Of a DNA stretch of 64,000 nucleotides, positions 1 through 64,000 are shown one piece after another (positions within the stretch are counted from its first letter, which is position 1; each line of letters starts with the position of its first letter). This DNA is from Acidobacteriota bacterium (GTDB taxonomy: Bacteria > Acidobacteriota > Terriglobia > Bryobacterales > Bryobacteraceae), in assembly GCA_016185425.1 (NCBI GenBank), contig JACPNQ010000040.1, forward strand, positions 62,001 through 126,000, read 5' to 3'. The notes beneath the pieces were generated by a model. The model did not search any database, was not told the DNA's origin, and saw nothing but the letters and a program-made list of their open reading frames with translations. The position numbers were made by a program, and so were the translations under genes.

Positions 1-1820
1 TAGATGCCCATCTGATCCGTGGCGAGATCGGGCCGGCCGAGTTTGGAGACAATGCCCTTTACTTCCGGGAGCTTGAGCAGAGTCTTCTCCACCTCTGTGC
101 TGAGTTTGGAAGAATCCGACAGTGAAACGCCGGGGAGCTTCTTCGTCTGCACGAGGATGGAACCTTCCTCCAGGCGCGGCATGAATTCCGTACCGAGGTA
201 CGGGATGGAGCCGAGGGCGGCCGCGGCGATGAGGGCACCAGCAACGACGGTAAGGACGCGGTGCCGCAGGGCAGTGGAGAGCAGGCGCCGGTAGACGGAG
301 CGCAGCGATTCAAACCAGCCTTCCTCCTTGTGCGGCTTCACGCCATGTTTCAACGTGTACGAAGCCAGCACCGGCATGGCAAACAGTGCGAGGGCGAGAG
401 ATCCGGTGAGCGCGGAGACGACCGTGACCGCCATTGGCCGGAACATGCGGCCTTCCAGGCCTTCTAGAAAGAAGATGGGCACGTAGACCGCGATGATGAT
501 GCCAACGGCGAAGACGATGGGCCGCGCGACTTCGTGAGCCGCGAGGCGGACAACTTCAAGCGGATCCTGATCGTCCTTGCGGGCGCCCAGGCGGGCGACG
601 GCGTTCTCCATCATGACGACGGCGCCGTCGACGATCATGCCAAAATCCACCGCGCCGAGGGACATCAGATTCGCGGTGACGCCGAACCATTTCATGCCGA
701 TGAAGCCGGCCAGCAATGACAGCGGAATCACCGCCGCCACCAGCAGCGCGGCGCGAACATTGCCGAGGAATAGCAAGAGCACGGCGATGACGAGTAAGCC
801 CGCTTCGGCGAGATTGCGGCGCACGGTGGAGATCGTGCGGTTGATTACTTCGCTCTGGTCGTAGAAGGGAACGATAGTAGCGCCCGCGGGCATCTTCACG
901 GTGGCGAGCCGGCGTTTGACGCGTTCGATGACCTCGCGTGAGTTCTCGCCTTTCAGCATGATGGCCATGGCGGAGACGGATTCGCCGCGTCCGTCGCGAA
1001 GCGTGGCGCCCTGCCGCTGGGCGGCGCCGGTGCGCACGTGCGCCACGTCACGAACCAGCACCGGCGTGCCGGCGCGAGAGGTGATGACGATGTTTTCCAG
1101 ATCGACGGGCTTGGCCACTCGGCCCTTCCCAACCACCGTGTACTGCTCGCCCGCGAATTCAAAGAACCCGCCGCCGAAGTTTTCATTACTGGCCGATACG
1201 GCCTTCTCCACGTCGGCGAGCGATACGTTGTAGCGTTCGAGCGATTCCGGGCGCACTTCGATTTCGAATTGGCGTGTACGGCCGCCCCAGGTCTCTACCT
1301 CCACAACGCCGGGAACAGTGCGAAGCGCCGGACGGATCACCCAATCGAGAAACGCCTTCCGCTCGTCAAGCGGCACCGGCTCGCCTTCGATGGTGAACTG
1401 GTAAACCTCGCCGAAGGGCGTGGCGTTCGGGCCGAGGCCGGGTTCGAGATGGGCCGGAATGCGGCCGCGCACTTCCTGCAATCGTTCGTTAACGAGCTGG
1501 CGGGCAAAATAGGGGCTGACCGTATCGTCAAAAACGACTGTGATTTTCGAAAGCGCGAACTTGGAAATGGAGCGAGCCTCGGTGACACGGGGCAGGCCCA
1601 TGACGGAAATTTCCATGGGCCAGGTGACGAGGCGCTCGACCTCCGTGGGCGGCATGCCGGGGCAGGCGGTGACGATGGTGACCTGGTTGTTGGTGAGGTC
1701 TGGAAAGGCGTCGATAGGGAGATTGAGGAGGCTGAAGATCCCCCCGCCGATGAGGACGGCGAGGGCGGCGACGACAAGGATCCGGTTGTGCAGCGCGGTG
1801 TCGATTAAACGGTTGAGCAA
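1..1820 (-). CDS. Heavy-metal RND efflux pump, CusA/CzcA family (N-terminal part)
   Basis: Inner-membrane proton-driven pump of the HME-RND family, exporting metal cations through a tripartite complex. About 606 N-terminal residues are visible; the C-terminus lies beyond the left edge. The start is TTG at 1820: the peptide begins LLNRLIDTALHNR like the usual MLNRLI start of the family, and AGGAG sits about 9 bases upstream, inside the end of the adaptor gene. The TM4 motif DFGMIVDGAVVMMEN (about residue 391) carries the two Asp residues typical of HME pumps. It is the last gene of the run after the outer-membrane factor (3035-4264) and adaptor (1827-3038). The metal (Cu/Ag versus Co/Zn/Cd) cannot be told from this part. 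Family call is firm. Confidence 0.93.
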   Translation of the reverse strand, partial: MLNRLIDTALHNRILVVAALAVLIGGGIFSLLNLPIDAFPDLTNNQVTIVTACPGMPPTEVERLVTWPMEISVMGLPRVTEARSISKFALSKITVVFDDTVSPYFARQLVNERLQEVRGRIPAHLEPGLGPNATPFGEVYQFTIEGEPVPLDERKAFLDWVIRPALRTVPGVVEVETWGGRTRQFEIEVRPESLERYNVSLADVEKAVSASNENFGGGFFEFAGEQYTVVGKGRVAKPVDLENIVITSRAGTPVLVRDVAHVRTGAAQRQGATLRDGRGESVSAMAIMLKGENSREVIERVKRRLATVKMPAGATIVPFYDQSEVINRTISTVRRNLAEAGLLVIAVLLLFLGNVRAALLVAAVIPLSLLAGFIGMKWFGVTANLMSLGAVDFGMIVDGAVVMMENAVARLGARKDDQDPLEVVRLAAHEVARPIVFAVGIIIAVYVPIFFLEGLEGRMFRPMAVTVVSALTGSLALALFAMPVLASYTLKHGVKPHKEEGWFESLRSVYRRLLSTALRHRVLTVVAGALIAAAALGSIPYLGTEFMPRLEEGSILVQTKKLPGVSLSDSSKLSTEVEKTLLKLPEVKGIVSKLGRPDLATDQMGI

Positions 1821-1826
1821 GCGCGG

Positions 1827-3038
1827 CTACTCCTCGGTGAGCGTCGACTTCAGCATTTCGGACTTCAGCAGGAATGCACCGCGTGTGACGACCCGGTCGC
1901 CCGCGGAGAGGCCGGAGAGAATGGCGACACCGCCGCCGGCCCGGGCGCCGGTTTCGACGGCGCGGGTCTGAAAGCGGTCGCCGGCGGCGGCAACGAAGAC
2001 GATCTGGTGGCCGTTCATCTCCTGTATGGATTCCTGCGGGACGTAGAGAGCCTCACCCGTTCCGCCGGAGACGATTTCCGCGGCGGCGTACATTTCGGGC
2101 TTCAATTCGCCGCGCGGATTGGCGAGCACGATGCGCGCCTGCACAGTACGGGTTGCGGCGTCCAACTGGTCGCCGATGCGGGTGATGCGGCCCGGAAACG
2201 GGCGGCCTTCAAATGCGCGGACGAAAACCTGCGCGGACATTCCGGCGCGGATGCGGCCCATGTTTTCTTCGGGGACCGCGCCGATCATCCAAATGGAAGA
2301 GAGATCGCTGATGACGAAGAGGTCGTCCCCGGGCTTCGTGACCGAGCCCGCCGTGACCGAGCGCGAGATAATAACACCGCCGGCGGGAGCTTTGACGGGG
2401 ATCATATCGTCGTCATGCTCCAACTCGCCCTCCTTATGGCCCGGGGGCTCTTCGGCCGAGACTTCCAGAAACTCCTCCAGATGCTGACGAGCGCGAATCA
2501 CTTCCAGCCGTCCGGCCTGCACGTTCGCGAGCGCGTGCCTGAATTCATTGTCGGCATTGTCGGACTGTTCCTGCGACGCGGCTTTCAGATCGTGCAGGCG
2601 ATGGATACGGTCGCGGCTGCGCTGCGCGTAGGAGAGCTGGGTTTCCAGACGCGTCATCTCCACCTTCGCCTTCTGGTAGGAGGCGCGCGATTCATGGATG
2701 TCATGGCTGTGAAGCCGTGCGAGGACCTGTCCCTTTTGTACGCGGTCGCCGACGTTGAAGAATAACTTCACGACGCGTCCATCGGTGATGGCGCCGGCTT
2801 TGTGAGTGCGCTCTTCATCGGCGACAAGGCGGCCGTTCACGCGGAAGGTCAGCGGAACATTGCGGCGCTCGACGTCGACGATCTGCAAACCGGAGGTCTT
2901 CTGGAGCTCGGCGCTGAGGCGGACTTCGCCGGGCGCGGCCTTGCTTTCGGCCGCCTTCTTTTCGGCCTTCACGGGTTCCGGTTTCGCGCCGCACGCGGCG
3001 AGTAGAACGGTGACGGCGGCAAGCGCGTAGCGTTTCAC
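1827..3038 (-). CDS. RND efflux periplasmic adaptor (CusB/CzcB family lipoprotein)
   Basis: Membrane-fusion protein linking the inner-membrane pump to the outer-membrane channel. 403 residues. The N-terminus is a lipoprotein signal: MKRYALAAVTVLLAACGA, with a LAAC lipobox. A beta-barrel/lipoyl region follows (DGRVVKLFFNVGDRVQKGQ), then a long coiled-coil hairpin (about residues 110-190, rich in E, R, Q) and the second lipoyl half (VKAPAGGVIISRSV). The C-terminal membrane-proximal part contains GDRVVTRGAFLLKSE. The ATG overlaps the stop of the upstream channel gene by 4 bases (ATGA), and the pump gene starts 6 bases after this stop, so the three are one translationally coupled operon. A His-rich metal-binding N-terminus, seen in some CusB proteins, is absent. 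Confidence 0.93.
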   Translation of the reverse strand: MKRYALAAVTVLLAACGAKPEPVKAEKKAAESKAAPGEVRLSAELQKTSGLQIVDVERRNVPLTFRVNGRLVADEERTHKAGAITDGRVVKLFFNVGDRVQKGQVLARLHSHDIHESRASYQKAKVEMTRLETQLSYAQRSRDRIHRLHDLKAASQEQSDNADNEFRHALANVQAGRLEVIRARQHLEEFLEVSAEEPPGHKEGELEHDDDMIPVKAPAGGVIISRSVTAGSVTKPGDDLFVISDLSSIWMIGAVPEENMGRIRAGMSAQVFVRAFEGRPFPGRITRIGDQLDAATRTVQARIVLANPRGELKPEMYAAAEIVSGGTGEALYVPQESIQEMNGHQIVFVAAAGDRFQTRAVETGARAGGGVAILSGLSAGDRVVTRGAFLLKSEMLKSTLTEE

Positions 3039-4264
3039 GGCACGACTCCCATTGCCGATTCAACGGCGGATTCACTGAGACGGAATTCTGTCAGCGCCTG
3101 CACACGAAGCAGGTCGGTCTCCAGCCGGACGCGTTCGGCGTCGAGCAGGCGAAGAAGATCGGCGCCGCCTTCGCGGTAGGCTCCCTGGGCGATGCGGGCG
3201 GTTTCGCGGGCGTGATCGCCAAGGGCGCTGAGCATGGTGCCTATCTGCGCCTGGCGCAGCCGGTAGGCGGAGTAGGCGGCGCGAACTTCGGCGCGCACCA
3301 TGGCCTCAGCAGCGGCGGCGTTGGAGCGGGCGACACGTATCTCAGCGCCGGCGGCGGCGATGTTGCCCTGATTCCTGTTGCGCCACGGAAGGTCCATGTT
3401 TAAGTACGCGAGCAGGCCGTCGTAGCCGTTGGTTCGTTTGTAGCCGGCGGAGAGATCGACATCGGGACGTGCGAGGGCAAGTTGGAGTTGTTCGTTGGCC
3501 GAGGCGGCCGCAACGCCCTGCCGGGCCAGGCGGACCTCCGCGCGGCGGTTCATGGCCTCGTCGGCGTTTTCGGCGGGAACAGTCGAGGCGCCGTCCAGCG
3601 TGCCGTCGAGGGGAATAGCGCCATCGATCGCCGTGCGGCCGAGCTCTCGCTGCAGGTTGATGCTGGCGCGCTCGGCGATCAGCGTGGCTCCGGATGCGGC
3701 CAAACGGATGCGCTCCATTTCCAGGCGAATGCGGATGAGATCGGCCTCCGCCATATTGCCTTCCCGCACGCGGACCTCATGATAGGTAACGGTCTGCGCA
3801 AAGTTCGCGATGGCTTCGTTGTAGACGCGCGCGATGCGTGCGGCGCCGAGGGCCGTCCAGAAGGCGTCGCGCACCTGCGCGGCGATGTGCTGGGCGAGGA
3901 GATCGCGAGCAATTCCGGCAAGTTCTTTGTGAGCCGCGGCGAGCTCCGTGCGGCGCTCCCGCTTGCGGGCCGTTTCGAGAGTCTGGGAGAGGTAGAGGAA
4001 CTGGTCGTTGTCGACGAAGGGGCGATACGGCGACTGCCATCCGCCGCGGATGTTTTCAAGCTGAATGGTTAGGTGCGGATTCCTTTTCAGAGCGGCCTGT
4101 TCCAACAGTCCCTGGGCGGTGGAGATGCGGCCGTCCGCCGCGGCGATGAGCGGGTGTTTCTCAAGCGCCTCCCGGATAGCGGCGGAAAGAGTGAGCGGCT
4201 GTTGCGAGAACGCAGAAAGGGAGCAGAATATCGCCAGTATACGTAGGGGCCAACAGCCGTGCAC
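3035..4264 (-). CDS. TolC/CzcC-family outer-membrane factor
   Basis: Outer-membrane channel of the metal efflux system, first gene of the operon. 409 residues with a GTG start at 4264 and a hydrophobic secretion signal (PLRILAIFCSLSAFS). Two long helical OEP repeats are visible, with typical phrases such as SAAIREALEKHP near residue 28 and a second copy of the heptad-rich helix after residue 200 (RRAEVRLARQGVAAASANEQ). It ends in a helical segment rich in R, L and E, as expected. The length fits the CzcC family (about 410-430). The stop overlaps the adaptor start by 4 bases. Alternative in-frame starts lie close by, so the exact N-terminus is uncertain. Confidence 0.9.
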   Translation of the reverse strand: MHGCWPLRILAIFCSLSAFSQQPLTLSAAIREALEKHPLIAAADGRISTAQGLLEQAALKRNPHLTIQLENIRGGWQSPYRPFVDNDQFLYLSQTLETARKRERRTELAAAHKELAGIARDLLAQHIAAQVRDAFWTALGAARIARVYNEAIANFAQTVTYHEVRVREGNMAEADLIRIRLEMERIRLAASGATLIAERASINLQRELGRTAIDGAIPLDGTLDGASTVPAENADEAMNRRAEVRLARQGVAAASANEQLQLALARPDVDLSAGYKRTNGYDGLLAYLNMDLPWRNRNQGNIAAAGAEIRVARSNAAAAEAMVRAEVRAAYSAYRLRQAQIGTMLSALGDHARETARIAQGAYREGGADLLRLLDAERVRLETDLLRVQALTEFRLSESAVESAMGVVP

Positions 4265-4412
4265 AGATCCGAGTCTAACAGAAGATGCCGCTTGTTTTCA
4301 GTAATTTACAAGCGCAATCGAATTGCAGGTGGTAGGCGATCCGACTGGGTTGTTCGAGAATTTTTACCTAGCTGCGAAACTAGCGGTTCGGGAATGGGTT
4401 CGAACCCGTAGA

Positions 4413-4435
4413 ATCAAGATGATGCCCGTCTTGAT
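4413..4435. promoter_or_regulatory. Inverted repeat in the divergent intergenic region
   Basis: ATCAAGA (4413-4419) and TCTTGAT (4429-4435) form a perfect 7-bp inverted repeat with a 9-base spacer, extendable by one imperfect pair. It lies between the leftward efflux operon (start 4264) and the rightward DUF1549 gene (start 4502). It could be an operator for either, or a hairpin in the leader of the rightward transcript. No metal-regulator gene is adjacent, and no clear -35/-10 pair was seen. Confidence 0.35.
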
Positions 4436-4501
4436 GTGATTAGAAAGCGGGACGTCGCGAAAGCCGAAACGGCGGCGTCGAGAACTAGGGGACTGAGCAA
4501 G

Positions 4502-6451
4502 ATGAAACGCTGTGCCATTCTCATCTCTGTACTGGCCGGATTTACCATCACGGGCCAGGAGCAGGAAGGCGAGATCGTCGCCGACCATGCGGAGTGCACG
4601 TACTTTGGTCCGAAGCGGGCGCAGTTTGTGGCGGGTTCGCTGGCGGCGGCGCGGCAGCCGCGGAATTCTTTCTCGCAGGAGACCGAGGAGATCGTCAGCC
4701 GGCTAGGCGCTACGCGCCAGTTCGTACCGGGCGGCAGCCGCACGTTTTCCAGCATGCAGGGCGCGGACTCTTCGAATGTAGTCGACAAGAACATATTCGG
4801 AGTTCTGCAATCGCGGGGTATCGCACCGGCTGGCCGAACGAACGATTATGAGTTCATCCGCCGCGCGTCGCTGGACCTGACCGGCCGCGTGCCAGCGCCG
4901 GAACGCGTAACGGCGTTTGTGGCCGATTCCGATCCCGGCAAGCGGACGAAGTATATCGACGAATTGTTGGGGTCCGACGCGTGGGTGGACAAGTGGACGA
5001 TGTTCTTCGGCGATCTCTATCGGAACACCGACCAGATTCGCGCGACGAACACGATTCGGCGGGCAGAGGGCCGGGAGGCGTTTTATCGTTGGATCTATGA
5101 CTCGCTGAAGACCGGCAAGGCATACAACAAGATGGCGTTCGAACTGATCGCGGCGGAAGGAGCGAACTCCTGGACCCAGGGCGAGTTGAACTGGCAGATC
5201 GGTAACCGGACTACGGGCGGGCCGGCGCAGGACAATTACGATCAGATGGCCGCGTCGACGATGGAGACGTTTCTTGGCGTCAGCCATTTCAATTGCATCG
5301 TCTGTCACAGCGGGCGCGGACACGTCGATACGCTGAGCTTGTGGGGTAAAGGGGCCGGCCGCATGCAGGCCTATGGATTTGCGGCCTTCTTTGCGCAGAC
5401 GAACATGGTTCAGCAGGCACGGGAGCAGCGCCCCGACCCGAACATCTACTACTGGGGCCTGACGACGGCGCGCACCGGCACGTACGCGTTGAACACGACG
5501 ACAGGCAACCGTCCGCCGCGGCAGCCGATCGGCAGCACGCGCGTCGTTCCCCCGGCCTATCCGTTTGGCGAAGGCGCGGGTCCGAATGGCGGCGAGGCGT
5601 GGCGCACGGCGGCGGCGCGGCTGGTGACGGCCGACTTCAACTTCGCGCGCGCGACGGTGAACTACATTTGGAAGGAATTGATGGTGAGGGGCTTGGTGGA
5701 GCCGGTGAATCAGTTGGACCCGGACCGTTTGGACCCGGATAATCCGCCTCCCGCTCCCTGGACGCTGCAGCCTTCGAACGCGGCTCTGCTGCGCGACTTG
5801 GCGCAGGACTTTATCGACAGCGGATATAACCTGAAGTCCCTGATGCGGCGCATCGCCACGTCGGACGCCTATCAACTGAGCGCGCGGTACGACGGGCAAT
5901 GGGACCCATCGTGGGAGAGCCTCCATGCGCGGCGGCTGGTGAGGCGGCTGTGGGCGGAAGAAGTGTATGACGCCATTTCGCAGACATCCAACGTCGCTGC
6001 GCCCATCACGATGACCACTTCCACGCGGGTGCCGAATGGACCGGCTCCGGAGACGCGCATCGTGCCATACGCCATGCAGACCACGAGTCCCGCATCGCGT
6101 GGCGGCGCGGCGGCGTTCCTGAATCCCTTCTACCCGGGTGACCGCGAGGATACCGACCGGCGGCGCGACGGGTCCGATCAGCAGGCGTTGACGCTGATGA
6201 ACAATAACTTCGTCATGACGCGGACGCGCTCATCGGCCGCGGCCGGACAGGACAGCGTGCTGCGCAAGTTCATCAACCGCACCGATCGCGAGCTGATAGA
6301 CAACCTCTACCTGACGGTTCTCTCGCGACTCCCCAACGAATCGGAGCGCGCGACGGCATCCGCCGCGCTCACCTCCGGCAACCGGCAGCAGGCGGCGGAG
6401 AACCTTCTCTGGTCGCTTTATAACAAGGTCGATTTCTTCTTTAACTACTAG
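4502..6451 (+). CDS. DUF1549/DUF1553 (PSCyt2-PSD1 type) secreted protein with CxxCH
   Basis: Exported protein of the planctomycete/acidobacterial PSCyt2-PSD1 family; the biochemical role is not established, although members always travel with DUF1501 proteins. 649 residues from ATG 4502, which opens a signal peptide (MKRCAILISVLAGFTITG); an upstream in-frame ATG at 4436 would add 22 residues before the signal and is unlikely. The DUF1549 part holds DYEFIRRASLDLTGRVPAPE (about residue 115). A single heme-c motif CIVCH lies near residue 265. The DUF1553 part starts near residue 375 (VNYIWKELMVRGLVEPV) and ends YNKVDFFFNY. The DUF1501 partner begins 9 bases after the stop. The usual N-terminal PSCyt1 cytochrome domain is absent. 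Confidence 0.88.
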   Translation: MKRCAILISVLAGFTITGQEQEGEIVADHAECTYFGPKRAQFVAGSLAAARQPRNSFSQETEEIVSRLGATRQFVPGGSRTFSSMQGADSSNVVDKNIFGVLQSRGIAPAGRTNDYEFIRRASLDLTGRVPAPERVTAFVADSDPGKRTKYIDELLGSDAWVDKWTMFFGDLYRNTDQIRATNTIRRAEGREAFYRWIYDSLKTGKAYNKMAFELIAAEGANSWTQGELNWQIGNRTTGGPAQDNYDQMAASTMETFLGVSHFNCIVCHSGRGHVDTLSLWGKGAGRMQAYGFAAFFAQTNMVQQAREQRPDPNIYYWGLTTARTGTYALNTTTGNRPPRQPIGSTRVVPPAYPFGEGAGPNGGEAWRTAAARLVTADFNFARATVNYIWKELMVRGLVEPVNQLDPDRLDPDNPPPAPWTLQPSNAALLRDLAQDFIDSGYNLKSLMRRIATSDAYQLSARYDGQWDPSWESLHARRLVRRLWAEEVYDAISQTSNVAAPITMTTSTRVPNGPAPETRIVPYAMQTTSPASRGGAAAFLNPFYPGDREDTDRRRDGSDQQALTLMNNNFVMTRTRSSAAAGQDSVLRKFINRTDRELIDNLYLTVLSRLPNESERATASAALTSGNRQQAAENLLWSLYNKVDFFFNY

Positions 6452-6460
6452 AGAATCATC

Positions 6461-7861
6461 ATGTCCAACGAATCCAGGTTCAATCGCTTTGTTGAGAAGA
6501 ATCCGCACCACCATCTGCCTTTCTACGCGCGCCCGCACGGCAGCCGCCGCGACTTCTTCCGCGTGATGGGCGCGGGGGTCACCGGCGCCTATCTGGCTTC
6601 GACGCCCGCGAATGCGCAGTCGATCAAGGGACAGAGCGTGAAGACGAAGAATACGGCGAAGAACGTTATCTTCATCCTGCTCACCGGCGCGCCAAGTCAC
6701 ATCGACACCTTCGATCTGAAGATGACCTCGGGCGTGACGCCCGCCACGTTCAATCCGACAACCATCAACGGTGTGGCGTGGAACGCCGGCGTGTTTCCGA
6801 AGATAGGCGCCCAGTTTGACGATATCGCCATCGTCCGCTCCGTTCGCGCCTGGGCCGCGCAGCATACACTCTCCCAAACGTGGGTGCAGATCGGCCGCAA
6901 TCCGGCCGCGGTGCTCGGCGATATCGCCCCGAACATGGGCGCCATCGTCTCGGCGGAAAAGAAAGTGGAACGGACGTCTTCGCAGATCTTCCCGACGTTC
7001 CTTGCGTTGAACTCCGACGGCGCTGTGGGCGCAGGCTATCTGCCCGCCGTCTACGAGCCGTTCAAATTTGCCCCCAGCCAGGCCGGTCTGCCCAACACCA
7101 CCAACCCGGACGGCGGCGCGCGTTTCGATACCAAGTACACCCTGCTGCAGGGGCTGGATAATCCGCTACGCGTCAATTCGCCCTATGGCGATTCGATGAC
7201 GGATTTCAGCGCGTTCTATCAGTCGGCGCGCGGGCTGATGTACAACGCGGCTGTCGACAAGGCATTCAAGTATTCCACGGCCGATAGTGCGCGCTACGGG
7301 AACACGTCGTTTGGCAATGCGCTGCTCACCGCCAAGCAGGTTCTGGAAGCTAACATGGGTACCCGGTACATTCAGGTATCGCTTGGCGGCTGGGACATGC
7401 ACAACAACATCTACACCGCGCAGCAGGGGCAGAACTCCATCTTCTCGCTCGGCAAGACATTGGACGACGGACTCGGCGCTCTGTTGGCCGACATGAAGGC
7501 GAGCGGCCAACTGAAAGAGACGCTCATCGTGATGATGGGCGAGTTCGGGCGCACAGTCGGCCCGCTCACTTCGACGATGGGCCGGGATCACTACCTGCAG
7601 CAATTCGCCTTCTTCGCCGGCGGCGGTGTGAAGGGCGGGCGCGCGTTGGGCACTACGGACGCGACGGGCGCGCGTACGGAAGATTTCGCGTGGTCGGCTG
7701 GGCGCGATGTGCGCGTGGAAGATATCGAAGCGACCATCTACTCCGCGCTCGGCATCAACTGGACCAACGTTCGCTACGACGATCCGTTCGGACGCGGTTT
7801 CGAGTACGTTCCGTTCGCCAACGACGGGCTTTACAAGCCGATTGACGAGCTCTGGGGCTGA
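6461..7861 (+). CDS. DUF1501 domain protein, Tat-exported
   Basis: 466-residue member of the DUF1501 family, whose fold is related to alkaline phosphatase/sulfatase; the substrate is unknown. The N-terminus has an extended n-region and a twin-arginine signal (SRRDFFRVMGAG, about residues 28-39) followed by an ALA-type cleavage region ending in ANA. The metal-enzyme-like opening strand FILLTGAPSHIDTFD (about residue 70) corresponds to the GGPSxxDxxD motif of the family, and MMGEFGRTVG and GRDHY lie near residues 350-375. The gene follows the DUF1549/1553 gene after 9 bases. This two-gene unit is a hallmark of acidobacterial and planctomycete genomes. Confidence 0.92.
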   Translation: MSNESRFNRFVEKNPHHHLPFYARPHGSRRDFFRVMGAGVTGAYLASTPANAQSIKGQSVKTKNTAKNVIFILLTGAPSHIDTFDLKMTSGVTPATFNPTTINGVAWNAGVFPKIGAQFDDIAIVRSVRAWAAQHTLSQTWVQIGRNPAAVLGDIAPNMGAIVSAEKKVERTSSQIFPTFLALNSDGAVGAGYLPAVYEPFKFAPSQAGLPNTTNPDGGARFDTKYTLLQGLDNPLRVNSPYGDSMTDFSAFYQSARGLMYNAAVDKAFKYSTADSARYGNTSFGNALLTAKQVLEANMGTRYIQVSLGGWDMHNNIYTAQQGQNSIFSLGKTLDDGLGALLADMKASGQLKETLIVMMGEFGRTVGPLTSTMGRDHYLQQFAFFAGGGVKGGRALGTTDATGARTEDFAWSAGRDVRVEDIEATIYSALGINWTNVRYDDPFGRGFEYVPFANDGLYKPIDELWG

Positions 7862-7901
7862 TCGGATTTACGCGGGGCAGCGCATTCCACATAATGGCGG
7901 A

Positions 7902-8292
7902 ATGCGGATTCTGCTCGCTCCAGCGCTGACGTCGTACTGCCACGAAGGTTTCTCGCGAAGAGTGGGACCGCGCCGCCGCTTCGCTGCGCGAGAGAATCCC
8001 GGCTCTCGCCGATACGCAGATCGCGATGGAACTGGCGCGCATCACGGCCTTCGCGGGTGACGGGCACGCATTCGTCAATCTTCGTTCCAGCCCGCTCGTT
8101 CTCTAGCGGGCTGCTTGCCAGCGAAGAGTTGTCGCTGCGTGGGTGGATCATCGCCGGCGAACCCATGGGCGCCAAACCGCCGTGCAGGCGCAGAGCGAAA
8201 CTCTCACGCCCGGCGTGCTGGTTCCCTGGACCTGGGCTGCGGCTTCGCAGGATCTCGATCCATTCCTTGACGCCGCGTTGGCCTTGAACTGA
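7902..8292 (+). pseudogene. Remnant of an S41-protease-like gene, frameshifted and internally deleted
   Basis: No intact gene is present, but three pieces of one reading survive. An ATG at 7902 opens a short signal-like stretch (MRILLAPAL). After a frame change, 7951-8106 reads SREEWDRAAASLRERIP, then DTQIAMELARITAFAGDGHA, which resembles the N-terminal region of S41-like secreted proteins where 'GDGH' is conserved; it stops at TAG 8104. From 8191 a third frame reads TLTPGVLVPWTWAAASQDLD and then PFLDAALALN before TGA 8290. That resembles the C-terminus of the same family, where a PD-x-PV-tail precedes DPxLDAAL. The catalytic core between them is gone. The assignment rests on remembered family patterns. 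Confidence 0.55.
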
Positions 8293-8321
8293 GGGCTGGT
8301 ATCCTGAAAGGCGAACGCCCT

Positions 8322-8537
8322 ATGACGAAGGTTCAACTGCGCTACGAGCTGCTCCGCCCCCTTGATGACACCTTGCTGAAGCGGATCTCGGACGCGCACG
8401 GAATCTATGGATTCCAGCGGATTCAGTTGGAGCCATCGCTCGATAAACTTCTGGTGGAATACGATGCGGCCCGCCTTTCACGCGACGACGTGGAGGCCTG
8501 GCTTCATGGAGCGGGCATTCCGGTGAAGCCGCTTTAG
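8322..8537 (+). CDS. Small conserved-type protein, predicted alpha/beta fold
   Basis: 71 residues, acidic/basic mix, no signal and no cysteines. The pattern of a strand (KVQLRYELL), a helix (LDDTLLKRISDAHG), strands (FQRIQLEP, KLLVEYD) and a helix (SRDDVEAWLHGAGI) resembles a heavy-metal-associated (ferredoxin-like) domain that has lost its CxxC. Purine-rich CTGAAAGG lies 10-20 bases upstream of the ATG. The stop overlaps the end of the convergent CBM9-like gene by 4 bases. The function is unknown; reading-frame quality and coding-like codon use support a real gene. Confidence 0.65.
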   Translation: MTKVQLRYELLRPLDDTLLKRISDAHGIYGFQRIQLEPSLDKLLVEYDAARLSRDDVEAWLHGAGIPVKPL

Positions 8538-9517
8538 TCGCGGCCGATTTTCGCGTCTTCGCGAATGCAGAGTCCTTGCGCGCACGCCCGCCACAGGCCG
8601 TCGTCCGCCGTGTGCAATACGATGCCGCCGCCTGGAGGAAGCTCCGCAGCGGATGCCCATCGGCGATTTGTTTTGTGAAACGCGAATTGCTTCTCGTAAT
8701 AAGCCTGCAACTTCATCCGCACCGGCCATGTTGAATCGCCCGCGAACGCGCCGCCCTTGCCCGTTGTGAATTCCACATAACCCCAATACTCCGGCAAGTG
8801 CATGTTAACGCGGCCTTGCGGGGACCACACCCAGTTGTCCTCCTTCGTGCCGGGCACGCGCCGGTACTTGCCCTCATGCAGCTCGTGCCGCCACTCGACG
8901 CGCGAGAAATTCACTCGCCACGTGTCGCCGCTCTTTGGCGGCAGAGGCATCCGCGCCGCCTTGCCGAACGCACTCCATGGGATTGCAATCTCCAACGTCC
9001 ACCCTTGGTCCACGTCGGCAGGGTTGTTGAGCGTGCCATTCACCCGCACCGCGGTAAGCAACCCCGGAATCGCCCAGCCGTTATCCGCGGAGCCGCCGTC
9101 CTTGTATGGCTTCGGCAGGAACAGGTCCCAACCGGTATTCAGTGCGTTCATCTCGAATTCAAAATACTCGTGACTGTCACCGTTGGGATCTACGAACACT
9201 TCGAAGTCGTTGTCGTTGAAGATTACCGAATCGTGCGCGGTCAGTGTTCCCCAAACGTGCGGCTCCTCCAACTCCGCGGCGATGTAGAAGTAGCGGTCGT
9301 CCCACAGCATGCGGGCGCGCGTCCGGAAGCGTGGCTTGGGCTTCCCATCGCCTTCGATGTCGACGAAAAGGGAGGTCCACGGCGCGTTGTTCCATTGCGC
9401 GTCGATTCGTCCATCAATCCGGATCGGTTTGGACGCGCGATGACACACGTACCCATTCGGTTGCTGCTGCGCGGAGGCCGCGGCGAGCGTCAGGAGTAGC
9501 AAGACAATTAAGGGCAC
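8534..9517 (-). CDS. Secreted carbohydrate-binding family 9-like protein
   Basis: 327 residues from a GTG at 9517 with a signal peptide (PLIVLLLLTLAAASAQQ). The body matches the CBM9-like family: ASKPIRIDGRIDAQWNNAPW near residue 28, then LWDDRYFYIAAELEEPHVW, DNDFEVFVDPNGDSHEYFEF and later WTLEIAIPWSAFG and WRVNFSRVEWRHE. Such proteins are thought to bind carbohydrate or related ligands at the cell surface or periplasm; no catalytic domain is attached. It is convergent with the small gene at 8322 and divergent from the hydrolase at 9567. Confidence 0.87.
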   Translation of the reverse strand: MPLIVLLLLTLAAASAQQQPNGYVCHRASKPIRIDGRIDAQWNNAPWTSLFVDIEGDGKPKPRFRTRARMLWDDRYFYIAAELEEPHVWGTLTAHDSVIFNDNDFEVFVDPNGDSHEYFEFEMNALNTGWDLFLPKPYKDGGSADNGWAIPGLLTAVRVNGTLNNPADVDQGWTLEIAIPWSAFGKAARMPLPPKSGDTWRVNFSRVEWRHELHEGKYRRVPGTKEDNWVWSPQGRVNMHLPEYWGYVEFTTGKGGAFAGDSTWPVRMKLQAYYEKQFAFHKTNRRWASAAELPPGGGIVLHTADDGLWRACAQGLCIREDAKIGRD

Positions 9518-9566
9518 TGCTGACCTTTATGCCACACAATCCTGTGTGCGCGAGAATCTAGGGAAC

Positions 9567-10517
9567 ATGTTCCGGCTAGCCGTCCTGCTGATTTGTACAT
9601 ACACGCTTATCGCGCAAACACGCGCCGAAGCGCTGCGAAAGATGGAGCAGGCGATGGGGCCGTTCCCGAAGCTCGACCGCAAACGCGGCCTCGCCGTGCG
9701 GAGGCTCTCCACGCAGGACGCCGGAAGCTATACGAAGACCAGGCTCACCTACGAGCCTGAACCCGGCCGTAAGGTCTACGCGTGGCTCCTTGTGCCGAAG
9801 TCCGGTGGCCGCCATCCGGCGGCGCTGTGCCTGCATCAGACCACGCGGATCGGCAAGGATGAACCGGTTGGCGAGGGCCCGAAGGACAATCTCCACTACG
9901 CGCGCGAACTGGCCGAACAGGGCTGGGTCGTCCTTGCGCCGGACTACCCCTCTTTCGGCGAGGACAAGACCGACTTCGAGAAGGAGGTCTATGGCCGGGG
10001 GTATCGGAGCGGCACGATGTACGGAATCGTAAATCACACGCGCGGTATTGATCTTCTGGCCGGTCATCCACGAGTCGATCGCCGCCGCATCGCCGCCATT
10101 GGCCACTCTCTCGGCGGGCACAACGCCCTGTTCGTCGCCGCCTTCGACGATCGCATCCGCGCCGTCGTCACCAGTTGCGGTTTCACATCGTTCGCCAAAT
10201 ACTACGGCGGCAACTTGAAGGGCTGGACCTCGCCTCGCTACATGCCGCGCATCGCGGAGGTCTACGGCAACAGCCCGGCGAAGGTACCGTTCGACTTCAC
10301 CGACGTACTGGCCGCCATCGCCCCGCGTGCCGTTTTCGTCAACGCGCCCAGACGCGACTCCAATTTCGAAGTCTCCGGCGTCGACGACGTGGCAAACGCT
10401 GTTCGCCCCCGATTCCCCGAAGGACGCCTGATTGTCGAGCATCCGGAAGCGGAGCACGACTTTCCGCCGGCAATACGCCGCCAGGCCTATCAGTTCCTCA
10501 ATAGCCTGCGCGATTGA
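9567..10517 (+). CDS. Secreted alpha/beta hydrolase (dienelactone hydrolase-like)
   Basis: 316 residues from ATG 9567, which begins a clean signal peptide (MFRLAVLLICTYTLIAQ); an in-frame GTG at 9546 would add seven non-signal residues. The alpha/beta-hydrolase core shows the strand-oxyanion region GRHPAALCLHQTTRIGKDEP, the nucleophile elbow GHSLGGHN (Ser about residue 182) and a C-terminal His in EHPEAEHDFPP. An acid residue (Asp/Glu) lies in the FVNAPRRDSNFEVSG loop. It probably cleaves an ester or peptide in the periplasm; the substrate is not predictable. Fold assignment is firm, specificity is not. Confidence 0.85.
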   Translation: MFRLAVLLICTYTLIAQTRAEALRKMEQAMGPFPKLDRKRGLAVRRLSTQDAGSYTKTRLTYEPEPGRKVYAWLLVPKSGGRHPAALCLHQTTRIGKDEPVGEGPKDNLHYARELAEQGWVVLAPDYPSFGEDKTDFEKEVYGRGYRSGTMYGIVNHTRGIDLLAGHPRVDRRRIAAIGHSLGGHNALFVAAFDDRIRAVVTSCGFTSFAKYYGGNLKGWTSPRYMPRIAEVYGNSPAKVPFDFTDVLAAIAPRAVFVNAPRRDSNFEVSGVDDVANAVRPRFPEGRLIVEHPEAEHDFPPAIRRQAYQFLNSLRD

Positions 10518-10526
10518 CAGCGCCGC

Positions 10527-10550
10527 TTTTACAAGTTTTTTACAACTTGT
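10527..10550. promoter_or_regulatory. Direct repeat with 11-bp period (PhoB/OmpR-type box) plus inverted repeat
   Basis: TTTTACAA occurs at 10527-10534 and again at 10538-10545, exactly 11 bp apart, the spacing used by OmpR/PhoB-type winged-helix proteins that bind head-to-tail. The same stretch also holds ACAAGTT (10531-10537) and AACTTGT (10544-10550) as an inverted repeat. It lies about 53 bases upstream of a gene encoding exactly such a winged-helix domain, so autoregulation is a natural guess. It could instead be a weak terminator for the preceding hydrolase gene because of the T-run. Confidence 0.5.
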
Positions 10551-10602
10551 GAACGACCCACATCGCAAACTCTCATAAGCTACCCACATGGAGCGTATGA
10601 CG

Positions 10603-10947
10603 ATGTATAGCGATGAACACCTCTCGATCGAAGCCGCCGGCCCTGTGGAACTGGATAGCCGCCGCCTGACCCTGACCCGGAAAGAATACGAATTGCTGGC
10701 GATGTTGGCCCGCAACGCCGGTGAGATCGTGCCTCGCGACATTTTGCTCAGCACAGTTTGGGGATATTGCGAAGGCACCCGCACCCGCACTCTCGATGTT
10801 CATATTCGCCGCCTGCGCCGCAAACTCGGCTCGTTCGGCGACACCTATATTCAGACGGTTTTCGGCGTCGGCTATCGCTTTGAGCGGTTTCGCGCGCCGC
10901 GTCCGCTGTTGACTTACACGATTCCGGCCTACGCCGCAATCGCATAA
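10603..10947 (+). CDS. OmpR/PhoB-type winged-helix regulator without receiver domain
   Basis: About 114 residues, essentially only a transcriptional regulatory protein C-terminal domain. LTLTRKEYELLAMLARNAGE forms the first helices, then VPRDILLSTVWG, the recognition region TRTLDVHIRRLRRKLG and the wing IQTVFGVGYRFE. There is no phosphoacceptor domain, so activity cannot be controlled by classical phosphotransfer. GGAG at 10590-10593 favours ATG 10603; ATGs at 10588 and 10597 are in frame. A short Pro-rich/Tyr tail follows the wing. A sensor-less histidine kinase lies two genes downstream. The gene precedes aroA by about 57 bases. Confidence 0.85.
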   Translation: MYSDEHLSIEAAGPVELDSRRLTLTRKEYELLAMLARNAGEIVPRDILLSTVWGYCEGTRTRTLDVHIRRLRRKLGSFGDTYIQTVFGVGYRFERFRAPRPLLTYTIPAYAAIA

Positions 10948-11004
10948 ACCCGTTCCTGCAAGGGCAGTCCAGGCCCTCCTGGCCAGTACAATAGAAGATT
11001 GCCC

Positions 11005-12291
11005 ATGCAGGTTCGTATTGCACCATCCAAAGCGCTCGGCGGCGCGATCCGCCTCCCCGGCGACAAATCGATCTCTCACCGGTACGCTATCCTTTCCGCC
11101 ATCGCGGAGGGGACTTCCACTCTCAAGAACTTTTCCTCCGGCGCCGATCCTCACTCGAGCCTCGGCTGCATGCAGTCGTTGGGTGTGGAGGTGGAAAAGG
11201 GCGAAGGCGAAGTAAAAGTGCATGGCCGCGGGCTGCGCGGGCTGCGGGCGCCGGAAGGCCAATTGGATGCGGGCAACTCAGGCTCCACGATCCGCATGTT
11301 GAGCGGTATCCTGGCCGGCCAGCCGTTTTCCAGCACCATCTTCGGAGACGAGTCCCTTTCCCGCCGCCCTATGAAGCGCATTATGACGCCCCTGCAGCAG
11401 ATGGGCGCCCGGATTGACGCCGTTGATGGCACCTACCCGCCTATTACCATCCATGGCACTCGGGACTTGCAGGCGATGGACTATCACACACCGGTCGCGT
11501 CGGCGCAGGTGAAGAGCTGTGTGCTCTTTGCTGGGCTCTCCTGCAATGGCGAGACGTCGGTAACAGAGCCTGTCCGCACTCGCGACCATTCGGAAATCGC
11601 GCTGCGAGAGTTCGGGGCGGATATCCGTACCGAGGGACTCACAACTACCGTCGCCGGCGGCAAGGAATTGCAGGCCCGCGAGCTCTACGTTCCCGGCGAT
11701 CTCTCGGGCGCGGCGTTTTTCCTGGTGGCCGCGCTGATGAGCGGCGACGCCAGTGTCATTCTTTATGACGTAGGCGTGAACCCTTCGCGCACCGCGCTGA
11801 TCGACTTTCTGGTGGGCGGCGGCGGCCAGGTGAAGGTGCTTGACGTTCGCTCCTCGGGGGGCGAGCTTGTTGGCGATCTGCAAGTCCGGAACTCGCCATT
11901 CCAGGGCGGCGTCATCGAAAAAGGGATGACAGCGGCGTTGATCGACGAAATTCCCGTGCTCGCCGTACTTGGCGCGACCAGTGAAAACGGCCTTACCGTG
12001 CGCGACGCTTCGGAGTTGCGCGTGAAGGAAACGGATCGCATTGCGACTGTGGCGGAGAATCTTCGCCGGATGGGAATCGAGATCGAGACGGCCGCCGATG
12101 GCTTCCATATTCCGGGCAAACAGACCTTCCGTGCCGCTGAAGTCGATAGCTTCGGCGATCATCGCATCGGTATGGCGTTCGCTGTCGCCGGCCTGGTTGC
12201 CCAGGGCGGGGAGACGATCGTGAACGAAGCCGAAGCGGCCAGCGTGTCTTTTCCTGAATTCTTCGCTACTCTAGAATCCATTCGCGCGTGA
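11005..12291 (+). CDS. aroA: 3-phosphoshikimate 1-carboxyvinyltransferase (EPSP synthase)
   Basis: Sixth step of the shikimate pathway: PEP plus shikimate-3-phosphate to EPSP, cytosolic. 428 residues, normal length. The N-terminus has the PEP/S3P-binding LPGDKSISHR (about residue 18). LDAGNSGSTIRM, near residue 89, is the LxAGNxGT-type loop with Ser in place of Thr, seen in some class II-like enzymes. Further motifs are DESLSRRPMKR, VASAQVKSCVL, the catalytic DEIPVLAVLGA, RVKETDRI and FGDHRIGMAFAVAG. AGAAG 6 bases upstream supports ATG 11005; TTG 10999 is also in frame. It is followed after 9 bases by the histidine kinase gene. Confidence 0.96.
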   Translation: MQVRIAPSKALGGAIRLPGDKSISHRYAILSAIAEGTSTLKNFSSGADPHSSLGCMQSLGVEVEKGEGEVKVHGRGLRGLRAPEGQLDAGNSGSTIRMLSGILAGQPFSSTIFGDESLSRRPMKRIMTPLQQMGARIDAVDGTYPPITIHGTRDLQAMDYHTPVASAQVKSCVLFAGLSCNGETSVTEPVRTRDHSEIALREFGADIRTEGLTTTVAGGKELQARELYVPGDLSGAAFFLVAALMSGDASVILYDVGVNPSRTALIDFLVGGGGQVKVLDVRSSGGELVGDLQVRNSPFQGGVIEKGMTAALIDEIPVLAVLGATSENGLTVRDASELRVKETDRIATVAENLRRMGIEIETAADGFHIPGKQTFRAAEVDSFGDHRIGMAFAVAGLVAQGGETIVNEAEAASVSFPEFFATLESIRA

Positions 12292-12300
12292 GGATGTTCG

Positions 12301-12945
12301 ATGAGCGGTGACTCCGGGCTGACCGTGGAAGGTCTGGCCCACGATCTAAATAATGTATTCGAAACGCTGTCCGAGGCGGCCGAACTGCTCTCGACGGACG
12401 CGAAGTGGAGCCGTGTGGCGAACACCATCCGCCGCAGCGTGCGCCGCGGCGAGAGGATTGTGGAGAGCCTGACGGAAACGATCTCCGACGCGGGAGACCT
12501 GTGCGAGATCCTCGACAACGCCGTGCAGCACACCGAGGACGTCCTGACGTTCACGCGCGGCACTGCGATTCAGTATGCCCGCCAAGTGGCCGATGGCGTT
12601 ACCCTTTCCGGTTCGCCCGCCGCCTGGGAGCGCGTCTTCGTCAACCTTTTCCTCAACGCCGCGCAGGCCAATCCGCATGGCGCGGAGGTGGCCATCGGGG
12701 CAACGTGCGAAGACGGAGTCGTCACACTCACAATCGCCGACAATGGCCCCGGAATTCCTGCATCGATCCTGCCTACGATCTTTGACCCGAATGTCACGAC
12801 GAAAAAATCGCGCGGCCGCCGCGGACTTGGACTGCATATCGTGCAGTCGATCGTGTCCGAACATGGAGGCACAGTGGTTGCGGAGAACCGGCAGCCGCGC
12901 GGCGCCATATTCACAGTGACTTTGCCACAGACCGGAGTAGCGTAA
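12301..12945 (+). CDS. Sensor-less histidine kinase (HisKA-HATPase)
   Basis: 214 residues containing only kinase core. The phosphoacceptor-like AHDLNN (His at residue 14) matches the H-box variant of NtrB-like kinases. The ATPase part has the N-box VNLFLNAAQA (about residue 115), G1 DNGPGIP, F-box FDPNVTTKK and G2 GRRGLGLHIV. No transmembrane segment, PAS or GAF domain precedes the H-box, so input must come from a partner protein. The start is ATG 12301 with GAGGATG upstream. It sits between aroA and the cytochrome oxidase operon (coxB 12 bases downstream), and two genes from the receiver-less regulator at 10603. Confidence 0.85.
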   Translation: MSGDSGLTVEGLAHDLNNVFETLSEAAELLSTDAKWSRVANTIRRSVRRGERIVESLTETISDAGDLCEILDNAVQHTEDVLTFTRGTAIQYARQVADGVTLSGSPAAWERVFVNLFLNAAQANPHGAEVAIGATCEDGVVTLTIADNGPGIPASILPTIFDPNVTTKKSRGRRGLGLHIVQSIVSEHGGTVVAENRQPRGAIFTVTLPQTGVA

Positions 12946-12957
12946 ACTGACTTCTCT

Positions 12958-13752
12958 ATGGCAATTGCGATTCTGATTGCCGCGCTGGCGGGCGCCACCC
13001 TGGCACTGTTTTTCCAGCCGCGCTGGTGGTTCCCGGATGCGATATCGGCGCACGCAAAAGCGTACGACGCGCACTTCGTAGTCACGCTATGGATCGTCGG
13101 CTGCATCTTCGTTTTTGCGCAGGGACTGCTGGCGTGGGTCGTGTTCCGATACCGGGATCGCGGCCAGGCGCCGGAGGCGCACGAAGGCAGCGGCAAATTG
13201 GAAGTCATTTGGACCTCGGCGACGGCGGTGCTCTTCATCGGCCTCGCATTCGCGGGGCAGGGAATTTGGGCAGGCATTCATCTCGAAGCCTCGAACCCGC
13301 ACGCGCTGCACGTGGAGGTGTTGGCCAAACAGTTCGCCTGGTCGTACCGCTACGCCGGACCGGATGGCATCTTCGGCCGTGTGGACATCCGGCAGATTGA
13401 CGATTCCGCGGGCAACGCATTCGGCATTGATAGCAAAGATCCTAATGGACGTGACGACATCACCGCTGCGCTGCTTCGCGTGCCCGCCGGGCGGCCCGTG
13501 GAGCTGTACTTGAAGAGCCGCGACGTCATCCACAACTTTTTTGTGCGCGAACTGCGGCTGAAACAGGATGTAGTGCCCGGCATGACCATTCCATTGCGGT
13601 TTACCGCGGACAAGCCCGGCACCTACGAAGTGCCCTGTTCCGAGCTATGCGGATTGGGACATCATCAGATGCGCAGCGCGTTGGTGGTGATGGCGCCAGG
13701 GGAATTCGATGCATGGCTGCAAGAGGCGCAGCAGAAGGTTGCCGCTCCGTGA
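12958..13752 (+). CDS. coxB: Cytochrome c oxidase subunit II
   Basis: Carries the CuA site that accepts electrons from cytochrome c at the outer face of the membrane. 264 residues. Two N-terminal membrane helices (AILIAALAGATLALFF; VTLWIVGCIFVFAQGLLAWV) precede the cupredoxin domain. KQFAWSYRYAGPDG lies near residue 122, and the CuA ligands are in SELCGLGHHQM (C-x3-C-x3-H plus Met) near residue 225. A C-terminal cytochrome c domain is absent (not a caa3 type). The stop overlaps the GTG start of coxA. First gene of the coxBACCD cluster. Confidence 0.95.
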   Translation: MAIAILIAALAGATLALFFQPRWWFPDAISAHAKAYDAHFVVTLWIVGCIFVFAQGLLAWVVFRYRDRGQAPEAHEGSGKLEVIWTSATAVLFIGLAFAGQGIWAGIHLEASNPHALHVEVLAKQFAWSYRYAGPDGIFGRVDIRQIDDSAGNAFGIDSKDPNGRDDITAALLRVPAGRPVELYLKSRDVIHNFFVRELRLKQDVVPGMTIPLRFTADKPGTYEVPCSELCGLGHHQMRSALVVMAPGEFDAWLQEAQQKVAAP

Positions 13753-15335
13753 TCATCTTCTCCATCGATCACAAAGTGATCGGCAAGCAGTACATCGGCC
13801 TGGCGCTGTTCAGCGTCGTGCTCGGGACGTTGTTGTCGCTCATTATGCGGTTCCACCTGGTGTATCCCGACGCGAAGGTGCGGCTGTTCCAGGCAATGTG
13901 GCCCGACGGCGCGCCCGGCGGCCAGATGACGCCGGAACTCTACCTCTCATTGATGACAATGCACGGCACGATCATGGTGTTTTTCGTGCTGACCACCGCT
14001 CCGCAGTCCGGCTTCGGCAACTACTTTCTTCCGCTGCAAATCGGTGCGCACGACATGGCCTTTCCCGTGCTCAACATGTTGTCGTTCTGGACAACGGCGC
14101 TCTCGTTGCTGACGCTCCTCGCGGCGTTTTTCGTGGAGGGCGGCGCTCCGCTCTCGGGGTGGACCGCTTATCCGCCGCTCTCCGGCCTGGGCAGAATCAC
14201 CGGGCCCGGCGAGGGACTGGGTCAGGATCTGTGGATACTCTCGATCGCGCTCTTCTGTGTAGCCAGCCTGATGGCCGCCATCAACTTCATCGCCACCATC
14301 ATTGAGCTGCGCGCGCCCGGCATGGGGTATTTCGACATGCCGCTCACCTGCTGGGGCTGGTTCGTTACCGCGCTCATCAGCCTTTTCGCCTTCGCTGTGC
14401 TGCTGGCCGGCGGCATTCTGTTGCTGCTTGACCGCACGGCCGGAACCAGTTTTTTCATCCCCGGCGGACTCATCGTCAATGACCAGGTGCAATCGCGCTC
14501 CGGCGGATCGCCGATATTGTTCCAGCATCTCTTCTGGTTCTTCGGTCACCCGGAGGTCTACATCGCCATCCTTCCCGGCATGGGCCTGATCAGTACCGTG
14601 CTCAGTGTGTTCAGCGGAAAAAAGGTATTCGGCTACAAGGCGATGGCCATCGCCCTGGTCTCTATCGGCGGGCTCGGCTTTGTGGTTTGGGGCCATCATA
14701 TGTTCATCAGCGGCATGAGCCCCTATTCCTCCATTGCGTTCAGCGTGCTGACGCTTGCGGTGGGCGTGCCGAGCGCTGTAAAGACGTTCAACTGGCTGGC
14801 AACGCTTTGGGGCGGGCGCTTGCGATTCACCGCCGCCATGCACTATGCGCTCGGCTTTGTTTCGCTCTTCATTACGGGCGGAATTACGGGCTTGGTTCTG
14901 GGCCAACCGGGACTCGATGTCTACTTCCACGACACCTACTTCGTCGTCGCCCACTTCCACCTCATCATGGGTGTCGCCGCCATCTTCGCCATCTTCGCGG
15001 CGTTCCATTATTGGTTCCCGCTGATGTACGGCCGGTTCCTGAATGAGCGGCTCGGCAAGGTCCACTTTTTCCTGACGTTCCTCGGTGTCTACGCTGTCTT
15101 CGTGCCGCTGCATTTCGCGGGATTTGTCGGCAATCCGCGCCGTTATCCCGATTTTAAAGAGTACGAGTTCCTGAAGTCCGTCATGCCACTGCACATCGGT
15201 GTCACCCATGCCGCCTATTTCCTGGGCGCGGTGCAACTGATCTTCCTCTTTAACTACTTCTGGAGCCAACGCCACGGCGCCATAGCGCCCGCCAATCCCT
15301 GGAATGCGGCGACGCGGGAGTGGCGCAATGACTAA
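13749..15335 (+). CDS. coxA: Cytochrome c oxidase subunit I
   Basis: Catalytic heme-copper subunit, reducing O2 to water while pumping protons. The start GTG 13749 overlaps the coxB stop (GTGA); it gives VIIFSIDHKVIGKQY, the usual N-terminus of the family, so the longer open frame from 13647 is not used. 528 residues, 12 or more hydrophobic helices. Heme a ligand region MTMHGTIMVFF, CuB ligand and cross-linked Tyr in FFGHPEVYIAILPG, the His pair WGHHMF, and the heme a/a3 pair VAHFHLIMG are all present, which marks an A-type oxidase. The stop overlaps the next gene by 8 bases. Confidence 0.96.
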   Translation: MIIFSIDHKVIGKQYIGLALFSVVLGTLLSLIMRFHLVYPDAKVRLFQAMWPDGAPGGQMTPELYLSLMTMHGTIMVFFVLTTAPQSGFGNYFLPLQIGAHDMAFPVLNMLSFWTTALSLLTLLAAFFVEGGAPLSGWTAYPPLSGLGRITGPGEGLGQDLWILSIALFCVASLMAAINFIATIIELRAPGMGYFDMPLTCWGWFVTALISLFAFAVLLAGGILLLLDRTAGTSFFIPGGLIVNDQVQSRSGGSPILFQHLFWFFGHPEVYIAILPGMGLISTVLSVFSGKKVFGYKAMAIALVSIGGLGFVVWGHHMFISGMSPYSSIAFSVLTLAVGVPSAVKTFNWLATLWGGRLRFTAAMHYALGFVSLFITGGITGLVLGQPGLDVYFHDTYFVVAHFHLIMGVAAIFAIFAAFHYWFPLMYGRFLNERLGKVHFFLTFLGVYAVFVPLHFAGFVGNPRRYPDFKEYEFLKSVMPLHIGVTHAAYFLGAVQLIFLFNYFWSQRHGAIAPANPWNAATREWRND

Positions 15336-15759
15336 CGTCGCGCGCACCGGACAAATGGTTCTGATCGCCGCCAGCGCGATGTTCTTCGCCGCGCTAACCA
15401 GTGCCATGGTTGTACGGCGAGGATTGAGCGGCGATTGGGCGGCGCCGGCGCTGCCCGCCTGGGCCTTCGCGACTATCCTCCTGCCGCTGCTGGCAAGCTG
15501 GTTCGTTCACACGGGGCGTATCGGCATCGCCGCTCTGGCCGGCGCCGCGTTGGTCGCGTCGCAATTCGCGCTACTCGCGAACTTGCAATTGGCGCGGATC
15601 GCCGGCGCCTTCTGCTTTGTCCTGATCGCGGCTCACGCGGCGCACGCCGCTGCCGGTGCAGCCGCGTTGGCTCGATTTGGCGCCCGTGCCGCCATCTTCT
15701 GGCACTTTGCCGGAGCGTTGTGGATCTACGTGTTGTTCCTATTCGGAGTGTGGGCATGA
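15328..15759 (+). CDS. COX3-like membrane protein (first subunit III copy)
   Basis: 143 residues from ATG 15328, about four or five hydrophobic helices (MVLIAASAMFFAALTSAMVV near the start, then LPAWAFATILLPLLASWFV). The position between coxA and a second, longer subunit-III gene, with overlaps on both sides, points to a role in oxidase assembly or as a subunit III paralog. The C-terminal IFWHFAGALWIYVLFLFGVWA resembles the WHFVDxVWLxLF end of COX3. Short compared with classical subunit III (about 190-260). Confidence in family is moderate; as a real gene it is high. Confidence 0.8.
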   Translation: MTNVARTGQMVLIAASAMFFAALTSAMVVRRGLSGDWAAPALPAWAFATILLPLLASWFVHTGRIGIAALAGAALVASQFALLANLQLARIAGAFCFVLIAAHAAHAAAGAAALARFGARAAIFWHFAGALWIYVLFLFGVWA

Positions 15760-16328
15760 ACGCCTTGAAGAACCCGCCCGGCGTCAAAACCACCGGCATG
15801 TGGCTCTTCGTGCTCAGCGACCTGCTTACTTTTGCCACGCTGCTAGTCATCTACACCGCATTGCGTATCGCCAATCCCGATTGGCCCAGACCCTTCACTC
15901 TCTCGCCCGCTATCGTCTATGCCACCATCATGACCGTCGTCCTGCTGGCTTCGAGCCTCACGATGGTCTGGGCTGTCGCCGCCATGGCCGAAGACGATCG
16001 AAAAAACACAGTCAAATGGCTTTTGGCGACCATCGCCGGCGGCATCGCTTTTATCGCGCTTCATCTCACTGAGTGGCGGCACCTTGTTCTTGAGGACAAA
16101 ATCACCGCCTCCACCGGCCTCTTCGGTGCCGTATTCTTCGGCGTTACCGGCCTCCATATGCTGCACGTAGCCTGTGGCGCCGTCTATCTGTCGATCCTCA
16201 CCGCCGGCGTCGCCCGCGGCAAGTTCTCCGCTGAGGATATCGAAACCGGTGGCCTGTACTGGCACTTCGTCGACCTCGTCTGGATGTTTATTTTCCCCCT
16301 GGTCTACTTGATGGCGGTGAAGCCATGA
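15756..16328 (+). CDS. coxC: Cytochrome c oxidase subunit III
   Basis: 190 residues from ATG 15756 (ATGA overlap with the previous gene). Five helices; motifs of the COX3/CyoC family are GMWLFVLSDLLTFATLL (about residue 14), TGLFGAVFFGVTGLHMLHV and the terminal YWHFVDLVWMFIFPLVYL. The length matches bacterial short subunit III. It supports stability and proton uptake of subunit I and carries no redox metal. The stop overlaps the subunit IV start by 4 bases. Confidence 0.92.
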   Translation: MNALKNPPGVKTTGMWLFVLSDLLTFATLLVIYTALRIANPDWPRPFTLSPAIVYATIMTVVLLASSLTMVWAVAAMAEDDRKNTVKWLLATIAGGIAFIALHLTEWRHLVLEDKITASTGLFGAVFFGVTGLHMLHVACGAVYLSILTAGVARGKFSAEDIETGGLYWHFVDLVWMFIFPLVYLMAVKP

Positions 16329-16591
16329 CCTACGTCAAAGTCTGGATCGGCCTGGTCGCGTTGACGCTGGTAGAGGCCGGCCTCGCATGGATTCGTACAG
16401 CGCCAACACTGATGCTGGCGCTCTTGTTGGTCTTGTCGCTGATCAAAGCCGCCCTCATCGCCTGGTGGTTCATGCATCTGAGGACGCACCGTCCCAAGCC
16501 CCTCACCGTTCTGATCCCGATGCTCTTCGTTTTTGTCGGATTGCTGCTCTCGCTGTTACCCGATGGCATTCGCGCGGGAGCGATGCGATGA
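16325..16591 (+). CDS. Cytochrome c oxidase subunit IV-type protein
   Basis: 88 residues with three hydrophobic helices, matching the prokaryotic COX4 family: KVWIGLVALTLVEAGLAWI, then SLIKAALIAWWFMHLRTHR (the conserved KxxxVxxxFMHL pattern) and a third helix. ATGA overlap with coxC upstream and with the next small gene downstream. The role is probably assembly or stability of the oxidase. Confidence 0.85.
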   Translation: MTYVKVWIGLVALTLVEAGLAWIRTAPTLMLALLLVLSLIKAALIAWWFMHLRTHRPKPLTVLIPMLFVFVGLLLSLLPDGIRAGAMR

Positions 16592-16800
16592 AACAATTGC
16601 CGATCGCGCTCCTTCTTTGTATAAACGCCTGGGCGCAGTGCGCTATGTGCTTCCGCAACGCCGAATCGCAGACCAAAGCGCGCGCCGAAGCCATGAACAA
16701 GGGCATCCTCGTCCTCGCCATCCCGCTCGCCGTGAGTGCAGGCGCCATTGGTCTACTGGCCTACAAACGCCGGGCGCGCACAATCGAAACCGGCGGTTGA
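16588..16800 (+). CDS. Small membrane protein of the oxidase operon with CAMC motif
   Basis: 70 residues. A signal-like N-terminus (KQLPIALLLCINAWA) is followed by QCAMCFRNAESQ, giving a CxxC just after the predicted cleavage point, and a C-terminal helix (ILVLAIPLAVSAGAIGLLAY) ending in KRRAR. Such single-span proteins with a QCAMC motif occur beside oxidase genes in other phyla; a copper- or thiol-related role is inferred only from the CxxC and the location. The ATG overlaps the previous stop (ATGA). The last 40 bases overlap the convergent cyclophilin gene. Confidence 0.75.
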   Translation: MKQLPIALLLCINAWAQCAMCFRNAESQTKARAEAMNKGILVLAIPLAVSAGAIGLLAYKRRARTIETGG

Positions 16801-17363
16801 AGCTCCTGCCCCGCGGCCGGCGACATCTGGATCTGCCGCAGCACCAGCCATCCCGCTACCAGCCGTCCGAACGCCGCAAAGCCCTGTCCATCGGCGTTTC
16901 GCCGTCCTCCGAAATCCAGCTCCGGCTGATCGCCTACACAAAGAAAAAACTGATTTGTCGCCGAATCGGCGCCGGTTCGCGCCATGCTGATCGTCCCGTT
17001 CAGGTGCGGAATCCCCGTCTTCGACGTTCGTTCCAGTGGAATCGGACCATATTCCGCCGCGCCCTTTCGCGCCGATCCCTGGATCACGCCGATCCGAATC
17101 TCGTTGTCCGGCTGATTGTCCGGTGTCACCGTACGGTGAAACTGCCCGCCTTCGTATGCCCCCGCATCCACATAACGCAGGAAGTTCGCCGCTGTAACAG
17201 GTGCGGCCAAGGTATCGATTTCCACAACTATCGGGCCCAACGCTGTTTCCAACGCCACTTTTGGCAGGGTTTTTACCGATGCGGAACTCGCCGAAGCCGC
17301 ATCAGTTAAGGGTTTCGCTGCCTGCATTGCAAAAAATCCGCGAAAAATGGGCGTTTCAGGCAT
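16761..17363 (-). CDS. Peptidyl-prolyl cis-trans isomerase, cyclophilin type
   Basis: About 200 residues, cytosolic or weakly exported (no clear signal at the chosen ATG 17363). The cyclophilin core shows LGPIVVEIDTLAAPVTAANF, the FHR of GQFHRTV, an insert of about 15 residues typical of some bacterial forms, GTISMARTGADSATNQFFLC (substrate-site Gln and Phe) and later FAAFGRLVAGWLVL. The conserved catalytic Arg is in FHR. It overlaps convergently the small oxidase-operon gene by 40 bases and is divergent from HU. Confidence 0.88.
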   Translation of the reverse strand: MPETPIFRGFFAMQAAKPLTDAASASSASVKTLPKVALETALGPIVVEIDTLAAPVTAANFLRYVDAGAYEGGQFHRTVTPDNQPDNEIRIGVIQGSARKGAAEYGPIPLERTSKTGIPHLNGTISMARTGADSATNQFFLCVGDQPELDFGGRRNADGQGFAAFGRLVAGWLVLRQIQMSPAAGQELQPPVSIVRARRL

Positions 17364-17371
17364 ATTTCCTC

Positions 17372-17406
17372 TTTACAGTCGCATTCCGATTCCCTTATTA
17401 TCGGAA
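17372..17406 (+). promoter_or_regulatory. Putative HU promoter with palindrome over the -10
   Basis: TTTACA at 17372-17377 and TTATTA at 17395-17400 are spaced 17 bp and fit a sigma70 promoter reading towards the HU gene. TTCCGAT (17384-17390) and ATCGGAA (17400-17406) form a perfect 7-bp inverted repeat that brackets the -10, so a bound dimer would block RNA polymerase. The transcript would carry a leader of roughly 95 bases before the HU start. Confidence 0.5.
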
Positions 17407-17503
17407 CTGCAAACGCTCGTCGCCAGAACATTTCGTAGCTAAAATGATTTGGGCGTCGAGGGCGCATCTCTCGGGAGAATCAGTTTTAGTAAGGAGCTCA
17501 AAA

Positions 17504-17809
17504 ATGGCTGCTGCTCGCATGACGCAGACTCAACTCGTAAAGGCCCTCGTCGACGCCGTCGAAGGGTCCTCCAGCAAGCAGGTAAAAGGTTTGCTGACCG
17601 CTTATTCCGACATCGCGATCAAGGAAACGAAGAAGAATGGTGTATTCGTTCTCCCCGGCCTCGGCCGCCTTGTCCGCCAGGAACGCAAGGCTCGCATGGG
17701 CCGCAACCCGGCAACCGGCGCCGCGATCAAGATTCCGGCCAAGAAGGTCGTGAAGTTCCGTGTGGCGAAAGCCGTGAAGGACGCGATCGTTCCGCCCAAG
17801 AAGAAGTAG
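17504..17809 (+). CDS. HU-family DNA-binding protein
   Basis: 101 residues. Nucleoid-associated protein of the HU/IHF fold: the N-terminal helices (MTQTQLVKALVDAVEGSSSK), the beta region FVLPGLGRLVRQERKARMGR with the DNA-minor-groove arm GRNPATGAAIKIPAKKVVKF (GRNPxTG motif complete) and C-terminal KAVKDAI. The Lys-rich tail PPKKK is slightly longer than in E. coli HU. AAGGAG at 17491-17496 lies 7 bases before ATG 17504, which fixes the start. A strong terminator follows. Expected to be abundant. Confidence 0.94.
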   Translation: MAAARMTQTQLVKALVDAVEGSSSKQVKGLLTAYSDIAIKETKKNGVFVLPGLGRLVRQERKARMGRNPATGAAIKIPAKKVVKFRVAKAVKDAIVPPKKK

Positions 17810-17829
17810 GCTTCTTCCATTCATCCAAA

Positions 17830-17869
17830 CAGCAAGAACCCCGCTGGGCAACCGGCGGGGTTCTTGCTG
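17830..17869. terminator. Bidirectional intrinsic terminator between hu and tatA
   Basis: CAGCAAGAACCCCGC (17830-17844) pairs perfectly with GCGGGGTTCTTGCTG (17855-17869) around a 10-base loop. It lies 20 bases after the HU stop and 50 bases after the end of the leftward tatA, so it can end both transcripts. T-rich bases are part of the stem rather than a clean tail. Confidence 0.85.
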
Positions 17870-17919
17870 TTGATACCGATTTCTTTCCGCTCAAAGTGCG
17901 AGCGTCCAGTGGAAGCCCG

Positions 17920-18090
17920 TTAGGCCTGCTTCTTTTCTTCGGTGGGTTTCTGTTCTTCTTTTATGGCGTTCTTGAAGTTCTTGATACCTTCCCCTAAGCC
18001 CTTCGCCATTTCAGGGATCTTCTTGCCGCCGAATAGCAGCAAGGCGATGGCTAGGATGATGACAAGCTCCATAGGCCCAAGTGATCTCAT
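17920..18090 (-). CDS. tatA: Sec-independent translocase protein TatA/E
   Basis: 56 residues, the pore-forming component of the twin-arginine export system. [20 protein letters not shown] is the single membrane helix, with the typical [20 protein letters not shown] amphipathic helix after it and a charged tail [19 protein letters not shown] at 18095-18100 is 4 bases from the ATG. Several products in this window (for example the DUF1501 protein) carry twin-arginine signals and would use this route. tatB/tatC are not adjacent. Confidence 0.93.
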
Positions 18091-18177
18091 TTGGCCTCCT
18101 TCTGAATACCACTATCATTATAGAACCCTCCGGGCCTCGTCAACCCACCCCGCCCGGACAAACGACAGGAAACCCGC

Positions 18178-18342
18178 ATGGCGGCGAAGAAAAAACCCCA
18201 AAAACCCGATTCCGGCAAGACCGCGCGCCGCGTCGCCCGCAACGTCGTCGGCATTGTCAAAGCCGCGCGCCCCATCGAAAGCGATCCCCGCAGGAAGAAG
18301 CCCAAGCACAAAAAAGATCCGCGGACCGGGGCGGAAGCGTGA
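18178..18342 (+). CDS. Tiny strongly basic protein
   Basis: 54 residues, about one third Lys/Arg, no hydrophobic segment. It starts MAAKKKPQKPDSGKTARRVA, passes through a hydrophobic patch (NVVGIVKAA) and ends RRKKPKHKKDPRTGAEA. AGGA is 9 bases upstream of the ATG. The composition suggests nucleic-acid or ribosome binding, but no family was recognised. It lies between tatA (divergent) and the amidohydrolase gene (26 bases downstream, same strand). Confidence 0.6.
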   Translation: MAAKKKPQKPDSGKTARRVARNVVGIVKAARPIESDPRRKKPKHKKDPRTGAEA

Positions 18343-18367
18343 TGCCATTCTGATAAAATTCGGAACC

Positions 18368-19696
18368 ATGATGCGCAAGGCGATCTGCATTCTGGCGGTG
18401 GGCGCAAGCCTCTTGCTGGGCGAAACACGCGTTTTTCAAGGGTTCACGTTGATCGACGGCACAGGCAAAGCGGCCCTGGCCGACGCGGCCATGGTCATCA
18501 CCGACGGCCGCATCACCTATGTCGGGCCCAAAAAGAACCTGAAAATGCCGGCCGGCAAGCCGGAGGTGACCGAACTGGCCGGCAAGTATGTCATCCCGGG
18601 CCTATTCAACCTTCACTGTCACCTCGGCAACACCAAACGCCTCACGCAGGATCCGAAAAACTTCACGCGCGAGAACGTCAACGATCAGTTGAAGGTGTAC
18701 GCCAAGAACGGTGTCACCACCGTACTCAGCATGGGCAGCGATCAGCCCCTGATATTCGACATGCGCGCCGAGCAGCGCGCCGGCCGCCCCTCGCTCACGC
18801 GCATCTACACCGCCGGCCGCGGCTTCACCGGCAAAAACGGCTATCCCACCATGGCGCAGGGCATGAAGGGCGTGCCATACGAAGTGGAAACCGAGCAGCA
18901 GGTGATCGACGCGGTTAAAACTGAGGCGTCGCACAAAGTCGACATGTTGAAGATCTGGGTGGACGATCACCTCGGCAAGGAAAAGAAGATTCCCGCCAAT
19001 CTCTCCGCGGCCATCATCCGCGAGGGCCGCAAGAACGGTATCCCCACCTCCGCGCATATCTTCTATCTCGCCGACGCGAAACAACTCGTCGCCGCCGGAC
19101 TCCACGGCCTCGGTCACAGTATTCGCGACACGCTGGCCGACGACGAGCTCATCCGCCTGATGAAACAGAAAAACGCCTGGCTCTCCGCCACTACCCTCAC
19201 CCGCGAGTTCTCCGTCTTCACCTATGCCAAAGGTGCCCCCTGGGCCGATGATCCCTGGTTTGTCCGCAGCGCCGATCCCGCCGATCGCGACACCATCAAA
19301 TCCTCCGCTTACAAACAGCGCAGCGCCGCTGCCGATCCCCACTGGCCGCGCTACGAAAACGAATTCATCGAAACCGCCAAGAAGAATCTCAAGAAACTCG
19401 CCGATGCCGGCGTGAAGTTCGGCTTCGGCACCGATACCGGTCCGCCCGCCCGTTTCCCCGGCTACTTCGAACACCTCGAAATGGAGTTCATGAACGACGC
19501 GGGCCTCACTCCCGCACAGATCATCGGCGCCGCCACCAAGAGTTCTTCCGAGTTCCTTGGCGTCGAAAAAACGCTCGGCACGCTCGAACGCGGCAAGTGG
19601 GCGGACTTTGTCGTCCTCGCGAAGAACCCGCTGGAAAACATCAAGAACACCCGCTCCGTCGAGCAGACCTGGGTCGCCGGGAATCGCGCCTTCTAG
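18368..19696 (+). CDS. Secreted metal-dependent amidohydrolase (imidazolonepropionase-like)
   Basis: 442 residues from ATG 18368 (a second ATG follows at 18371), with signal peptide MRKAICILAVGASLLLGE. The amidohydrolase TIM-barrel motifs are present: start of the barrel GKYVIPGLFNLHCHLGN with the HxH metal pair, later SAHIFYLADAKQL, GLHGLGHSIRD with His, and FGFGTDTGPPARFPG carrying the metal Asp. The C-terminal composite-domain phrase LERGKWADFVVLAKNPLEN is typical. Substrate unknown; imidazolonepropionase-like members act on varied cyclic amides and dipeptides. Confidence 0.9.
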   Translation: MMRKAICILAVGASLLLGETRVFQGFTLIDGTGKAALADAAMVITDGRITYVGPKKNLKMPAGKPEVTELAGKYVIPGLFNLHCHLGNTKRLTQDPKNFTRENVNDQLKVYAKNGVTTVLSMGSDQPLIFDMRAEQRAGRPSLTRIYTAGRGFTGKNGYPTMAQGMKGVPYEVETEQQVIDAVKTEASHKVDMLKIWVDDHLGKEKKIPANLSAAIIREGRKNGIPTSAHIFYLADAKQLVAAGLHGLGHSIRDTLADDELIRLMKQKNAWLSATTLTREFSVFTYAKGAPWADDPWFVRSADPADRDTIKSSAYKQRSAAADPHWPRYENEFIETAKKNLKKLADAGVKFGFGTDTGPPARFPGYFEHLEMEFMNDAGLTPAQIIGAATKSSSEFLGVEKTLGTLERGKWADFVVLAKNPLENIKNTRSVEQTWVAGNRAF

Positions 19697-20364
19697 CGGA
19701 ACAACGCTCCGATTACGGCGAAAATCAGACCGACAATCCAGCTCGGCGAGGTCACGAGGAACGCCTTGCCTTTGCTGATCTGTGCCAGCGCGGCTACTCC
19801 GATCGCCAGTATCACAATGTGCCAAATGGTGAATACGGAAAAGAAAATCAGTACCCCGTGCAGCATCTTCGGCGCGCTCTCGGAGACAAACATGTCCAGG
19901 CCGAAGTTCGGCACCAGCTCCTTTAACACCACGTCGGAGCCCTTGCTTCGCAGCACGAAGAAATGCGCCAGCGCCTGCAGCGCATTGATCAGCCCCACGT
20001 GCGCCAGCAGGTTGTAAAGGTCCGGAAATCGCAGATTCACCTGTAGAATCACGCACGCCGCGAATATCACCGCCGCCCCGATCATTGTCATCAGCGCGAA
20101 CATGACAGGCGCCGAAATAGCGCTGAAGCGCGACATGAACTGCATCGTGCCCATCATCTGGTCCAGCTTCGCCGGATCCAGCCCCGGAGGTGGATCGTTC
20201 CGTAGCGCCTGCATCGTCATTGGCGCCAGTGTCAGGTTGTAGATCGCCATGATCAAGCCCGCCACCAGCACCGGTGGCAGCCACGCCAGCTTGTTGCCCT
20301 TAATCCGCCGCACCGTCTCCGCCGGATCGATAAACACGTTGAGGATTGCCAGAAGTGCGTTCAC
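19693..20364 (-). CDS. YIP1-family membrane protein
   Basis: 223 residues with about five or six hydrophobic helices. The N-terminus LLAILNVFIDPAETVRRIKG matches the start of YIP1-domain proteins (a short amphipathic segment before the first helix). Helices follow at roughly residues 28-48, 84-108, 122-140, 168-190 and 200-222. Function in bacteria is unknown. It overlaps the convergent amidohydrolase stop by 4 bases. Confidence 0.8.
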   Translation of the reverse strand: MNALLAILNVFIDPAETVRRIKGNKLAWLPPVLVAGLIMAIYNLTLAPMTMQALRNDPPPGLDPAKLDQMMGTMQFMSRFSAISAPVMFALMTMIGAAVIFAACVILQVNLRFPDLYNLLAHVGLINALQALAHFFVLRSKGSDVVLKELVPNFGLDMFVSESAPKMLHGVLIFFSVFTIWHIVILAIGVAALAQISKGKAFLVTSPSWIVGLIFAVIGALFR

Positions 20365-20381
20365 AGTCTACGACGATAGCA

Positions 20382-21914
20382 TCACGGCTCGCGCACGATC
20401 AGTGTCTGATCCGCTCGCACTTGCATCAATTCCTGCTTAGCGCCGCTCGGCCATTGGATCGTAATTCGCGGCGCCACCGCCAATCTGTCAAGCCCGAAAT
20501 GGACAACGCGGCTACTCGCACTCGCATATCCAACGGCGGTCGTTACACGGTTCGTCTGCCTGCCGATCGTCACCAGCGCGCCGGCTCCATCGCGATTCGA
20601 CTTGGTCCCCTGCAGCCGGAGCCCCAGCCAATGCCTGCCCGTCTTCAAAACGCCCCAATGCAACTCCGGCGCTTCGCCCAGCCGCGTCACAACAACGTCG
20701 ACCGCGCCGTCATGATTGAAATCCGCAAATGCCGCCCCGCGGTGCCACGCCGCCGTTCCCAACGGCAACGGCGCAAACGTCCCATCGCCGTTGTTGTGCA
20801 GAATCAAATTCGTCTGCTTTGACGCGCGGCTCGAGAACTTTTCGGTGTTCGTCTGCACATCCCCGCCCGCCACAAACAAATCCTTCCACCCGTCGTTATC
20901 GAAATCGTACGCTCCGCAACTCCACCCGCTGAATGCCATCGTCGCCTTGCCGATCTTCGAAGGATAGGTCTCATCGCGAAACAACCCGCGTCCCGCGTTC
21001 CGATAGTAGGGGAACGTCTCGTTGTGCAGGGCCGTCACGAACAGATCGTCGCGGCCGTCGTTGTCGATATCGCGAAAATCCGCGCCCATCGAGGACAGCG
21101 CCCGCCCGTCGTCGTTCAGCGCCACACCTGCCGCATCGCCAATCTCTTCAAACGTCCCATCCCCGCGATTGCGGAACAGAAAACTCGGCACCGTATCGTT
21201 GGTCACAAACGCATCCAGCCGTCCGTCTCCATCCACGTCGCCGAACGCCACGGCCATACCCTTACCGATTGCGCGCCCAATCCCGCTTGCCGTACTCACA
21301 TCGACAAACCGCCCGCCATCATTCCGGAACAACAGATTCGAAATTCCTTCATAGAACTGCGGATGACAATAGGTGCGCAACCCCTGCGTCGCATCCCCGC
21401 AGAACGGTTCCTTCGCAGGATCCCAATGCACATACCGCACAATGAACAGATCCAGGTCCCCATCGCCGTCGTAGTCAAACCACCCGCCCCCAATCGCCCA
21501 TCCCTCCACCTTTGGAATCTCAACGGGCGCAAACTTCCCCCCTCCCCAATTGCGGTACAGGACGGACTCCCGCACTCCGGCTACAAACAAATCCGCCAGC
21601 CCGTCGTTATCAAAGTCCCCAACCGCCGCGCCGATATCGTAACCCGTTCCGCACAGGCCGCTCGTCGCCGTCACATCGGCGAATGTCCCATTCCGCATGT
21701 TTCGATATAGCCGGTTGCAATCCCCCGGAACCTGTTTTCGCAATGATGGCTGCGGCGCGCCGTTCGCGAAGAACAGATCCTCCCACCCGTCGCTATCGAA
21801 GTCCAAAACCGCCACCCCACCGGGCATCGTCTCAATCTGATGCTTCTCCGCGGTCTCGTAATGGCGCAGCGTATGCCCGAACGTCAATAGCAATAGCAGC
21901 CCCGTCCGCAGCAC
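20382..21914 (-). CDS. CRTAC1-family secreted protein (FG-GAP repeats, ASPIC/UnbV)
   Basis: 510 residues, GTG start directly abutting the previous stop, with a signal (LRTGLLLLLTFGHTL). Repeated Ca-binding FG-GAP/VCBS blades are seen as DFDSDGWEDLFFANG, DFDNDGLADLFVAG, DYDGDGDLDLFIV, DVDGDGRLDAFVTN and DIDNDGRDDLFVTA: seven or eight beta-propeller blades. The C-terminal ASPIC/UnbV domain ends VVHFGLDRLAVAPRITIQW then PSGAKQEL. Such pairs are frequent in Acidobacteriota and are exported; function is unknown, perhaps polysaccharide or matrix binding. Forms a tandem with the next gene. Confidence 0.93.
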   Translation of the reverse strand: MLRTGLLLLLTFGHTLRHYETAEKHQIETMPGGVAVLDFDSDGWEDLFFANGAPQPSLRKQVPGDCNRLYRNMRNGTFADVTATSGLCGTGYDIGAAVGDFDNDGLADLFVAGVRESVLYRNWGGGKFAPVEIPKVEGWAIGGGWFDYDGDGDLDLFIVRYVHWDPAKEPFCGDATQGLRTYCHPQFYEGISNLLFRNDGGRFVDVSTASGIGRAIGKGMAVAFGDVDGDGRLDAFVTNDTVPSFLFRNRGDGTFEEIGDAAGVALNDDGRALSSMGADFRDIDNDGRDDLFVTALHNETFPYYRNAGRGLFRDETYPSKIGKATMAFSGWSCGAYDFDNDGWKDLFVAGGDVQTNTEKFSSRASKQTNLILHNNGDGTFAPLPLGTAAWHRGAAFADFNHDGAVDVVVTRLGEAPELHWGVLKTGRHWLGLRLQGTKSNRDGAGALVTIGRQTNRVTTAVGYASASSRVVHFGLDRLAVAPRITIQWPSGAKQELMQVRADQTLIVREP

Positions 21915-24275
21915 CTAGCGAATCCTCACCTTCAGGATCTGATTCGCCTTTACGTTCGTCAGTACCTGCCGCTCCCCCGTTGGCCAACGCACCTCCAACC
22001 GTTCCACCGCGTCCGCCTTCCCCAATCCGAAATGCACACGCATCGGATTCGTCGCGCCAAACCCTTCGCTCCCTTTCACCTCCCGATGCTGCCGGGCTCC
22101 ATTCACAAACGCCGTCAACTGCACCCCCACCGGATTCGCGCCAGTTAAATCCACCTGCAGCCAATGGTTCCGGTTCCCGCTCTGATTCTCATAAAACGCA
22201 TTCCGCGCATGGTCGCCCTGATAATGCCCGCCCAACTGCGCATAGATCTCCAGATCTCCATCCTCATCGAGGTCGATAAAACTCACGCCGTGCCCTTTGT
22301 TCCCCGGCCGTGCAAAGTTCGTCAGCGCTGTCACATCCACAAACGTCCCATCGCCCTGGTTCCGAAACAAGCGGTTTGGCTCCAGGCGCGATAATTGCGG
22401 ATCGCCCGTGCCGAAATAGATATCGACGAAGCCGTCATTATCGATATCCGCCACACCAGCACCCATCACACCCATCGGATAAAACAGTCCCGCCGCCATC
22501 GTCACGTCGGCAAACGTTCCGTCGCCGTTATTCTTGAACAGCCGCACCGAATCGGGATGCGGGACGGGCGGCTTGTAACCCGCACGCAACCCCTCCACCA
22601 CCGCCTCCCACGGCGCCAGACTCGTCGTCAGGATGTCGGGCCGTCCATCATTGTTGTAGTCGAAGAAGAAACAGACGAAGCCGTTGTGCGGGGGCTGCAC
22701 TACGCCCGCCTCTCTTGCAACTTCAGTGAACCGCCACTTCCCATCGTTCCGGTACAACCGGTTCGGCGACCGGTCCAATCCATTCACCAACAGATCCAAA
22801 TCGCCATCGCCGTCATAATCGCCCAGCGCAATCCCGATTGCTCCATATGATGGCGGCTCAACAATCCCCGCCTCCCGCGTCATGTTCGTGAACGTGCCGT
22901 CACGATTGTTCCTATAGACTTGCGGTGTCGACCCATCCCGCAATACGCCGTTCGCAATCGCCAGATCGATGTACCCATCGTTGTCCAAATCTCCCCACAA
23001 CGAGACAAATCCCGACCCCGGATCGCCCGCTCCGCTCTTCTCCGTCACATCCACAAATCGCCCGCCCACATTCCGGTACAACCGGTTCGGCATCGGCCCG
23101 GACCAACCGTTTAACGATAGATACAGATCCACGCGCCCGTCATTGTCATAGTCGATTAAGTTCAAGCTGTATCCCGACGGCACCTTCGCCAGTCCCACGC
23201 TCTCCGTCACCTCGGTGAACTTGCCGCCATCGTTCCGATACACCGCCAGGAACATCCCCGAACCCGCCAAAAACAGGTCCTGATCTCCATCCCCATCGAA
23301 ATCGGCCCACGCACACGTGCCGTTTCCGTCCAGCCTGTCCACTCCTCGCGCCGGTGCAATATCGGTAAACAGCAGAGGCGGCTGCCTTGTAGGCCGCGGT
23401 GCGCTCGCAAACATCGCCGCCGCCGGCAGCTTCGGCACTTGCCCAGCCGGTAGCTGCTCCAACGCCGATTTTAATAACCACTGATCGATCAAAGCATTTC
23501 CGCCCAATTGTGTCGCCTGATAGAAACTGCTTGCCGCATCCTGAAACAGGCCGTGCCGGTATAGACTCGCGCCCCGCTCCCGCAGCACCTCCCGCCTCTG
23601 CGGCGGATTCTTCGCCCGCGCCAGCGCCTGCTCAAAATACTCCAGTGAGTCCGAATGCGCCCCCTTCCGCGCCATCGCCTTCCCCATCAAAAACAACGCC
23701 GCGCCCTCCTCTTCGCTGAACGGCGTCGCGCTCGAAATCACGCGTTCAATAAGCGGAACCGAACGGTCGATTCCCAACTGCGGATCGTGCGGCACGCGAT
23801 GCTCCGAATGCTCGGAAAACCGCACCTCCCCGGTCATCCATTCCGACAGATTCAGCAGGTACTCATTCGCGAACGGCTGCAGTTTCACGACTCGTGCCGC
23901 CAGCTCGAACGCAAGGTTCGGATCGTAGTGCAGCAATTCTGCCCGCGCGTGCAGTACGGACTTCGCTTTCAACGCGTACACGTGATCCGGCTTCTCCCGC
24001 AGCGCCGTAGCCAGTGCCTCGATCGCCAAATCGATCGAAATCCGGTTTTTCGCCGCGTCCGTCGATTGCGCGAAATCCGCAAGACGTGTTCGCGCCATCT
24101 GGAACCACGCCTCCGCGTCCCTCGGATGCAGACGCAAATAGCTGTCGAGTTCCTTCCGGGCCTCTACGGTTTTTCCGGCCCGAATCAATCGCGTCACGCC
24201 GGCCAACGGATCGGTCATCTGGGCCCAAGCCATCGCCGCCGCCAACGCCGCAAACAAGATCCGCACGGCAACCAT
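21915..24275 (-). CDS. CRTAC1-family secreted protein with N-terminal TPR
   Basis: 786 residues from ATG 24275, which starts the signal peptide VAVRILFAALAAAMAWAQ; a longer open frame upstream lacks a signal and is not used. Residues about 25-280 are TPR-like helices (AGKTVEARKELDSYLRLHPR, LEYFEQALARAKNPPQ). Propeller blades follow (DFDGDGDQDLFLAG, DYDNDGRVDLYLS, DYDGDGDLDLLVNG, DYNNDGRPDILTT, DIDNDGFVDIYFG), then ASPIC/UnbV (VHFGLGKADAVERLEVRWP). It abuts the second CRTAC1 gene with no gap, and is divergent from the TonB receptor, suggesting a shared role at the envelope. Confidence 0.92.
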   Translation of the reverse strand: MVAVRILFAALAAAMAWAQMTDPLAGVTRLIRAGKTVEARKELDSYLRLHPRDAEAWFQMARTRLADFAQSTDAAKNRISIDLAIEALATALREKPDHVYALKAKSVLHARAELLHYDPNLAFELAARVVKLQPFANEYLLNLSEWMTGEVRFSEHSEHRVPHDPQLGIDRSVPLIERVISSATPFSEEEGAALFLMGKAMARKGAHSDSLEYFEQALARAKNPPQRREVLRERGASLYRHGLFQDAASSFYQATQLGGNALIDQWLLKSALEQLPAGQVPKLPAAAMFASAPRPTRQPPLLFTDIAPARGVDRLDGNGTCAWADFDGDGDQDLFLAGSGMFLAVYRNDGGKFTEVTESVGLAKVPSGYSLNLIDYDNDGRVDLYLSLNGWSGPMPNRLYRNVGGRFVDVTEKSGAGDPGSGFVSLWGDLDNDGYIDLAIANGVLRDGSTPQVYRNNRDGTFTNMTREAGIVEPPSYGAIGIALGDYDGDGDLDLLVNGLDRSPNRLYRNDGKWRFTEVAREAGVVQPPHNGFVCFFFDYNNDGRPDILTTSLAPWEAVVEGLRAGYKPPVPHPDSVRLFKNNGDGTFADVTMAAGLFYPMGVMGAGVADIDNDGFVDIYFGTGDPQLSRLEPNRLFRNQGDGTFVDVTALTNFARPGNKGHGVSFIDLDEDGDLEIYAQLGGHYQGDHARNAFYENQSGNRNHWLQVDLTGANPVGVQLTAFVNGARQHREVKGSEGFGATNPMRVHFGLGKADAVERLEVRWPTGERQVLTNVKANQILKVRIR

Positions 24276-24331
24276 AGTTGCACAGGGCTCCCCAACTTCG
24301 ATAGAGTTTTGCAAACGCTTCCAAGGGAAAG

Positions 24332-24368
24332 GGTTTCTTAAGAACTCTAAAGAAGTCTTAAGGAAACC
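24332..24368. promoter_or_regulatory. Imperfect palindrome in the leader of the TonB receptor
   Basis: GGTTTCTTAAGAACT (24332-24346) and the right arm AGAAGTCTTAAGGAAACC (24351-24368) are near-perfect inverted repeats with one unpaired base, containing two TTAAG/CTTAA cores. It sits about 28-64 bases upstream of the receptor ATG, between the two divergent gene sets. It could be an operator or a leader hairpin. Confidence 0.4.
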
Positions 24369-24395
24369 GCGAAGCGGCAACAAAAGGGAGTTACT

Positions 24396-27300
24396 ATGTC
24401 GTGTACCTTCAGGGTTGTGTCAGTTCTGTGTCTGCTGGCGGGCGGGTTGCTCGCGCAGGAATTCCGGGCGACGATCACCGGCCGGGTCTTGGACCCATCC
24501 GGCGCTCACGTTCCGAATGTCACCCTTCGTGCGGTAAATGCCGCGACGAATGAGACCTCAACCGCCACGAGCGATACCTCGGGCGCCTACACTATTCCAT
24601 TCCTCCGCCCTGGAACCTACAAGCTCACCGCTTCCGCTCAGGGCTTCAAAGTCGTCAACCGCGAAAACGTAATCGTCCAGGTTGGCCAAATCGCCGGTAT
24701 CGATATCACTCTCGAAGTCGGCGCCGTCACCGACACCGTCAACGTCACCGGCGAAGCCGCGCTGCTCGAAACGCAGACCGCTTCCCGTTCGGGCGTCGTC
24801 AACTCGCTCGCCGTCTCCGAACTCCCCCTGAACGCCCGCAACCCGTTTATGCTCGGCACCATGATGGCCGGCGTCGTCTTCCGCGGCGCGGCGATCTGGC
24901 AGCGCCCGTTTGATAACGGCGCCATCGCCGAGTGGTCCATCAACGGCGGCCGCCAGTCGAACAACGAATTCATGATGGATGGCGCGCCCAACAACGGGCA
25001 GGCCGGCAATAACAACATCGCCTACGTCCCCGTCGTCGACGCCGTGCAGGAATTCGTCGTCCAACAGAACTCCTACGACGCGCAGTACGGCAAGACTGGC
25101 GGCGGCGTCTTCAACGTTGTTCTTAAAACCGGCTCTCAGGCCTTTCACGCCACCGGTTGGGAGTTCGCCCGGCGTCCCTGGCTGGATGCCAATACCTTCC
25201 AGTCCAACGCTCTTCCGCGGCCCGCCGGTATCAAGAACACCCGTGCCGATCACACCCTCGACCAGTATGGCTTCAGCGTCGATGGCCCCGTCTACCTCCC
25301 CAAGCTCCTCACCAAGAGCTCCCCCGTGAAGCTCTTCTACCTCGGTACCTTTGAAAACTACCGCGAGCGGACGCCCGGCCCGCTCACCAACTCCTACCCG
25401 GAACCGGAAATGCGCACCGGCGATTTCTCCAAGCTCCGCAACGCCACCGGTTCGCCCATCACCATCTATGACCCCATCGGCGGGCAGGTTGCGGCCAATG
25501 GCGACCCCATTCGCAATCCCTTCCCAGGCAACATCATTCCGGCCAATCGTATCAGCCCCGTGGCCGCCGCCGTCACCAAGTACATGCCGCTGCCCAACGC
25601 GGCAACTACCTCCGGCCTGCAATATTCCACCGCCAATCACCGGCTCCCCAACTACGTCGCCAACGACAAGTTCTACAACCTGGTCTTGAAGTTTGACTGG
25701 AATTTCGGCGACAAACACAAGGCGATGTTCCGCCACGCGTCCAATGATCGGACGGAAGATCGCGCCGTCAACGGGCTCGACAACGTAGTTGGCACCGACG
25801 GCCAGCAGCCCTTCCAGCGCATCAACGACGCCTACGTCGCCGACTGGCTCTGGACTGCCGCCCCGACTCTCGTCATCAACGTCCGCGGTTCGTACAACCG
25901 CTTCATTGAAAAAGGCTTCGGCCGCGCCAACGAGGCGTTCGATCTCACCAGTCTCGGACTGCCTGCCCGTCTCATCTCGTCCTTGCCAGGCCCCACCTAC
26001 TTCGGCCGCTGGGAAAACTCCGGCTACTCGAGCCTCGGTCGCTACCAGAGCTTCAACTTCACGAACAACTACAACCTCGCCGCCAATGTCACCAAGATCC
26101 ATGGCAGCCACAACATGAAAATGGGTATCGATCTCCGCCGCATCCACTACATCCAACAGAACTCCGGCAACATCCTGCAGATCAACGGACAGCGCGCCTA
26201 CACGCAACGTATCTTCAATCAGGGTGAGTCTACCGCGGGTGACGCCTACGCCAGCTTCCTGCTTGGTGCCGTCACCGGCAGTTTGAACTATCCGGTGTAT
26301 CCGTTCAACCGGCAGTGGTACTTCGCTCCTTACTTCCAGGACGACTGGAAAGTCTCCCGCCGCCTCACGCTTAACTTGGGCTTCCGCTGGGATTACAACG
26401 GCGCTCCCGACGAAAAATGGAACCGGCAGAATCGCGGATTCGACGCCACAATCGCCAGTCCCATCGCCGGGCAGATCTCTCCGGCTAACCTGGCCCTCTA
26501 TCCGGAACTTCGCAATCTCAAGGGTGGATTCCAGTTCGCCGGCGTCAACGGCAATCCAACCATCGCGGCCAAGAACGATTTGAACAATTTCCAGGGTCGC
26601 TTTGGCGTCGCCTTCTCGATGAACGATAAGACGGTCTTCCGCGGCGGTTACGGGCTCTATTACCTCAACCCGAATAACAACTTTTTGCAAACGGCCGGCT
26701 TCTCCACGCCCACGCCGCTGGTCGATTCCGTCGACGGTGGCCGCAACCCGCTGCCCGGATTGCTCGCCAATCCTTTCCCCAGCGGAATTGCCATCCCGAC
26801 TGGCGCCGGCGCCGGCGCGAACACTTTCGTGGGCCGCAACAATAACTGGTTCAACCCGAACTTCAACACCCCCAAGGCACATCAGTTCTCCTTCGGCATT
26901 CAACGGCAGATCAGTCCGTCGTCTTCTCTTGAAGTCAGCTACGTCGGCAGCCGTTCGACCGGTCTCAACACGGAGCGGGCTTACAACATTCCCTCCCTGG
27001 CCTTCCGCAAGCTCTGCAACCCGCTGGAGGGTGGTTCGGTGGCTTACTGCGACGCGCAGATCCCCAACCCGTTCCAGAACATAGAAGCCTTCCGCGGCAC
27101 CACCCACTTCACGGCGGCCACTCTCAGCCGCTTCAATCTCAACCGCCCATTCCCGCAGTTCTCCGGCGATCTCCTGCAGCAGGGCCTCGGCGATTCCAAC
27201 ATCTGGTACAACTCCGCGCAGGTCAACTACAATCAGCGCGTCGCCGGCGGCCTCATGATCGTCACCAACTACACCTTCAGCAAGACCGTTGAAAAGTGGG

Positions 27301-27977
27301 GCTGGAACGATCCTTACGCCAACGTGCAACAGCAGGGCCTGTACTTCAACGACCGTCCGCACTTCTTCAAGTTCACCGGCATCTATGAACTGCCGTTCGG
27401 CAAAGGCAAGAAGTTCGGCGCCGGCGCCAACGGGTTTACGAACAAACTGATCGGCGGTTGGGAAGTCACCAGCTTCTTCACTACCGCCAGCGGCGAGCCC
27501 AACGATCTGCCCGGCAATGTCATCCAGCTAAAGGATCCCAAGGTTTCCAACGTCGATTGGAAAGCCAACCAGGTCCGCGGCTGGAGCCCCTGCGTGGCGC
27601 GCCTGTTTAATGACGGCACCACTTCCGTGCAGCCGTATTCCATCTCACTGGGCTGCTCCGCCAACGTCGCCGACGCGTCCTGGCTGATGCTTCCCAGTTA
27701 CGCCCCGCGCGCCACTCCGTCGCGCTCCGGCCAGATCCGTAAGCACCACGCCTTCACTCTCGATTCGTCCATCATCAAGAACACCCAGATCACCGAACGC
27801 CTCCGCATCCAGTTCCGCGCGGAAGCCTTCAATCTGTTCAACCACAACTACTTCGGCCGCGATAACTTCAACACCGACCCCAATAACCCCAACTTCGGCA
27901 CGGTGTTCCCGTCCCTGGTCTCCAACCAGAACACCTTCCCGCGCCAGGTCCAGTTGGGCATCAAGGCCTACTGGTAA
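24396..27977 (+). CDS. TonB-dependent receptor, Oar-like, with carboxypeptidase-regulatory-like domain
   Basis: 1193 residues, outer membrane. Signal VVSVLCLLAGGLLAQ is followed by a CarboxypepD_reg-like domain (ATITGRVLDPSGAHVPNVTL, about residues 24-105), a plug (VVDAVQEFVVQQNSYDAQYG) and a long barrel with many aromatic strands. The C-terminus VQLGIKAYW ends in Trp, the usual outer-membrane-insertion signal. These Oar-type receptors are expanded in Acidobacteriota and are thought to import oligosaccharides or other large substrates. AAGGGAGT is 5-6 bases upstream of the ATG. A terminator follows at 28001. The linked CRTAC1 pair is divergent. Confidence 0.93.
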   Translation: MSCTFRVVSVLCLLAGGLLAQEFRATITGRVLDPSGAHVPNVTLRAVNAATNETSTATSDTSGAYTIPFLRPGTYKLTASAQGFKVVNRENVIVQVGQIAGIDITLEVGAVTDTVNVTGEAALLETQTASRSGVVNSLAVSELPLNARNPFMLGTMMAGVVFRGAAIWQRPFDNGAIAEWSINGGRQSNNEFMMDGAPNNGQAGNNNIAYVPVVDAVQEFVVQQNSYDAQYGKTGGGVFNVVLKTGSQAFHATGWEFARRPWLDANTFQSNALPRPAGIKNTRADHTLDQYGFSVDGPVYLPKLLTKSSPVKLFYLGTFENYRERTPGPLTNSYPEPEMRTGDFSKLRNATGSPITIYDPIGGQVAANGDPIRNPFPGNIIPANRISPVAAAVTKYMPLPNAATTSGLQYSTANHRLPNYVANDKFYNLVLKFDWNFGDKHKAMFRHASNDRTEDRAVNGLDNVVGTDGQQPFQRINDAYVADWLWTAAPTLVINVRGSYNRFIEKGFGRANEAFDLTSLGLPARLISSLPGPTYFGRWENSGYSSLGRYQSFNFTNNYNLAANVTKIHGSHNMKMGIDLRRIHYIQQNSGNILQINGQRAYTQRIFNQGESTAGDAYASFLLGAVTGSLNYPVYPFNRQWYFAPYFQDDWKVSRRLTLNLGFRWDYNGAPDEKWNRQNRGFDATIASPIAGQISPANLALYPELRNLKGGFQFAGVNGNPTIAAKNDLNNFQGRFGVAFSMNDKTVFRGGYGLYYLNPNNNFLQTAGFSTPTPLVDSVDGGRNPLPGLLANPFPSGIAIPTGAGAGANTFVGRNNNWFNPNFNTPKAHQFSFGIQRQISPSSSLEVSYVGSRSTGLNTERAYNIPSLAFRKLCNPLEGGSVAYCDAQIPNPFQNIEAFRGTTHFTAATLSRFNLNRPFPQFSGDLLQQGLGDSNIWYNSAQVNYNQRVAGGLMIVTNYTFSKTVEKWGWNDPYANVQQQGLYFNDRPHFFKFTGIYELPFGKGKKFGAGANGFTNKLIGGWEVTSFFTTASGEPNDLPGNVIQLKDPKVSNVDWKANQVRGWSPCVARLFNDGTTSVQPYSISLGCSANVADASWLMLPSYAPRATPSRSGQIRKHHAFTLDSSIIKNTQITERLRIQFRAEAFNLFNHNYFGRDNFNTDPNNPNFGTVFPSLVSNQNTFPRQVQLGIKAYW

Positions 27978-28000
27978 TAACGGGTTTCAAACCTGAACAG

Positions 28001-28036
28001 CAAAACGGCGGCTCCGGAAGGGGCCGCCGTTTTGTT
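28001..28036 (+). terminator. Intrinsic terminator of the TonB receptor gene
   Basis: CAAAACGGCGGC (28001-28012) pairs with GCCGCCGTTTTG (28023-28034) around a GC-rich loop; TTTT lies in the right arm and TTG follows. It begins 24 bases after the receptor stop. Confidence 0.85.
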
Positions 28037-28043
28037 GTGCGGC

Positions 28044-28419
28044 ATGAGGCTCACTATAATGTTTGCGTTGTTGAGAATCTCCCGTCGACACTTCATCTCG
28101 CAGGCCGCTGTGGCGCTGACGCTTCCCGTCACACATAGCCCCGCGGCACTCGCCCAACCCTCTAAATCTTCAAAAACCCGCCTCATCCTCTTAGGCACCG
28201 CCGGCGGCCCACGCCCGCGAAAAACCAGGCGTCCCCCAGCACAAGTAATCGTCATCAACACGGCTCCTGGTTCGTCACCAGCCGCAGCCATCCCGTCCAG
28301 CCGCTGATCGACGGCGGATACCCCTACATCAACCATCAATGGATTTCCGCCGCTGGCGGCTCGTGGTCCACGATGGCGCTCCTCGCCGCTCTGCCAGCGC
28401 AAAAGGCGCGCCGCTAACC
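28044..28419 (+). pseudogene. Chimeric gene remnant: MBL-fold N-terminus joined to a squalene-cyclase-like C-terminus
   Basis: From ATG 28044 the frame reads a twin-arginine-like signal (SRRHFISQAAVALTLPV), then KTRLILLGTAGGPRPRK and RRPPAQVIVIN, which matches the first strand-loop of secreted metallo-beta-lactamase-fold hydrolases, and ends at 28305 without the HxHxDH metal motif. A second frame, from about 28250 to TAA 28417, reads HGSWFVTSRSHPVQPLIDGG and then NHQWISAAGGSWSTMALLAA, resembling the C-terminal end of squalene-hopene-cyclase-like or prenyltransferase-repeat proteins. The two parts belong to different families, so a deletion fused the ends of two former neighbours. Both halves are inert. 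Confidence 0.55.
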
Positions 28420-28490
28420 ATGGGTTGGCCCCGCACAATTTTGAGCGGAATTGTCTGCTCTCCCGCATTCTGATACCCTTTTACGAAGTC

Positions 28491-28910
28491 ATGCCGGGAA
28501 CTGTGGATACTCTGCTCGAGTCCAATCTCGAGAGCGTCGATAGTGCGGAAGCACTCTGTGTGGACGCCGCTAAGCAGCTCGGACTTGATGAAGATGCCGG
28601 CATGGATCTCGGCCTTGCCGTTCGCGAAGCCATGGTGAATGCCGTTGCTCACGGCAACAAATACAGCCCGAATAAGAAGGTCCGCTTGGTCCTCGAGCCC
28701 CGTGCCGACTCCCTTCGGATCACCATTGCCGATGAAGGCGAAGGCTTCGACCTGAATCGGGTCCCCGACCCCACGCACAGCGAAAATCTTATGCGCGGCA
28801 GCGGCCGCGGACTCCTGCTGATTCAAACCTTCGTTGACGAATTCACCGTCAAGAAAAGCGCGGCCGGCGGAGCGGAAGTCACTTTAGTTAAGTACGTTAT
28901 TTCTGACTGA
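28491..28910 (+). CDS. RsbW-like anti-sigma/ATP-binding kinase
   Basis: 139 residues, HATPase fold of the GHKL serine-protein-kinase type. N-box [11 protein letters not shown] (about residue 45), G1 DEGEGFD and G2-like [16 protein letters not shown] are clear. Such proteins bind and inhibit sigma factors or phosphorylate STAS-domain antagonists. The STAS gene begins 10 bases after the stop. ATG 28491 gives the length usual for RsbW/SpoIIAB-like proteins; an upstream in-frame start at 28425 is implausible. No sigma factor gene is adjacent, so the target is elsewhere. Confidence 0.88.
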
Positions 28911-28920
28911 GGAGAAACAG

Positions 28921-29265
28921 GTGAGCGCGACGATTACAACTCGGCAAGTTGGTGATGTCACGGTGGTGGACGCCGCCGGCAAGATTACTCTAGGCGAAGG
29001 CGCCGCGTTGCTGCGTGATCAGGTTCGTAGCCTGCTCGGCGCCGGCAATCTCAAAATTTTGATCAACCTCGGCGAAGTTAACTACATCGATAGCTCCGGC
29101 ATCGGTGAGCTCGTCTCCAGTTTTACAACTGTCAGCAACCAGGGCGGGCAGCTCAAACTGCTCAACCTTACCAAGCGGGTCCACGATCTGCTCCAAATCA
29201 CCAAGCTTTACACCGTTTTCGAAATCCACGACGATGAAGCGAGAGCTGTCCGGAGCTTCTCCTAA
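28921..29265 (+). CDS. STAS-domain anti-sigma factor antagonist
   Basis: 114 residues, GTG start with GAGGAGA about 7-8 bases upstream. Fold of SpoIIAA/Rsb[21 protein letters not shown], the strand [19 protein letters not shown] with the phosphoacceptor Ser in DSSG (Ser at about residue 60), and [18 protein letters not shown]. The upstream RsbW-like kinase would phosphorylate this Ser to release the antagonist. Paired genes of this kind control partner-switching circuits in the cytosol. Confidence 0.92.
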
Positions 29266-29383
29266 GCGGCGGCGCATGGAGTTTCCGGGGGCCGCGAATT
29301 CCCCGGAGAATTTTCCTTCCGTACGGCCACTTCTATTTATGTAGCCCATCTGCGGGCTCACTCTAAAGCGAAGCTGCCGGCAC

Positions 29384-30088
29384 ATGGAAACTACTACAAA
29401 CATTCGACTCCTAATCGCGGAACCCCTTCCGCTCCTGCGGGAAGCTCTGTCCGCACTCTGCGCCTTCCGCGGCAATTTTCAAGTGGTAGGTCAATGCGCC
29501 GATGGCGCCGCCGCTCTCCGGCAGATTCTCGAGCTCCGGCCCGACGTGGCCCTGCTCGATCTCGACCTCCCTGAAGTTCACACTCTGGAACTCCTCCGCC
29601 GCGTCAGGGAATCCTCCTGCGATACCCGCATGGTTCTCATGTCCACGCGATCGGACCGCAAAACCGTCATCGAGTCCCTTCGTTGCGGCGCCCAGGGTTT
29701 TGTCCTGAAATCCGGGACTGCCCAGCAACTCTTCGATTCCCTTCGCCAAGTCCGCGATGGCGGCGTTTACATCTCCCCCTCCGTCGAGGTGGAAAAGATA
29801 TTCGGACCCCAGCGTGGCCGCCGTCTTGAGGACGATCCCATAGAATCCCTCAGCGCCCGCGAACATCAGGTGTTCACCATGCTCGTTGAGGGCCTCCGTG
29901 CCAAAGAAATCGCCGCCCGCCTCTCCGTCAGCCCTAAGACCATCGACACCTACCGTGCCAGCATGATGCGCAAGCTCGACATCCACGATGTCGCCGGTCT
30001 CGTGAAGTTCGCCATCCACCGTAACTTGACACCGTTGGCCCCTGCCGAAAACCTCCAAAGCCGCGCCGCGAACGGCGGGTTTGAGTAG
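29384..30088 (+). CDS. NarL/LuxR-type response regulator
   Basis: 234 residues. Receiver domain about 7-125: phosphoacceptor Asp in ALLDLDLPEV (about residue 58), switch Ser/Thr in MVLMSTRSD and Lys in GFVLKSGT. The N-terminal acidic pocket is AEP where ADD is usual, so one of the Mg-binding acids is missing. The C-terminal HTH about 150-215 reads LSAREHQVFTMLVEGLRAKE and LSVSPKTIDTYRASMMRKL. No kinase gene is adjacent; it follows the RsbW/STAS pair by 118 bases. Confidence 0.92.
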   Translation: METTTNIRLLIAEPLPLLREALSALCAFRGNFQVVGQCADGAAALRQILELRPDVALLDLDLPEVHTLELLRRVRESSCDTRMVLMSTRSDRKTVIESLRCGAQGFVLKSGTAQQLFDSLRQVRDGGVYISPSVEVEKIFGPQRGRRLEDDPIESLSAREHQVFTMLVEGLRAKEIAARLSVSPKTIDTYRASMMRKLDIHDVAGLVKFAIHRNLTPLAPAENLQSRAANGGFE

Positions 30089-30132
30089 TTGACTTTCGGG
30101 AAAAATGCTATCCTGGGTAGTTTGGGACAGTT

Positions 30133-30849
30133 GTGGATAAGCACGAACGCGAACAGTTAAAACATGACGTCTTTGTCGAGGAAGTTAGTCACACCATCGA
30201 CTACGCGGCGTCTCACAAGAAGCAGTTGAGCACGTATGCCGGCATCGCCCTCGCCGTCGTTGCCATCGCCGGCGGCTGGTGGTGGTGGTCCAGCAGGCAG
30301 GCGGCCGAACGTCAGGCTCTGCTTCAGGACGCGCTCCAGGATCAGCAGGCCGCTGTCGGCCCCGGTTCCAGCCCGTTTCTTCGCAGCTACCCCACACAGG
30401 TTTTGAAGGACGCGGCCATCGCCAAGTCTTTCGGCAACATCATCAACCAGTACCCGTCCAGCGACGAAGCCGCCATGGGGCACTACTACATCGCCATCAG
30501 CTTCGCCGACCAGGGAAAGTTTGCCGATGCCGAAAAGGAATGGCAGATCGTTGTCGACAAGGGCTCGAAAGATTACGCTTCCCTTGCCCGCTACTCGCTC
30601 GCGCAGATGTACGCCAAACAGGGTAAGGCTCCGCAGGCTGAGCAGATCCTCCGCTACCTCGCCGACAACCCCACGGCGCTCTTCTCGAAAGAAAACGCGC
30701 AGATCGAACTGGCCAAACTGCTCGCCTCCACGAAGCCCGAAGAAGCCAAGAAAATCCTCGAACCGCTTCGCCAGATGAGCACTCGAAGCTCTGTTAGCCG
30801 ATGGGCCATTACCGCCTACAGCGACACCAAGCCCGGCCCCAACAAGTAA
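30133..30849 (+). CDS. Membrane-anchored TPR protein (YfgM-like)
   Basis: 238 residues from GTG 30133. A cytosolic basic N-terminus (KHEREQLKHDVFVEEVSH) is followed by one helix AGIALAVVAIAGGWWWW (about residues 35-52) and three or four TPR-like units outside (GHYYIAISFADQGKFADAEK; YSLAQMYAKQGKAPQAEQIL). The architecture matches the YfgM/ancillary SecYEG chaperone-type family. Possible role in envelope protein quality control. It is followed by dgt after 4 bases. Confidence 0.8.
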   Translation: MDKHEREQLKHDVFVEEVSHTIDYAASHKKQLSTYAGIALAVVAIAGGWWWWSSRQAAERQALLQDALQDQQAAVGPGSSPFLRSYPTQVLKDAAIAKSFGNIINQYPSSDEAAMGHYYIAISFADQGKFADAEKEWQIVVDKGSKDYASLARYSLAQMYAKQGKAPQAEQILRYLADNPTALFSKENAQIELAKLLASTKPEEAKKILEPLRQMSTRSSVSRWAITAYSDTKPGPNK

Positions 30850-30853
30850 CCCT

Positions 30854-32008
30854 GTGAATCCCTCCGCCGGAAACGAAGGTCCCATCGCGCACCTCCGCTT
30901 CTGGCCCGAGATGACCCGCGGCCGCCGCTTCCCGGAACTCCGCCACCCCTACCGCAACGATTTCCAGCGCGACCGTGATCGCGTCATTCACACCCGCGCT
31001 TTCCGCCGGCTGGAAAACAAGACGCAAGTCTTCACGCCCGGCCTCTCGGACCATTTCCGCAATCGCCTCACCCATTCCATCGAGGTCTCCCAAATGGCCC
31101 GCACCGTCGCCCAGGCCCTCGGTGTCGACCCCGATCTCACCGAAGCCCTCGCCCTTGTCCACGACATCGGCCACCCGCCCTTCGCGCACTCCGGCGAAGA
31201 AGAGCTCGGCCGCCAGATGGCCCGTCACGGAGAGACCTTCGACCATAACCTCCACGCCCTCCGCATCGTCGAAAACTTCGAGCAGCGTTATGCTCGCTTC
31301 CCCGGCCTCAACCTCACCTTTGAGCTCCGCGAAGGCATCGTCAAACACTCCCGCGATCTCACCCCCGGCCAGAATCCGGATCTCGACGAATACCTCCCCG
31401 ATCTCCACCCGCCCATCGAATCCCAGCTCATCGATCTCGCCGACGAAATAGCCTACTCCACCGCCGATCTGGACGACGCGCAACAGGCCGGCTTCTTTCC
31501 CCTCGACGATCTCGGCAAGGCCGTGCCCGCCTGGGAAGATCTCTACGACACTGCCCAGTCCATGTACCCCGGCGCCCCGCCGCGCGTCCAGTTCCACGAG
31601 GCACTGCGCCAGATGATCGACCTCCTCGTCACCGGCTTCGTCGACGGCACCGCCGCCGCCTGCCGCGACGCCGGCGTCAAAACGGTCGAGGATGTCCGGC
31701 GCCACCCCGAGCGGCTCGCATGCCTCCTCCCCGGTGCTCGCAAAACGTGCCTTGAGCTGAAGCGCTTCCTCCGCAATCGCGTCTATCTCTCCAAGGCCCT
31801 CAATACCGAGCGTGAACGCTCCGTGCAGATGATCGCAGAGCTCTTCCGCTACTTCGAATCCGACCCCGGCCGCCTCCCCGATCTCTACCAGGAACAAGCG
31901 CGCACCCGCCCGGCCCACATCGTCATCTGCGAATACATCGCCGGCATGACCGACGGATACTGCCGCCGCCAATACCAGGAATTGATCGCCGATACAATGA
32001 ATAAGTGA
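30854..32008 (+). CDS. dgt: Deoxyguanosinetriphosphate triphosphohydrolase-like protein
   Basis: 384 residues, HD-domain enzyme hydrolysing dNTPs to nucleoside and triphosphate. GTG start. NDFQRDRDRVIHTRAFRRLE near residue 35, the metal-binding His in RNRLTHSIEVSQ, and the HD pair in LALVHDIGHPPFAHSGEE are intact. The length and the motif RRLENKTQVF fit the type-2 (dGTPase-like, no strict dGTP specificity) group. The stop overlaps the trmFO start by 3 bases (GTGA). Confidence 0.92.
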   Translation: MNPSAGNEGPIAHLRFWPEMTRGRRFPELRHPYRNDFQRDRDRVIHTRAFRRLENKTQVFTPGLSDHFRNRLTHSIEVSQMARTVAQALGVDPDLTEALALVHDIGHPPFAHSGEEELGRQMARHGETFDHNLHALRIVENFEQRYARFPGLNLTFELREGIVKHSRDLTPGQNPDLDEYLPDLHPPIESQLIDLADEIAYSTADLDDAQQAGFFPLDDLGKAVPAWEDLYDTAQSMYPGAPPRVQFHEALRQMIDLLVTGFVDGTAAACRDAGVKTVEDVRRHPERLACLLPGARKTCLELKRFLRNRVYLSKALNTERERSVQMIAELFRYFESDPGRLPDLYQEQARTRPAHIVICEYIAGMTDGYCRRQYQELIADTMNK

Positions 32009-33333
32009 GTGATTCTGTAGTCGTTCTCGGCGCCGGTTTGGCCGGCTCCGAAGCCGCGTGGCAACTCGCCCGGGCCGGCGTCAATGTAGACCTGTTTGAA
32101 ATGCGGCCCGGCCGCTCCACCTCCGCCCACCAGACCGATCAAATGGCGGAATTGGTGTGTAGCAACTCGCTCAAAAGCGAGGCCGAAAACTCCGCGCCCT
32201 GGCTATTGAAGCAGGAACTCCGCCGCCTTGGCTGCCTGCTCATGGACGCCGCCCAGGTTGCCCGCGTCCCCGGCGGCCAGGCGCTCACCGTCGATCGCGG
32301 CATCTTCTCGCAATTCATCTCGGAGAAAGTCGCAAGCCATCCGCTAGTCACGCTCCATCGCGAAGAGGTCCGCGAGATCCCCGCGGCTGGCATCGTTATC
32401 ATCGCCACCGGGCCGCTTACCTCGGACGCCCTCGCCCAGGACATCGCCCGCGCGACCGGTGTCGACAGGCTCTACTTCTACGATGCCATCAGCCCCATCG
32501 TCGAAGCCGATTCCATCGACTACTCCATCGCCTTCCGCGCCTCCCGCTACGGCAAGTCCATGGACGCCTCCGACGACTACGTCAACTGCCCCTTCGACAA
32601 GGACGAGTACAACACGTTTATCGACGCCCTCCTCGAAGCGTCCAAATACGATCCTCATATCCCTGAGGACAACACGCCCTACTTCGAATCCTGCCTCCCC
32701 ATTGAGGAGATCGTCCGCCGCGGCCGCGACACGTTGCGCTTCGGTCCTATGAAGCCCGTCGGTCTCACCGACCCGCGCACCGGCCGCTGGCCATACGCAG
32801 CCGTCCAACTCCGCCAGGAAAACCTCCGCGCCGACAGCTACAATCTCGTGGGCTTCCAGAACAGCTTGAAATTCGGCGAACAGGCGCGCGTCCTCCGCCT
32901 GGTCCCCGGACTCCGGGATGCGAAGTTCGTTCGCTTCGGCCAGATCCATCGCAACACCTACATCAACGCACCCGCCTGCCTGACGCCCACGCTCCAACTC
33001 AAGTCCGACCCGCGCATCTTATTCGCCGGTCAGATATCGGGCGTCGAGGGCTACGTCGAATCAATCGCCACTGGTCTGATGGCCGGTCTCCACGCCGCCA
33101 GCATCCGCAAAGGCATGGAACCCCGCCCGTTCCCCCGCGAAACAGCGCTGGGCTCCCTCTGCCACTACATCACCGGCGCCGATCCCAGGAACTACCAACC
33201 AGCCAACATCACCTTCGACCTGCTCCCGCACCTCGACGAACAGACGAAGAAAAAGTTCCGCCACGACAAACGCGCGCGCCACGCCGAAGTGTGCCGCCTG
33301 GCTGCCGGCGCGCTCGACGCCTGGAGCGCATAA
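32005..33333 (+). CDS. trmFO: Methylenetetrahydrofolate-tRNA-(uracil-5-)-methyltransferase
   Basis: 442 residues. Flavoprotein that makes m5U54 (ribothymidine) in tRNA with methylenetetrahydrofolate and NAD(P)H. The FAD-binding VVLGAGLAGSEAAWQLARAG starts the protein. MRPGRSTSAHQTD and LVCSNSLKSE (catalytic Cys region) follow. Near the C-terminus are AGQISGVEGYVESIATGLMA and GSLCHYITGADPRNYQPANI. GTG start overlapping dgt; the next gene begins at the last base of its stop (TAATG). Gram-positive-style and acidobacterial genomes use this enzyme in place of TrmA. Confidence 0.95.
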   Translation: MSDSVVVLGAGLAGSEAAWQLARAGVNVDLFEMRPGRSTSAHQTDQMAELVCSNSLKSEAENSAPWLLKQELRRLGCLLMDAAQVARVPGGQALTVDRGIFSQFISEKVASHPLVTLHREEVREIPAAGIVIIATGPLTSDALAQDIARATGVDRLYFYDAISPIVEADSIDYSIAFRASRYGKSMDASDDYVNCPFDKDEYNTFIDALLEASKYDPHIPEDNTPYFESCLPIEEIVRRGRDTLRFGPMKPVGLTDPRTGRWPYAAVQLRQENLRADSYNLVGFQNSLKFGEQARVLRLVPGLRDAKFVRFGQIHRNTYINAPACLTPTLQLKSDPRILFAGQISGVEGYVESIATGLMAGLHAASIRKGMEPRPFPRETALGSLCHYITGADPRNYQPANITFDLLPHLDEQTKKKFRHDKRARHAEVCRLAAGALDAWSA

Positions 33334-34226
33334 TGCCCGAGCTACAGGCGGAAATCACGAACTTCCTCGACGGACTCCGCCGCGAGAACGCCTCGCCCAA
33401 CACCATCCGCAACTACGAAATCGATCTCCGCCAGTTCGCCGGTTACGCCGCGCCCGCTGCTCCGCCGCTCGAAGAGATCGACCTCTTTCTTCTCCGCGAA
33501 TGGGTCTCCACGCTCTTTCACGACGAAAAGATGGCCGCGACGATTCGCCGCAAAGTCGCCGCTCTCCGTGCATTTTTCAAATTCACCCTTCGTCAGGGGC
33601 TCACCAGGAGCAACCCCGCCAAACTTCTCATTCTTCCCAAGCTCCCCAAGACTCTCCCAAGAGTCCCCACCGCGGAGTCGGTCAACAATCTTGTCGACGC
33701 CGTCGGCGACAACAACCTCGATCGCCCCTTCCCCAAACGCGATCGGGCGATTTTTGAATTCCTATACGGATGCGGCCTCCGCATCAGCGAATTGGCGGGT
33801 CTCAATCTCGAAGACATCGACACGAGCGAGCAGTGGCTCCTGGTCCGTGGCAAGGGCCGCAAAGAGCGCCAGGTGCCTTACGGATCGAAGGCGGCGGAGG
33901 CGTTAACGAACTGGCTCCCCGAACGCCATCCGCACGAAGCCGCCGAACGCGCCGTGTTTCTGAACTACAAAGGCACTCGCCTCTCCACGCGCAGTATCCG
34001 CCGAATCGTCGCCCTCTACGCGCGCCTGTTGGCAGGTGACAGCAGCGTCCATCCTCACACCCTCCGCCACGCCTTCGCGACCCACCTTCTCAGCGACGGC
34101 GCCGACCTCCGCGCGATTCAGGAGCTCCTCGGCCACGCCCAGCTCTCTACGACGCAAAAATACACGCAAGTTTCTCTGACGGATCTATTATCGGTGTACG
34201 ATAAGGCCCATCCCAAGGCGAAGTAG
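33333..34226 (+). CDS. Tyrosine recombinase XerC/XerD
   Basis: 297 residues from ATG 33333. SAM-like N-terminal core (EITNFLDGLRRENASPNTIR), then a catalytic domain with Arg in YGCGLRISELAGLN, Lys in GKGRKERQVP, the H-x-x-R box HPHTLRHAFATHLL, His/Trp-position LGHAQLSTTQKYTQV with the nucleophile Tyr. All six catalytic residues are present. It resolves chromosome dimers at dif with a partner Xer protein. The third gene of the dgt-trmFO-xer operon. Directly downstream starts a degraded region. Confidence 0.9.
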   Translation: MPELQAEITNFLDGLRRENASPNTIRNYEIDLRQFAGYAAPAAPPLEEIDLFLLREWVSTLFHDEKMAATIRRKVAALRAFFKFTLRQGLTRSNPAKLLILPKLPKTLPRVPTAESVNNLVDAVGDNNLDRPFPKRDRAIFEFLYGCGLRISELAGLNLEDIDTSEQWLLVRGKGRKERQVPYGSKAAEALTNWLPERHPHEAAERAVFLNYKGTRLSTRSIRRIVALYARLLAGDSSVHPHTLRHAFATHLLSDGADLRAIQELLGHAQLSTTQKYTQVSLTDLLSVYDKAHPKAK

Positions 34227-34227
34227 T

Positions 34228-34356
34228 TTCCCGGCGTTCGGCATTCTGGCGCTCACCAAGATGGACTGGAATAACGACGCCCTCTACGATCCGCTGCCCG
34301 TAACCTTAGGAATACGCAAAAACCATTGCGCGCGGGACGCCTACCTAAGCCTTTGA
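34228..34356 (+). pseudogene. 3' scar resembling the C-terminus of a prokaryotic Argonaute
   Basis: Directly after the recombinase stop, the frame of 34237 reads FGILALTKMDWNNDALYD and then PLPVTL. This is the pattern of the PIWI C-terminal end of long prokaryotic Argonautes (LxLTKxNWNxxxxxxxxPIT). After a single-base slip at about 34312 the next frame reads GYAKTIARGTPT before TAA 34346, again matching the family's terminal helix. Nothing of the MID or catalytic part is present. The piece is only about 40 codons, so it is a remnant that cannot be active. The call rests on recognition of this motif and needs a profile search. Confidence 0.6.
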
Positions 34357-34398
34357 TACATCGTGGCTTATCGTCGTTTGCGAAGATTGAGACAGCTA

Positions 34399-34420
34399 TT
34401 CTACGCATAAACGCGTAGAA
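34399..34420. promoter_or_regulatory. Operator-like palindrome O1 upstream of fic
   Basis: TTCTACGC (34399-34406) and GCGTAGAA (34413-34420) form a perfect 8-bp inverted repeat with 6-bp spacer. The half-site CTACGC recurs in the second palindrome at 34453-34471. It lies just upstream of the -35 element (34424). Confidence 0.7.
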
Positions 34421-34423
34421 TAT

Positions 34424-34452
34424 TTGAGCCTGCGGCGATTACCGGCTATAAT
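34424..34452 (+). promoter_or_regulatory. Near-consensus sigma70 promoter of fic
   Basis: TTGAGC at 34424-34429 and TATAAT at 34447-34452 are separated by exactly 17 bp. The transcription start would fall near 34459, inside palindrome O2, and the leader before the fic start codon (TTG 34473) is only about 14 bases. O1 ends 3 bp before the -35 and O2 begins right after the -10. Confidence 0.75.
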
Positions 34453-34471
34453 CTACGCAAGGAGTGCGTAG
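34453..34471. promoter_or_regulatory. Operator-like palindrome O2 overlapping the fic RBS
   Basis: CTACGCA (34453-34459), AGGAG, TGCGTAG (34465-34471): a perfect 7-bp inverted repeat whose spacer is the AGGAG ribosome-binding site. Centre-to-centre distance to O1 is 52.5 bp, five helical turns, so both sites face the same side of the DNA. In RNA the same palindrome could fold into a hairpin that hides the RBS. Confidence 0.7.
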
Positions 34472-34472
34472 T

Positions 34473-35591
34473 TTGTATATTCATGAGCTCAAGGACTGGC
34501 CTCGGCTCCATTGGGACCGCGAGACGCTCGCGGAGCCTCTGGCGTCCGTTCGTCACCGTCAGGGCAGGCTGACTGGGCACATGGAGGCCCTGGGATTCAA
34601 CCTCAGGCAGGAAGCCGTGCTCCAGACGCTGACGGCCGATGTCCTCAAGAGCAGCGAGATTGAAGGCGAGAAACTGGACCCCGAACAGGTGCGCTCGTCG
34701 ATCGCGCGCCGGCTTGGTATGGATATCGGCGCGCTCAAGTCGGCTGACCGTCATGTCGAAGGTGTGGTTGAAATGATGCTCGATGCGACCCGGCACTACG
34801 ATCAGCCGCTCACCGGCGAGAGGCTGTTCGCCTGGCACGCGTCGCTATTCCCGAGCGGGCGCAGCGGGATGACAAAGATCAGGGCATGGGCCTGGCGCGA
34901 CGACAGCACGGGACCGATGCAGGTCGTGTCGGGGCCGATAGGTAAGGAGCAAGTCCACTATGAAGCGCCGAAAGCGGAGCGCCTCGACGCTGAGATGCGC
35001 GCGTTTCTCGACTGGTTCGAAAGCGAATCCGGCATCGATCCTGTGTTGAAGGCCGCGCAGGCGCATCTTTGGTTTGTCAGCATCCACCCGTTCGACGATG
35101 GCAACGGCCGCATAGCGCGCGCCATCGCCGATATGGCTCTCTCGCGTTCCGAACGCAGCCCGCAGCGCTTCTACAGCATGTCGGCGCAGATCCGGCAGGA
35201 GCGGAACGCCTATTACGACATTCTGGAAGAGACACAGAAAGGGACGATGGACATCACGCCGTGGGTGAAATGGTTCCTCGGCTGCATGGGCCGCGCCATC
35301 GACGGGGCGCAGACGGCGCTGAGCGCCGTTCTCTCAAAGGCGCAGTTCTGGGATCGCGTACGCGGCATCCCCATGAACGAGCGGCAGCGGCTTGTCCTCA
35401 ACAAGCTGCTGGACGGATTCGAAGGAAAGCTTACGACGTCCAAGTACGCGAAGCTGACCGGCTGTTCGCACGACACGGCGCTGCGTGACATTATGGCTCT
35501 CGTTGAGCGGGGGGTCCTTGTGCGGAACCCGGCAGGGGGCAGAAGCACGAGTTATGACCTTGCCACCCTCGCGGAGGAACCAAGCACGTGA
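34473..35591 (+). CDS. Fic/DOC family protein with DUF4172-type N-terminus and C-terminal wHTH
   Basis: 372 residues. The Fic fold transfers AMP or another nucleotide onto target hydroxyls. The start TTG 34473 is 8 bases after AAGGAG and gives MYIHELKDWP, the family's usual opening; GTG 34464 lies inside the RBS. An N-terminal inhibitory helix carries SSEIEGE (S/TxxxEG, about residue 60), so this is a class II self-inhibited Fic. The catalytic loop HPFDDGNGRIAR (about residue 205) is complete. A winged helix occupies about residues 305-365 (KLTTSKYAKLTGCSHDTALR). Its stop overlaps the next, broken gene by 3 bases (GTGA). The C-terminal HTH makes autoregulation at O1/O2 plausible. Confidence 0.9.
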   Translation: MYIHELKDWPRLHWDRETLAEPLASVRHRQGRLTGHMEALGFNLRQEAVLQTLTADVLKSSEIEGEKLDPEQVRSSIARRLGMDIGALKSADRHVEGVVEMMLDATRHYDQPLTGERLFAWHASLFPSGRSGMTKIRAWAWRDDSTGPMQVVSGPIGKEQVHYEAPKAERLDAEMRAFLDWFESESGIDPVLKAAQAHLWFVSIHPFDDGNGRIARAIADMALSRSERSPQRFYSMSAQIRQERNAYYDILEETQKGTMDITPWVKWFLGCMGRAIDGAQTALSAVLSKAQFWDRVRGIPMNERQRLVLNKLLDGFEGKLTTSKYAKLTGCSHDTALRDIMALVERGVLVRNPAGGRSTSYDLATLAEEPST

Positions 35592-36103
35592 TTCTGGCGC
35601 CTCTCGATCTGGTGTCAGCGCATCCGTGGCAGCGCGCCGTATTCACCACATACGCGTTCAGCCTCTCGTTCTTCGAGGCGGTTGTGCTGGAAGCCTTGGT
35701 AAGGAAAGGCGGCCGGCAGGCGCTCATTCTCGCGGATGTGAACGGCGTCCGCGCCAGCATTGGCGAGCAGGGCGCGCAGCGTGTCGGCAAGGACTATGAG
35801 GTAGAACCCGTCGCCGTCTCGAACGGCGTGTTTCATCCGAAGATTTCCGTGCTGGCTGGAATTGATGACTGTCACGTCATAGCCGGCTCGGGCACCCTTA
35901 CCTTCGGCGGTTGGGGCGGCAACTGCGAAGTTCTGGAGCATCTGCACCCCAGCTTTGCGGCGGACGCCATCGCCGATATTGCGGCGTTCTTCGAGTCGCT
36001 GTCGGCGACCGGCCGGGTCAGGCGCTGCGCCGGCGACCAGTGCGCTGTTTCACAATCTGGACCGCTCGATCTCGTAGCAAGCTGCATCGAACCGAATATG
36101 TAG
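35588..36103 (+). pseudogene. Truncated PLD-type nuclease/helicase-associated gene
   Basis: The open frame of 171 codons (GTG 35588, overlapping fic) is only the beginning of a larger protein. SVLAGIDDCHVIAGSGTLTF and GGWGGNCEVLEHLHPSF match the N-terminal PLD-like domain of large proteins found in defence loci, with an HxK-type motif (FHPKISVL, about residue 78). After RVRR the frame is lost at about 36030-36045: another frame reads ATSALFHNLDRSIS, the expected continuation (xHNLDRSI), and stops at TAG 36075. The rest of the gene is absent. The product cannot contain the second PLD half or any helicase part. Confidence 0.6.
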
Positions 36104-36296
36104 GCTTCGCGCCAAGGTTTTCCACCGCTGTAAGATTGCGCGTATTTGAAAATAGCACCGGATGCTTACGGCATAAGTGCCATCTGTCCGGGCTCTGCTT
36201 CGACGCTCATCTGCATTCCTCGACAGCGAGAGCGTGTGACAATCCCGGCTTGCGCGACCAGCCACCCGGTCAACCTCATGTGCAACAGTCTTCAAC

Positions 36297-36573
36297 TCAT
36301 GTTGTAAAGCGCATCGAAGTTGCGCTCATAGTGCTCGAGCTTGGAACCCGCTTGCAGTATCGACAGCCGTACCAGAAGCATCCGCCCACAAATACCACTC
36401 GTTGGGATCGGAAGGCGAAATCCGGCTTGCCCCAAACGTCCGGCGGGTTCATGGTCCAACCACGAATGCCGGCGCGCACCAGACTGGCCCGAAGTCGCCA
36501 CTCCGTAGACTTGTTGTTGAGAGCGCACCTTCGCCATAACCGCTGAGCGGGTCTCTGGGAAGACGCTATCCAC
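36297..36573 (-). pseudogene. Decayed Vsr-like (very short patch repair) endonuclease gene
   Basis: From GTG 36573 (overlapping the preceding stop) the frame reads DSVFPETRSAVMAKVRSQ, the Vsr N-terminus (xSxxxRSxxMxxIRS). A frameshift near 36520 is needed to continue NKSTEWRLRASLVRAGIRGW, then NPPDVWGKPDFAF and VVFVGGCFWYGCRYCKRVP. In intact members the last motif is V-F-V-D-G-C-F-W-H-G-C; here the Asp is Gly and the His is Tyr, so the active and zinc sites are damaged as well as the frame. The C-terminal helix is lost. Normally partnered with a cytosine methyltransferase, which is not present. Confidence 0.65.
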
Positions 36574-36574
36574 A

Positions 36575-36972
36575 TCAGACCTCTTCGCCGGGTTGCACCT
36601 TCGGAATCGCGCCGCCGACTTCCTCAAACCGCCTTGAGGCGAGACTTTCCAGCCTACGACCCTGGGTCACAAGCGTTCGTCTCAAGCCCTTCGATACGTC
36701 GCGTTCGCTGATTACCCTTGCCAGTGCGGCTATGGTTGTTGCCCGTCTTGCGATCCTGATATCGGGGTGCTTGCGTCGGTCATAGAGGTCATCGGGAATG
36801 ATGCGGTCGCGAACGTCTTCCAAGTCCAAAGCGGCCACACTTCAATTTCCGCCACCTCGAAAGGGTTGAGCTCCCAGCCGCCAAAACTCCTACCGGGGAA
36901 ATTTCGCAATCGGCTTGGAGAAACGAAGCGCGCTGCCCGCGTCCTAGCGCAAACAGCGCAGCTCGATACCAC
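36575..36972 (-). pseudogene. Decayed gene of unknown family upstream of the Vsr remnant
   Basis: Two frames read one protein-like sequence: RLRNFPGRSFGGWELNPFEV, then EIEVWPL in one, and DLEDVRDRIIPDDLYDRRK, IRIARRATTIAALARVISER and RRLESLASRRFEEVGG in the other, ending PKVQPGEEV and TGA 36577. The switch is near 36830. The second part has good amphipathic helices, so it was once coding. Its stop overlaps the Vsr start (TGATG), implying one operon. No family was recognised; the location beside Vsr, Fic and PLD fragments suggests a defence-island gene. No start codon is evident at the upstream end. Confidence 0.45.
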
Positions 36973-37091
36973 CGAGGTTCGCTGCCGGGGAAGTTCTCCT
37001 ACAGGGATCGGTATTCGGCAGTGGCCCTCGTGAGGTTGACTTTACCCTCTTCCGCAAACTCCCCTCGAACCCGTCTAAAATAAAAACCATC

Positions 37092-37304
37092 ATGGCCCGC
37101 CTCCTCGCCCTCCTCCTGCTCCTGTCCTCCTACGCCGCTTTCGCCAAGACCCGCACCGTCGTCGTGCACACCAACAACCGCCCCCATACCGTCCGCGTCA
37201 AAACCTACCGCCCCAAGACCTACCATGCCGCTCCAAATCGTGCCCGCATGACGCGCGCCAAGACCACACGCCCAACGCGCACGGCCGTCCGCCGCATCCA
37301 TTAA
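37092..37304 (+). CDS. Small secreted cationic protein (first of a tandem pair)
   Basis: 70 residues with a textbook signal peptide (ARLLALLLLLSSYAAFA) and a mature part of about 50 residues rich in Arg, Lys, Thr and His (KTRTVVVHTNNRPHTVRVKT ... RTAVRRIH), no Cys, no acidic residues after the signal. It resembles the next gene in signal and in the VVV-x-charged start. Function unknown; candidates are a surface-coating, DNA-binding or antimicrobial peptide. The ribosome-binding site is weak. Confidence 0.6.
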   Translation: MARLLALLLLLSSYAAFAKTRTVVVHTNNRPHTVRVKTYRPKTYHAAPNRARMTRAKTTRPTRTAVRRIH

Positions 37305-37342
37305 TCCACCTAACCTTTCCAAGCCCCAACCGTCTACCCTCC

Positions 37343-37534
37343 ATGCGCACGCTCCTCACTCTTTTCCTCGTGCTTAGCTCCTTCGCGGCCATTGCCCGCC
37401 CGCGCATTGTTGTCGTCCGGCCCGCGCGCACCCAGCGGCCCTCCATTATCCGCGCACGGCCCCACCGCGCCCACATCGTCCGCCCGCAACGGATCAAGCT
37501 CCGCCAGTATCGAGTCAACCGCGCCTGGGTCTAA
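37343..37534 (+). CDS. Small secreted cationic protein (second of a tandem pair)
   Basis: 63 residues: signal MRTLLTLFLVLSSFAAIA, then RPRIVVVRPARTQRPSIIRA and RPHRAHIVRPQRIKLRQYRV, an Arg/Pro/His-rich mature part with no acidic residues and no Cys. Starts 38 bases after its paralog. The mature part has a repeated 'RP-x-R/H' pattern. The two genes probably arose by duplication. A few bases later a stretch without genes begins. Confidence 0.6.
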   Translation: MRTLLTLFLVLSSFAAIARPRIVVVRPARTQRPSIIRARPHRAHIVRPQRIKLRQYRVNRAWV

Positions 37535-37626
37535 AGCCGTTCACAACACTAAGTTCCAAATAGAATCAACGGTTTGCGGCGAAAAACCCCTGGTTGCCCG
37601 TTGACAAGTTGATATAATGAAGAAGT

Positions 37627-37664
37627 AAGGGCCTGCGACGCGCCGATTAGCGCCGCAGGCCCTT
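37627..37664. terminator. Strong stem-loop, terminator-like
   Basis: AAGGGCCTGCG (37627-37637) pairs with CGCAGGCCCTT (37654-37664) around a 16-base loop that can itself pair through GCGC. No T-tail follows on the plus strand. It could terminate the tandem small-protein transcript or be part of a structured RNA. Confidence 0.5.
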
Positions 37665-37780
37665 CGTGCGTTAACACCGCACCCCGCAACCACGGCATCC
37701 GCCACCAACCCAACCAACAATTTGCCACCCCACCGGGACGCCTCCGCGCGCCCACCGCCAGCGCTGTCATCCGCTGGCTC

Positions 37781-37811
37781 GCTCCCGTTCGCCTGGCAAG
37801 CGGACGGGAGC
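37781..37811. other. GC-rich stem-loop
   Basis: GCTCCCGTTCGC (37781-37792) and GCGGACGGGAGC (37800-37811) pair over 12 bp with one G-T wobble around a 7-base loop. The position, about 94 bases beyond the end of the leftward gene at 37905, fits a terminator for that operon, though a T-run is not evident. Confidence 0.45.
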
Positions 37812-37904
37812 GCCTCGCCGGGACAAAGAAACAACCAGGGTCCCAGCAAGCGATGAAAACAAAGTTACTTTTGAGTCAAAAAATCCGAAGAGGGTCCTGA
37901 AGCC

Positions 37905-38099
37905 CTACTCCTTCGGTCCGTAAACCATCGCCACCCAAAGCAGGATCATCGACAGGAACGTCGCCACCGCGCCGACTACTAGATAGTCCAGGTTTCCGTG
38001 CGGCAGCGGGATGACTTTCAACAGGACCGTGATCGTCGCGACAAACAGCGTAGTGATCGCGCCCGCCAGCATCAGCAGCCGCTCCCTTCGTTTATCCAT
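37905..38099 (-). CDS. Small two-helix membrane protein
   Basis: 64 residues. A basic start (MDKRRERL) is followed by helices LMLAGAITTLFVATITVLL and DYLVVGAVATFLSMILLWVA and ends MVYGPKE. No cysteines. No known family recognised. It is the last gene of the leftward run after the flavin reductase (18-base gap). Confidence 0.6.
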   Translation of the reverse strand: MDKRRERLLMLAGAITTLFVATITVLLKVIPLPHGNLDYLVVGAVATFLSMILLWVAMVYGPKE

Positions 38100-38117
38100 C
38101 TACGCAATTGTACGTTG

Positions 38118-38807
38118 CTAGTCGTACTTCTCGAAAATGATCTGCCGCCGCTCGAGCCCCCGCTCCTTGCACAGCGCCCGCACGCTGTCCACCATCTCCT
38201 TCAACCCGCAGGCATACACTTGCACGTCTTTCCGGTCACCCAGCAACCCCAATAAAATCGGCTGCACACGGCCGGCCTCGCCCTTCCAATCCTGGTCCGG
38301 CCGCGTCACGGTCGGCACAAACCGGAATCCCGCATGATTCGCCTCCAGCGCCCGGAACTCCTCCGCCCACAACAGATTCTCCGCGTGGCGCGTGCCGTAG
38401 ATGAGCGTGATATCGCGTTTCTCGCTGCCCCGGCAATAGTGGTCCTGCAGCATCGCGCGGAACGGAACAATGCCGGTTCCTGTGGCCACCAGAATCGTAT
38501 CCATCGGAGGTTGACGCCACAAAAACGCACCATAAATGCCCTTTAAGAGCACATTTTCACCCACTTTTAGCGCAAAAAGGTGCGGTGAAAATACTCCATC
38601 CTCGACCAGGTTGAGACAGATCTCGAACCGGTTGTCTCCCTTCGAGGCCGCCGCCAGCGAGTACGCCCGCGTGATCTCCTTGCCTCCGACCATCGCATTC
38701 AATGACGCAAACTGCCCCGGCTGAAAGTCCAGCCGCTCCGGTACTTCGAACGTGAAATGCCGGATCGTCGATGACAAATCCCGGTATTCCAATAACGTAG
38801 CAATCAT
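38118..38807 (-). CDS. FAD-dependent ferredoxin-NAD(P)H reductase-like oxidoreductase
   Basis: 229 residues. FAD-binding barrel: RxYSL motif as EITRAYSLAAAS near residue 45 and GQFASLN before it. NAD(P)-binding part: ILVATGTGIVPFRAML (GTGIxPxR), DITLIYGTRHAENLLW, and VQVYACGLKEMVD (CG-x-xxM pattern), ending near-aromatic at FEKYD. No [2Fe-2S] domain is attached, so it must transfer electrons to a separate carrier; the ferredoxin at 43188 is not linked. ATG overlap with the upstream CbiX gene (ATGA). Confidence 0.87.
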   Translation of the reverse strand: MIATLLEYRDLSSTIRHFTFEVPERLDFQPGQFASLNAMVGGKEITRAYSLAAASKGDNRFEICLNLVEDGVFSPHLFALKVGENVLLKGIYGAFLWRQPPMDTILVATGTGIVPFRAMLQDHYCRGSEKRDITLIYGTRHAENLLWAEEFRALEANHAGFRFVPTVTRPDQDWKGEAGRVQPILLGLLGDRKDVQVYACGLKEMVDSVRALCKERGLERRQIIFEKYD

Positions 38808-39172
38808 GTCCGTAGCGCCGAGGCGGCCCGGTCGAGCAGAATACCGACCAGCGACGGATGCCCGTCGAGCGGTTCCGTCACCTCGATCCGCACACCTTCA
38901 TGGATGCCCGCGATTTCCGCCACGATCCGCGGCAAATCGCGCTGCAAATGAATTCCCAGCGTCAAAAAATACGGCAGCACGACGATTCGATTGGCCCCGC
39001 GAGCCGCGAGCCGCGCCACCGCTTCCCGTAAGTCCGGCTGCGCCAACTCCAGATACGCCGTCTCTACCAGGAAATAGCCGCCCTCCGCCGCCATCCTCTC
39101 CGTCACACGGGCCACCGCCTCGTTTGCGGATGCGACGCTCGACCCGTGCGCGAAGACGATCAAACCAGTCAT
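38804..39172 (-). CDS. CbiX/SirB-type sirohydrochlorin chelatase
   Basis: 122 residues, single CbiX domain as in short archaeal-type enzymes. LIVFAHGSSVASANEAV gives the first metal-binding His; IVVLPYFLTLGIHLQRDLPR (second His) is also typical. Inserts Co or Fe into sirohydrochlorin. No other B12 or siroheme gene is adjacent. Overlaps by 4 bases both neighbours (ATGA), so it is one operon with 39169-39753 and the reductase at 38118. Confidence 0.85.
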   Translation of the reverse strand: MTGLIVFAHGSSVASANEAVARVTERMAAEGGYFLVETAYLELAQPDLREAVARLAARGANRIVVLPYFLTLGIHLQRDLPRIVAEIAGIHEGVRIEVTEPLDGHPSLVGILLDRAASALRT

Positions 39173-39753
39173 GCCGATCCTTCCGGGAAGGTCTCCCGCA
39201 GGTAGTGCACGTACGCCCGGCCCCTCGGACGCCCGTTGTCGTAGCCGTGGGCGACGCGCGCCATGAACACCGCCACGCCGAGGAACGCGGTATCGGTGAA
39301 TGGGCCGCTCTCCCGCTCCTTCAACTCCGCGATCAAGCCGCTCAACGTCTCTCGGAAGCGCTCCACGATGCCGGCGGCGATCTCTCCCTCCGGCGTTGTC
39401 TCCTTCCCATCGCGGAAGGAGACCACAATCGCATCGAGCGCTTCGCGCGCGTCGGCGTCGGTAGCGTTTGGCACCGGCTGCAGCGCCTTATTCAAAAACG
39501 CCGCCATCAGCATCAGTACCAACTCCGCGCGCTGCATGAAATCGTTGTCGATGCGAACTTCCGCGTAGGGCATCGAGACCTCATCGAGATGCCGCTTCTC
39601 ATGCCGCCGCGACTCGCGCAGATAGGGGCACTCGAAGGGACAATTGATCGTTACTTCGCGCTCCGTCGCGCAGCACTGCGTGCAGATGTCCTCGCCCCGT
39701 GCGGTGCAATACCGCTTGGGTTTCCGCGTCTCGCAGATCGTGCAGGCCGCCAC
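39169..39753 (-). CDS. Cys-rich N-terminal zinc-ribbon-like protein
   Basis: 194 residues from GTG 39753, which overlaps the isomerase stop (TAGTG) and has GGAG 6 bases upstream; an ATG at 39765 gives four more residues. CTICETRKPKRYC, ARGEDICTQCC, and NCPFECPY hold about nine cysteines near the N-terminus, a likely double zinc-ribbon. The remaining 150 residues are helical with no recognised catalytic motif. The family is unknown to me; such Cys clusters are frequent in acidobacterial hypothetical proteins. Confidence 0.7.
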   Translation of the reverse strand: MAACTICETRKPKRYCTARGEDICTQCCATEREVTINCPFECPYLRESRRHEKRHLDEVSMPYAEVRIDNDFMQRAELVLMLMAAFLNKALQPVPNATDADAREALDAIVVSFRDGKETTPEGEIAAGIVERFRETLSGLIAELKERESGPFTDTAFLGVAVFMARVAHGYDNGRPRGRAYVHYLRETFPEGSA

Positions 39754-40622
39754 TACGCACTCCACGCATCGGCTTTGCGGTACTCGTCAAAGCACTTCAT
39801 CAACCCCGGCATCCCCGGCTGCGACAGCCCATGCTCCATGCCAATCAATCCCTGGTATCCCAGTCCGTGAATCGCCTTGAACACGTTGCTCCAGTTCACT
39901 TCGCCGGTGCCTGGCTCCTTGCGGCCCGGCACGTCGCCGGTCTGGAAGTAGCCGATCCATGCGTAATGCTTCCGGATGTGATTGATCAGGTTCCCCTCGG
40001 AAATCTGCTGGTGATAGCAGTCGAACAACAGGCGCACGTTCGGATGGTTGGCGTTGGCGACGATCTCGGCGCCGTGATCGGAGAACACGACGAAGTATCC
40101 GGCATGATCGACTCGCACATTCAACGGTTCCAGCACCAGTTTCAACTTGGTCCCCGCGCACAGTTCGCCGGCGCGCTTCAGCACCTCGATACAGTTTGTC
40201 GTCTGTTGTGTGTAGCTCAGGTCGTCGGCGGCCAGCCCGCTGCACACCGTGGCCACCTCGTTGCCGATGACCTTGTGTATCTCGACGGCCTTCTTCACAT
40301 CGGCCAGAAAATCGGCATGAAACTTCGGGTGCACCATCGCGCTTGGCTTCCAGCCGCCGCGATTGACGACCATCGTGCCCATCGACAATCCGAGCGAATC
40401 CATCTTCTTTCTGAACTGTTCGATCTCGGTCATCGAATGCTTCGGCAGCCCGTTGTATTCAAACGCCGTGAATCCGTTTTCGGCGATGATCTCGAACTGG
40501 CGCTCGATCGGCTCGTTAATCATCCCGATGCGCGGCGCGTAGCGCAGATGATAGGAATACTTCGCCGCCGCGGCGGCCATCGGCGCCGCCGCGATCAATC
40601 CAAACAATTGCCGACGGTCCAT
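39753..40622 (-). CDS. Xylose-isomerase-like TIM-barrel protein (hydroxypyruvate isomerase type)
   Basis: 289 residues, AP-endonuclease-2/sugar-phosphate isomerase fold. A Tat-like signal (MDRRQLFGLIAAAPMAAAAA) is followed by the barrel: GFTAFEYNG, KLKLVLEPLN (metal Glu), NVRLLFDCYHQQ (metal Asp/His), IGYFQTGDVPGRKEPGTGEV and GLIGMEHGLSQPG (metal Glu). The pattern matches the Hyi family. The twin-arginine-type leader suggests an extracytoplasmic location, unusual for such an isomerase. First gene of the leftward four-gene run to 38118. Confidence 0.87.
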   Translation of the reverse strand: MDRRQLFGLIAAAPMAAAAAKYSYHLRYAPRIGMINEPIERQFEIIAENGFTAFEYNGLPKHSMTEIEQFRKKMDSLGLSMGTMVVNRGGWKPSAMVHPKFHADFLADVKKAVEIHKVIGNEVATVCSGLAADDLSYTQQTTNCIEVLKRAGELCAGTKLKLVLEPLNVRVDHAGYFVVFSDHGAEIVANANHPNVRLLFDCYHQQISEGNLINHIRKHYAWIGYFQTGDVPGRKEPGTGEVNWSNVFKAIHGLGYQGLIGMEHGLSQPGMPGLMKCFDEYRKADAWSA

Positions 40623-40644
40623 GAGGCCATCGTATCATTGCCTA

Positions 40645-40797
40645 ATGCAGCACCTCGACATCTACCTCAAGGTGGAACTCGAGCTCGACAACTCCGAGCA
40701 ACCCCAGCGTGTCGCGCGCGAATTGGAGCGGATTCTGAACAAGTTTTACGGCGTCCGCTCGGTGGAAGCCACGAACATTGTTGTTCGTGAGGATTGA
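40645..40797 (+). CDS. Tiny acidic protein, possible alpha/beta fold
   Basis: 50 residues, MQHLDIYLKVELELDNSEQP then RVARELERILNKFYGVRSVE and ATNIVVRED. Strand-helix-strand arrangement like a ferredoxin-like half. No signal, no cysteine. It lies between the divergent isomerase (start 40622) and the dinG-like gene. Clean strand-helix-strand reading supports it as a gene, but it is too short to name. Confidence 0.5.
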   Translation: MQHLDIYLKVELELDNSEQPQRVARELERILNKFYGVRSVEATNIVVRED

Positions 40798-40882
40798 TTC
40801 TATTTCCTGCGGTAGGTGCTGGACGTCAACTCATCGCCGGCGCGCGGCGGCGATCCGAAAAAGCTCATACACTGGAATACGG

Positions 40883-42814
40883 ATGTCTCAGAAAACTCGC
40901 ACCGTGAGCGCGCGTAGCTTCTTCGCGCCCCGCGGAGCCCTCTCCGAATGGCATCCCAATTACGAGTTCCGGCCCGGGCAACTCGAAATGGCGGAAGCCG
41001 TGGAAGCCGCGATCGCGGAGCGGAAACACCTGATCGTCGAGGCCGGCACCGGCACCGGTAAATCGCTCGCCTATCTCGTCCCCGCGATCCTCTCCGGCAA
41101 GCGCGTTATCGTCTCCACCGGCACTAAAAACCTCCAGGAACAACTCTTCTTCAAGGACGTTCCATTCCTCCAGCAGCACTTCGCCAATGAGCTGCGCGTC
41201 TGTTACATGAAGGGCCGGTCGAACTACGCCTGCCGCCAGAAAATATACGACGCCGAGCGCGAGCCGATTCTTGCCGGGCTGGAAGAAGTCGCCGATTTCC
41301 AGATCATCCGCGAATGGGAGAAAACCACGGAGACCGGCGATCGCGCCGAGATCAAAACACTTCCCGAGGGCTCCACCGCGTGGTCGAAGATCGATGCGCG
41401 CGGCGAGCTCTGTACCGGTCAAAAATGCGTGCAGTACGAACGCTGCTTCATCACCGAAATGCAGCGCCGCGCGCTCGCATCCGACATCATCATCGTCAAC
41501 CACCATCTCTTCTTCGCCGACCTCGCGGTGAAAGAAAACGACTTTGCCTCCATCATCCCGGATTACGAGGCCGTCGTCTTCGACGAGGCGCACGAACTGG
41601 AAGATGTCGCCGGCCAATACTTCGGCATGTCGGTGAGTAATCACATGATCGAGGACTTGCGGAAGGACATCACGGCGATCTCCCGCCGCAAGGGCCTCGG
41701 CACGCCGGAGCTGGACCGTGTGTTGATGGGTCTGCAGGATGCGACCGAACGCTTCTTTGCCTGTTTTCCCGCGCAGGAGGGGCGCACCGGATTCGCCCGG
41801 CGCGCCGCGTTCGTGACGCAATACGATGACCTCTACCACGATCTGCTCACCGCGCTGGAGATGACCGGCGTGCAGTTGCAGATGATCCGTGAGTCGGTGG
41901 ATGAGATCGTCCCGCTCTTCGGCCGCGCGCGCACCCTGGCGGACAACCTGAAGCAATACCTGGAAGGCGAAGGCGAGGACTACGTCTATTGGATTGAGCG
42001 CCGTGGCCGCGGTGTTTACCTGCAGGCCGTTCCTATCAACATCTCCAGTCTGCTCACGGAAAAACTGTTCGATAAAGTGCCATCGACGATTCTGACCTCC
42101 GCCACGCTTTCCGTCGGCGGCGGGTTCGACTTCCTCCAAAAGCGCCTGGGAATCGGCTATTCGCGCACGCTCAACGTTCCCAGCCCATTCGATTTCCAGG
42201 AGCAATCGCTGCTCTATGTGCCGCAGCACCTGCCCGATCCGCGCGACGCCGCCTTCACGAAGGCCGCGGCCGAGGAGATCGTTAAGCTGCTCAATTTAAG
42301 TGAGGGCCGCGCGTTCGTGCTCTGCACCAGCTACCAATCGATGCGTGCTTTGCATGACCGGGTTTCTTTTGCCGTCGACTATCCCGTTCTCCTCCAGGGC
42401 ACCGGCCCGCGCAACGCGCTGCTCGATGAGTTCAAGCGCACACCGCACGCCGTGCTTTTCGCCACGTCGTCCTTCTGGCAGGGTGTCGATGTGCAGGGCG
42501 ATCAATTGAGCTGCGTCATCGTCGACAAGCTGCCCTTCGCAGTACCCACCGATCCGGTCGTCGCCGCCCGCACGGAGGCCGTCCGCCGGCAGGGCGGGGA
42601 ACCCTTCCGCGAGTATCAGATCCCGCAGGCCGCCATTGCCCTGAAACAGGGTTTCGGCCGGCTGATCCGCAGCCGCACCGACCGCGGTGTGTTGGCGCTG
42701 CTCGACAATCGCATCACCCGTCAACGCTACGGACAGATCTTCTTCGACAGCCTGCCCGATTACGCCTTCACCACCGACCTCGCGCAGGTCCGCGAGTTCT
42801 TCGCCCGCCCCTGA
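40883..42814 (+). CDS. DinG/YoaA-family ATP-dependent DNA helicase (XPD-like)
   Basis: 643 residues from ATG 40883. Superfamily 2 helicase with Walker A EAGTGTGKSLAYLVP and DEAH-box VVFDEAHELEDV. Iron-sulfur-cluster region: CYMKGRSNYACRQK, then two further Cys in GELCTGQKCVQYERC, giving four Cys as in DinG/XPD. Motif VI region QGFGRLIRSRTDRG is intact. Acts on damaged or structured DNA. An upstream in-frame start at 40778 would add 35 non-homologous residues. Followed after 5 bases by the queD-like gene. Confidence 0.92.
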   Translation: MSQKTRTVSARSFFAPRGALSEWHPNYEFRPGQLEMAEAVEAAIAERKHLIVEAGTGTGKSLAYLVPAILSGKRVIVSTGTKNLQEQLFFKDVPFLQQHFANELRVCYMKGRSNYACRQKIYDAEREPILAGLEEVADFQIIREWEKTTETGDRAEIKTLPEGSTAWSKIDARGELCTGQKCVQYERCFITEMQRRALASDIIIVNHHLFFADLAVKENDFASIIPDYEAVVFDEAHELEDVAGQYFGMSVSNHMIEDLRKDITAISRRKGLGTPELDRVLMGLQDATERFFACFPAQEGRTGFARRAAFVTQYDDLYHDLLTALEMTGVQLQMIRESVDEIVPLFGRARTLADNLKQYLEGEGEDYVYWIERRGRGVYLQAVPINISSLLTEKLFDKVPSTILTSATLSVGGGFDFLQKRLGIGYSRTLNVPSPFDFQEQSLLYVPQHLPDPRDAAFTKAAAEEIVKLLNLSEGRAFVLCTSYQSMRALHDRVSFAVDYPVLLQGTGPRNALLDEFKRTPHAVLFATSSFWQGVDVQGDQLSCVIVDKLPFAVPTDPVVAARTEAVRRQGGEPFREYQIPQAAIALKQGFGRLIRSRTDRGVLALLDNRITRQRYGQIFFDSLPDYAFTTDLAQVREFFARP

Positions 42815-42819
42815 ACATC

Positions 42820-43203
42820 ATGTTTGAAGTACACGTTACCGCCACGTTTCCCGCCGCGCATGCGCTGCGCAACTATTACGGAAAGACCGAACCGATCCAT
42901 GGCCACAATTGGCGTGCCAGGATCACCATTGCCGGTCCGCGGGTGGATTCGATGGGGATGCTCATCGATTTCGTCCCGCTCCAAAAAGAGATGGGCCGGA
43001 TCATCGGCCGTCTCGATCACCAGTTTTTGAACGAAGTGCCGCCCTTCGATGAGGTCAACCCGTCGGCGGAGAACATCGCCCAATATTTATGGGAACAGTT
43101 CAGCGCCTCGATCCCGGCGATGCAGCCGGAATTTCAGGTCGGCGTTTCGCGGGTTGAAGTGTGGGAGACGGATAACTGCAGTGCGGTTTACTTGCCGAAG
43201 TAG
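42820..43203 (+). CDS. 6-pyruvoyl-tetrahydropterin synthase/QueD-family enzyme
   Basis: 127 residues. Zinc ligands: His in TFPAAHALRNYYG and the HGH of EPIHGHNWRARI. The catalytic Cys, which lies 4 residues before HGH in QueD (CxxxHGH), is Thr here, but the next residue is Glu, giving T-E-P-I-HGH. An E at this place is the signature of the PTPS-III group that can replace FolB. Other family motifs are DFVPLQKEMGRIIGRLDHQF and RVEVWETDNCSAVYLP. Convergent with the ferredoxin gene, overlapping 16 bases. Whether it makes queuosine or folate precursor cannot be told from sequence alone. Confidence 0.85.
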   Translation: MFEVHVTATFPAAHALRNYYGKTEPIHGHNWRARITIAGPRVDSMGMLIDFVPLQKEMGRIIGRLDHQFLNEVPPFDEVNPSAENIAQYLWEQFSASIPAMQPEFQVGVSRVEVWETDNCSAVYLPK

Positions 43204-43448
43204 GCGGCGTTCTTAGTCGCGAAATCGTTCCACTTTTCGGGCAGGTCTTCGATCGCGAAGATGGCCGAAACAGGGCAAACCGGTACGCACGCGCCGCAAT
43301 CGATGCATTCCACAGGGTCGATGTTCAGGATTTCTGCTTCCTCGAAGCCAGCCTCATCCTTTTTGGGGTGGATGCAGTCGACAGGGCAGGCGTCCACACA
43401 CGCACTATCCTTCGTCCCAATACAGGGTTCAGCGATTACATATGCCAT
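43188..43448 (-). CDS. Ferredoxin with two 4Fe-4S motifs (7Fe/8Fe type)
   Basis: 86 residues, bacterial ferredoxin: CIGTKDSACVDACPVDCIHP provides the first cluster with a spaced CxxxxxxxC typical of seven-iron or Azotobacter-type ferredoxins, and CIDCGACVPVCPVSAIF the second. Acts as a cytosolic electron carrier. It overlaps the queD-like gene convergently by 16 bases and is divergent from the dehydrogenase (63-base gap). Confidence 0.93.
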   Translation of the reverse strand: MAYVIAEPCIGTKDSACVDACPVDCIHPKKDEAGFEEAEILNIDPVECIDCGACVPVCPVSAIFAIEDLPEKWNDFATKNAAYFGK

Positions 43449-43511
43449 TGGAATCTTTGTACCACAGCAATCCCGGCTCTCACAATCGAGATGGCGGATA
43501 TACTCAGGAGA

Positions 43512-44468
43512 ATGAAAATTGTTGTTCTCGACGGCTATTGCCTGAATCCCGGCGATTTGAATTGGGATTCTTTACGCGCAATGGGTGAGGTGGCGGTGTA
43601 TGAACGCACGCCGGAAGCCCAGGTGGTGGAGCGCGCCGCCGGGGCGACGATCGCATTAACCAATAAAAGTCCCTTTTCCGCCGCCACGCAAGCCGCGCTC
43701 CCGGAATTGAAATATATCGGTGTACTCGCCACGGGGTACAACATTGTCGACGTCGCCGCGGCCAGGCAGCGTGGTCTGGTTGTCACCAACGTGCCGACGT
43801 ACGGCACACACTCAGTGGCGCAGATGACCATGGCGCTCCTGTTGGAGCTTTGCCACCAGGTGGGCCGGCATAGTGAAGCGGTTCGCGCCGGCGAGTGGAG
43901 CCGGAATCCCGACTGGAGTTTCTGGCACTCTCGTCAGGTAGAGCTTGCGGGAAAACAGTTCGGTGTCGTGGGGTTCGGGCGCATCGGCCGGCAGGCCGCT
44001 GTTGCCGCTGCGGGGCTTGGCATGAAGATCGCGGCTTACGATGCGCAGCCTGGCGGGCCGCTCGCCGGTGTCGACTTCCAATGGATGGGTCTGGATGAGT
44101 TGATTGCGACCTCCGATGTGGTGAGCCTGCACTGCCCGCTGTTTCCCGACACGAAGGGCCTGATGAACAGGGAGCGCATCGCGAGGATGAAACCGTCGGC
44201 GTTCCTGTTGAATACTTCGCGCGGCCCGCTGATTGTGGAGCAGGACCTGGCCGATGCTCTGAACAGTGGCGTGATCGCCGGAGCCGGCATCGACGTGGTG
44301 CCGCAGGAGCCGCCCGTCGACGGCTCGCCGCTCTTCGGCGCCAGGAACTGCATCGTGACACCACACATGGCCTGGGCGACGCTCGAAGCGCGCGGCAGGC
44401 TAATGGACATTGCCGTGAACAACGTGCGCGCGTTTCTCGACGGCAAGCCCGTGAACCAGGTGGGCTAA
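43512..44468 (+). CDS. D-2-hydroxyacid dehydrogenase
   Basis: 318 residues, NAD-dependent. VVLDGYCLNPGDLNWDSLRA matches the opening of glycerate/D-lactate-type enzymes; NAD fold VVGFGRIGRQAAVAAAGLG; catalytic Arg in LLNTSRGPLIVEQDLADAL; Glu in VVPQEPPVDG; His in IVTPHMAWATLEAR. ATG 43512 gives the family N-terminus, but AGGAG is only one base upstream, so the in-frame ATG at 43491 may be the true start. Its stop overlaps the convergent CotH gene by 4 bases. Confidence 0.92.
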   Translation: MKIVVLDGYCLNPGDLNWDSLRAMGEVAVYERTPEAQVVERAAGATIALTNKSPFSAATQAALPELKYIGVLATGYNIVDVAAARQRGLVVTNVPTYGTHSVAQMTMALLLELCHQVGRHSEAVRAGEWSRNPDWSFWHSRQVELAGKQFGVVGFGRIGRQAAVAAAGLGMKIAAYDAQPGGPLAGVDFQWMGLDELIATSDVVSLHCPLFPDTKGLMNRERIARMKPSAFLLNTSRGPLIVEQDLADALNSGVIAGAGIDVVPQEPPVDGSPLFGARNCIVTPHMAWATLEARGRLMDIAVNNVRAFLDGKPVNQVG

Positions 44469-46102
44469 TCCTTCTTCGCCGCCGGCCCCGGATCCTTGTA
44501 GTCCAACAGGAACTTCCGGCGCTGGTCGATGAAGTCCTTCAGGCTCATGTGGCCCTGCCCGCCGAAGGGCCCCATGCCGGAATAGTGCGTCTCTTCTGTC
44601 AGACCTTTTTCGAACGCTTCGGTGGAATAGAGCTTGCGGTTGTCGGCCTTCACATCGGGGCCGATCAGCGAGTAGTATTGCCCCGCAATTGGCTCGATCT
44701 TTTTCCAATCCAGCCAATTGGTGGCGATCTCGCGGACGTACCCGAGGTATTTCGCGCGCAGGGACGGCACTACGAGCAGCTTCGAAATCAGTGCCTTGTT
44801 CGGATCGTCGATGCCCGCGAAGGGATCAAGTTTGGCATCTTCCGGCGGCCTCTGCGGCCGTGCGCCCCCGCCATCGGGACCGCGGAACCCATTAGGCCCG
44901 GGGCCGTTCGGACCAGGTCCACCCGGCCCAAATCCAGGTGGCGGTCCACCCGGCCCGCGTCCACGTCCGAACATCATCATCTCCGCCGGCGCCAGCGTCT
45001 CATTCGCGTCGTGCGGAAAGATATGGAACTTGCCCTTCTCGTCGAGATAGATGTTGTAGTCACTAGCCCGCGTCCAATATCCGTCGTTGTTGATCAATGC
45101 CTTGTCGATGGCGAGAAACTTTAGCGCACCCTCGATATCGAGAATCGGTTCCAGCGCGGCTTCCAGTTTGTCGGGCGGCGTCTGGTTGAGCACTTTGCAC
45201 AGATTGATCAATGCCGCCCAGGCTTTCGGATTGTCCTTGGTCTTCAATTCGTAGGCACGCTTGTATGCCGCCGGGTCATCGCCGGCATACTGCAACCCCG
45301 CCCGGCCGTTGGGACTGCCCGGCGTTTTCCAACGAGTACCCTTCCCCGTCTGCCACCACTCCTTCACCAGGTCCGAGTTGTACTGCTGCTGGTTGGTATA
45401 GACGCCCCAATTCTCGCCGTTGATGACAATGCGCACGAAGTTCGCCTTCGGCGCGGGAATGTAGTTGCGCGCGATTTGCAGGTACAGCGCGGAGCGGAGA
45501 AACGTCGGGTCACCATTGGCGTTGAGCAGATTCAGCGTGCGATAGCCGCCGAGGCGCAGCTTTTCATCGGTGAAATCCACCGAGATATTGATCGACCGCT
45601 TCCGCCCTTCCGGAACCATCATGAACGACGACGCGCCGCGAAAGTGGACGCCGACACCGGGATAGACCTTGCCATCTACGGTAAGCTTCGCCGGGATATC
45701 AACGTCGGTGTGATAGAACGCCGCCATCTCCTTCTCCCAGTCCGGGCTGTCGAACTCAAGGAACAGCGTGCGCAGCACCTTCGGATCGTAGAGCGATTCG
45801 CCGCCGTAGATTTTGACGTCCTTTGGCGACAGTTTGGCGTTGGGCTGCGGCGCGGTCTGCTCACCGCCGCCGCGAGGACCGAAGCGGCGGACAGGCTGCG
45901 TGGCGAGGAACTCGCGCGCCGCCGCTCTCTCCTCCTTGTTCAATTTCCCGTCGCCGTCCTTGTCGTAATCCTTCAGCAAGGCGCGCCGTCCCCCCATCGG
46001 ACCCCCCGGTCCGCCGAATCCGCCGGGGCCGAAGCCACCCGGAGGCTGCGCCAGCAGAATCGCCGCGCCCGCCGCCATCAAAAACGCGCCAATCGTTTTC
46101 AT
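44465..46102 (-). CDS. CotH-family secreted kinase-like protein with EF-hand and Gly/Pro-rich linker
   Basis: 545 residues. Signal KTIGAFLMAAGAAILLAQ. A Gly/Pro-rich segment, then a single EF-hand (DYDKDGDGKLNKEERAA, about residue 45). The CotH kinase core follows: VGVHFRGASSFMMVPEGRKR, then KLNLLNANGDPTFL-type NLLNANGDPTFLRSALYLQI, VINGENWGVYTNQQQYNSD and NDGYWTRASDYNIYLDEKGK, HIFPHDANETL. A Gly/Pro-rich insertion splits the C-terminal part. The DUF4956 and VTC genes sit directly upstream in the same orientation: a known functional cluster. Confidence 0.9.
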   Translation of the reverse strand: MKTIGAFLMAAGAAILLAQPPGGFGPGGFGGPGGPMGGRRALLKDYDKDGDGKLNKEERAAAREFLATQPVRRFGPRGGGEQTAPQPNAKLSPKDVKIYGGESLYDPKVLRTLFLEFDSPDWEKEMAAFYHTDVDIPAKLTVDGKVYPGVGVHFRGASSFMMVPEGRKRSINISVDFTDEKLRLGGYRTLNLLNANGDPTFLRSALYLQIARNYIPAPKANFVRIVINGENWGVYTNQQQYNSDLVKEWWQTGKGTRWKTPGSPNGRAGLQYAGDDPAAYKRAYELKTKDNPKAWAALINLCKVLNQTPPDKLEAALEPILDIEGALKFLAIDKALINNDGYWTRASDYNIYLDEKGKFHIFPHDANETLAPAEMMMFGRGRGPGGPPPGFGPGGPGPNGPGPNGFRGPDGGGARPQRPPEDAKLDPFAGIDDPNKALISKLLVVPSLRAKYLGYVREIATNWLDWKKIEPIAGQYYSLIGPDVKADNRKLYSTEAFEKGLTEETHYSGMGPFGGQGHMSLKDFIDQRRKFLLDYKDPGPAAKKD

Positions 46103-46112
46103 TGCTTCCCTC

Positions 46113-46796
46113 TCATTCCGTATCCGCGCCGCGCACTGTCAGGCGCACATCGTGGATTCCGTCCATCCGGTGCAACTGTTTCACCAGCTCTTCCGGGTTC
46201 TTGTCCTTGTCGAGACGAATCTCATAGGCGGCCTCAATCGACGTACCTTGCTTCGCCGTCGCCAGCGACAATAGCCGGTAGGCGCCGCCGCCCGACACCT
46301 GCTTCATCAGCGGCTCCAAGTCCGTACCCAAGCTCGCGCGCAGCCGCAGCACCATTCCCGGCTCCGCCGGCACCGCGCGCGCATCCTGCCGTTTGGCCAG
46401 AAGGAATGACGCTCCGCCGCCCACCAGAATTCCCAGCACCGCTACCCACGGATGCTGCGAACCGATGGCCATGCCGACAATCACCGCGAAGATCACAAAT
46501 GCCGTGTCCCGCGTATCCCGCACGACGGTGCGGAATCGCACGATAGACAGCGCGCCCACCAGGCTGAACGCCCGCGCCACGCTATCGCCGATCACCTGCG
46601 TCACCATCGCGATCAGCACCGAGAGCAGCACCAGCGTCGTCGGCAGCGAGGTCGCCGCGTCGTCGGCATGCGTGGTGCGGGAATAGATCCACGACACGAC
46701 CCAGCCGAGAATAAGCGCGGCCAGAAGGCGCACGAAGACCTGCAGCGGGTCCACGTTCTGGCCGTCGGAGAGCGCTTTGGTCAGGAATTCGGGCAT
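46113..46796 (-). CDS. DUF4956 membrane protein
   Basis: 227 residues from ATG 46796. Helices at about residues 20-37, 53-85 and 100-150 (LVLLSVLIAMVTQVIGDSV; AFVIFAVIVGMAIGSQ) and a soluble C-terminal ferredoxin-like part (YEIRLDKDKN, GIHDVRLTV). RFRTVVRDTRDTAFVIF is the family signature. The start overlaps the VTC gene by 16 bases. Unknown function, always near VTC and CotH. Confidence 0.85.
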   Translation of the reverse strand: MPEFLTKALSDGQNVDPLQVFVRLLAALILGWVVSWIYSRTTHADDAATSLPTTLVLLSVLIAMVTQVIGDSVARAFSLVGALSIVRFRTVVRDTRDTAFVIFAVIVGMAIGSQHPWVAVLGILVGGGASFLLAKRQDARAVPAEPGMVLRLRASLGTDLEPLMKQVSGGGAYRLLSLATAKQGTSIEAAYEIRLDKDKNPEELVKQLHRMDGIHDVRLTVRGADTE

Positions 46797-47503
46797 ACCG
46801 ATTCCAGCTTCAAGCCAAGCCCGGTGACGGCCAGGCGGTATTTCGACGACGCCTGTGGGCGAAGATCGAACTCCTGCATCAGTTGTTTGAACAATCCCGG
46901 AATCTCCAATCTGTACTTTAATTCCAGGATGCGCTGATCCGGACACAAAAGCATACCCTCCTCCGGATCCGCGAAGGCGAACGTGCTGGCGGGCAGCGCG
47001 CAGACGCCGTCGTCGACGGTCAGACGGATCGGTCCGTTCTCGCTGACTCCCATCCTCGCCGTGCGCCAATAGGAGATCTGGCAGACCGGACGCAGGCCGC
47101 GAACCCGCACCCGCTGATGAAACCAGTGCCCGGCCCAACGCCTGGTTGCATCGGCGCGCTCCAGCATCGGCAACTCCGCGCGATCGAGAACGGACCGTAA
47201 TTTGCCCACTCGATTGCGGGTCTTTAGTTTCCGCTCCAGGAAAATCCGTTCGCCGTCGCCGTATCGCCGTACGCGATACTTACTCCGCGCGTAGGAGCCG
47301 CGACGCTCGAAGACGGCCATGTCATCGGTGTCGAGATACAGGCTGGTGACGCGATACTGATCGCCCGCGGCGCCGCCCGCATGTGGATCCGGCGACATAT
47401 GAACCCGCGCCCACTGGCGAACGGCATCGGCCTGGGAAGGCGAAACGACGAACTTCAGCTCCTGGACAAAAGCCCTGCTCTCTCTGATTTCGGTCAATGG
47501 CAT
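46781..47503 (-). CDS. VTC-domain protein (polyphosphate-polymerase-like)
   Basis: 240 residues. QELKFVVSPSQADAVRQWAR, SLYLDTDDMAVFER, YRVRRYGDGERIFLERKLKT and LELKYRLEIPGLF are the family motifs; the basic tunnel residues (K/R on strands) and the acidic metal residues (E in LERKLK; E in LELKYR) are present. VTC domains of fungi make polyphosphate; in bacteria they appear next to DUF4956 and CotH. First gene of the three-gene unit. Confidence 0.88.
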   Translation of the reverse strand: MPLTEIRESRAFVQELKFVVSPSQADAVRQWARVHMSPDPHAGGAAGDQYRVTSLYLDTDDMAVFERRGSYARSKYRVRRYGDGERIFLERKLKTRNRVGKLRSVLDRAELPMLERADATRRWAGHWFHQRVRVRGLRPVCQISYWRTARMGVSENGPIRLTVDDGVCALPASTFAFADPEEGMLLCPDQRILELKYRLEIPGLFKQLMQEFDLRPQASSKYRLAVTGLGLKLESVCPNS

Positions 47504-47571
47504 CGTATGCGCTCAAGAGAGTTTACGGCTCTTGTAGCCGAAATGTTACCCGCTTAACACTTCTTTACCGG

Positions 47572-48318
47572 TTATGTCCCGAACAATCGTGTTCCAGTCT
47601 CCCAAAGCAGGTTCCGCCGGTCGGCGTCACTCATCTCGACCGAAAAGATTTTGCCCATCTCCACCTCTACGCTGTCCGGCAGGTCCGATCCGGCCATCAA
47701 CCGCCCGGAGGGTACGTACCGCATCAACTCAGCGAGGTGAAATGGCATCAGCGAGCTTACTTCCACGTATAAATTCGGGCAAATATCGGCAGCCACGGCG
47801 CACTCCAGCATCAACATCGGCCCGCCCGCGTGGCCCAGAACGATCGGCAATTCGGGGAACCGGCGCGCGGCGGCGATGTAGAGCGATGGCAGCGAGAACG
47901 GCACGCCGCTCCCAGTGTGCGCCACCACGGCCATACCGTTCGCGAGCGCCGATTCAAAGAAGAAATCGCTGCGCTTCGAGACAGGATTCAATGCCTGGTA
48001 CATCGGCTGCAGCTTCAGCGCGCGGAAGCCGTACCTCTCCGCGCAGCGCTTCACTTCATCGCGAAACTCCTGCTCCACCACGTAAGGATAGAGGCAAGCC
48101 GCGCCCGCGAAACGATCCGGCCACTGGCGCACCGCCGCGCCGATCAAGTCATGCTGTCCCCGATAGTCGTCCACCACAGGGAAGGGAATCAGCAGTGAGC
48201 GGTCCACGCCGTGCCGATCCATGTTGCGCAGCATTTGTTCCGCCGTGAATATGCGCCCTGAGTGCCGCGCCGTGCCGATATGCGTATGCGTGTCGAAGAC
48301 TTTGTAGCCGCGGATCAC
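47572..48318 (-). CDS. Amidohydrolase (TIM-barrel, PF04909-like)
   Basis: 248 residues from GTG 48318, overlapping the upstream dehydrogenase stop (GTGA). FDTHTHIG gives the metal HxH near the start, then HTGSGVPFSLPSLY (His), LGHAGGPM (His) and AGSDLPDS (Asp). No signal. The substrate is probably a small carboxylate, as for aminocarboxymuconate-semialdehyde-decarboxylase-like members. It is coupled to the isopropylmalate-type dehydrogenase. Confidence 0.88.
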   Translation of the reverse strand: MIRGYKVFDTHTHIGTARHSGRIFTAEQMLRNMDRHGVDRSLLIPFPVVDDYRGQHDLIGAAVRQWPDRFAGAACLYPYVVEQEFRDEVKRCAERYGFRALKLQPMYQALNPVSKRSDFFFESALANGMAVVAHTGSGVPFSLPSLYIAAARRFPELPIVLGHAGGPMLMLECAVAADICPNLYVEVSSLMPFHLAELMRYVPSGRLMAGSDLPDSVEVEMGKIFSVEMSDADRRNLLWETGTRLFGT

Positions 48319-49367
48319 GCCAGGACCGCCGCGGCGATGCGATCTCCCATCCCGGCCGTCGACATCTTCCCGCCGACATCCGGTGTCCGCGCGGCCGGAT
48401 CCGCCAGCACCTTCTCCACCGCGCCGTGCAGCATCTTGCCGCCTTGCTTCGCCGCGTCGCCGGGCAGCCAATCGAGCATCATGGCCGCCGACAGAATCAT
48501 GGCCACCGGATTCGCAATGCCTTTACCGGCAATGTCCGGCGCGGTACCGTGGCTCGGCTGGAAGACGGCATACTTATCGCCGATATCGCCCGACGGCGCC
48601 ATGCCCATGCCGCCGACGAGGCCAGCGGCGAGATCGGACAGAATATCGCCGAACATGTTCTCGGTCACCATGACGTCGAAGTCCTGCGGCCGCCGCACCA
48701 GGAACAGTGCGGCCGCGTCGACGTAGGACGCCTCCGTCTCCACGTCCGGATACTCCTTCGCGATCTGCTGAAAGATGGTTCGGAAATAAGCCATCGATGG
48801 CAGCACGTTGGCCTTGTCGACAAGGGTAACTTTCTTCCGCCGCTCACGGGCCATCTTGAACGCCGAGTGGAACAGGCGCACCGAGGCATGACGCGTGATC
48901 CGCATCGTATCGCTCGCGTCGTTGGCGTTCAGGTCCGCGCTGCCGTGGCGGGCGTAGAAAAGGCCCTCGGTATTCTCACGGATCAGGACGAAGTCGATAT
49001 TGGCGCCTCTCTTCAGGGGCGAGTCATCGGGATGATAAGTCCGGATCGGACGCACACCGCAGTAGAGATCCAGCACTTCCCGGATATCGATCTGCGGCGT
49101 CATCTCCTTGCCGTCCGGCCAGCGCACGCCGGGCAGGCCCATCGCGCCGAGCAGGATGGCGTCGTAGTTCTTCATCCGCTCCATCGTCGCGTCCGGCAGC
49201 GGATTGCCGCTGCGCAGGAACTCGCCCGCGCCGACCGACATCTCATCGCAATGGAAGCGCAGGCCGGGAATGAGAGTTTCCACGGCGCGCAGTGTTTTCA
49301 GGGCCTCCGCGGTCACATCGGGGCCGATGCCGTCTCCAGGGAGGACGGCGATACGGAAATCAGGCAT
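48315..49367 (-). CDS. Isocitrate/isopropylmalate dehydrogenase family protein
   Basis: 350 residues, NAD(P)-dependent beta-decarboxylating dehydrogenase. IAVLPGDGIGPDVTAEALK opens the protein. FVLIRENTEGLFYARHG matches a tartrate/homoisocitrate-type signature (RENTEG), not the RELTGG of LeuB. Metal Asp residues are in GDILSDLAAGLVGGMGMAPS and substrate/cofactor region VFQPSHGTAPDIAGKGIANP. Probably acts on isopropylmalate, tartrate or homoisocitrate. Coupled to the amidohydrolase gene by a 4-base overlap; 5-7 bases after the stop of the caspase/FGE-like gene lies on the other side. Confidence 0.87.
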   Translation of the reverse strand: MPDFRIAVLPGDGIGPDVTAEALKTLRAVETLIPGLRFHCDEMSVGAGEFLRSGNPLPDATMERMKNYDAILLGAMGLPGVRWPDGKEMTPQIDIREVLDLYCGVRPIRTYHPDDSPLKRGANIDFVLIRENTEGLFYARHGSADLNANDASDTMRITRHASVRLFHSAFKMARERRKKVTLVDKANVLPSMAYFRTIFQQIAKEYPDVETEASYVDAAALFLVRRPQDFDVMVTENMFGDILSDLAAGLVGGMGMAPSGDIGDKYAVFQPSHGTAPDIAGKGIANPVAMILSAAMMLDWLPGDAAKQGGKMLHGAVEKVLADPAARTPDVGGKMSTAGMGDRIAAAVLA

Positions 49368-49374
49368 AGTTTCG

Positions 49375-50919
49375 TTAGCGCAGTTGTTTGCGCACTTCCT
49401 CCGAGTCCGGGATGACGCACCGGAAACCGACGATCTCGCCGCCGGTGCCCTTCCTGCGGAACGAGATGCGGAGGTGCTTGGCGGGGTCGCTATTCCAGGA
49501 GCCGCCTCGCACGACGTGCTCTTTTCCGGAGGCCGGACCCGGCGGGTCTATCTTGGGGGACTCCGCGAAATATTTGTCGCCATAGAAATCCGACACCAAC
49601 TCCCACACATTTCCGGACATGTCGAAGAGGCCGTAGCCGTTGGGGTCGAACTGGCGGACCGGGGCCTCGAACTCAAAGCGATCGTTGCCCTGTTTCCCGC
49701 TGAAATTGGCCTTTTCGCGGGCGTTTTCGGCGTTATGGGGGACGATTTCGTTCGCCTTGCCGCCTCGCGCCGCGTACTCCCATTCCGCTTCGGTCGGCAA
49801 CCGGCCGCCGGCCCATTTGCAGAAGGCGCCGGCATCGGCGGGCGACATGCTCACCATCGGCAAATTCGTCTGGTCCCAACGTTTGCGGCTGAGCGGAGCG
49901 CCAGGCATCTTGCGTTTCGGCGTGGCCGAGTCGGCGAAGCGCATGTACGCCTCCACCTGAGTCTCTGTCTCACCCATCCAGAACGCCTTGCTGATGGTGA
50001 CTTCATGCTGCGGCTTTTCGTTGTCTTCACACTTCGAGTCGTCCTTCGCGCAGCCCATCAGAAACTTGCCCGCCGGAATGAAGACGTACGCCTGGCGATC
50101 GCGCGGATTGACGTGCGGTTTGGCGGTGTATTCATCGACCGGTTTTTCGACGACGATCACTTTTTCCGGTGGTGGGTCGGAAAAGCGGAAGGGCCGCGCG
50201 TTTGGCGTGGAATAATACGGATTCAACTTCGGCGTCTCGCTGGCCACACCGCTCTGCGTGCCGGCCAACAGATCGACAAGCGTTGTGCCCGGCTTCCGGA
50301 GCAGCACAGCGATATGTTTAGGGAACAGGCCGCGCTCGGCGTCGGTGAGCGAGACGGAGACGGCATTCTTCGCGGCGCTTGAAAGGTAGGCAATGTCTTT
50401 GATGTCGGTGAAGTCCGGTTCGCCCAATCCGGGAGCCGTCGAACGGGGCAGAAGCGCGCTTGGTTGTGAGGGTGCATCCATCACGACCAGTTTCAACCCG
50501 AGTTTCCTTTCGTCGAGCACCTGTGCAAACCCCGTTAATGAGCGCGCCTGGAAGTTTGCCGGATTCGAGTTATTCGGATCGAAATCGACGGGAAGCAGGA
50601 AGTTGTCGCCGCCAGCTTGCAAAGGGTAGCCGAGGTAGTAGAAGAACAGCGTGTCGCCCGGCTGCAGCGTCGCAAGATAGCCCTTATCCAATTCGCCGGT
50701 AAGCTGAGCTTGCGTCAGGTTGCGCTGTTCGCGCACGTCGAATTTCGCCGCGATCAGCGCTGACTTCAGATCTTCAATGGAAACCGCGTTTACGGTGAGC
50801 TTCGGCAGGTGCTGGTATTCGGAATTGATCACCAGCAGGGCGCGCCTCGCGGAGGACTGCCCGAGCGCGGAAGAGAGCGGCATCAGCACCAATAGAAAAA
50901 TCGACAGCGCGGTACGCAT
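49375..50919 (-). CDS. Secreted caspase-like plus SUMF1/FGE-like protein, both domains lacking catalytic residues
   Basis: 514 residues with signal TALSIFLLVLMPLSSALG. Residues about 22-240 are caspase-like (RRALLVINSEYQHLPKL; TLFFYYLGYPLQAGGDNFLL; LKLVVMDAPSQPSA). The catalytic His of the FYYSGHG motif is missing (LGYP) and the catalytic Cys of the LDAC motif is replaced (MDAP). Residues about 275-500 are FGE-like (AYVFIPAGKFLMGC; LPTEAEWEYAARGG; FDMSGNVWELVSDFYG; HVVRGGSWNSDPAKHLR). The Cys pair used by formylglycine enzymes is absent. So both domains probably bind rather than cut or oxidise. It lies 33 bases downstream of the giant kinase gene, same strand. Confidence 0.85.
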   Translation of the reverse strand: MRTALSIFLLVLMPLSSALGQSSARRALLVINSEYQHLPKLTVNAVSIEDLKSALIAAKFDVREQRNLTQAQLTGELDKGYLATLQPGDTLFFYYLGYPLQAGGDNFLLPVDFDPNNSNPANFQARSLTGFAQVLDERKLGLKLVVMDAPSQPSALLPRSTAPGLGEPDFTDIKDIAYLSSAAKNAVSVSLTDAERGLFPKHIAVLLRKPGTTLVDLLAGTQSGVASETPKLNPYYSTPNARPFRFSDPPPEKVIVVEKPVDEYTAKPHVNPRDRQAYVFIPAGKFLMGCAKDDSKCEDNEKPQHEVTISKAFWMGETETQVEAYMRFADSATPKRKMPGAPLSRKRWDQTNLPMVSMSPADAGAFCKWAGGRLPTEAEWEYAARGGKANEIVPHNAENAREKANFSGKQGNDRFEFEAPVRQFDPNGYGLFDMSGNVWELVSDFYGDKYFAESPKIDPPGPASGKEHVVRGGSWNSDPAKHLRISFRRKGTGGEIVGFRCVIPDSEEVRKQLR

Positions 50920-50952
50920 CTAGGATTGCCTAGATTTTACAACGCTTCGCGA

Positions 50953-53900
50953 CTAGTCTCGGACAGTCCAGGCGATTTGGATCAGCGAAATCGACGTGGT
51001 GCTCTGGTTCACCAGGACCATGCGCGAATACCGGTCCTCCCGCGACGGAGCCGATTCCAACCGGATACCCTGCGTCCGCACGTCCACATTGATCGCCACG
51101 TCTCCCGGGATATTTCTGCCGGTGGTGCTGCCGCCGCCGGCCGCCAGGCCATCCTTCGTAATCGTAATTTTCTGGCCCGGCGCAAGCTCGCCGACCCACG
51201 TGATGACGCCGCGGCGGATGCCGGCGTAGGTTCCGCTGGGCGTTACGCCTGGGTCGGTGGGTTTCACCGGGTCGGTCACCGGCGGTTTCACAGGATCCGT
51301 CACGGGCGGCTTCACCGGTTCCGTTACCGGCGGTTTGACCGGGTCGATGTTCGGCTTCACAGAGGAAATGACGCGCTCCTCGCGAACGCGAAGGGAGACG
51401 GGCACTCGCTGCAGGACGTCGGTAGCCTTGTCGCCGGTGAGAATCACTTCGCCCTGGTACGGCCCGGGTGCGAGGCCGTCCGCGGATACTGTCACGCTGA
51501 CGACCGACGGGATCGCCGCGGCGGAGGGCGTCACGTGCAGCCAGTTCCCTTTGGGCGTACGCGTGGTGACATTGAATCGCGTGATCCCGGTGCCGCGCAC
51601 GCGGATGAGCTTGCTGTCCGACATCGTGGCGCCCTGCCGCACTTCGAATGTCAGCAAATCCACGTCCGAAGAGATGCTGTTGCCCGGCGACGATGGATTC
51701 TGCACGGTGCGCGGCAGGATCCGTAGCGTCACGTCCACCTTTCGTGCTTTCGGCTGCGACGACGCCGACTCAATGTTCACCGCGGCCTTATACTCGCCGG
51801 GGGGCAAGTCCTTGGGCGCAATTGCGATCGCGAAGCCATTCGGCGGAGTGGTTTCCGCGGGGTCGACGGTGAGCCAGGGCGCGCTGCTCGAAGCCTTCAA
51901 CGTAACCGCGCCGCCGGAGCTGGAAAGGCCGATCTGCTTAGGGTCCGGCAGCCCTTCGCCGATTCTCCACTGGAACGGAATCTTCTCCGGCGACGCATTC
52001 CAGGCCGACTTCCCGTCGTGCTGCTTCAGCAGCAGTAGGGATCCGCCACCCGCCGCCAGCAGCAGTCCCAGCGCCAATCCCGCCTTCACGCCCGTCGAAA
52101 TACCAGGCTCCACCACCGGCACATGAATCGAAGAGGCGCCGATCTCCTGCAACCGCTGCTCCGCCCAATCCAGCAGGCTCCGCGCCTGCGGATCGCCTGG
52201 GAACTCGGCCAGCAGCACCGCCGCGGCTTCCTTCACGAGCTGCGGCTTGTCCGCCTTTCGCTTGTTCTCCAGGTCGTTGATGCGCGAAGCGTAGGTCTGG
52301 CGTTTAATGTGGGCGCCGCGGGCGCTGTTCATCTCGTCCAGCGCCCGCATCACCTCGGCATCTTCCGGGTGCGCGTCCTGCAGGCCGCGCAGCAGCGTGC
52401 CGGCTTCCTCGAACGCCGCCCTCGCGGTCAACTCCTGCGCTTTCTTCAGCGTCTTCGCGCGTTCCCCGGCCAGGCGTTCCCGCTCTTTGGCAATGCGCTG
52501 CGTGAGCTTGGCGATCTTCTCATCGCCGGGCTTCATGCCGGCGGCCGAGCGCAGCGCGTTCTCCGCCAGATCCAAACGATGCGTGCCCAGGTGCTGCTCC
52601 ACGCGCTGCAGCGCCTCCAGAAACACGCCCTCGGACTCCAGCGTTTGCTGTAACCGCAACAGACGCGCATCGCGAGGATGCCCTGCCAGAGCCTCCTGCA
52701 TCCGCTGCTTCGCTTCCGCCAGCGCGCCGCGCGCCACAAGCTGCTCAATGGTGCGAGCCGTCGCGTCGAGCTCCGCCATACGCTGCTTCACGTCGAGCTC
52801 TTCCGACAGGCGCCGCAACTGCCCCTGATCGCCGAAGTGCCGCGTCGCATCGTCGATCTCGCGCCGCGCCGCGTCGAACTGCCCGCTGTCGATCGCCTGT
52901 GAGATACGGTCCACGCGCGCCGAAATGTCGCCCGCGCGCTGCCGCTCGGCCGATCGCATGGCCAACGCCGCCCGCGCCGAAAACAGCTCCGGGTCGCCGC
53001 CGAACTGTTTCAACCCTTCGTCGAGCGCCGCCAGCGCGTCGGCATCCTTGCCCTGACTCTCCAGCGCGCGGGCGCCGCGCAGAATCTCATCGCGTTTCTT
53101 GCGGGACTGCTGCTCATTCAGCCCGCGCTCAATGCTATCGAGCAGCGCCGTCAGCTCCGGCTCCGATGGATACTGCGCCAAACCCTGCTGCAGGACGTTC
53201 CGCGCGGCGTCCCACTGCGACGCGGCGATGCGCTCGCGCGCTTCATTGGCGGTTTTCTCAACGGCCCGGCGGCGTTCACGAAATTCCCTCGCGCTTTCAA
53301 TCTCGCGGCCCAGTTGGGCCAGAGCCGGCCAGTCGCCATACTTGCCGCGGATCGTGCGGACCTCGGCCGCCGCGTCGTCCATCTTGCCGCGCTGGTACAT
53401 CCCGCGCGCCGTGTCAATGGCGGCCTCGCGCTCCTTTCCGGCGGCTTCTTCCTTCAACCCGCGTTCGACGCTCTCCGACAGCGCGGTTAATTCCGGCTCG
53501 GCGGGAAAACGTTGCAATGCATCGCGAAGCTTCGCGCTTGCGGCGGTCCACTCACTACGGGCAGCCAGTATGCGCACCTCATTGGCCACGATTTGCGCCG
53601 CTTCCCTGTCCTCCTTCGCCCGCAAGTCCTTGCCGATCTCCTTCGCCAGAGACAGCAACGCCGGCACGTCGCCGTACTTTCGCTGCGCCTCGGCCAGCAG
53701 CTTGCTCGCGCCCGCCATGTCGCCCGCGGTCCGCAGGTCACGCGCCTCGCGCAGCGTCTCGTCAATTGCCCGCCGCTCATCGCGCTGGCGCAGCAGCAAT
53801 TCGCTGTCGCGCAGCAGCCCAGTCAGGTTCGGGTCGTTCTGAAATTCCTGCAACGCGCGCTGAACCAGGGCGACGGCGCGCTCCAACTCACCGTCCTGTT

Positions 53901-55593
53901 GCAGCGTCTTCGTTCGCTCGGTGACGCGCCGCACCGCCTCGCGCCGCTCAAGTACGCGCCGCACTTCCGCGCAACGCTGGAGCGCCTGCGCGATCGCCGG
54001 ATCGTCCGGCGCAGCCTTCCGCAGGGGGTGCAAGAGGTTCTCGGCCTCTTCCACGCGTTCCTGCCGCAGCAGTTCGCCCGCGTCACGCAGAGCTCGTTCC
54101 AGCCGATCCCGCTCCGCGCGCTTTCGCTTCCCGGTTTCGGCCTCCTCGATCGCTTCCAGAACCTCCAGCGGCTCATGCAGCCGGGTTCGCGCGTCGACGA
54201 GCACCCCCAGCGCTTCATCGAACTGCCCATGCTGAATGAAGCCCTTCGCCTTGCGAACGATCTGCTCCACCTCGCGGCGCCGCTCCTGCGAATCGAAGGC
54301 GTGCTGGACGCGCGCCATCACCTCGCGTGCCCGTTGATTGGCCGGATCGACCTCGAACGCCTGGCGGACGATTTCATGCGCCGCTTCGAACTCGCGCTTT
54401 TCCACCAGCGCCGCCGCGGCCTCCGCCAGCTCCTGCGCCCGCTTGTACTGCCCAACGGCATTGCGCGCGTCCTCCAGCAGCACGCGAATCTCGGTGTTCG
54501 ACGAGTCCAGACGCAACGCGTTTTCGAACGATTGGATCGCCTCCGCGTACCGCTTGTGGGATAACTGCTCCTGTCCCGACTTCTTCAGCGCCACGATTTT
54601 TGGCACAATCGCCTGCTGTTGCGCCATCTTTTGGATGCGCTCGCGCAACTGGCGCGCCTCCACGTTCATCGGGTCGAGGTCGAGGATCCGCCGCACCAGC
54701 CGCTGCGCCTCTTCCCCGCGCTCCTGTTCGAACAGCGTCCGCGCCTCCGGCAGCAGCTCGTTCGAGCGCTGGCGCCGCATGTCGAGCAGGAGGGGCCCGA
54801 CATCGAGCTGGAACTCCTGCAGGCTCTGATAACGGAGATCGCGGTCCTTTGCCAGCGTCTTCATGATCATCTGGCTCAGCGCCTCCGGACATTCCGGAAT
54901 CAGCGTCGCGGGCGCCGGCGGCTCCACCGACGTAATGCTGTAGAGGATCGCCGGCGTCGACGTGCCTTCAAACGGAAAGCGTCCGGTCAGAAACTCGTAG
55001 TAGATAACGCCGAACGCCCAGATATCGCACAACGCGTCCACTTCAGCGTCGCGAAACTGCTCCGGGCTCATGTAGTTCAGCGTGCCGACGAGAAAGCCTG
55101 CTTTGGTGAATCTGGTCGTATCGCTGCGCGTCAACCGCGCGATGCCGAAGTCCATCAGCTTGACGAGGTTGTCCCGCAGCACCATCACGTTGCTGGGTTT
55201 GATGTCGCGGTGGATGACGTTGTTCTCATGCGCGCAGTAAAGGCCCGCGGCCACTTGCTGCATGACTTCGACTTTCTCGTGGATCGTCAGCGGTTTCCGG
55301 CTGCGAATAATGCTCTGCAAGTCCTCGCCGTCCAGGTACTCCATCACCAGGAACTGCGAGCCGTTATCCTCGCCGAACTCGTGGATTGTCACCAGGTTCG
55401 GATGGTGCAGGTTGCCGGCCGTCGTCGCTTCCATCTTGAAGCGTGTCAGGAACTCCGGGTCGTTCGTCTCGGGCAGCAGGACTTTGATCGCCACCACGCG
55501 GCCGACCATCGGATCAAAGGCCTTGTACACGCGTCCAAAGCCGCCTCGGCCGATCTCGGCCTGGATCTCATAACGTCCGATCCGTTCGCTCAT
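50953..55593 (-). CDS. Large membrane-anchored Ser/Thr protein kinase with helical repeats and BACON-like exterior
   Basis: 1546 residues from ATG 55593. Kinase domain about 7-270: GRGGFGRVYKAFD, VVAIKVLL, HRDIKPSNVMV, MDFGIARL, SPEQF and DIWAFGVIYYEFLTG are all present. Residues about 275-1150 are alpha-helical TPR/coiled repeats of about 100 residues, each with an 'FP-x-EPELTALxESVERGL'-like core. A single helix near 1168-1190 (VKAGLALGLLLAAGGGSLLL) anchors it. Outside are BACON-like beta modules (APWLTVDPAETTPP; GNWLHVTPS), a VKPPVTDP repeat and a C-terminal domain of about 90 residues. It precedes the caspase/FGE-like gene. Confidence 0.92.
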   Translation of the reverse strand: MSERIGRYEIQAEIGRGGFGRVYKAFDPMVGRVVAIKVLLPETNDPEFLTRFKMEATTAGNLHHPNLVTIHEFGEDNGSQFLVMEYLDGEDLQSIIRSRKPLTIHEKVEVMQQVAAGLYCAHENNVIHRDIKPSNVMVLRDNLVKLMDFGIARLTRSDTTRFTKAGFLVGTLNYMSPEQFRDAEVDALCDIWAFGVIYYEFLTGRFPFEGTSTPAILYSITSVEPPAPATLIPECPEALSQMIMKTLAKDRDLRYQSLQEFQLDVGPLLLDMRRQRSNELLPEARTLFEQERGEEAQRLVRRILDLDPMNVEARQLRERIQKMAQQQAIVPKIVALKKSGQEQLSHKRYAEAIQSFENALRLDSSNTEIRVLLEDARNAVGQYKRAQELAEAAAALVEKREFEAAHEIVRQAFEVDPANQRAREVMARVQHAFDSQERRREVEQIVRKAKGFIQHGQFDEALGVLVDARTRLHEPLEVLEAIEEAETGKRKRAERDRLERALRDAGELLRQERVEEAENLLHPLRKAAPDDPAIAQALQRCAEVRRVLERREAVRRVTERTKTLQQDGELERAVALVQRALQEFQNDPNLTGLLRDSELLLRQRDERRAIDETLREARDLRTAGDMAGASKLLAEAQRKYGDVPALLSLAKEIGKDLRAKEDREAAQIVANEVRILAARSEWTAASAKLRDALQRFPAEPELTALSESVERGLKEEAAGKEREAAIDTARGMYQRGKMDDAAAEVRTIRGKYGDWPALAQLGREIESAREFRERRRAVEKTANEARERIAASQWDAARNVLQQGLAQYPSEPELTALLDSIERGLNEQQSRKKRDEILRGARALESQGKDADALAALDEGLKQFGGDPELFSARAALAMRSAERQRAGDISARVDRISQAIDSGQFDAARREIDDATRHFGDQGQLRRLSEELDVKQRMAELDATARTIEQLVARGALAEAKQRMQEALAGHPRDARLLRLQQTLESEGVFLEALQRVEQHLGTHRLDLAENALRSAAGMKPGDEKIAKLTQRIAKERERLAGERAKTLKKAQELTARAAFEEAGTLLRGLQDAHPEDAEVMRALDEMNSARGAHIKRQTYASRINDLENKRKADKPQLVKEAAAVLLAEFPGDPQARSLLDWAEQRLQEIGASSIHVPVVEPGISTGVKAGLALGLLLAAGGGSLLLLKQHDGKSAWNASPEKIPFQWRIGEGLPDPKQIGLSSSGGAVTLKASSSAPWLTVDPAETTPPNGFAIAIAPKDLPPGEYKAAVNIESASSQPKARKVDVTLRILPRTVQNPSSPGNSISSDVDLLTFEVRQGATMSDSKLIRVRGTGITRFNVTTRTPKGNWLHVTPSAAAIPSVVSVTVSADGLAPGPYQGEVILTGDKATDVLQRVPVSLRVREERVISSVKPNIDPVKPPVTEPVKPPVTDPVKPPVTDPVKPTDPGVTPSGTYAGIRRGVITWVGELAPGQKITITKDGLAAGGGSTTGRNIPGDVAINVDVRTQGIRLESAPSREDRYSRMVLVNQSTTSISLIQIAWTVRD
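51260..51346 (-). repeat. 24-bp tandem repeat inside the kinase gene
   Basis: Three diverged 24-bp units (51260-51283, 51284-51307, 51308-51331) plus a partial fourth encode the octapeptide pattern (D/E)PVKPPVT. They form a rigid Pro-rich spacer between the BACON-like modules and the C-terminal domain. Length polymorphism between strains would be expected. Confidence 0.8.
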
Positions 55594-55869
55594 TGTCCCG
55601 CGCTCCGGTTCCGCGCGCACCGCCGCGCCTTACCGGGAGGAGGGCAAAATGCCATCCCGTCCGCGAACGCCTGCTTTGCGCGGGGGAAGTACACGTGGAA
55701 ACAGTTTATGATACCGCTACACAACAACGCGTATTTGTTTGGAGGAAGGTGCCCTTTTTCCCGCAATTTCCGCTTTAGATAGAGAAGGTTGCGCTTGTCT
55801 CCGTTCGACGCGCTCCCGTACTATGTCAGGTACGGCTTCACCAATCCAAAATCACGAAGGATGATTGCT

Positions 55870-56469
55870 ATGAAAAAAATGCTTCGCGCCCTTTGCCTGG
55901 TTGCGCTCGGCACAGCGGGCCTGCAGGCGCAGACTGCTTCCGTTGTCCGGTCGGGCAGTTATGAGGTGGGCGGTTTCGTCGGGGCCAGCTACGGCATCGA
56001 CGAGTTCCGCTGGATGGGCGGCGGCAACGTCACCTATGCCGCGAACAAGTACATCCTGCCGTACGCTGAGTTCAGCTATTTCCCAGGGATCGGCCGGAAA
56101 ATTTCGCGCACCATCCCAGGTCTGACGGCGCCCGTCGTTATCGCCTACAACATACCGCTCACCGACTTCCACGGCGGGGTCCACATCCGCATGCCGATCC
56201 GCGAGTTTCCCATCGTGCCCTACGGCGTCTTCGGTGTCGGCATGATCCACGCGCCGGAGCGCACGTTTAACGTCACTGTTGAACAGTTGCCCATCCAGTT
56301 TGTTTCCGGCTCCTCTACCGATGCGGCTATTAACTTCGGCGGCGGACTTCGCTACTACATCAATCAGCGGTTCGGAATCCGCGCCGAGGCCAAGGCCTAC
56401 AAGCCGACCGGCCAGTTCAAGGACACATTCGGCAAAGTGGAGTTCGGCTTCTTCATCCAGTTGCGTTAG
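55870..56469 (+). CDS. Outer-membrane beta-barrel protein
   Basis: 199 residues from ATG 55870; AAGG at 55857-55860 is 9 bases upstream, whereas ATG 55861 abuts it. Signal KKMLRALCLVALGTAGLQAQ. The mature part shows alternating strands (SYEVGGFVGASYGIDEFRW, YILPYAEFSYFPG) typical of small OmpW/OmpA-like 8-strand barrels, and C-terminal FGKVEFGFFIQLR. Role unknown. Confidence 0.8.
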   Translation: MKKMLRALCLVALGTAGLQAQTASVVRSGSYEVGGFVGASYGIDEFRWMGGGNVTYAANKYILPYAEFSYFPGIGRKISRTIPGLTAPVVIAYNIPLTDFHGGVHIRMPIREFPIVPYGVFGVGMIHAPERTFNVTVEQLPIQFVSGSSTDAAINFGGGLRYYINQRFGIRAEAKAYKPTGQFKDTFGKVEFGFFIQLR

Positions 56470-56487
56470 AGCTTCGTTTTACCGGCG

Positions 56488-57435
56488 ATGAAAGGGCCCT
56501 CCCGGAGAATGACATTGGGCGGTATGGCGGCGCCCCTATTGGCCGCGGGCGGCGGTTATGCGTTCGAATACTGGGACGTGTTCACGGACCGCCGGTTCAC
56601 CGGAAACCCGCTGGCGGTCTTCACCAGCGCCACCGGCCTCAACCCGGAACAGATGACCGCCATCGCCAGAGAGACGAATCTCTCGGAGACGACTTTCGTC
56701 TTCCGCCGCCCCGCCGCTGAGGAAGCGCGCAAAGGAATCCGTACGCGCATCTTTACGCCGTCGGCCGAGTATGACTTCGCCGGCCACACGGCGCTCGGCA
56801 CGGCGATCAGCCTCTGGCGCCCCGGAATGAAGCAGGTAACGCTTGAGATGAACGTCGGTGCGGTGCCGGTGGAGATTCATTCCGAAGGTGGCCGCCTATA
56901 TGGGGAAATGCTCCAGCCGGAACCCAAATTCGGGGAGGAGCACGACCCTTCGGCCATCGCGCGGTTGACCGGCTTAGCCTTATCCGCCATCGACACGACC
57001 TATCCGATCCAGAACGTTTCGACCGGCCGGCCAAATCTGATCGTCATGGTGAAGGATCTGGCCGCCATCCGCTCCATCCAAGTCGATTGGCCGGCGGTCG
57101 CCGCCTATTTCGCCGGCGGGGAGAAGCAACGGTCTTTTTACTTCCTGACGCCGCAAACCGAATCCGCCGAAGCCCGTTTTCATGCCCGCAAACTGACGCC
57201 GCGGACGGAAGATCCGGTCACCGGGTCCGCCGCCGGATCGGCCATAGCGTGGCTGGTGGCGCGAAAGATCGTGGGTTCCGGGGAGCGGATTGTCATCGAG
57301 CAGGGTGCCGAAGTGTCGCGGCCCGGCAAGTTGTACGTGTCGGCCGAACGGAGCGGCGCCGGCGCCACGCGCGTGCGGGCCGGCGGCTATGCGGTGAAGG
57401 TCTGGACAGGCGAGTTGCCCGCTGGATCGGTTTGA
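56488..57435 (+). CDS. PhzF-family isomerase/epimerase with Tat-like N-terminus
   Basis: 315 residues. PhzF fold: VFTDRRFTGNPLAVFTSA (about residue 30), the catalytic Glu in ETNLSETTFVF, DFAGHTALGTA, and DPVTGSAAGSAIAWL near residue 235. N-terminal 25 residues (SRRMTLGGMAAPLLAAGGG) look like a twin-arginine signal, which is unusual for a cytosolic family. Substrate unknown. Follows the barrel protein by 18 bases. Confidence 0.85.
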   Translation: MKGPSRRMTLGGMAAPLLAAGGGYAFEYWDVFTDRRFTGNPLAVFTSATGLNPEQMTAIARETNLSETTFVFRRPAAEEARKGIRTRIFTPSAEYDFAGHTALGTAISLWRPGMKQVTLEMNVGAVPVEIHSEGGRLYGEMLQPEPKFGEEHDPSAIARLTGLALSAIDTTYPIQNVSTGRPNLIVMVKDLAAIRSIQVDWPAVAAYFAGGEKQRSFYFLTPQTESAEARFHARKLTPRTEDPVTGSAAGSAIAWLVARKIVGSGERIVIEQGAEVSRPGKLYVSAERSGAGATRVRAGGYAVKVWTGELPAGSV

Positions 57436-57503
57436 GGCCGGCCGGACTGAGGCGGGGTCACGGAAAGCGCAACGCAGGGAGGTTTCCCCCCGCTGCCTAT
57501 TGA

Positions 57504-57526
57504 CTACCCTAGTTTATCTAGGGTAG
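57504..57526. promoter_or_regulatory. Palindromic operator upstream of padR
   Basis: CTACCCTAG (57504-57512), TTTAT, CTAGGGTAG (57518-57526): a perfect 9-bp inverted repeat, 13 bases before the padR ATG (57540). TTGACT (57500-57505) and TAGGCT (57524-57529) are separated by 18 bp, so the palindrome lies between and over the promoter elements. This is the arrangement expected for PadR autorepression. Confidence 0.75.
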
Positions 57527-57539
57527 GCTTGCTATGTAA

Positions 57540-57866
57540 ATGCGTGCCGACATTCCTCCTGGCACCCTCTACATGCTGATCCTGAAGTCGCTCGCCAGAC
57601 TTGGGCCGATGCACGGCTACGGGATTGCGCTCCATATCCAACAAACGACGGAAGATATCTTGCAGGTGGAAGAAGGAACACTCTACCCGGCCCTGCAGCG
57701 AATGCTGATCAAAGGTTGGGTCGAGGCCGAGTGGCGAACCACGGAGAACAACCGCCGCGCGCGGTACTACACGCTAACGCCCGAGGGCCGGAGGCAACTG
57801 GCGACGGAGATCCGGCAGTTCGACGTGGTGACGGCTGCGATTCGCCGCGTCATTGAGCCGGCGTAG
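57540..57866 (+). CDS. PadR-family transcriptional repressor
   Basis: 108 residues. Winged helix with LILKSLARLGPMHGYGIALH, EEGTLYPALQRMLIKGWVEA and RARYYTLTPEGRRQL, the full PadR motif set, plus a short C-terminal dimer helix. In Acidobacteriota, PadR genes normally precede ADOP-type ABC permease genes, as here (10-base gap to the truncated permease at 57876). It probably represses itself at 57504-57526. Confidence 0.93.
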   Translation: MRADIPPGTLYMLILKSLARLGPMHGYGIALHIQQTTEDILQVEEGTLYPALQRMLIKGWVEAEWRTTENNRRARYYTLTPEGRRQLATEIRQFDVVTAAIRRVIEPA

Positions 57867-57875
57867 GAGGCAACG

Positions 57876-57985
57876 ATGACCGACTTGCAACGCAAACTGC
57901 GTGGATGGTTCCGCCGGGAGTCAATTGAGGCCGATCTGCGGGAGGAGATGCAGACGCATCTTGAGATGAAAGCGGCAGCATCAGT
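57876..57985 (+). pseudogene. 5' fragment of an ADOP-type ABC-transporter permease gene
   Basis: ATG 57876 begins TDLQRKLRGWFRRESIEADL then REEMQTHLEMKAAAS, the conserved N-terminus of ADOP (acidobacterial duplicated orphan permease) proteins of about 800 residues. At about 57985 the similarity ends and island sequence begins; the open frame runs on to 58121 with no meaning. No further permease sequence lies within the window, so the gene was cut by a rearrangement and not just interrupted. Confidence 0.7.
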
Positions 57986-58010
57986 CGGCGGGCGAGTGGT
58001 ACACGCGGCG

Positions 58011-58073
58011 GGGGGATCGAACCCTCGTGGTATTTCTACCGCTGGCTTGGGGGCCATGTGGCCTACAAGCCAG
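58011..58073 (-). other. tRNA-like 3' half at the left island boundary
   Basis: On the minus strand a T-arm-like GAGGGTTCGATCCCCC (58011-58026) is preceded by a class-II-variable-arm-like hairpin GGTAGAAATACC (58029-58040) and by a large hairpin CTGGCTTG/CAAGCCAG (58042-58049 with 58066-58073) enclosing GGCC-ACAT-GGCC. The rest of a tRNA cannot be folded: acceptor 3' strand and discriminator do not fit. It may be an attachment-site scar from integration at a tRNA or tmRNA gene. Confidence 0.3.
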
Positions 58074-58094
58074 TGTGCCTGCCTACTGTACTGT

Positions 58095-58116
58095 AACGAC
58101 AGTTCAGCCTGTCGTT
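58095..58116. terminator. Stem-loop at the 3' end of the AbiEii-like pseudogene
   Basis: AACGACAG (58095-58102), TTCAGC, CTGTCGTT (58109-58116): a perfect 8-bp stem. It lies immediately after the stop (58118) of the leftward frame and could terminate it, although no T-run follows on that strand. Confidence 0.45.
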
Positions 58117-58117
58117 T

Positions 58118-59046
58118 CTAAACTGCTCTCAGCCTCTCCGCCAATTCTTCAATTGTCTTGAGTGCCGCCTTGAAATCCGGCCGCTCCCCGTACACCATAT
58201 CGCGGAGGAACTCGGAGTAATCCTCGGCGTAGCTGGCGTTACCAGCCAATATCGCTGAGCTTTTCAGCGTTTCACCAATGGGATCGTCCCGGTATGCCGG
58301 AAACTTGTGCCCGTAGCCTTCTGCATCGGCATAGACGATTTTCGCTGCAAGATCGACCAACTCCGAGGCCTCATAGCTCCCGCGCGTCACATGCAGATCG
58401 TAGATGTGCCGCACAAGAGTCTTGTCTCGTTCCGGCTCGGCATTGGCTGCTTGCTCACCCACACGCCGCGTTAGCGCCACAAACTTCTCTGCCAGAGTTT
58501 CGGTGACGCAGGCACACGCAATCGCCGGAACCTCCGGCGGTTCCTTGAACGCTTCCGCCAAAAATGACGTGACCGTGCAGATCACTGCCTTTTGGCGTAA
58601 CGGCCATACCGCTGTCTCAATTTTTATTTCGGCGCGCAAGGCCCCATCACCGCGAGTCTCGGCCGGATACGGCAATTGATACAAGGTGTAGCGGCTTCCG
58701 TTTCCTGAGTCCCGATGAGCACGATTGGCTGGGTCAAAGACGAATCCCGCATCAAGCAAGGCGGTTGTCACCTTGTCGCGCAGCGTACGCAACTCGGCCC
58801 GCTAAGGTTCTTGCTCGGAGACAATCTTGAGATCGATGTCCTCGGACATACGATGCGTCAAACAGTGCGCACGGCTTAGGGCCGTACCTCCTCCGAACAC
58901 GAATTGAAATGGCGCGGCATCTATGCCGGTGATCGCCGCCAGTGCCTTTACGACATACCAGTCTTTCTCAACAAGCGCAGGGCTTGGCAGATCAAAAAAT
59001 ACTGCTGAACTTCGAGGATATCCTGGAGCGTGGGCTTACCGAGCAA
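58118..59046 (-). pseudogene. AbiEii/AbiGii-type nucleotidyltransferase toxin gene, inactivated
   Basis: Frame pieces in order: KPTLQDILEVQQYF (TTG at 59046 could start it), a slip in a run of six A/T at 58994-58999, then FDLPSPALVEKDWYVVKALA, GGGTALSRAH and SEDIDLKI (the nucleotidyltransferase motif GG-x-D-x-D), EQEP and a TAG at 58802-58804 in frame, then the intact C-terminal 225 codons (LRTLRDKVTTALLDAGF). The toxin thus carries both a frameshift and a nonsense codon. It follows its likely antitoxin gene (DUF6088, 59036-59458) with overlap, the normal order. Confidence 0.7.
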
Positions 59047-59458
59047 CAATCAGCTCCTGCTTGCCGTCGCGGAGCCGCCTGGAAAACCGACCTTTCACAT
59101 GAACCACAGGGTTGACGGGAATCTGTGTGGATCGCCCTTCGTTGTAGGCGCGTTCCGCTTCTGACGGCTCCCAGGAAACTCCCAGCTTCGTAAGCGCTTG
59201 CCGGGCAGCGCCCAAGAACCCGCCTTTACTGAACAAAATCGGTTCTCCCGAGAGACGTGAAACCACGGCGCGACCGTACACGCCATAGCCTAGACGGATC
59301 AACTGGTTATCGCGAACCAACCCGCGAAGCACACGGAGCACCTGGTCTTCACCGCCGAGGTCCCGAAACTCGCGCGTGAGGAATACGTCGTCGCCGCGCT
59401 TCTTTGCGATTCGCGTTTCGATCTTCTCCTTAAGCGATTTTCGACGAGTTACGTACAT
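59036..59458 (-). CDS. DUF6088 (AbiEi-like) antitoxin
   Basis: 140 residues from ATG 59458; the long open frame that runs in from the integrase remnant upstream is a read-through, not the gene. SLKEKIETRIAKKRGDDVFL, EFRDLGGEDQVLRVLRGLVR and LIRLGYGVYGRAVVSRLSGE form the wHTH, and a C-terminal part (GRSTQIPVNPVVHVKGRFSR) completes the AbiEi-like fold. All family motifs are intact, in contrast to the broken toxin. The start codon lies within a direct-repeat region, an expected autorepression site. ATG 59458 has no good RBS. Confidence 0.75.
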   Translation of the reverse strand: MYVTRRKSLKEKIETRIAKKRGDDVFLTREFRDLGGEDQVLRVLRGLVRDNQLIRLGYGVYGRAVVSRLSGEPILFSKGGFLGAARQALTKLGVSWEPSEAERAYNEGRSTQIPVNPVVHVKGRFSRRLRDGKQELIVAR

Positions 59459-59497
59459 ATGCAAACACCCGACATTCAGCATATGCAAAAACCCGAC
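59456..59497. promoter_or_regulatory. Tandem 18-bp direct repeats over the antitoxin start
   Basis: CATATGCAAACACCCGAC (59456-59473) and CATATGCAAAAACCCGAC (59480-59497) differ at one position and are spaced with a period of 24 bp. The first contains the antitoxin start codon on the minus strand, so a bound antitoxin would block both transcription start and translation. AbiEi proteins are known to repress their own promoters at repeated sites. Confidence 0.65.
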
Positions 59498-59574
59498 AAA
59501 GTAAAAGCGTAAGAGTCTCTGAATCAACATATTGGCAAGATTCGAAGGAGAATAAGGATTTGGGCGTTGAAATC

Positions 59575-60370
59575 GCTTCTTGACGAGTCGATTCGCCGAC
59601 CAGAAATGGCAGGTGCCCGAAGCGCGAGCACGTGATTCGAGTCGAGCACAGAGCCAATCGGGGATATACGCAAACACATCACCACTTTGCCAAGCGACTT
59701 CGCCCAGCGCGTCGCAGGCTTTTACAATCCGCTCCAATTCGTCGTCGGTGAAGGGGACTTTGTTAGCGACGCGATTCGCGCCGAGCGGCGGCTTAAGATC
59801 GGCGCTTACTGGATTTTCCGGAAGCCATTTGCGAGCCACGCAGAATCGGAAAAATGCCCGCAACGTTCCGAGCCGTTTGCCCTTGGCACGCGCGCCGAGT
59901 TTAAGTCCCCCGTAAAAGATATCGATGTCTGCCGCCGAGAACTGATCGAGCATGACGTAGCCTTGAGTCTCCGCAAAGCCGGTAAGCTGCCTGACGAAGG
60001 TTCGATACTTGCGCAACGTTGCCGGTGCAATTTTCCCGCCCTCGCGGTTCGCCAAAAACGCAGTTGTCGCGGTAGCTATCGCTATACGATCCTGTTGACC
60101 ATCCTTAGGCACCGGCAAAGGCTTGACCTGGACCGCGCCGCCCCATGATTGTGCCACCTCCCATGCCGCAGCGACCACCTTCGCTCCATCCCATATAGAC
60201 TTGGCGGTGTTTTTGCGATTGAACTTTCCGGCAATCGTACCGGACGCGTGGATAAGGCGTGCGCACAATTTCCAGCCACGTCTACGCTCTTCAAAATCCC
60301 CGGAACGTTAATCTTCGGCGTGGTTACCTTCGCATTCTTTACGGTGCCTGCGGTAGAGTGTGAGCGCCAT
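59575..60370 (-). pseudogene. Tyrosine-recombinase integrase remnant
   Basis: ATG 60370 opens MALTLYRRHRKECEGNHAED, then TAA at 60308-60310 in frame, then CARLIHASGTIAGKFNRKNT, WEVAQSWGG and the core-binding part (LRKYRTFVRQLTGFAETQGY; TLRAFFRFCVARKWLPENPV). Around SDVFAYIPDWL-type sequence (GDVFAYIPDWLCARLES) the middle of the catalytic domain is missing: the first Arg box is gone, and the RHxxRH box and Tyr never appear. A piece like GTCHFWSANRLVKKRF is the last recognisable part. The gene sits 81 bases from the tRNA-Ser 3' end, the usual place for an island integrase. Confidence 0.75.
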
Positions 60371-60451
60371 ATATTTGCACTCAATCTACTCTGTCCAGCA
60401 CGCCATTGCACGCCAGTGTCGATCAATCCGTATATGTTATTGATTCTATTA

Positions 60452-60541
60452 TGGCGGTGAGGGTGGGATTCGAACCCACGGTACCCTTTCAGGTACGGCG
60501 GTTTTCGAGACCGCTCGATTCAACCACTCTCGCACCTCACC
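60452..60541 (-). tRNA. tRNA-Ser(CGA)
   Basis: On the minus strand: acceptor GGTGAGG/CCTCACC, D-arm, anticodon stem GCGGT-CTCGAAA-ACCGC with anticodon CGA (Ser UCG), the long variable arm (GTACCTGAAAGGGTAC) of class II tRNAs and T-arm GTGGG-TTCGAAT-CCCAC. The 3' GCCA is encoded. 90 bases including CCA. An integrase remnant lies downstream of its 3' end. Confidence 0.95.
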
Positions 60542-60574
60542 GCGCCGGTAAACTTCTCCAGTATAGCAGCCCGA

Positions 60575-61696
60575 TCAGACGAAAAAGTCTTTGACCTTAT
60601 CGAGAATCCCGCGCTCCTGCGGCTCGTTCTCCGTTGGCAACGTCTCCCGCAACTGCTCCAGAAGTTTCCTCTGCTCCCGGGTCAACCTCGATGGCACGCG
60701 CACCTCGATATTCACAATCAAGTCGCCGCGTCCGGACGAATTCAAGTACGGAATCCCTCTCCCGCGAATCCGCACCTGGTCGCCATGTTGCGTCCCCTCC
60801 GGCACCTTCACATGCTCGAGTCCGTCGAACGTCAACACATCGACTTCTGTCCCTAACGCCGCCTGCGCGACATTCACGGGAACCGTGCAGTGCAAGTCGT
60901 TCTCCCGGCGCTCAAATACGGGATGCTCCTTGACGAGAAGAACAACAAACAGGTCGCCCGCCGGACCGCCGTTCGGGCTATTCTGCCCCTCACCGGTCAA
61001 TCGCAGCCGCGTGCCGTTGTCGACGCCAGGCGGAATCGTCACGCGCAGCTTGCGCTCGGTTCGCAATACCCCGTCCCCACCGCACTTTGTGCATGCCTTC
61101 CGCACCAACTGTCCGCGCCCGCCGCACGTCCGGCAGGTCTGGCGGATCGACAAGAACCCTTGTTGAATCAACACCTCGCCACGGCCGCGGCACGTGGCGC
61201 ACTGCGTCAAGCCGTCCTTGCCCTCGCCACCCGTTCCGTTGCAAAAATGGCAGCGGTCCAGGCGCGGCACCTGGATCTCCGCGCTCATCCCCCGGATCGT
61301 GTCCTCCAGCGAAATTTCCAGATCATAGCGAACGTCGTCGCCACGCCGCGTCCGGCTGCGGCCGCCTCGGCGCCCGCCAAACATGTCGCCGAAGCCGAAC
61401 AGATCGCCGAGGATATCTCCGAAATCGCCGAACGTCTCGGGATCGAAGCTGGCCGGTCCGCCGGCCGCACCTTGCAACCCCTGGTGCCCGAACCTGTCAT
61501 AAGTGGCCCGCTTCTGCGTATCGGACAGCACGCCGTACGCTTCCGCAGCCTCCTTAAACCGCTCCTCCGCTTCTCCGTTGCCCGGATTCCGGTCGGGGTG
61601 ATACTGCATCGCCAATTTGCGATAAGCGGTCTTCAACGCCGAATCGTCGGCGTCCTTGCCCACCCCAAGAATCTCGTAATAGTCGCGCCTCGTCAC
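60575..61696 (-). CDS. dnaJ: Chaperone protein DnaJ
   Basis: 373 residues, GTG start overlapping the grpE stop (GTGA). J-domain with HPD (QYHPDRNPGNGE), Gly/Phe-rich part (FGDILGDLFGFGDMFGG), four zinc-finger repeats (CHFCNGTGG; CATCRGRG; CRTCGGRG; CTKCGGDG) and C-terminal substrate domains ending RGILDKVKDFFV. Stimulates the ATPase of DnaK and delivers unfolded clients. Last gene of hrcA-grpE-dnaJ; dnaK is not in the window. Confidence 0.97.
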   Translation of the reverse strand: MTRRDYYEILGVGKDADDSALKTAYRKLAMQYHPDRNPGNGEAEERFKEAAEAYGVLSDTQKRATYDRFGHQGLQGAAGGPASFDPETFGDFGDILGDLFGFGDMFGGRRGGRSRTRRGDDVRYDLEISLEDTIRGMSAEIQVPRLDRCHFCNGTGGEGKDGLTQCATCRGRGEVLIQQGFLSIRQTCRTCGGRGQLVRKACTKCGGDGVLRTERKLRVTIPPGVDNGTRLRLTGEGQNSPNGGPAGDLFVVLLVKEHPVFERRENDLHCTVPVNVAQAALGTEVDVLTFDGLEHVKVPEGTQHGDQVRIRGRGIPYLNSSGRGDLIVNIEVRVPSRLTREQRKLLEQLRETLPTENEPQERGILDKVKDFFV

Positions 61697-62214
61697 CGTA
61701 CCGCAACCCTCACCAACGCCGGCCGCAGCAATTTGCCCTTAAATGTGTATCCACGCTGAAATTCCCCCAGAACCGTCTGATCCGGGGTTTCCTCGGAGCT
61801 AACCATTTCGATCGCATGATGGATGTTCGGGTCAAACACCGCTCCCTCCGTAGCCATCGGCTCCAGGCCCAGTTTCTTTAACGTATCCAGAGTCCGCTGA
61901 AAGATCAATTCGACTCCCCGCGCGTACTCCTTATCGGCAGTTTCCACGCCCAGGGCTCGCTCAAAATCGTCCAGGATCGGCAAAAACGCCTTCACCGCAT
62001 CCATTGCCGCATACTCGGCGTGTTCGATCCGCTCTTTTTCGGCACGCCGCCGGGCATTCTCATAATCCGCCTGCCGCCGCAGCAATAGCCCCTGCAACTC
62101 CGCTTTTTCCTGTAACAAAGCATCGCGTTCGGCTGCAATGGCGTCGATAATTGGCTCGGCGAACTGGCTTTCGGCCTCACCCGAGAGGGAGACCTCGTCT
62201 TGAGGTTGATCCAT
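61693..62214 (-). CDS. grpE: Nucleotide exchange factor GrpE
   Basis: 173 residues from ATG 62214 (MDQPQDEVSL); an earlier in-frame start at 62277 adds a meaningless stretch. Long coiled coil (ALLQEKAELQGLLLRRQADY) followed by the beta-domain: FLPILDDFERAL, VELIFQRTLDTLKKLGLEPM and YTFKGKLLRPALVRVA, all typical. Releases ADP from DnaK. 72 bases after hrcA. Confidence 0.95.
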   Translation of the reverse strand: MDQPQDEVSLSGEAESQFAEPIIDAIAAERDALLQEKAELQGLLLRRQADYENARRRAEKERIEHAEYAAMDAVKAFLPILDDFERALGVETADKEYARGVELIFQRTLDTLKKLGLEPMATEGAVFDPNIHHAIEMVSSEETPDQTVLGEFQRGYTFKGKLLRPALVRVAVR

Positions 62215-62286
62215 GATAACGCTCACGCCTCTATTATATCCCATCCTTCGTAGAAAATCTGATAAGGAGAGACTCAACTATGCCGC

Positions 62287-63324
62287 TCACGCGGAGAGCG
62301 ATTGGATCGCCTCACCTACATGGTATACCGTGGACAACACTTGCCCATAATTCATCCGGATTGGACCCAATACCGCCACTCGCGTCGATATCCCGTTCGG
62401 AAGCGACACCGTTACTCCGATCAGCGATAAATCCTGCAAGCTCGGATGCAATTCCCCCAGCCCAATCTGGATGGCCACATCTTTCCGCGACTGCTCCAAG
62501 AACCGGTCCAGCAACTCCAGCAGCCGCTGCTTTTCTTCGAGCGTCCGGAAGATCTCCCGCAGGCGGTCCCGATTGAACTCCATATCCGGGCTAACCAGGT
62601 TAGACGTCCCCTCGAAATGTACCTCCGGCGTCAGCCCGAGGTCCAGTAGCCCGCTCCGATATAGCGTTTGCAGTTGGCACAGCAGCGTGTCGTACGCCGC
62701 CCGGTCCTCCGCCAGCCGTGCGCGCAAATCCTGCCGGATGGCGCCCAATGTCCACCCCGAGTAATGCCCGTTGACGAAGTTCCGAACAGTGTTCAACTCG
62801 TCCTGGCTGATCGCCGAATCCATCGCCACAACACGGTTCCGCACGATCCGGTCCCGCGTCTCCACCACCATCAACACCCGCGTGTCGGACAACAGCAAAA
62901 ACTCGACCTTCGCCAGCGTCTGCGTATCCGTCGGAATTGCCGCTGCAATCCCCACATTCCGTGTCATCTCGGTGAGCAGGTGACTCGTCTTTTCCAGTCG
63001 CTCGCCCATCGAATCCGTCGCTCGCAACTCCGTCCGCATGCGCTGCATCTCGATCGCGCCCAGTCGCCGCGGCGGCAGCGAATTCACATAGGCCCGGAAC
63101 GCCTTGATCGTGGGCACCCGTCCTGCCGACGTGTGCGGCTGCGACAAATAACCCTCGTCGCACAGGTCCGCCATTACATTCCGAATGGTCGCCGGGCTCA
63201 ACTGCCGCCCGCCGGCCCGGGCAATCGTCCGTGAGGCAACCGGTTCCCCGGTGTCGATGTACGCCTCAACGATCGATTGCAGGATTGCCTGCGACCGGTG
63301 GTCGAACTGTGAGCGTCCTGTCAT
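62287..63324 (-). CDS. hrcA: Heat-inducible transcription repressor HrcA
   Basis: 345 residues from ATG 63324. Winged helix: DHRSQAILQSIVEAYIDTGE, RQLSPATIRNVMADLCDEGY and SAGRVPTIKAFRAYV. The GAF-like dimer/inhibitory part follows (VGIAAAIPTDTQTLAKVEFL; LNTVRNFVNGHYSGWT; IGVTVSLPNGISTRVAVLGP). Represses heat-shock operons at CIRCE elements. No CIRCE (TTAGCACTC-N9-GAGTGCTAA) is visible upstream of this gene. First gene of hrcA-grpE-dnaJ. Confidence 0.93.
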   Translation of the reverse strand: MTGRSQFDHRSQAILQSIVEAYIDTGEPVASRTIARAGGRQLSPATIRNVMADLCDEGYLSQPHTSAGRVPTIKAFRAYVNSLPPRRLGAIEMQRMRTELRATDSMGERLEKTSHLLTEMTRNVGIAAAIPTDTQTLAKVEFLLLSDTRVLMVVETRDRIVRNRVVAMDSAISQDELNTVRNFVNGHYSGWTLGAIRQDLRARLAEDRAAYDTLLCQLQTLYRSGLLDLGLTPEVHFEGTSNLVSPDMEFNRDRLREIFRTLEEKQRLLELLDRFLEQSRKDVAIQIGLGELHPSLQDLSLIGVTVSLPNGISTRVAVLGPIRMNYGQVLSTVYHVGEAIQSLSA

Positions 63325-63360
63325 ACAGAATTCAGAGGAGCAGCAATGGCCTTTCGACAA

Positions 63361-63389
63361 ATTGTAGGGCCGTAACGCCCAGACCGCAA
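63361..63389 (-). promoter_or_regulatory. Putative sigma70 promoter of the hrcA operon
   Basis: On the minus strand TTGCGG (63384-63389) and TACAAT (63361-63366) are separated by 17 bp, ending 37 bases before the hrcA start. No CIRCE overlaps it. Spacing and the -10 are good, the -35 is moderate. Confidence 0.6.
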
Positions 63390-63418
63390 GCTGTAGTATC
63401 TATTTTCCAACAATTTCA

Positions 63419-64000
63419 TTACGGAATCAGCGCTAACGCCGCTTTCGTAAACGCATCGACGAACGGCGTACCGCTGTTAACCAGGTTCTCCCGGGTCTGG
63501 AAATCGTATGGAATGTCCGGCTCGACGCCGACATTCTCGATATATCTCGTGGCGGGAAAGCCCGGATGAGCCTGCGCCGTCGGCCGCACGGTCAGCATCT
63601 GCGTTACTGCCGCCGACCCTTCCGAGTAGAAGCCCGCTTGCACATTGACGGTATTTCCGCCCGCGCCCGCCGTGCGGAAGCCGAACAGTTTCCCAATTTT
63701 CGCATCCTGTATCACCGCCGAGAAGCTGTCCGCTGCCGAAGTCGAGAACTCGTCGGTCAACACCAGGACAGGCTTGTCATACGCCAGCACCGCGCCAGTC
63801 CGGTCCTTTGCCGGCGCGATGTCCAAGCCCACCGAGCACAGCGGGATCGGTCCCGTCCGCCCCCGGTTCTCCGAATACGCCGTCTTCACATCCTTCACCA
63901 GAGTTGAGAAGACCTTGTACTCCCACTCCTCGCCGTAATCCTGCAGATCCTGCAGCGTCGCTTCAAAGTCGCGAATGATGTCCAGGTTCGGCCGGATCTC
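63419..64000 (-). CDS. S41-family carboxyl-terminal protease (C-terminal part)
   Basis: About 194 C-terminal residues visible; the start lies beyond the right edge. VLVLTDEFSTSAADSFSAVI contains the catalytic Ser (STSAAD), GKLFGFRTAGAGGNTVNVQA matches the Lys-flanking region of the family (G-x-T-G-GN), and PDIPYDFQTRENLVNSGTPF ends the tail with the PD-x-P pattern. Probably secreted tail-specific protease. Convergent orientation away from hrcA is not the case: it reads the same way, upstream of hrcA. Confidence 0.88.
   Translation of the reverse strand, partial: EIRPNLDIIRDFEATLQDLQDYGEEWEYKVFSTLVKDVKTAYSENRGRTGPIPLCSVGLDIAPAKDRTGAVLAYDKPVLVLTDEFSTSAADSFSAVIQDAKIGKLFGFRTAGAGGNTVNVQAGFYSEGSAAVTQMLTVRPTAQAHPGFPATRYIENVGVEPDIPYDFQTRENLVNSGTPFVDAFTKAALALIP

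What the first reader, a model, noticed from the sequence alone, without database searches (positions are those of the whole stretch)
34399..34473. Fic gene with promoter bracketed by two matching palindromes one exactly five turns apart
TTGAGC-17bp-TATAAT is flanked by TTCTACGC/GCGTAGAA (upstream) and CTACGCA/TGCGTAG, whose spacer is the AGGAG RBS. The palindrome centres are 52.5 bp apart (about 5 helical turns), so a repressor could bind both on one face or bend the DNA between them. The downstream Fic protein has its own C-terminal winged helix and a self-inhibitory motif, suggesting it may regulate itself. An RNA hairpin masking the RBS is a second, parallel control.
Basis: partly seen in the sequence, partly recalled or inferred. 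Interest (0 to 1): 0.75.

Follow-up and report, generated by a model that had tools for sequence, protein, structure and literature searches.

The report
Fic enzyme's self-control DNA switch
The two palindromes are real but are parts of a larger six-piece DNA target found in front of this enzyme gene in many bacteria, whose letters change in step with the enzyme's own DNA-reading helix, so the enzyme very probably switches its own gene off.

Summary
The palindromes are real but are a partial view of a larger array. In 256 non-redundant DUF4172-Fic loci the most regular unit is R-N13-F, half-site centres 21 bp apart: 171/256 upstream, 2/256 inside genes; F-N5-R: 109/256 and 0/256. In this genome exact R-N13-F occurs only here, twice. 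The half-site changes with the enzyme's recognition helix: Asp334 goes with C at position 3 (114/114), Ala with A (48/48); His333 goes with the window's CTACGC variant (8/8 loci; 0/118 without His). A tree-aware test ranks residue 334 first of 362 columns. Best reading: Fic dimers bind and repress their own promoter. Binding and repression are inferred; CccR, a related Fic-HTH protein, is a published case (PMC9755527). 'Exactly five turns' is not conserved, and the RNA-hairpin idea is weak. New, as far as nine PMC searches show, are the operator grammar and recognition code, not autoregulation itself.

The parts
   Evidence: exact R-N13-F with F1; one of only two such places in the genome
34400..34407 (+). 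half-site F1, TCTACGCA
34412..34419 (-). half-site R2, CGCGTAGA (first base off, and one base closer to F1 than the family norm)
   Evidence: the upstream triple scores 13/18, just under the 14 used as threshold
34424..34429 (+). -35-like TTGAGC
   Evidence: family consensus TTgc at the same distance from F2
34447..34452 (+). -10 TATAAT, last base shared with F2
34452..34459 (+). half-site F2, TCTACGCA; predicted transcription start near its end
   Evidence: start site inferred from the -10
34460..34464 (+). AGGAG ribosome-binding site
   Evidence: by inspection
34465..34472 (-). half-site R4, TGCGTAGT
   Evidence: proximal triple R3-F2-R4 scores 17/18
34473..35591 (+). fic: DUF4172-Fic-winged helix protein, 372 aa, start TTG
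35466..35507 (+). codons 332-345: Ser332, His333, Asp334 and the recognition helix (333-345)
   Evidence: model helix H333-345; covariation with half-site

Best explanation
The region is the autoregulatory operator of a class II Fic enzyme. A Fic dimer, probably held by the DUF4172 helix as in its closest solved relative, places its two C-terminal winged helices on two inverted half-sites 21 bp apart (R-N13-F, two turns, one face of DNA). One such unit, R3-F2, covers the -35/-10 spacer and the -10; a second, R1-F1, lies just upstream of the -35. A third half-site in each group (R2, R4) lies 12-13 bp beyond F. Binding should exclude RNA polymerase, so Fic represses its own gene. His333 and Asp334 at the start of the recognition helix go with the half-site letters: Asp334 with C at position 3, His333 with T at position 5, which gives this locus CTACGC instead of the family's CTCCGC. 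Shown: the sites, their conservation and the covariation. Inferred: binding, dimer geometry and repression.
Against: No binding or expression data. 85 of 256 loci fail the strict unit test; 13 of 126 close loci fail the proximal triple. The third half-site is not explained by one two-fold dimer. The CbFic2 authors judge the crystal dimer unlikely to put both HTH domains on one ~20-bp DNA without rearrangement or DNA bending, and the CccR authors used the 70.2 A to explain a 26-bp spacer, not 21 bp between centres. For positions 5 and 6 residue 333 ranks third and second, not first, in the tree-aware test, and only 9 of 22 position-5 changes share a branch with a residue-333 change; for positions 7-8 the helix shows only weak signals that are not first. 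By mutual information the best column for position 4 is residue 231, and for 7-8 columns outside the helix. In the 171-locus set the window itself is labelled A at position 5, because only its R1-F1 unit passed. Activation or a dual role is not excluded.
Confidence: 0.82

Rival explanations
1. The array is an activator or dual site: the upstream unit R1-F1-R2 recruits RNA polymerase or loops to the promoter unit, and Fic activates at low and represses at high concentration.
For: Two units, the distal one just upstream of the -35; unit spacings fall in steps near one helical turn: 33-34 (9), 44-45 (12), 53-57 (29) and 74 (1) of 51 two-unit loci.
Against: The proximal unit sits on the spacer and -10, a classic repression position (established knowledge); it is more often present than the distal one (113/126 against 80 of 113).
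Confidence: 0.2
2. The palindromes are bound by another regulator, and fic is only its target.
For: Binding by Fic itself has not been measured here.
Against: The half-site follows Fic residues 333/334 across subfamilies and on the tree; exact sites are at fic only in this genome.
Confidence: 0.04
3. An RNA hairpin over the ribosome-binding site controls translation.
For: The RNA 34447-34500 folds into the hairpin, -12.2 kcal/mol.
Against: z only -1.17; from the predicted start at 34459 z is +0.51; the distal unit lies upstream of the predicted transcript; no Rfam match up to E 1 in 34227-34600.
Confidence: 0.05
4. The 10-6-10 palindrome is a recombination site of the neighbouring XerC-like recombinase.
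For: A XerC-like gene (33291-34226) lies next to it; dif-like sites have two ~11-bp arms and a short centre (recalled).
Against: The sites were found by taking fic genes from many genomes and covary with Fic residues; whether those loci have xerC neighbours was not checked.
Confidence: 0.02

Closest known systems
CccR of Yersinia pseudotuberculosis (PMC9755527; passages seen)
   Same: Class II Fic with C-terminal HTH; represses its own promoter through inverted repeats near -35 and -10; dimer needed.
   Different: Reported site AGATAATCAT-N26-ATGATAATCT: other letters and spacing; a secreted toxin; no operator family or recognition code in the passages seen.
CbFic2, PDB 8cil (PMC10628234; abstract, passages, sections 15 and 16 part 1 seen)
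   Different: Tested with random DNA; the authors name a specific binding sequence as a matter for future study.
SoFic (3eqx, 3zcn) and anti-phage Sofic (PMC12249575; introduction and passages seen)
   Same: Class II Fic; the PADLOC SoFic model hits at 4.8e-42.
   Different: NCBIfam SoFic equivalog 46.3 bits against a cut-off of 550; no promoter operator in the passages seen.
Regulator-site covariation studies of LacI, GntR, IclR and MerR families (search listing only)
   Same: Covariation of recognition residues with binding sites.
   Different: None of the 20 listed titles concerns Fic enzymes.

Membership tests
Autorepressing class II Fic-HTH proteins (CccR type) | Fic catalytic motif and N-terminal inhibitory motif in one chain | tested here: met
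   HPFDDGNGR and SSEIEG; Fic 4.2e-16
Autorepressing class II Fic-HTH proteins (CccR type) | C-terminal winged helix | tested here: met
   Model mean pLDDT 91.9, helices 322-329 and 333-345, strands 349-351 and 361-363, the last of lower confidence; same fold as 8cil; Pfam HTH hits below cut-off
Autorepressing class II Fic-HTH proteins (CccR type) | Inverted repeats at -35/-10 of own promoter | tested here: met
Autorepressing class II Fic-HTH proteins (CccR type) | Measured binding and repression | not testable with these tools
   no experiment
Autorepressing class II Fic-HTH proteins (CccR type) | The CccR site letters and N26 spacing | tested here: not met
   the window has TGCGNNGA-type half-sites at 21 and 12-13 bp; it works like CccR but does not share its operator
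Anti-phage SoFic | SoFic equivalog model above curated cut-off | tested here: not met
   NCBIfam 46.3 against 550 bits, although PADLOC SoFic scores 142.6 bits
Anti-phage SoFic | Phage protection | not testable with these tools
   no experiment
Class I Fic toxin-antitoxin pair | Inhibitory helix on a separate antitoxin | tested here: not met
   inhibitory motif lies in the same chain
RBS-masking RNA element | Hairpin inside the transcript, stable beyond chance | tested here: inconclusive
   z -1.17 with both arms, +0.51 from the predicted start; start site not mapped

The most novel reading that the evidence does not exclude
The operator is more than a repressor site: three half-sites sharing one centre (R-21-F-13-R) give a two-state switch, and the fic promoter DNA itself is the ligand that holds the Fic dimer in its deAMPylating (off) state, so the level of free enzyme, its enzyme mode and its own transcription are set by one DNA element, with a widespread, near one-residue-to-one-base code that ties each Fic lineage to its own promoter.
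Probability: 0.2. Interest if true: 0.85.

Novelty: new variant of a known kind. Interest (0 to 1): 0.62.

Why it matters
It gives a specific, predicted DNA target for DUF4172-Fic enzymes; the CbFic2 authors, who used random DNA, call a specific binding sequence a subject of special interest for future studies (PMC10628234, Discussion part 1). It makes the idea that operator binding switches AMPylation to deAMPylation directly testable with 29-bp DNA, and it yields a simple code (residue 334 with base 3, residue 333 with bases 5-6) from which operators can be predicted.

Tried and rejected
RNA hairpin control: folded with and without the 5' arm, Rfam scan of 34227-34600 (no match up to E 1); weak. 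Exactly five turns: not conserved. Regulon in the own genome: with one mismatch 33 sites against 24 in the reversed-pattern control, no clear regulon; flanking genes of those sites were not looked at. Recombination site of XerC: disfavoured because the sites go with fic and covary with Fic. SoFic-type (Fic_N, PF13784) proteins: 25 of 30 fetched loci analysed, with the first possible start codon taken; 15 of 25 have an exact palindrome with arms of 8 or more, with other letters and spacing (gaps 15-17 highest, 0.52-0.60 of loci, shuffles at most 0.20), so the 21-bp rule was not shown there. Phage records: 2 matches at E <= 1e-10, neither covering 80% of the query. Rows dropped: copies of the window (L001, L002, L183, L184) before counting; of the 322 other loci, 26 were dropped (11 viral loci L172-L182 without a tblastn hit at 1e-15, and 15 for missing starts, contig ends or short proteins, among them L107, a close relative with a clear F-R palindrome), leaving 296, then 256 after removal of near-duplicates.

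Full report
Observation. The sequence is as described: TTCTACGC-N6-GCGTAGAA at 34399-34420, CTACGCA-AGGAG-TGCGTAG at 34453-34471, and TTGAGC-N17-TATAAT between them. CTACGC alone is common (34 in the window, 25.5 expected), so only the arrangement counts. Homologues show that the arrangement is larger. I write the half-site TGCGNNGA as R and its complement TCNNCGCA as F. The window holds R1 34379-34386, F1 34400-34407, R2 34412-34419, R3 34431-34438, F2 34452-34459 and R4 34465-34472. The six-part score is 30/36, against at most 23 in 2000 shuffles; the best other place on the + strand scores 23, and on the - strand 22 apart from this locus.

Specificity. In the window's own assembly (6,643,823 bases, 47 contigs, 93.67% complete) the exact pattern TGCGNNGA-N13-TCNNCGCA is found at two places, R1-F1 and R3-F2, with none for the reversed control. 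With one mismatch there are 33 against 24 for the control, so no regulon is visible.

Conservation. Of 322 loci, 296 had a usable start and protein and 256 remained after removal of near-duplicates. R-N13-F, required only to begin with TG on both sides and to agree at 5 of the 6 other positions, is found upstream in 171/256 loci and inside the gene in 2/256; gap 12 gives 21/256, and every other gap from 5 to 23 at most 3/256. F-N5-R is found in 109/256 against 0/256; gaps 15 and 16 give 21 and 14 (the 44-45 bp unit spacing), gap 4 gives 7, the rest at most 3. A motif-free palindrome spectrum shows the odd-gap excess in all four identity bands, including 55 loci below 40% identity. In the 126 loci of at least 60% identity the proximal triple R3-F2-R4 scores 14/18 or more in 113; of these, 80 also have the upstream triple, while shuffled upstream segments reach at most 11. 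The window scores 17 and 13.

Geometry. Neighbouring half-sites in R-F order lie 21 bp apart in 153, 40, 28 and 3 cases for the four half-site classes. F to the next R is mostly 13 bp in the TGC class (94; next 34 bp, 12, where R2 is missing) and in the TGA-GA class (16; 23-24 bp, 8), and 23-24 bp in the TGA-AT class (14). The 51 two-unit loci have unit spacings of 33-34 (9), 44-45 (12), 53-57 (29) or 74 bp (1), steps close to one turn. So the phase between units seems kept, but not at exactly five turns: F1-F2 in close relatives runs from 51 to 57 bp, 55 in 39/80 and 52, as in the window, in 8/80.

Promoter. Aligned on F2, 111 of 126 close loci give the consensus TTgc at -28, R3 at -21, TATAAT ending on the first base of F2, and R4 at +13. 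The -10 therefore overlaps F2, R3 fills the spacer, and the transcript should start near the end of F2 (34459 in the window; inferred). In many relatives R4 also contains Shine-Dalgarno letters (GGAG, seen), so its conservation need not be due to Fic alone; R2 has no such explanation.

Recognition code. The half-site was read from the 171 loci. Residue numbers count from the TTG at 34473. Half-site distance follows overall protein distance (r 0.796). After removal of the rest of the protein the 12-residue window 329-340 correlates best, partial r 0.384; windows over the wing (347-366) reach 0.29-0.33; the median is 0.019 and the 95th percentile 0.290. Residue 334 Asp goes with C at position 3 in 114/114, Ala with A in 48/48, Thr with G in 2/2; the other seven loci are Pro (2, A), Glu (C), Met (A), Ile (A), Ser (G) and Arg (T). 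By mutual information residue 334 is the first column for position 3 and residue 333 for positions 5 and 6; for position 4 it is residue 231, with 337, 334 and 333 next, and for 7-8 the best columns lie outside the helix. In the 126 close loci all 8 with His333 have mostly T at position 5 (TGCGTAGA, the window's CTACGC), and none of the 118 others does: 114 G, 1 A, 1 C, 1 tie, 1 without a countable site. The window's own sites are T, T, A and G there. His333 needs three parsimony steps in 158 loci, read as three origins; in that wider set three loci without His also count as T over G, two of them mainly A and one with a single T site. On a tree of residues 1-300 all ten changes of residue 334 fall on the 33 branches where positions 3-5 change (uncorrected hypergeometric p 1.9e-11; first of 362 columns), and all five position-3 changes coincide with it, four of them on single tips. 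Against: for position 5 residue 333 is third, several position-5 changes occur with residue 333 unchanged, and for positions 7-8 the helix shows only weak signals that are not first. The model puts residues 333-345 in the last helix before the wing (mean pLDDT 91.9; blocks 351-360 and 361-370 only 79 and 67).

Novelty. Autorepression by a Fic-HTH protein is published (CccR). I found no description of the operator family or the code in nine full-text searches of the PMC library, of which I saw the listings and, for three papers, the parts named above; subscription papers were not covered. I file it as a new variant of a known kind.

Noticed in passing
window 35588-36103 (+): Short ORF directly after fic with weak PLD-like (Pfam 0.03, below cut-off) and PDC-M27B (PADLOC 5.4e-10, residues 75-145 only) similarity; perhaps a truncated defence gene.
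   Followed up: partly
window 36292-36627 (-): Two overlapping frames that by eye together recall a very-short-patch-repair (Vsr) endonuclease (recalled); apparently broken. The 36297-36627 frame tested gave no Pfam or PADLOC hit.
   Followed up: no
L334-L363, upstream of Fic_N (SoFic-type) genes: 15 of 25 analysed promoters carry an exact palindrome with arms of 8 or more, the longest spanning 29-36 bp, with other spacing than 21 bp, suggesting separate operator grammars in other Fic families.
   Followed up: partly
R2 (34412-34419), R4 (34465-34472) and homologues: Third half-site 12-13 bp from F with a shared centre; not explained by a two-fold dimer.
   Followed up: partly
L004 and L130 (G370); L199 and L268 (G604); L243 and L244 (G689): Fic paralogues of one genome carry different half-sites (TGCGGAGA/TGATTGAT; TGCGGAGA/TGAGCTAT; TGAGTTAT/TGAGCGAT). 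A further close copy in G370 (L112) was dropped as a near-duplicate and not compared.
   Followed up: partly
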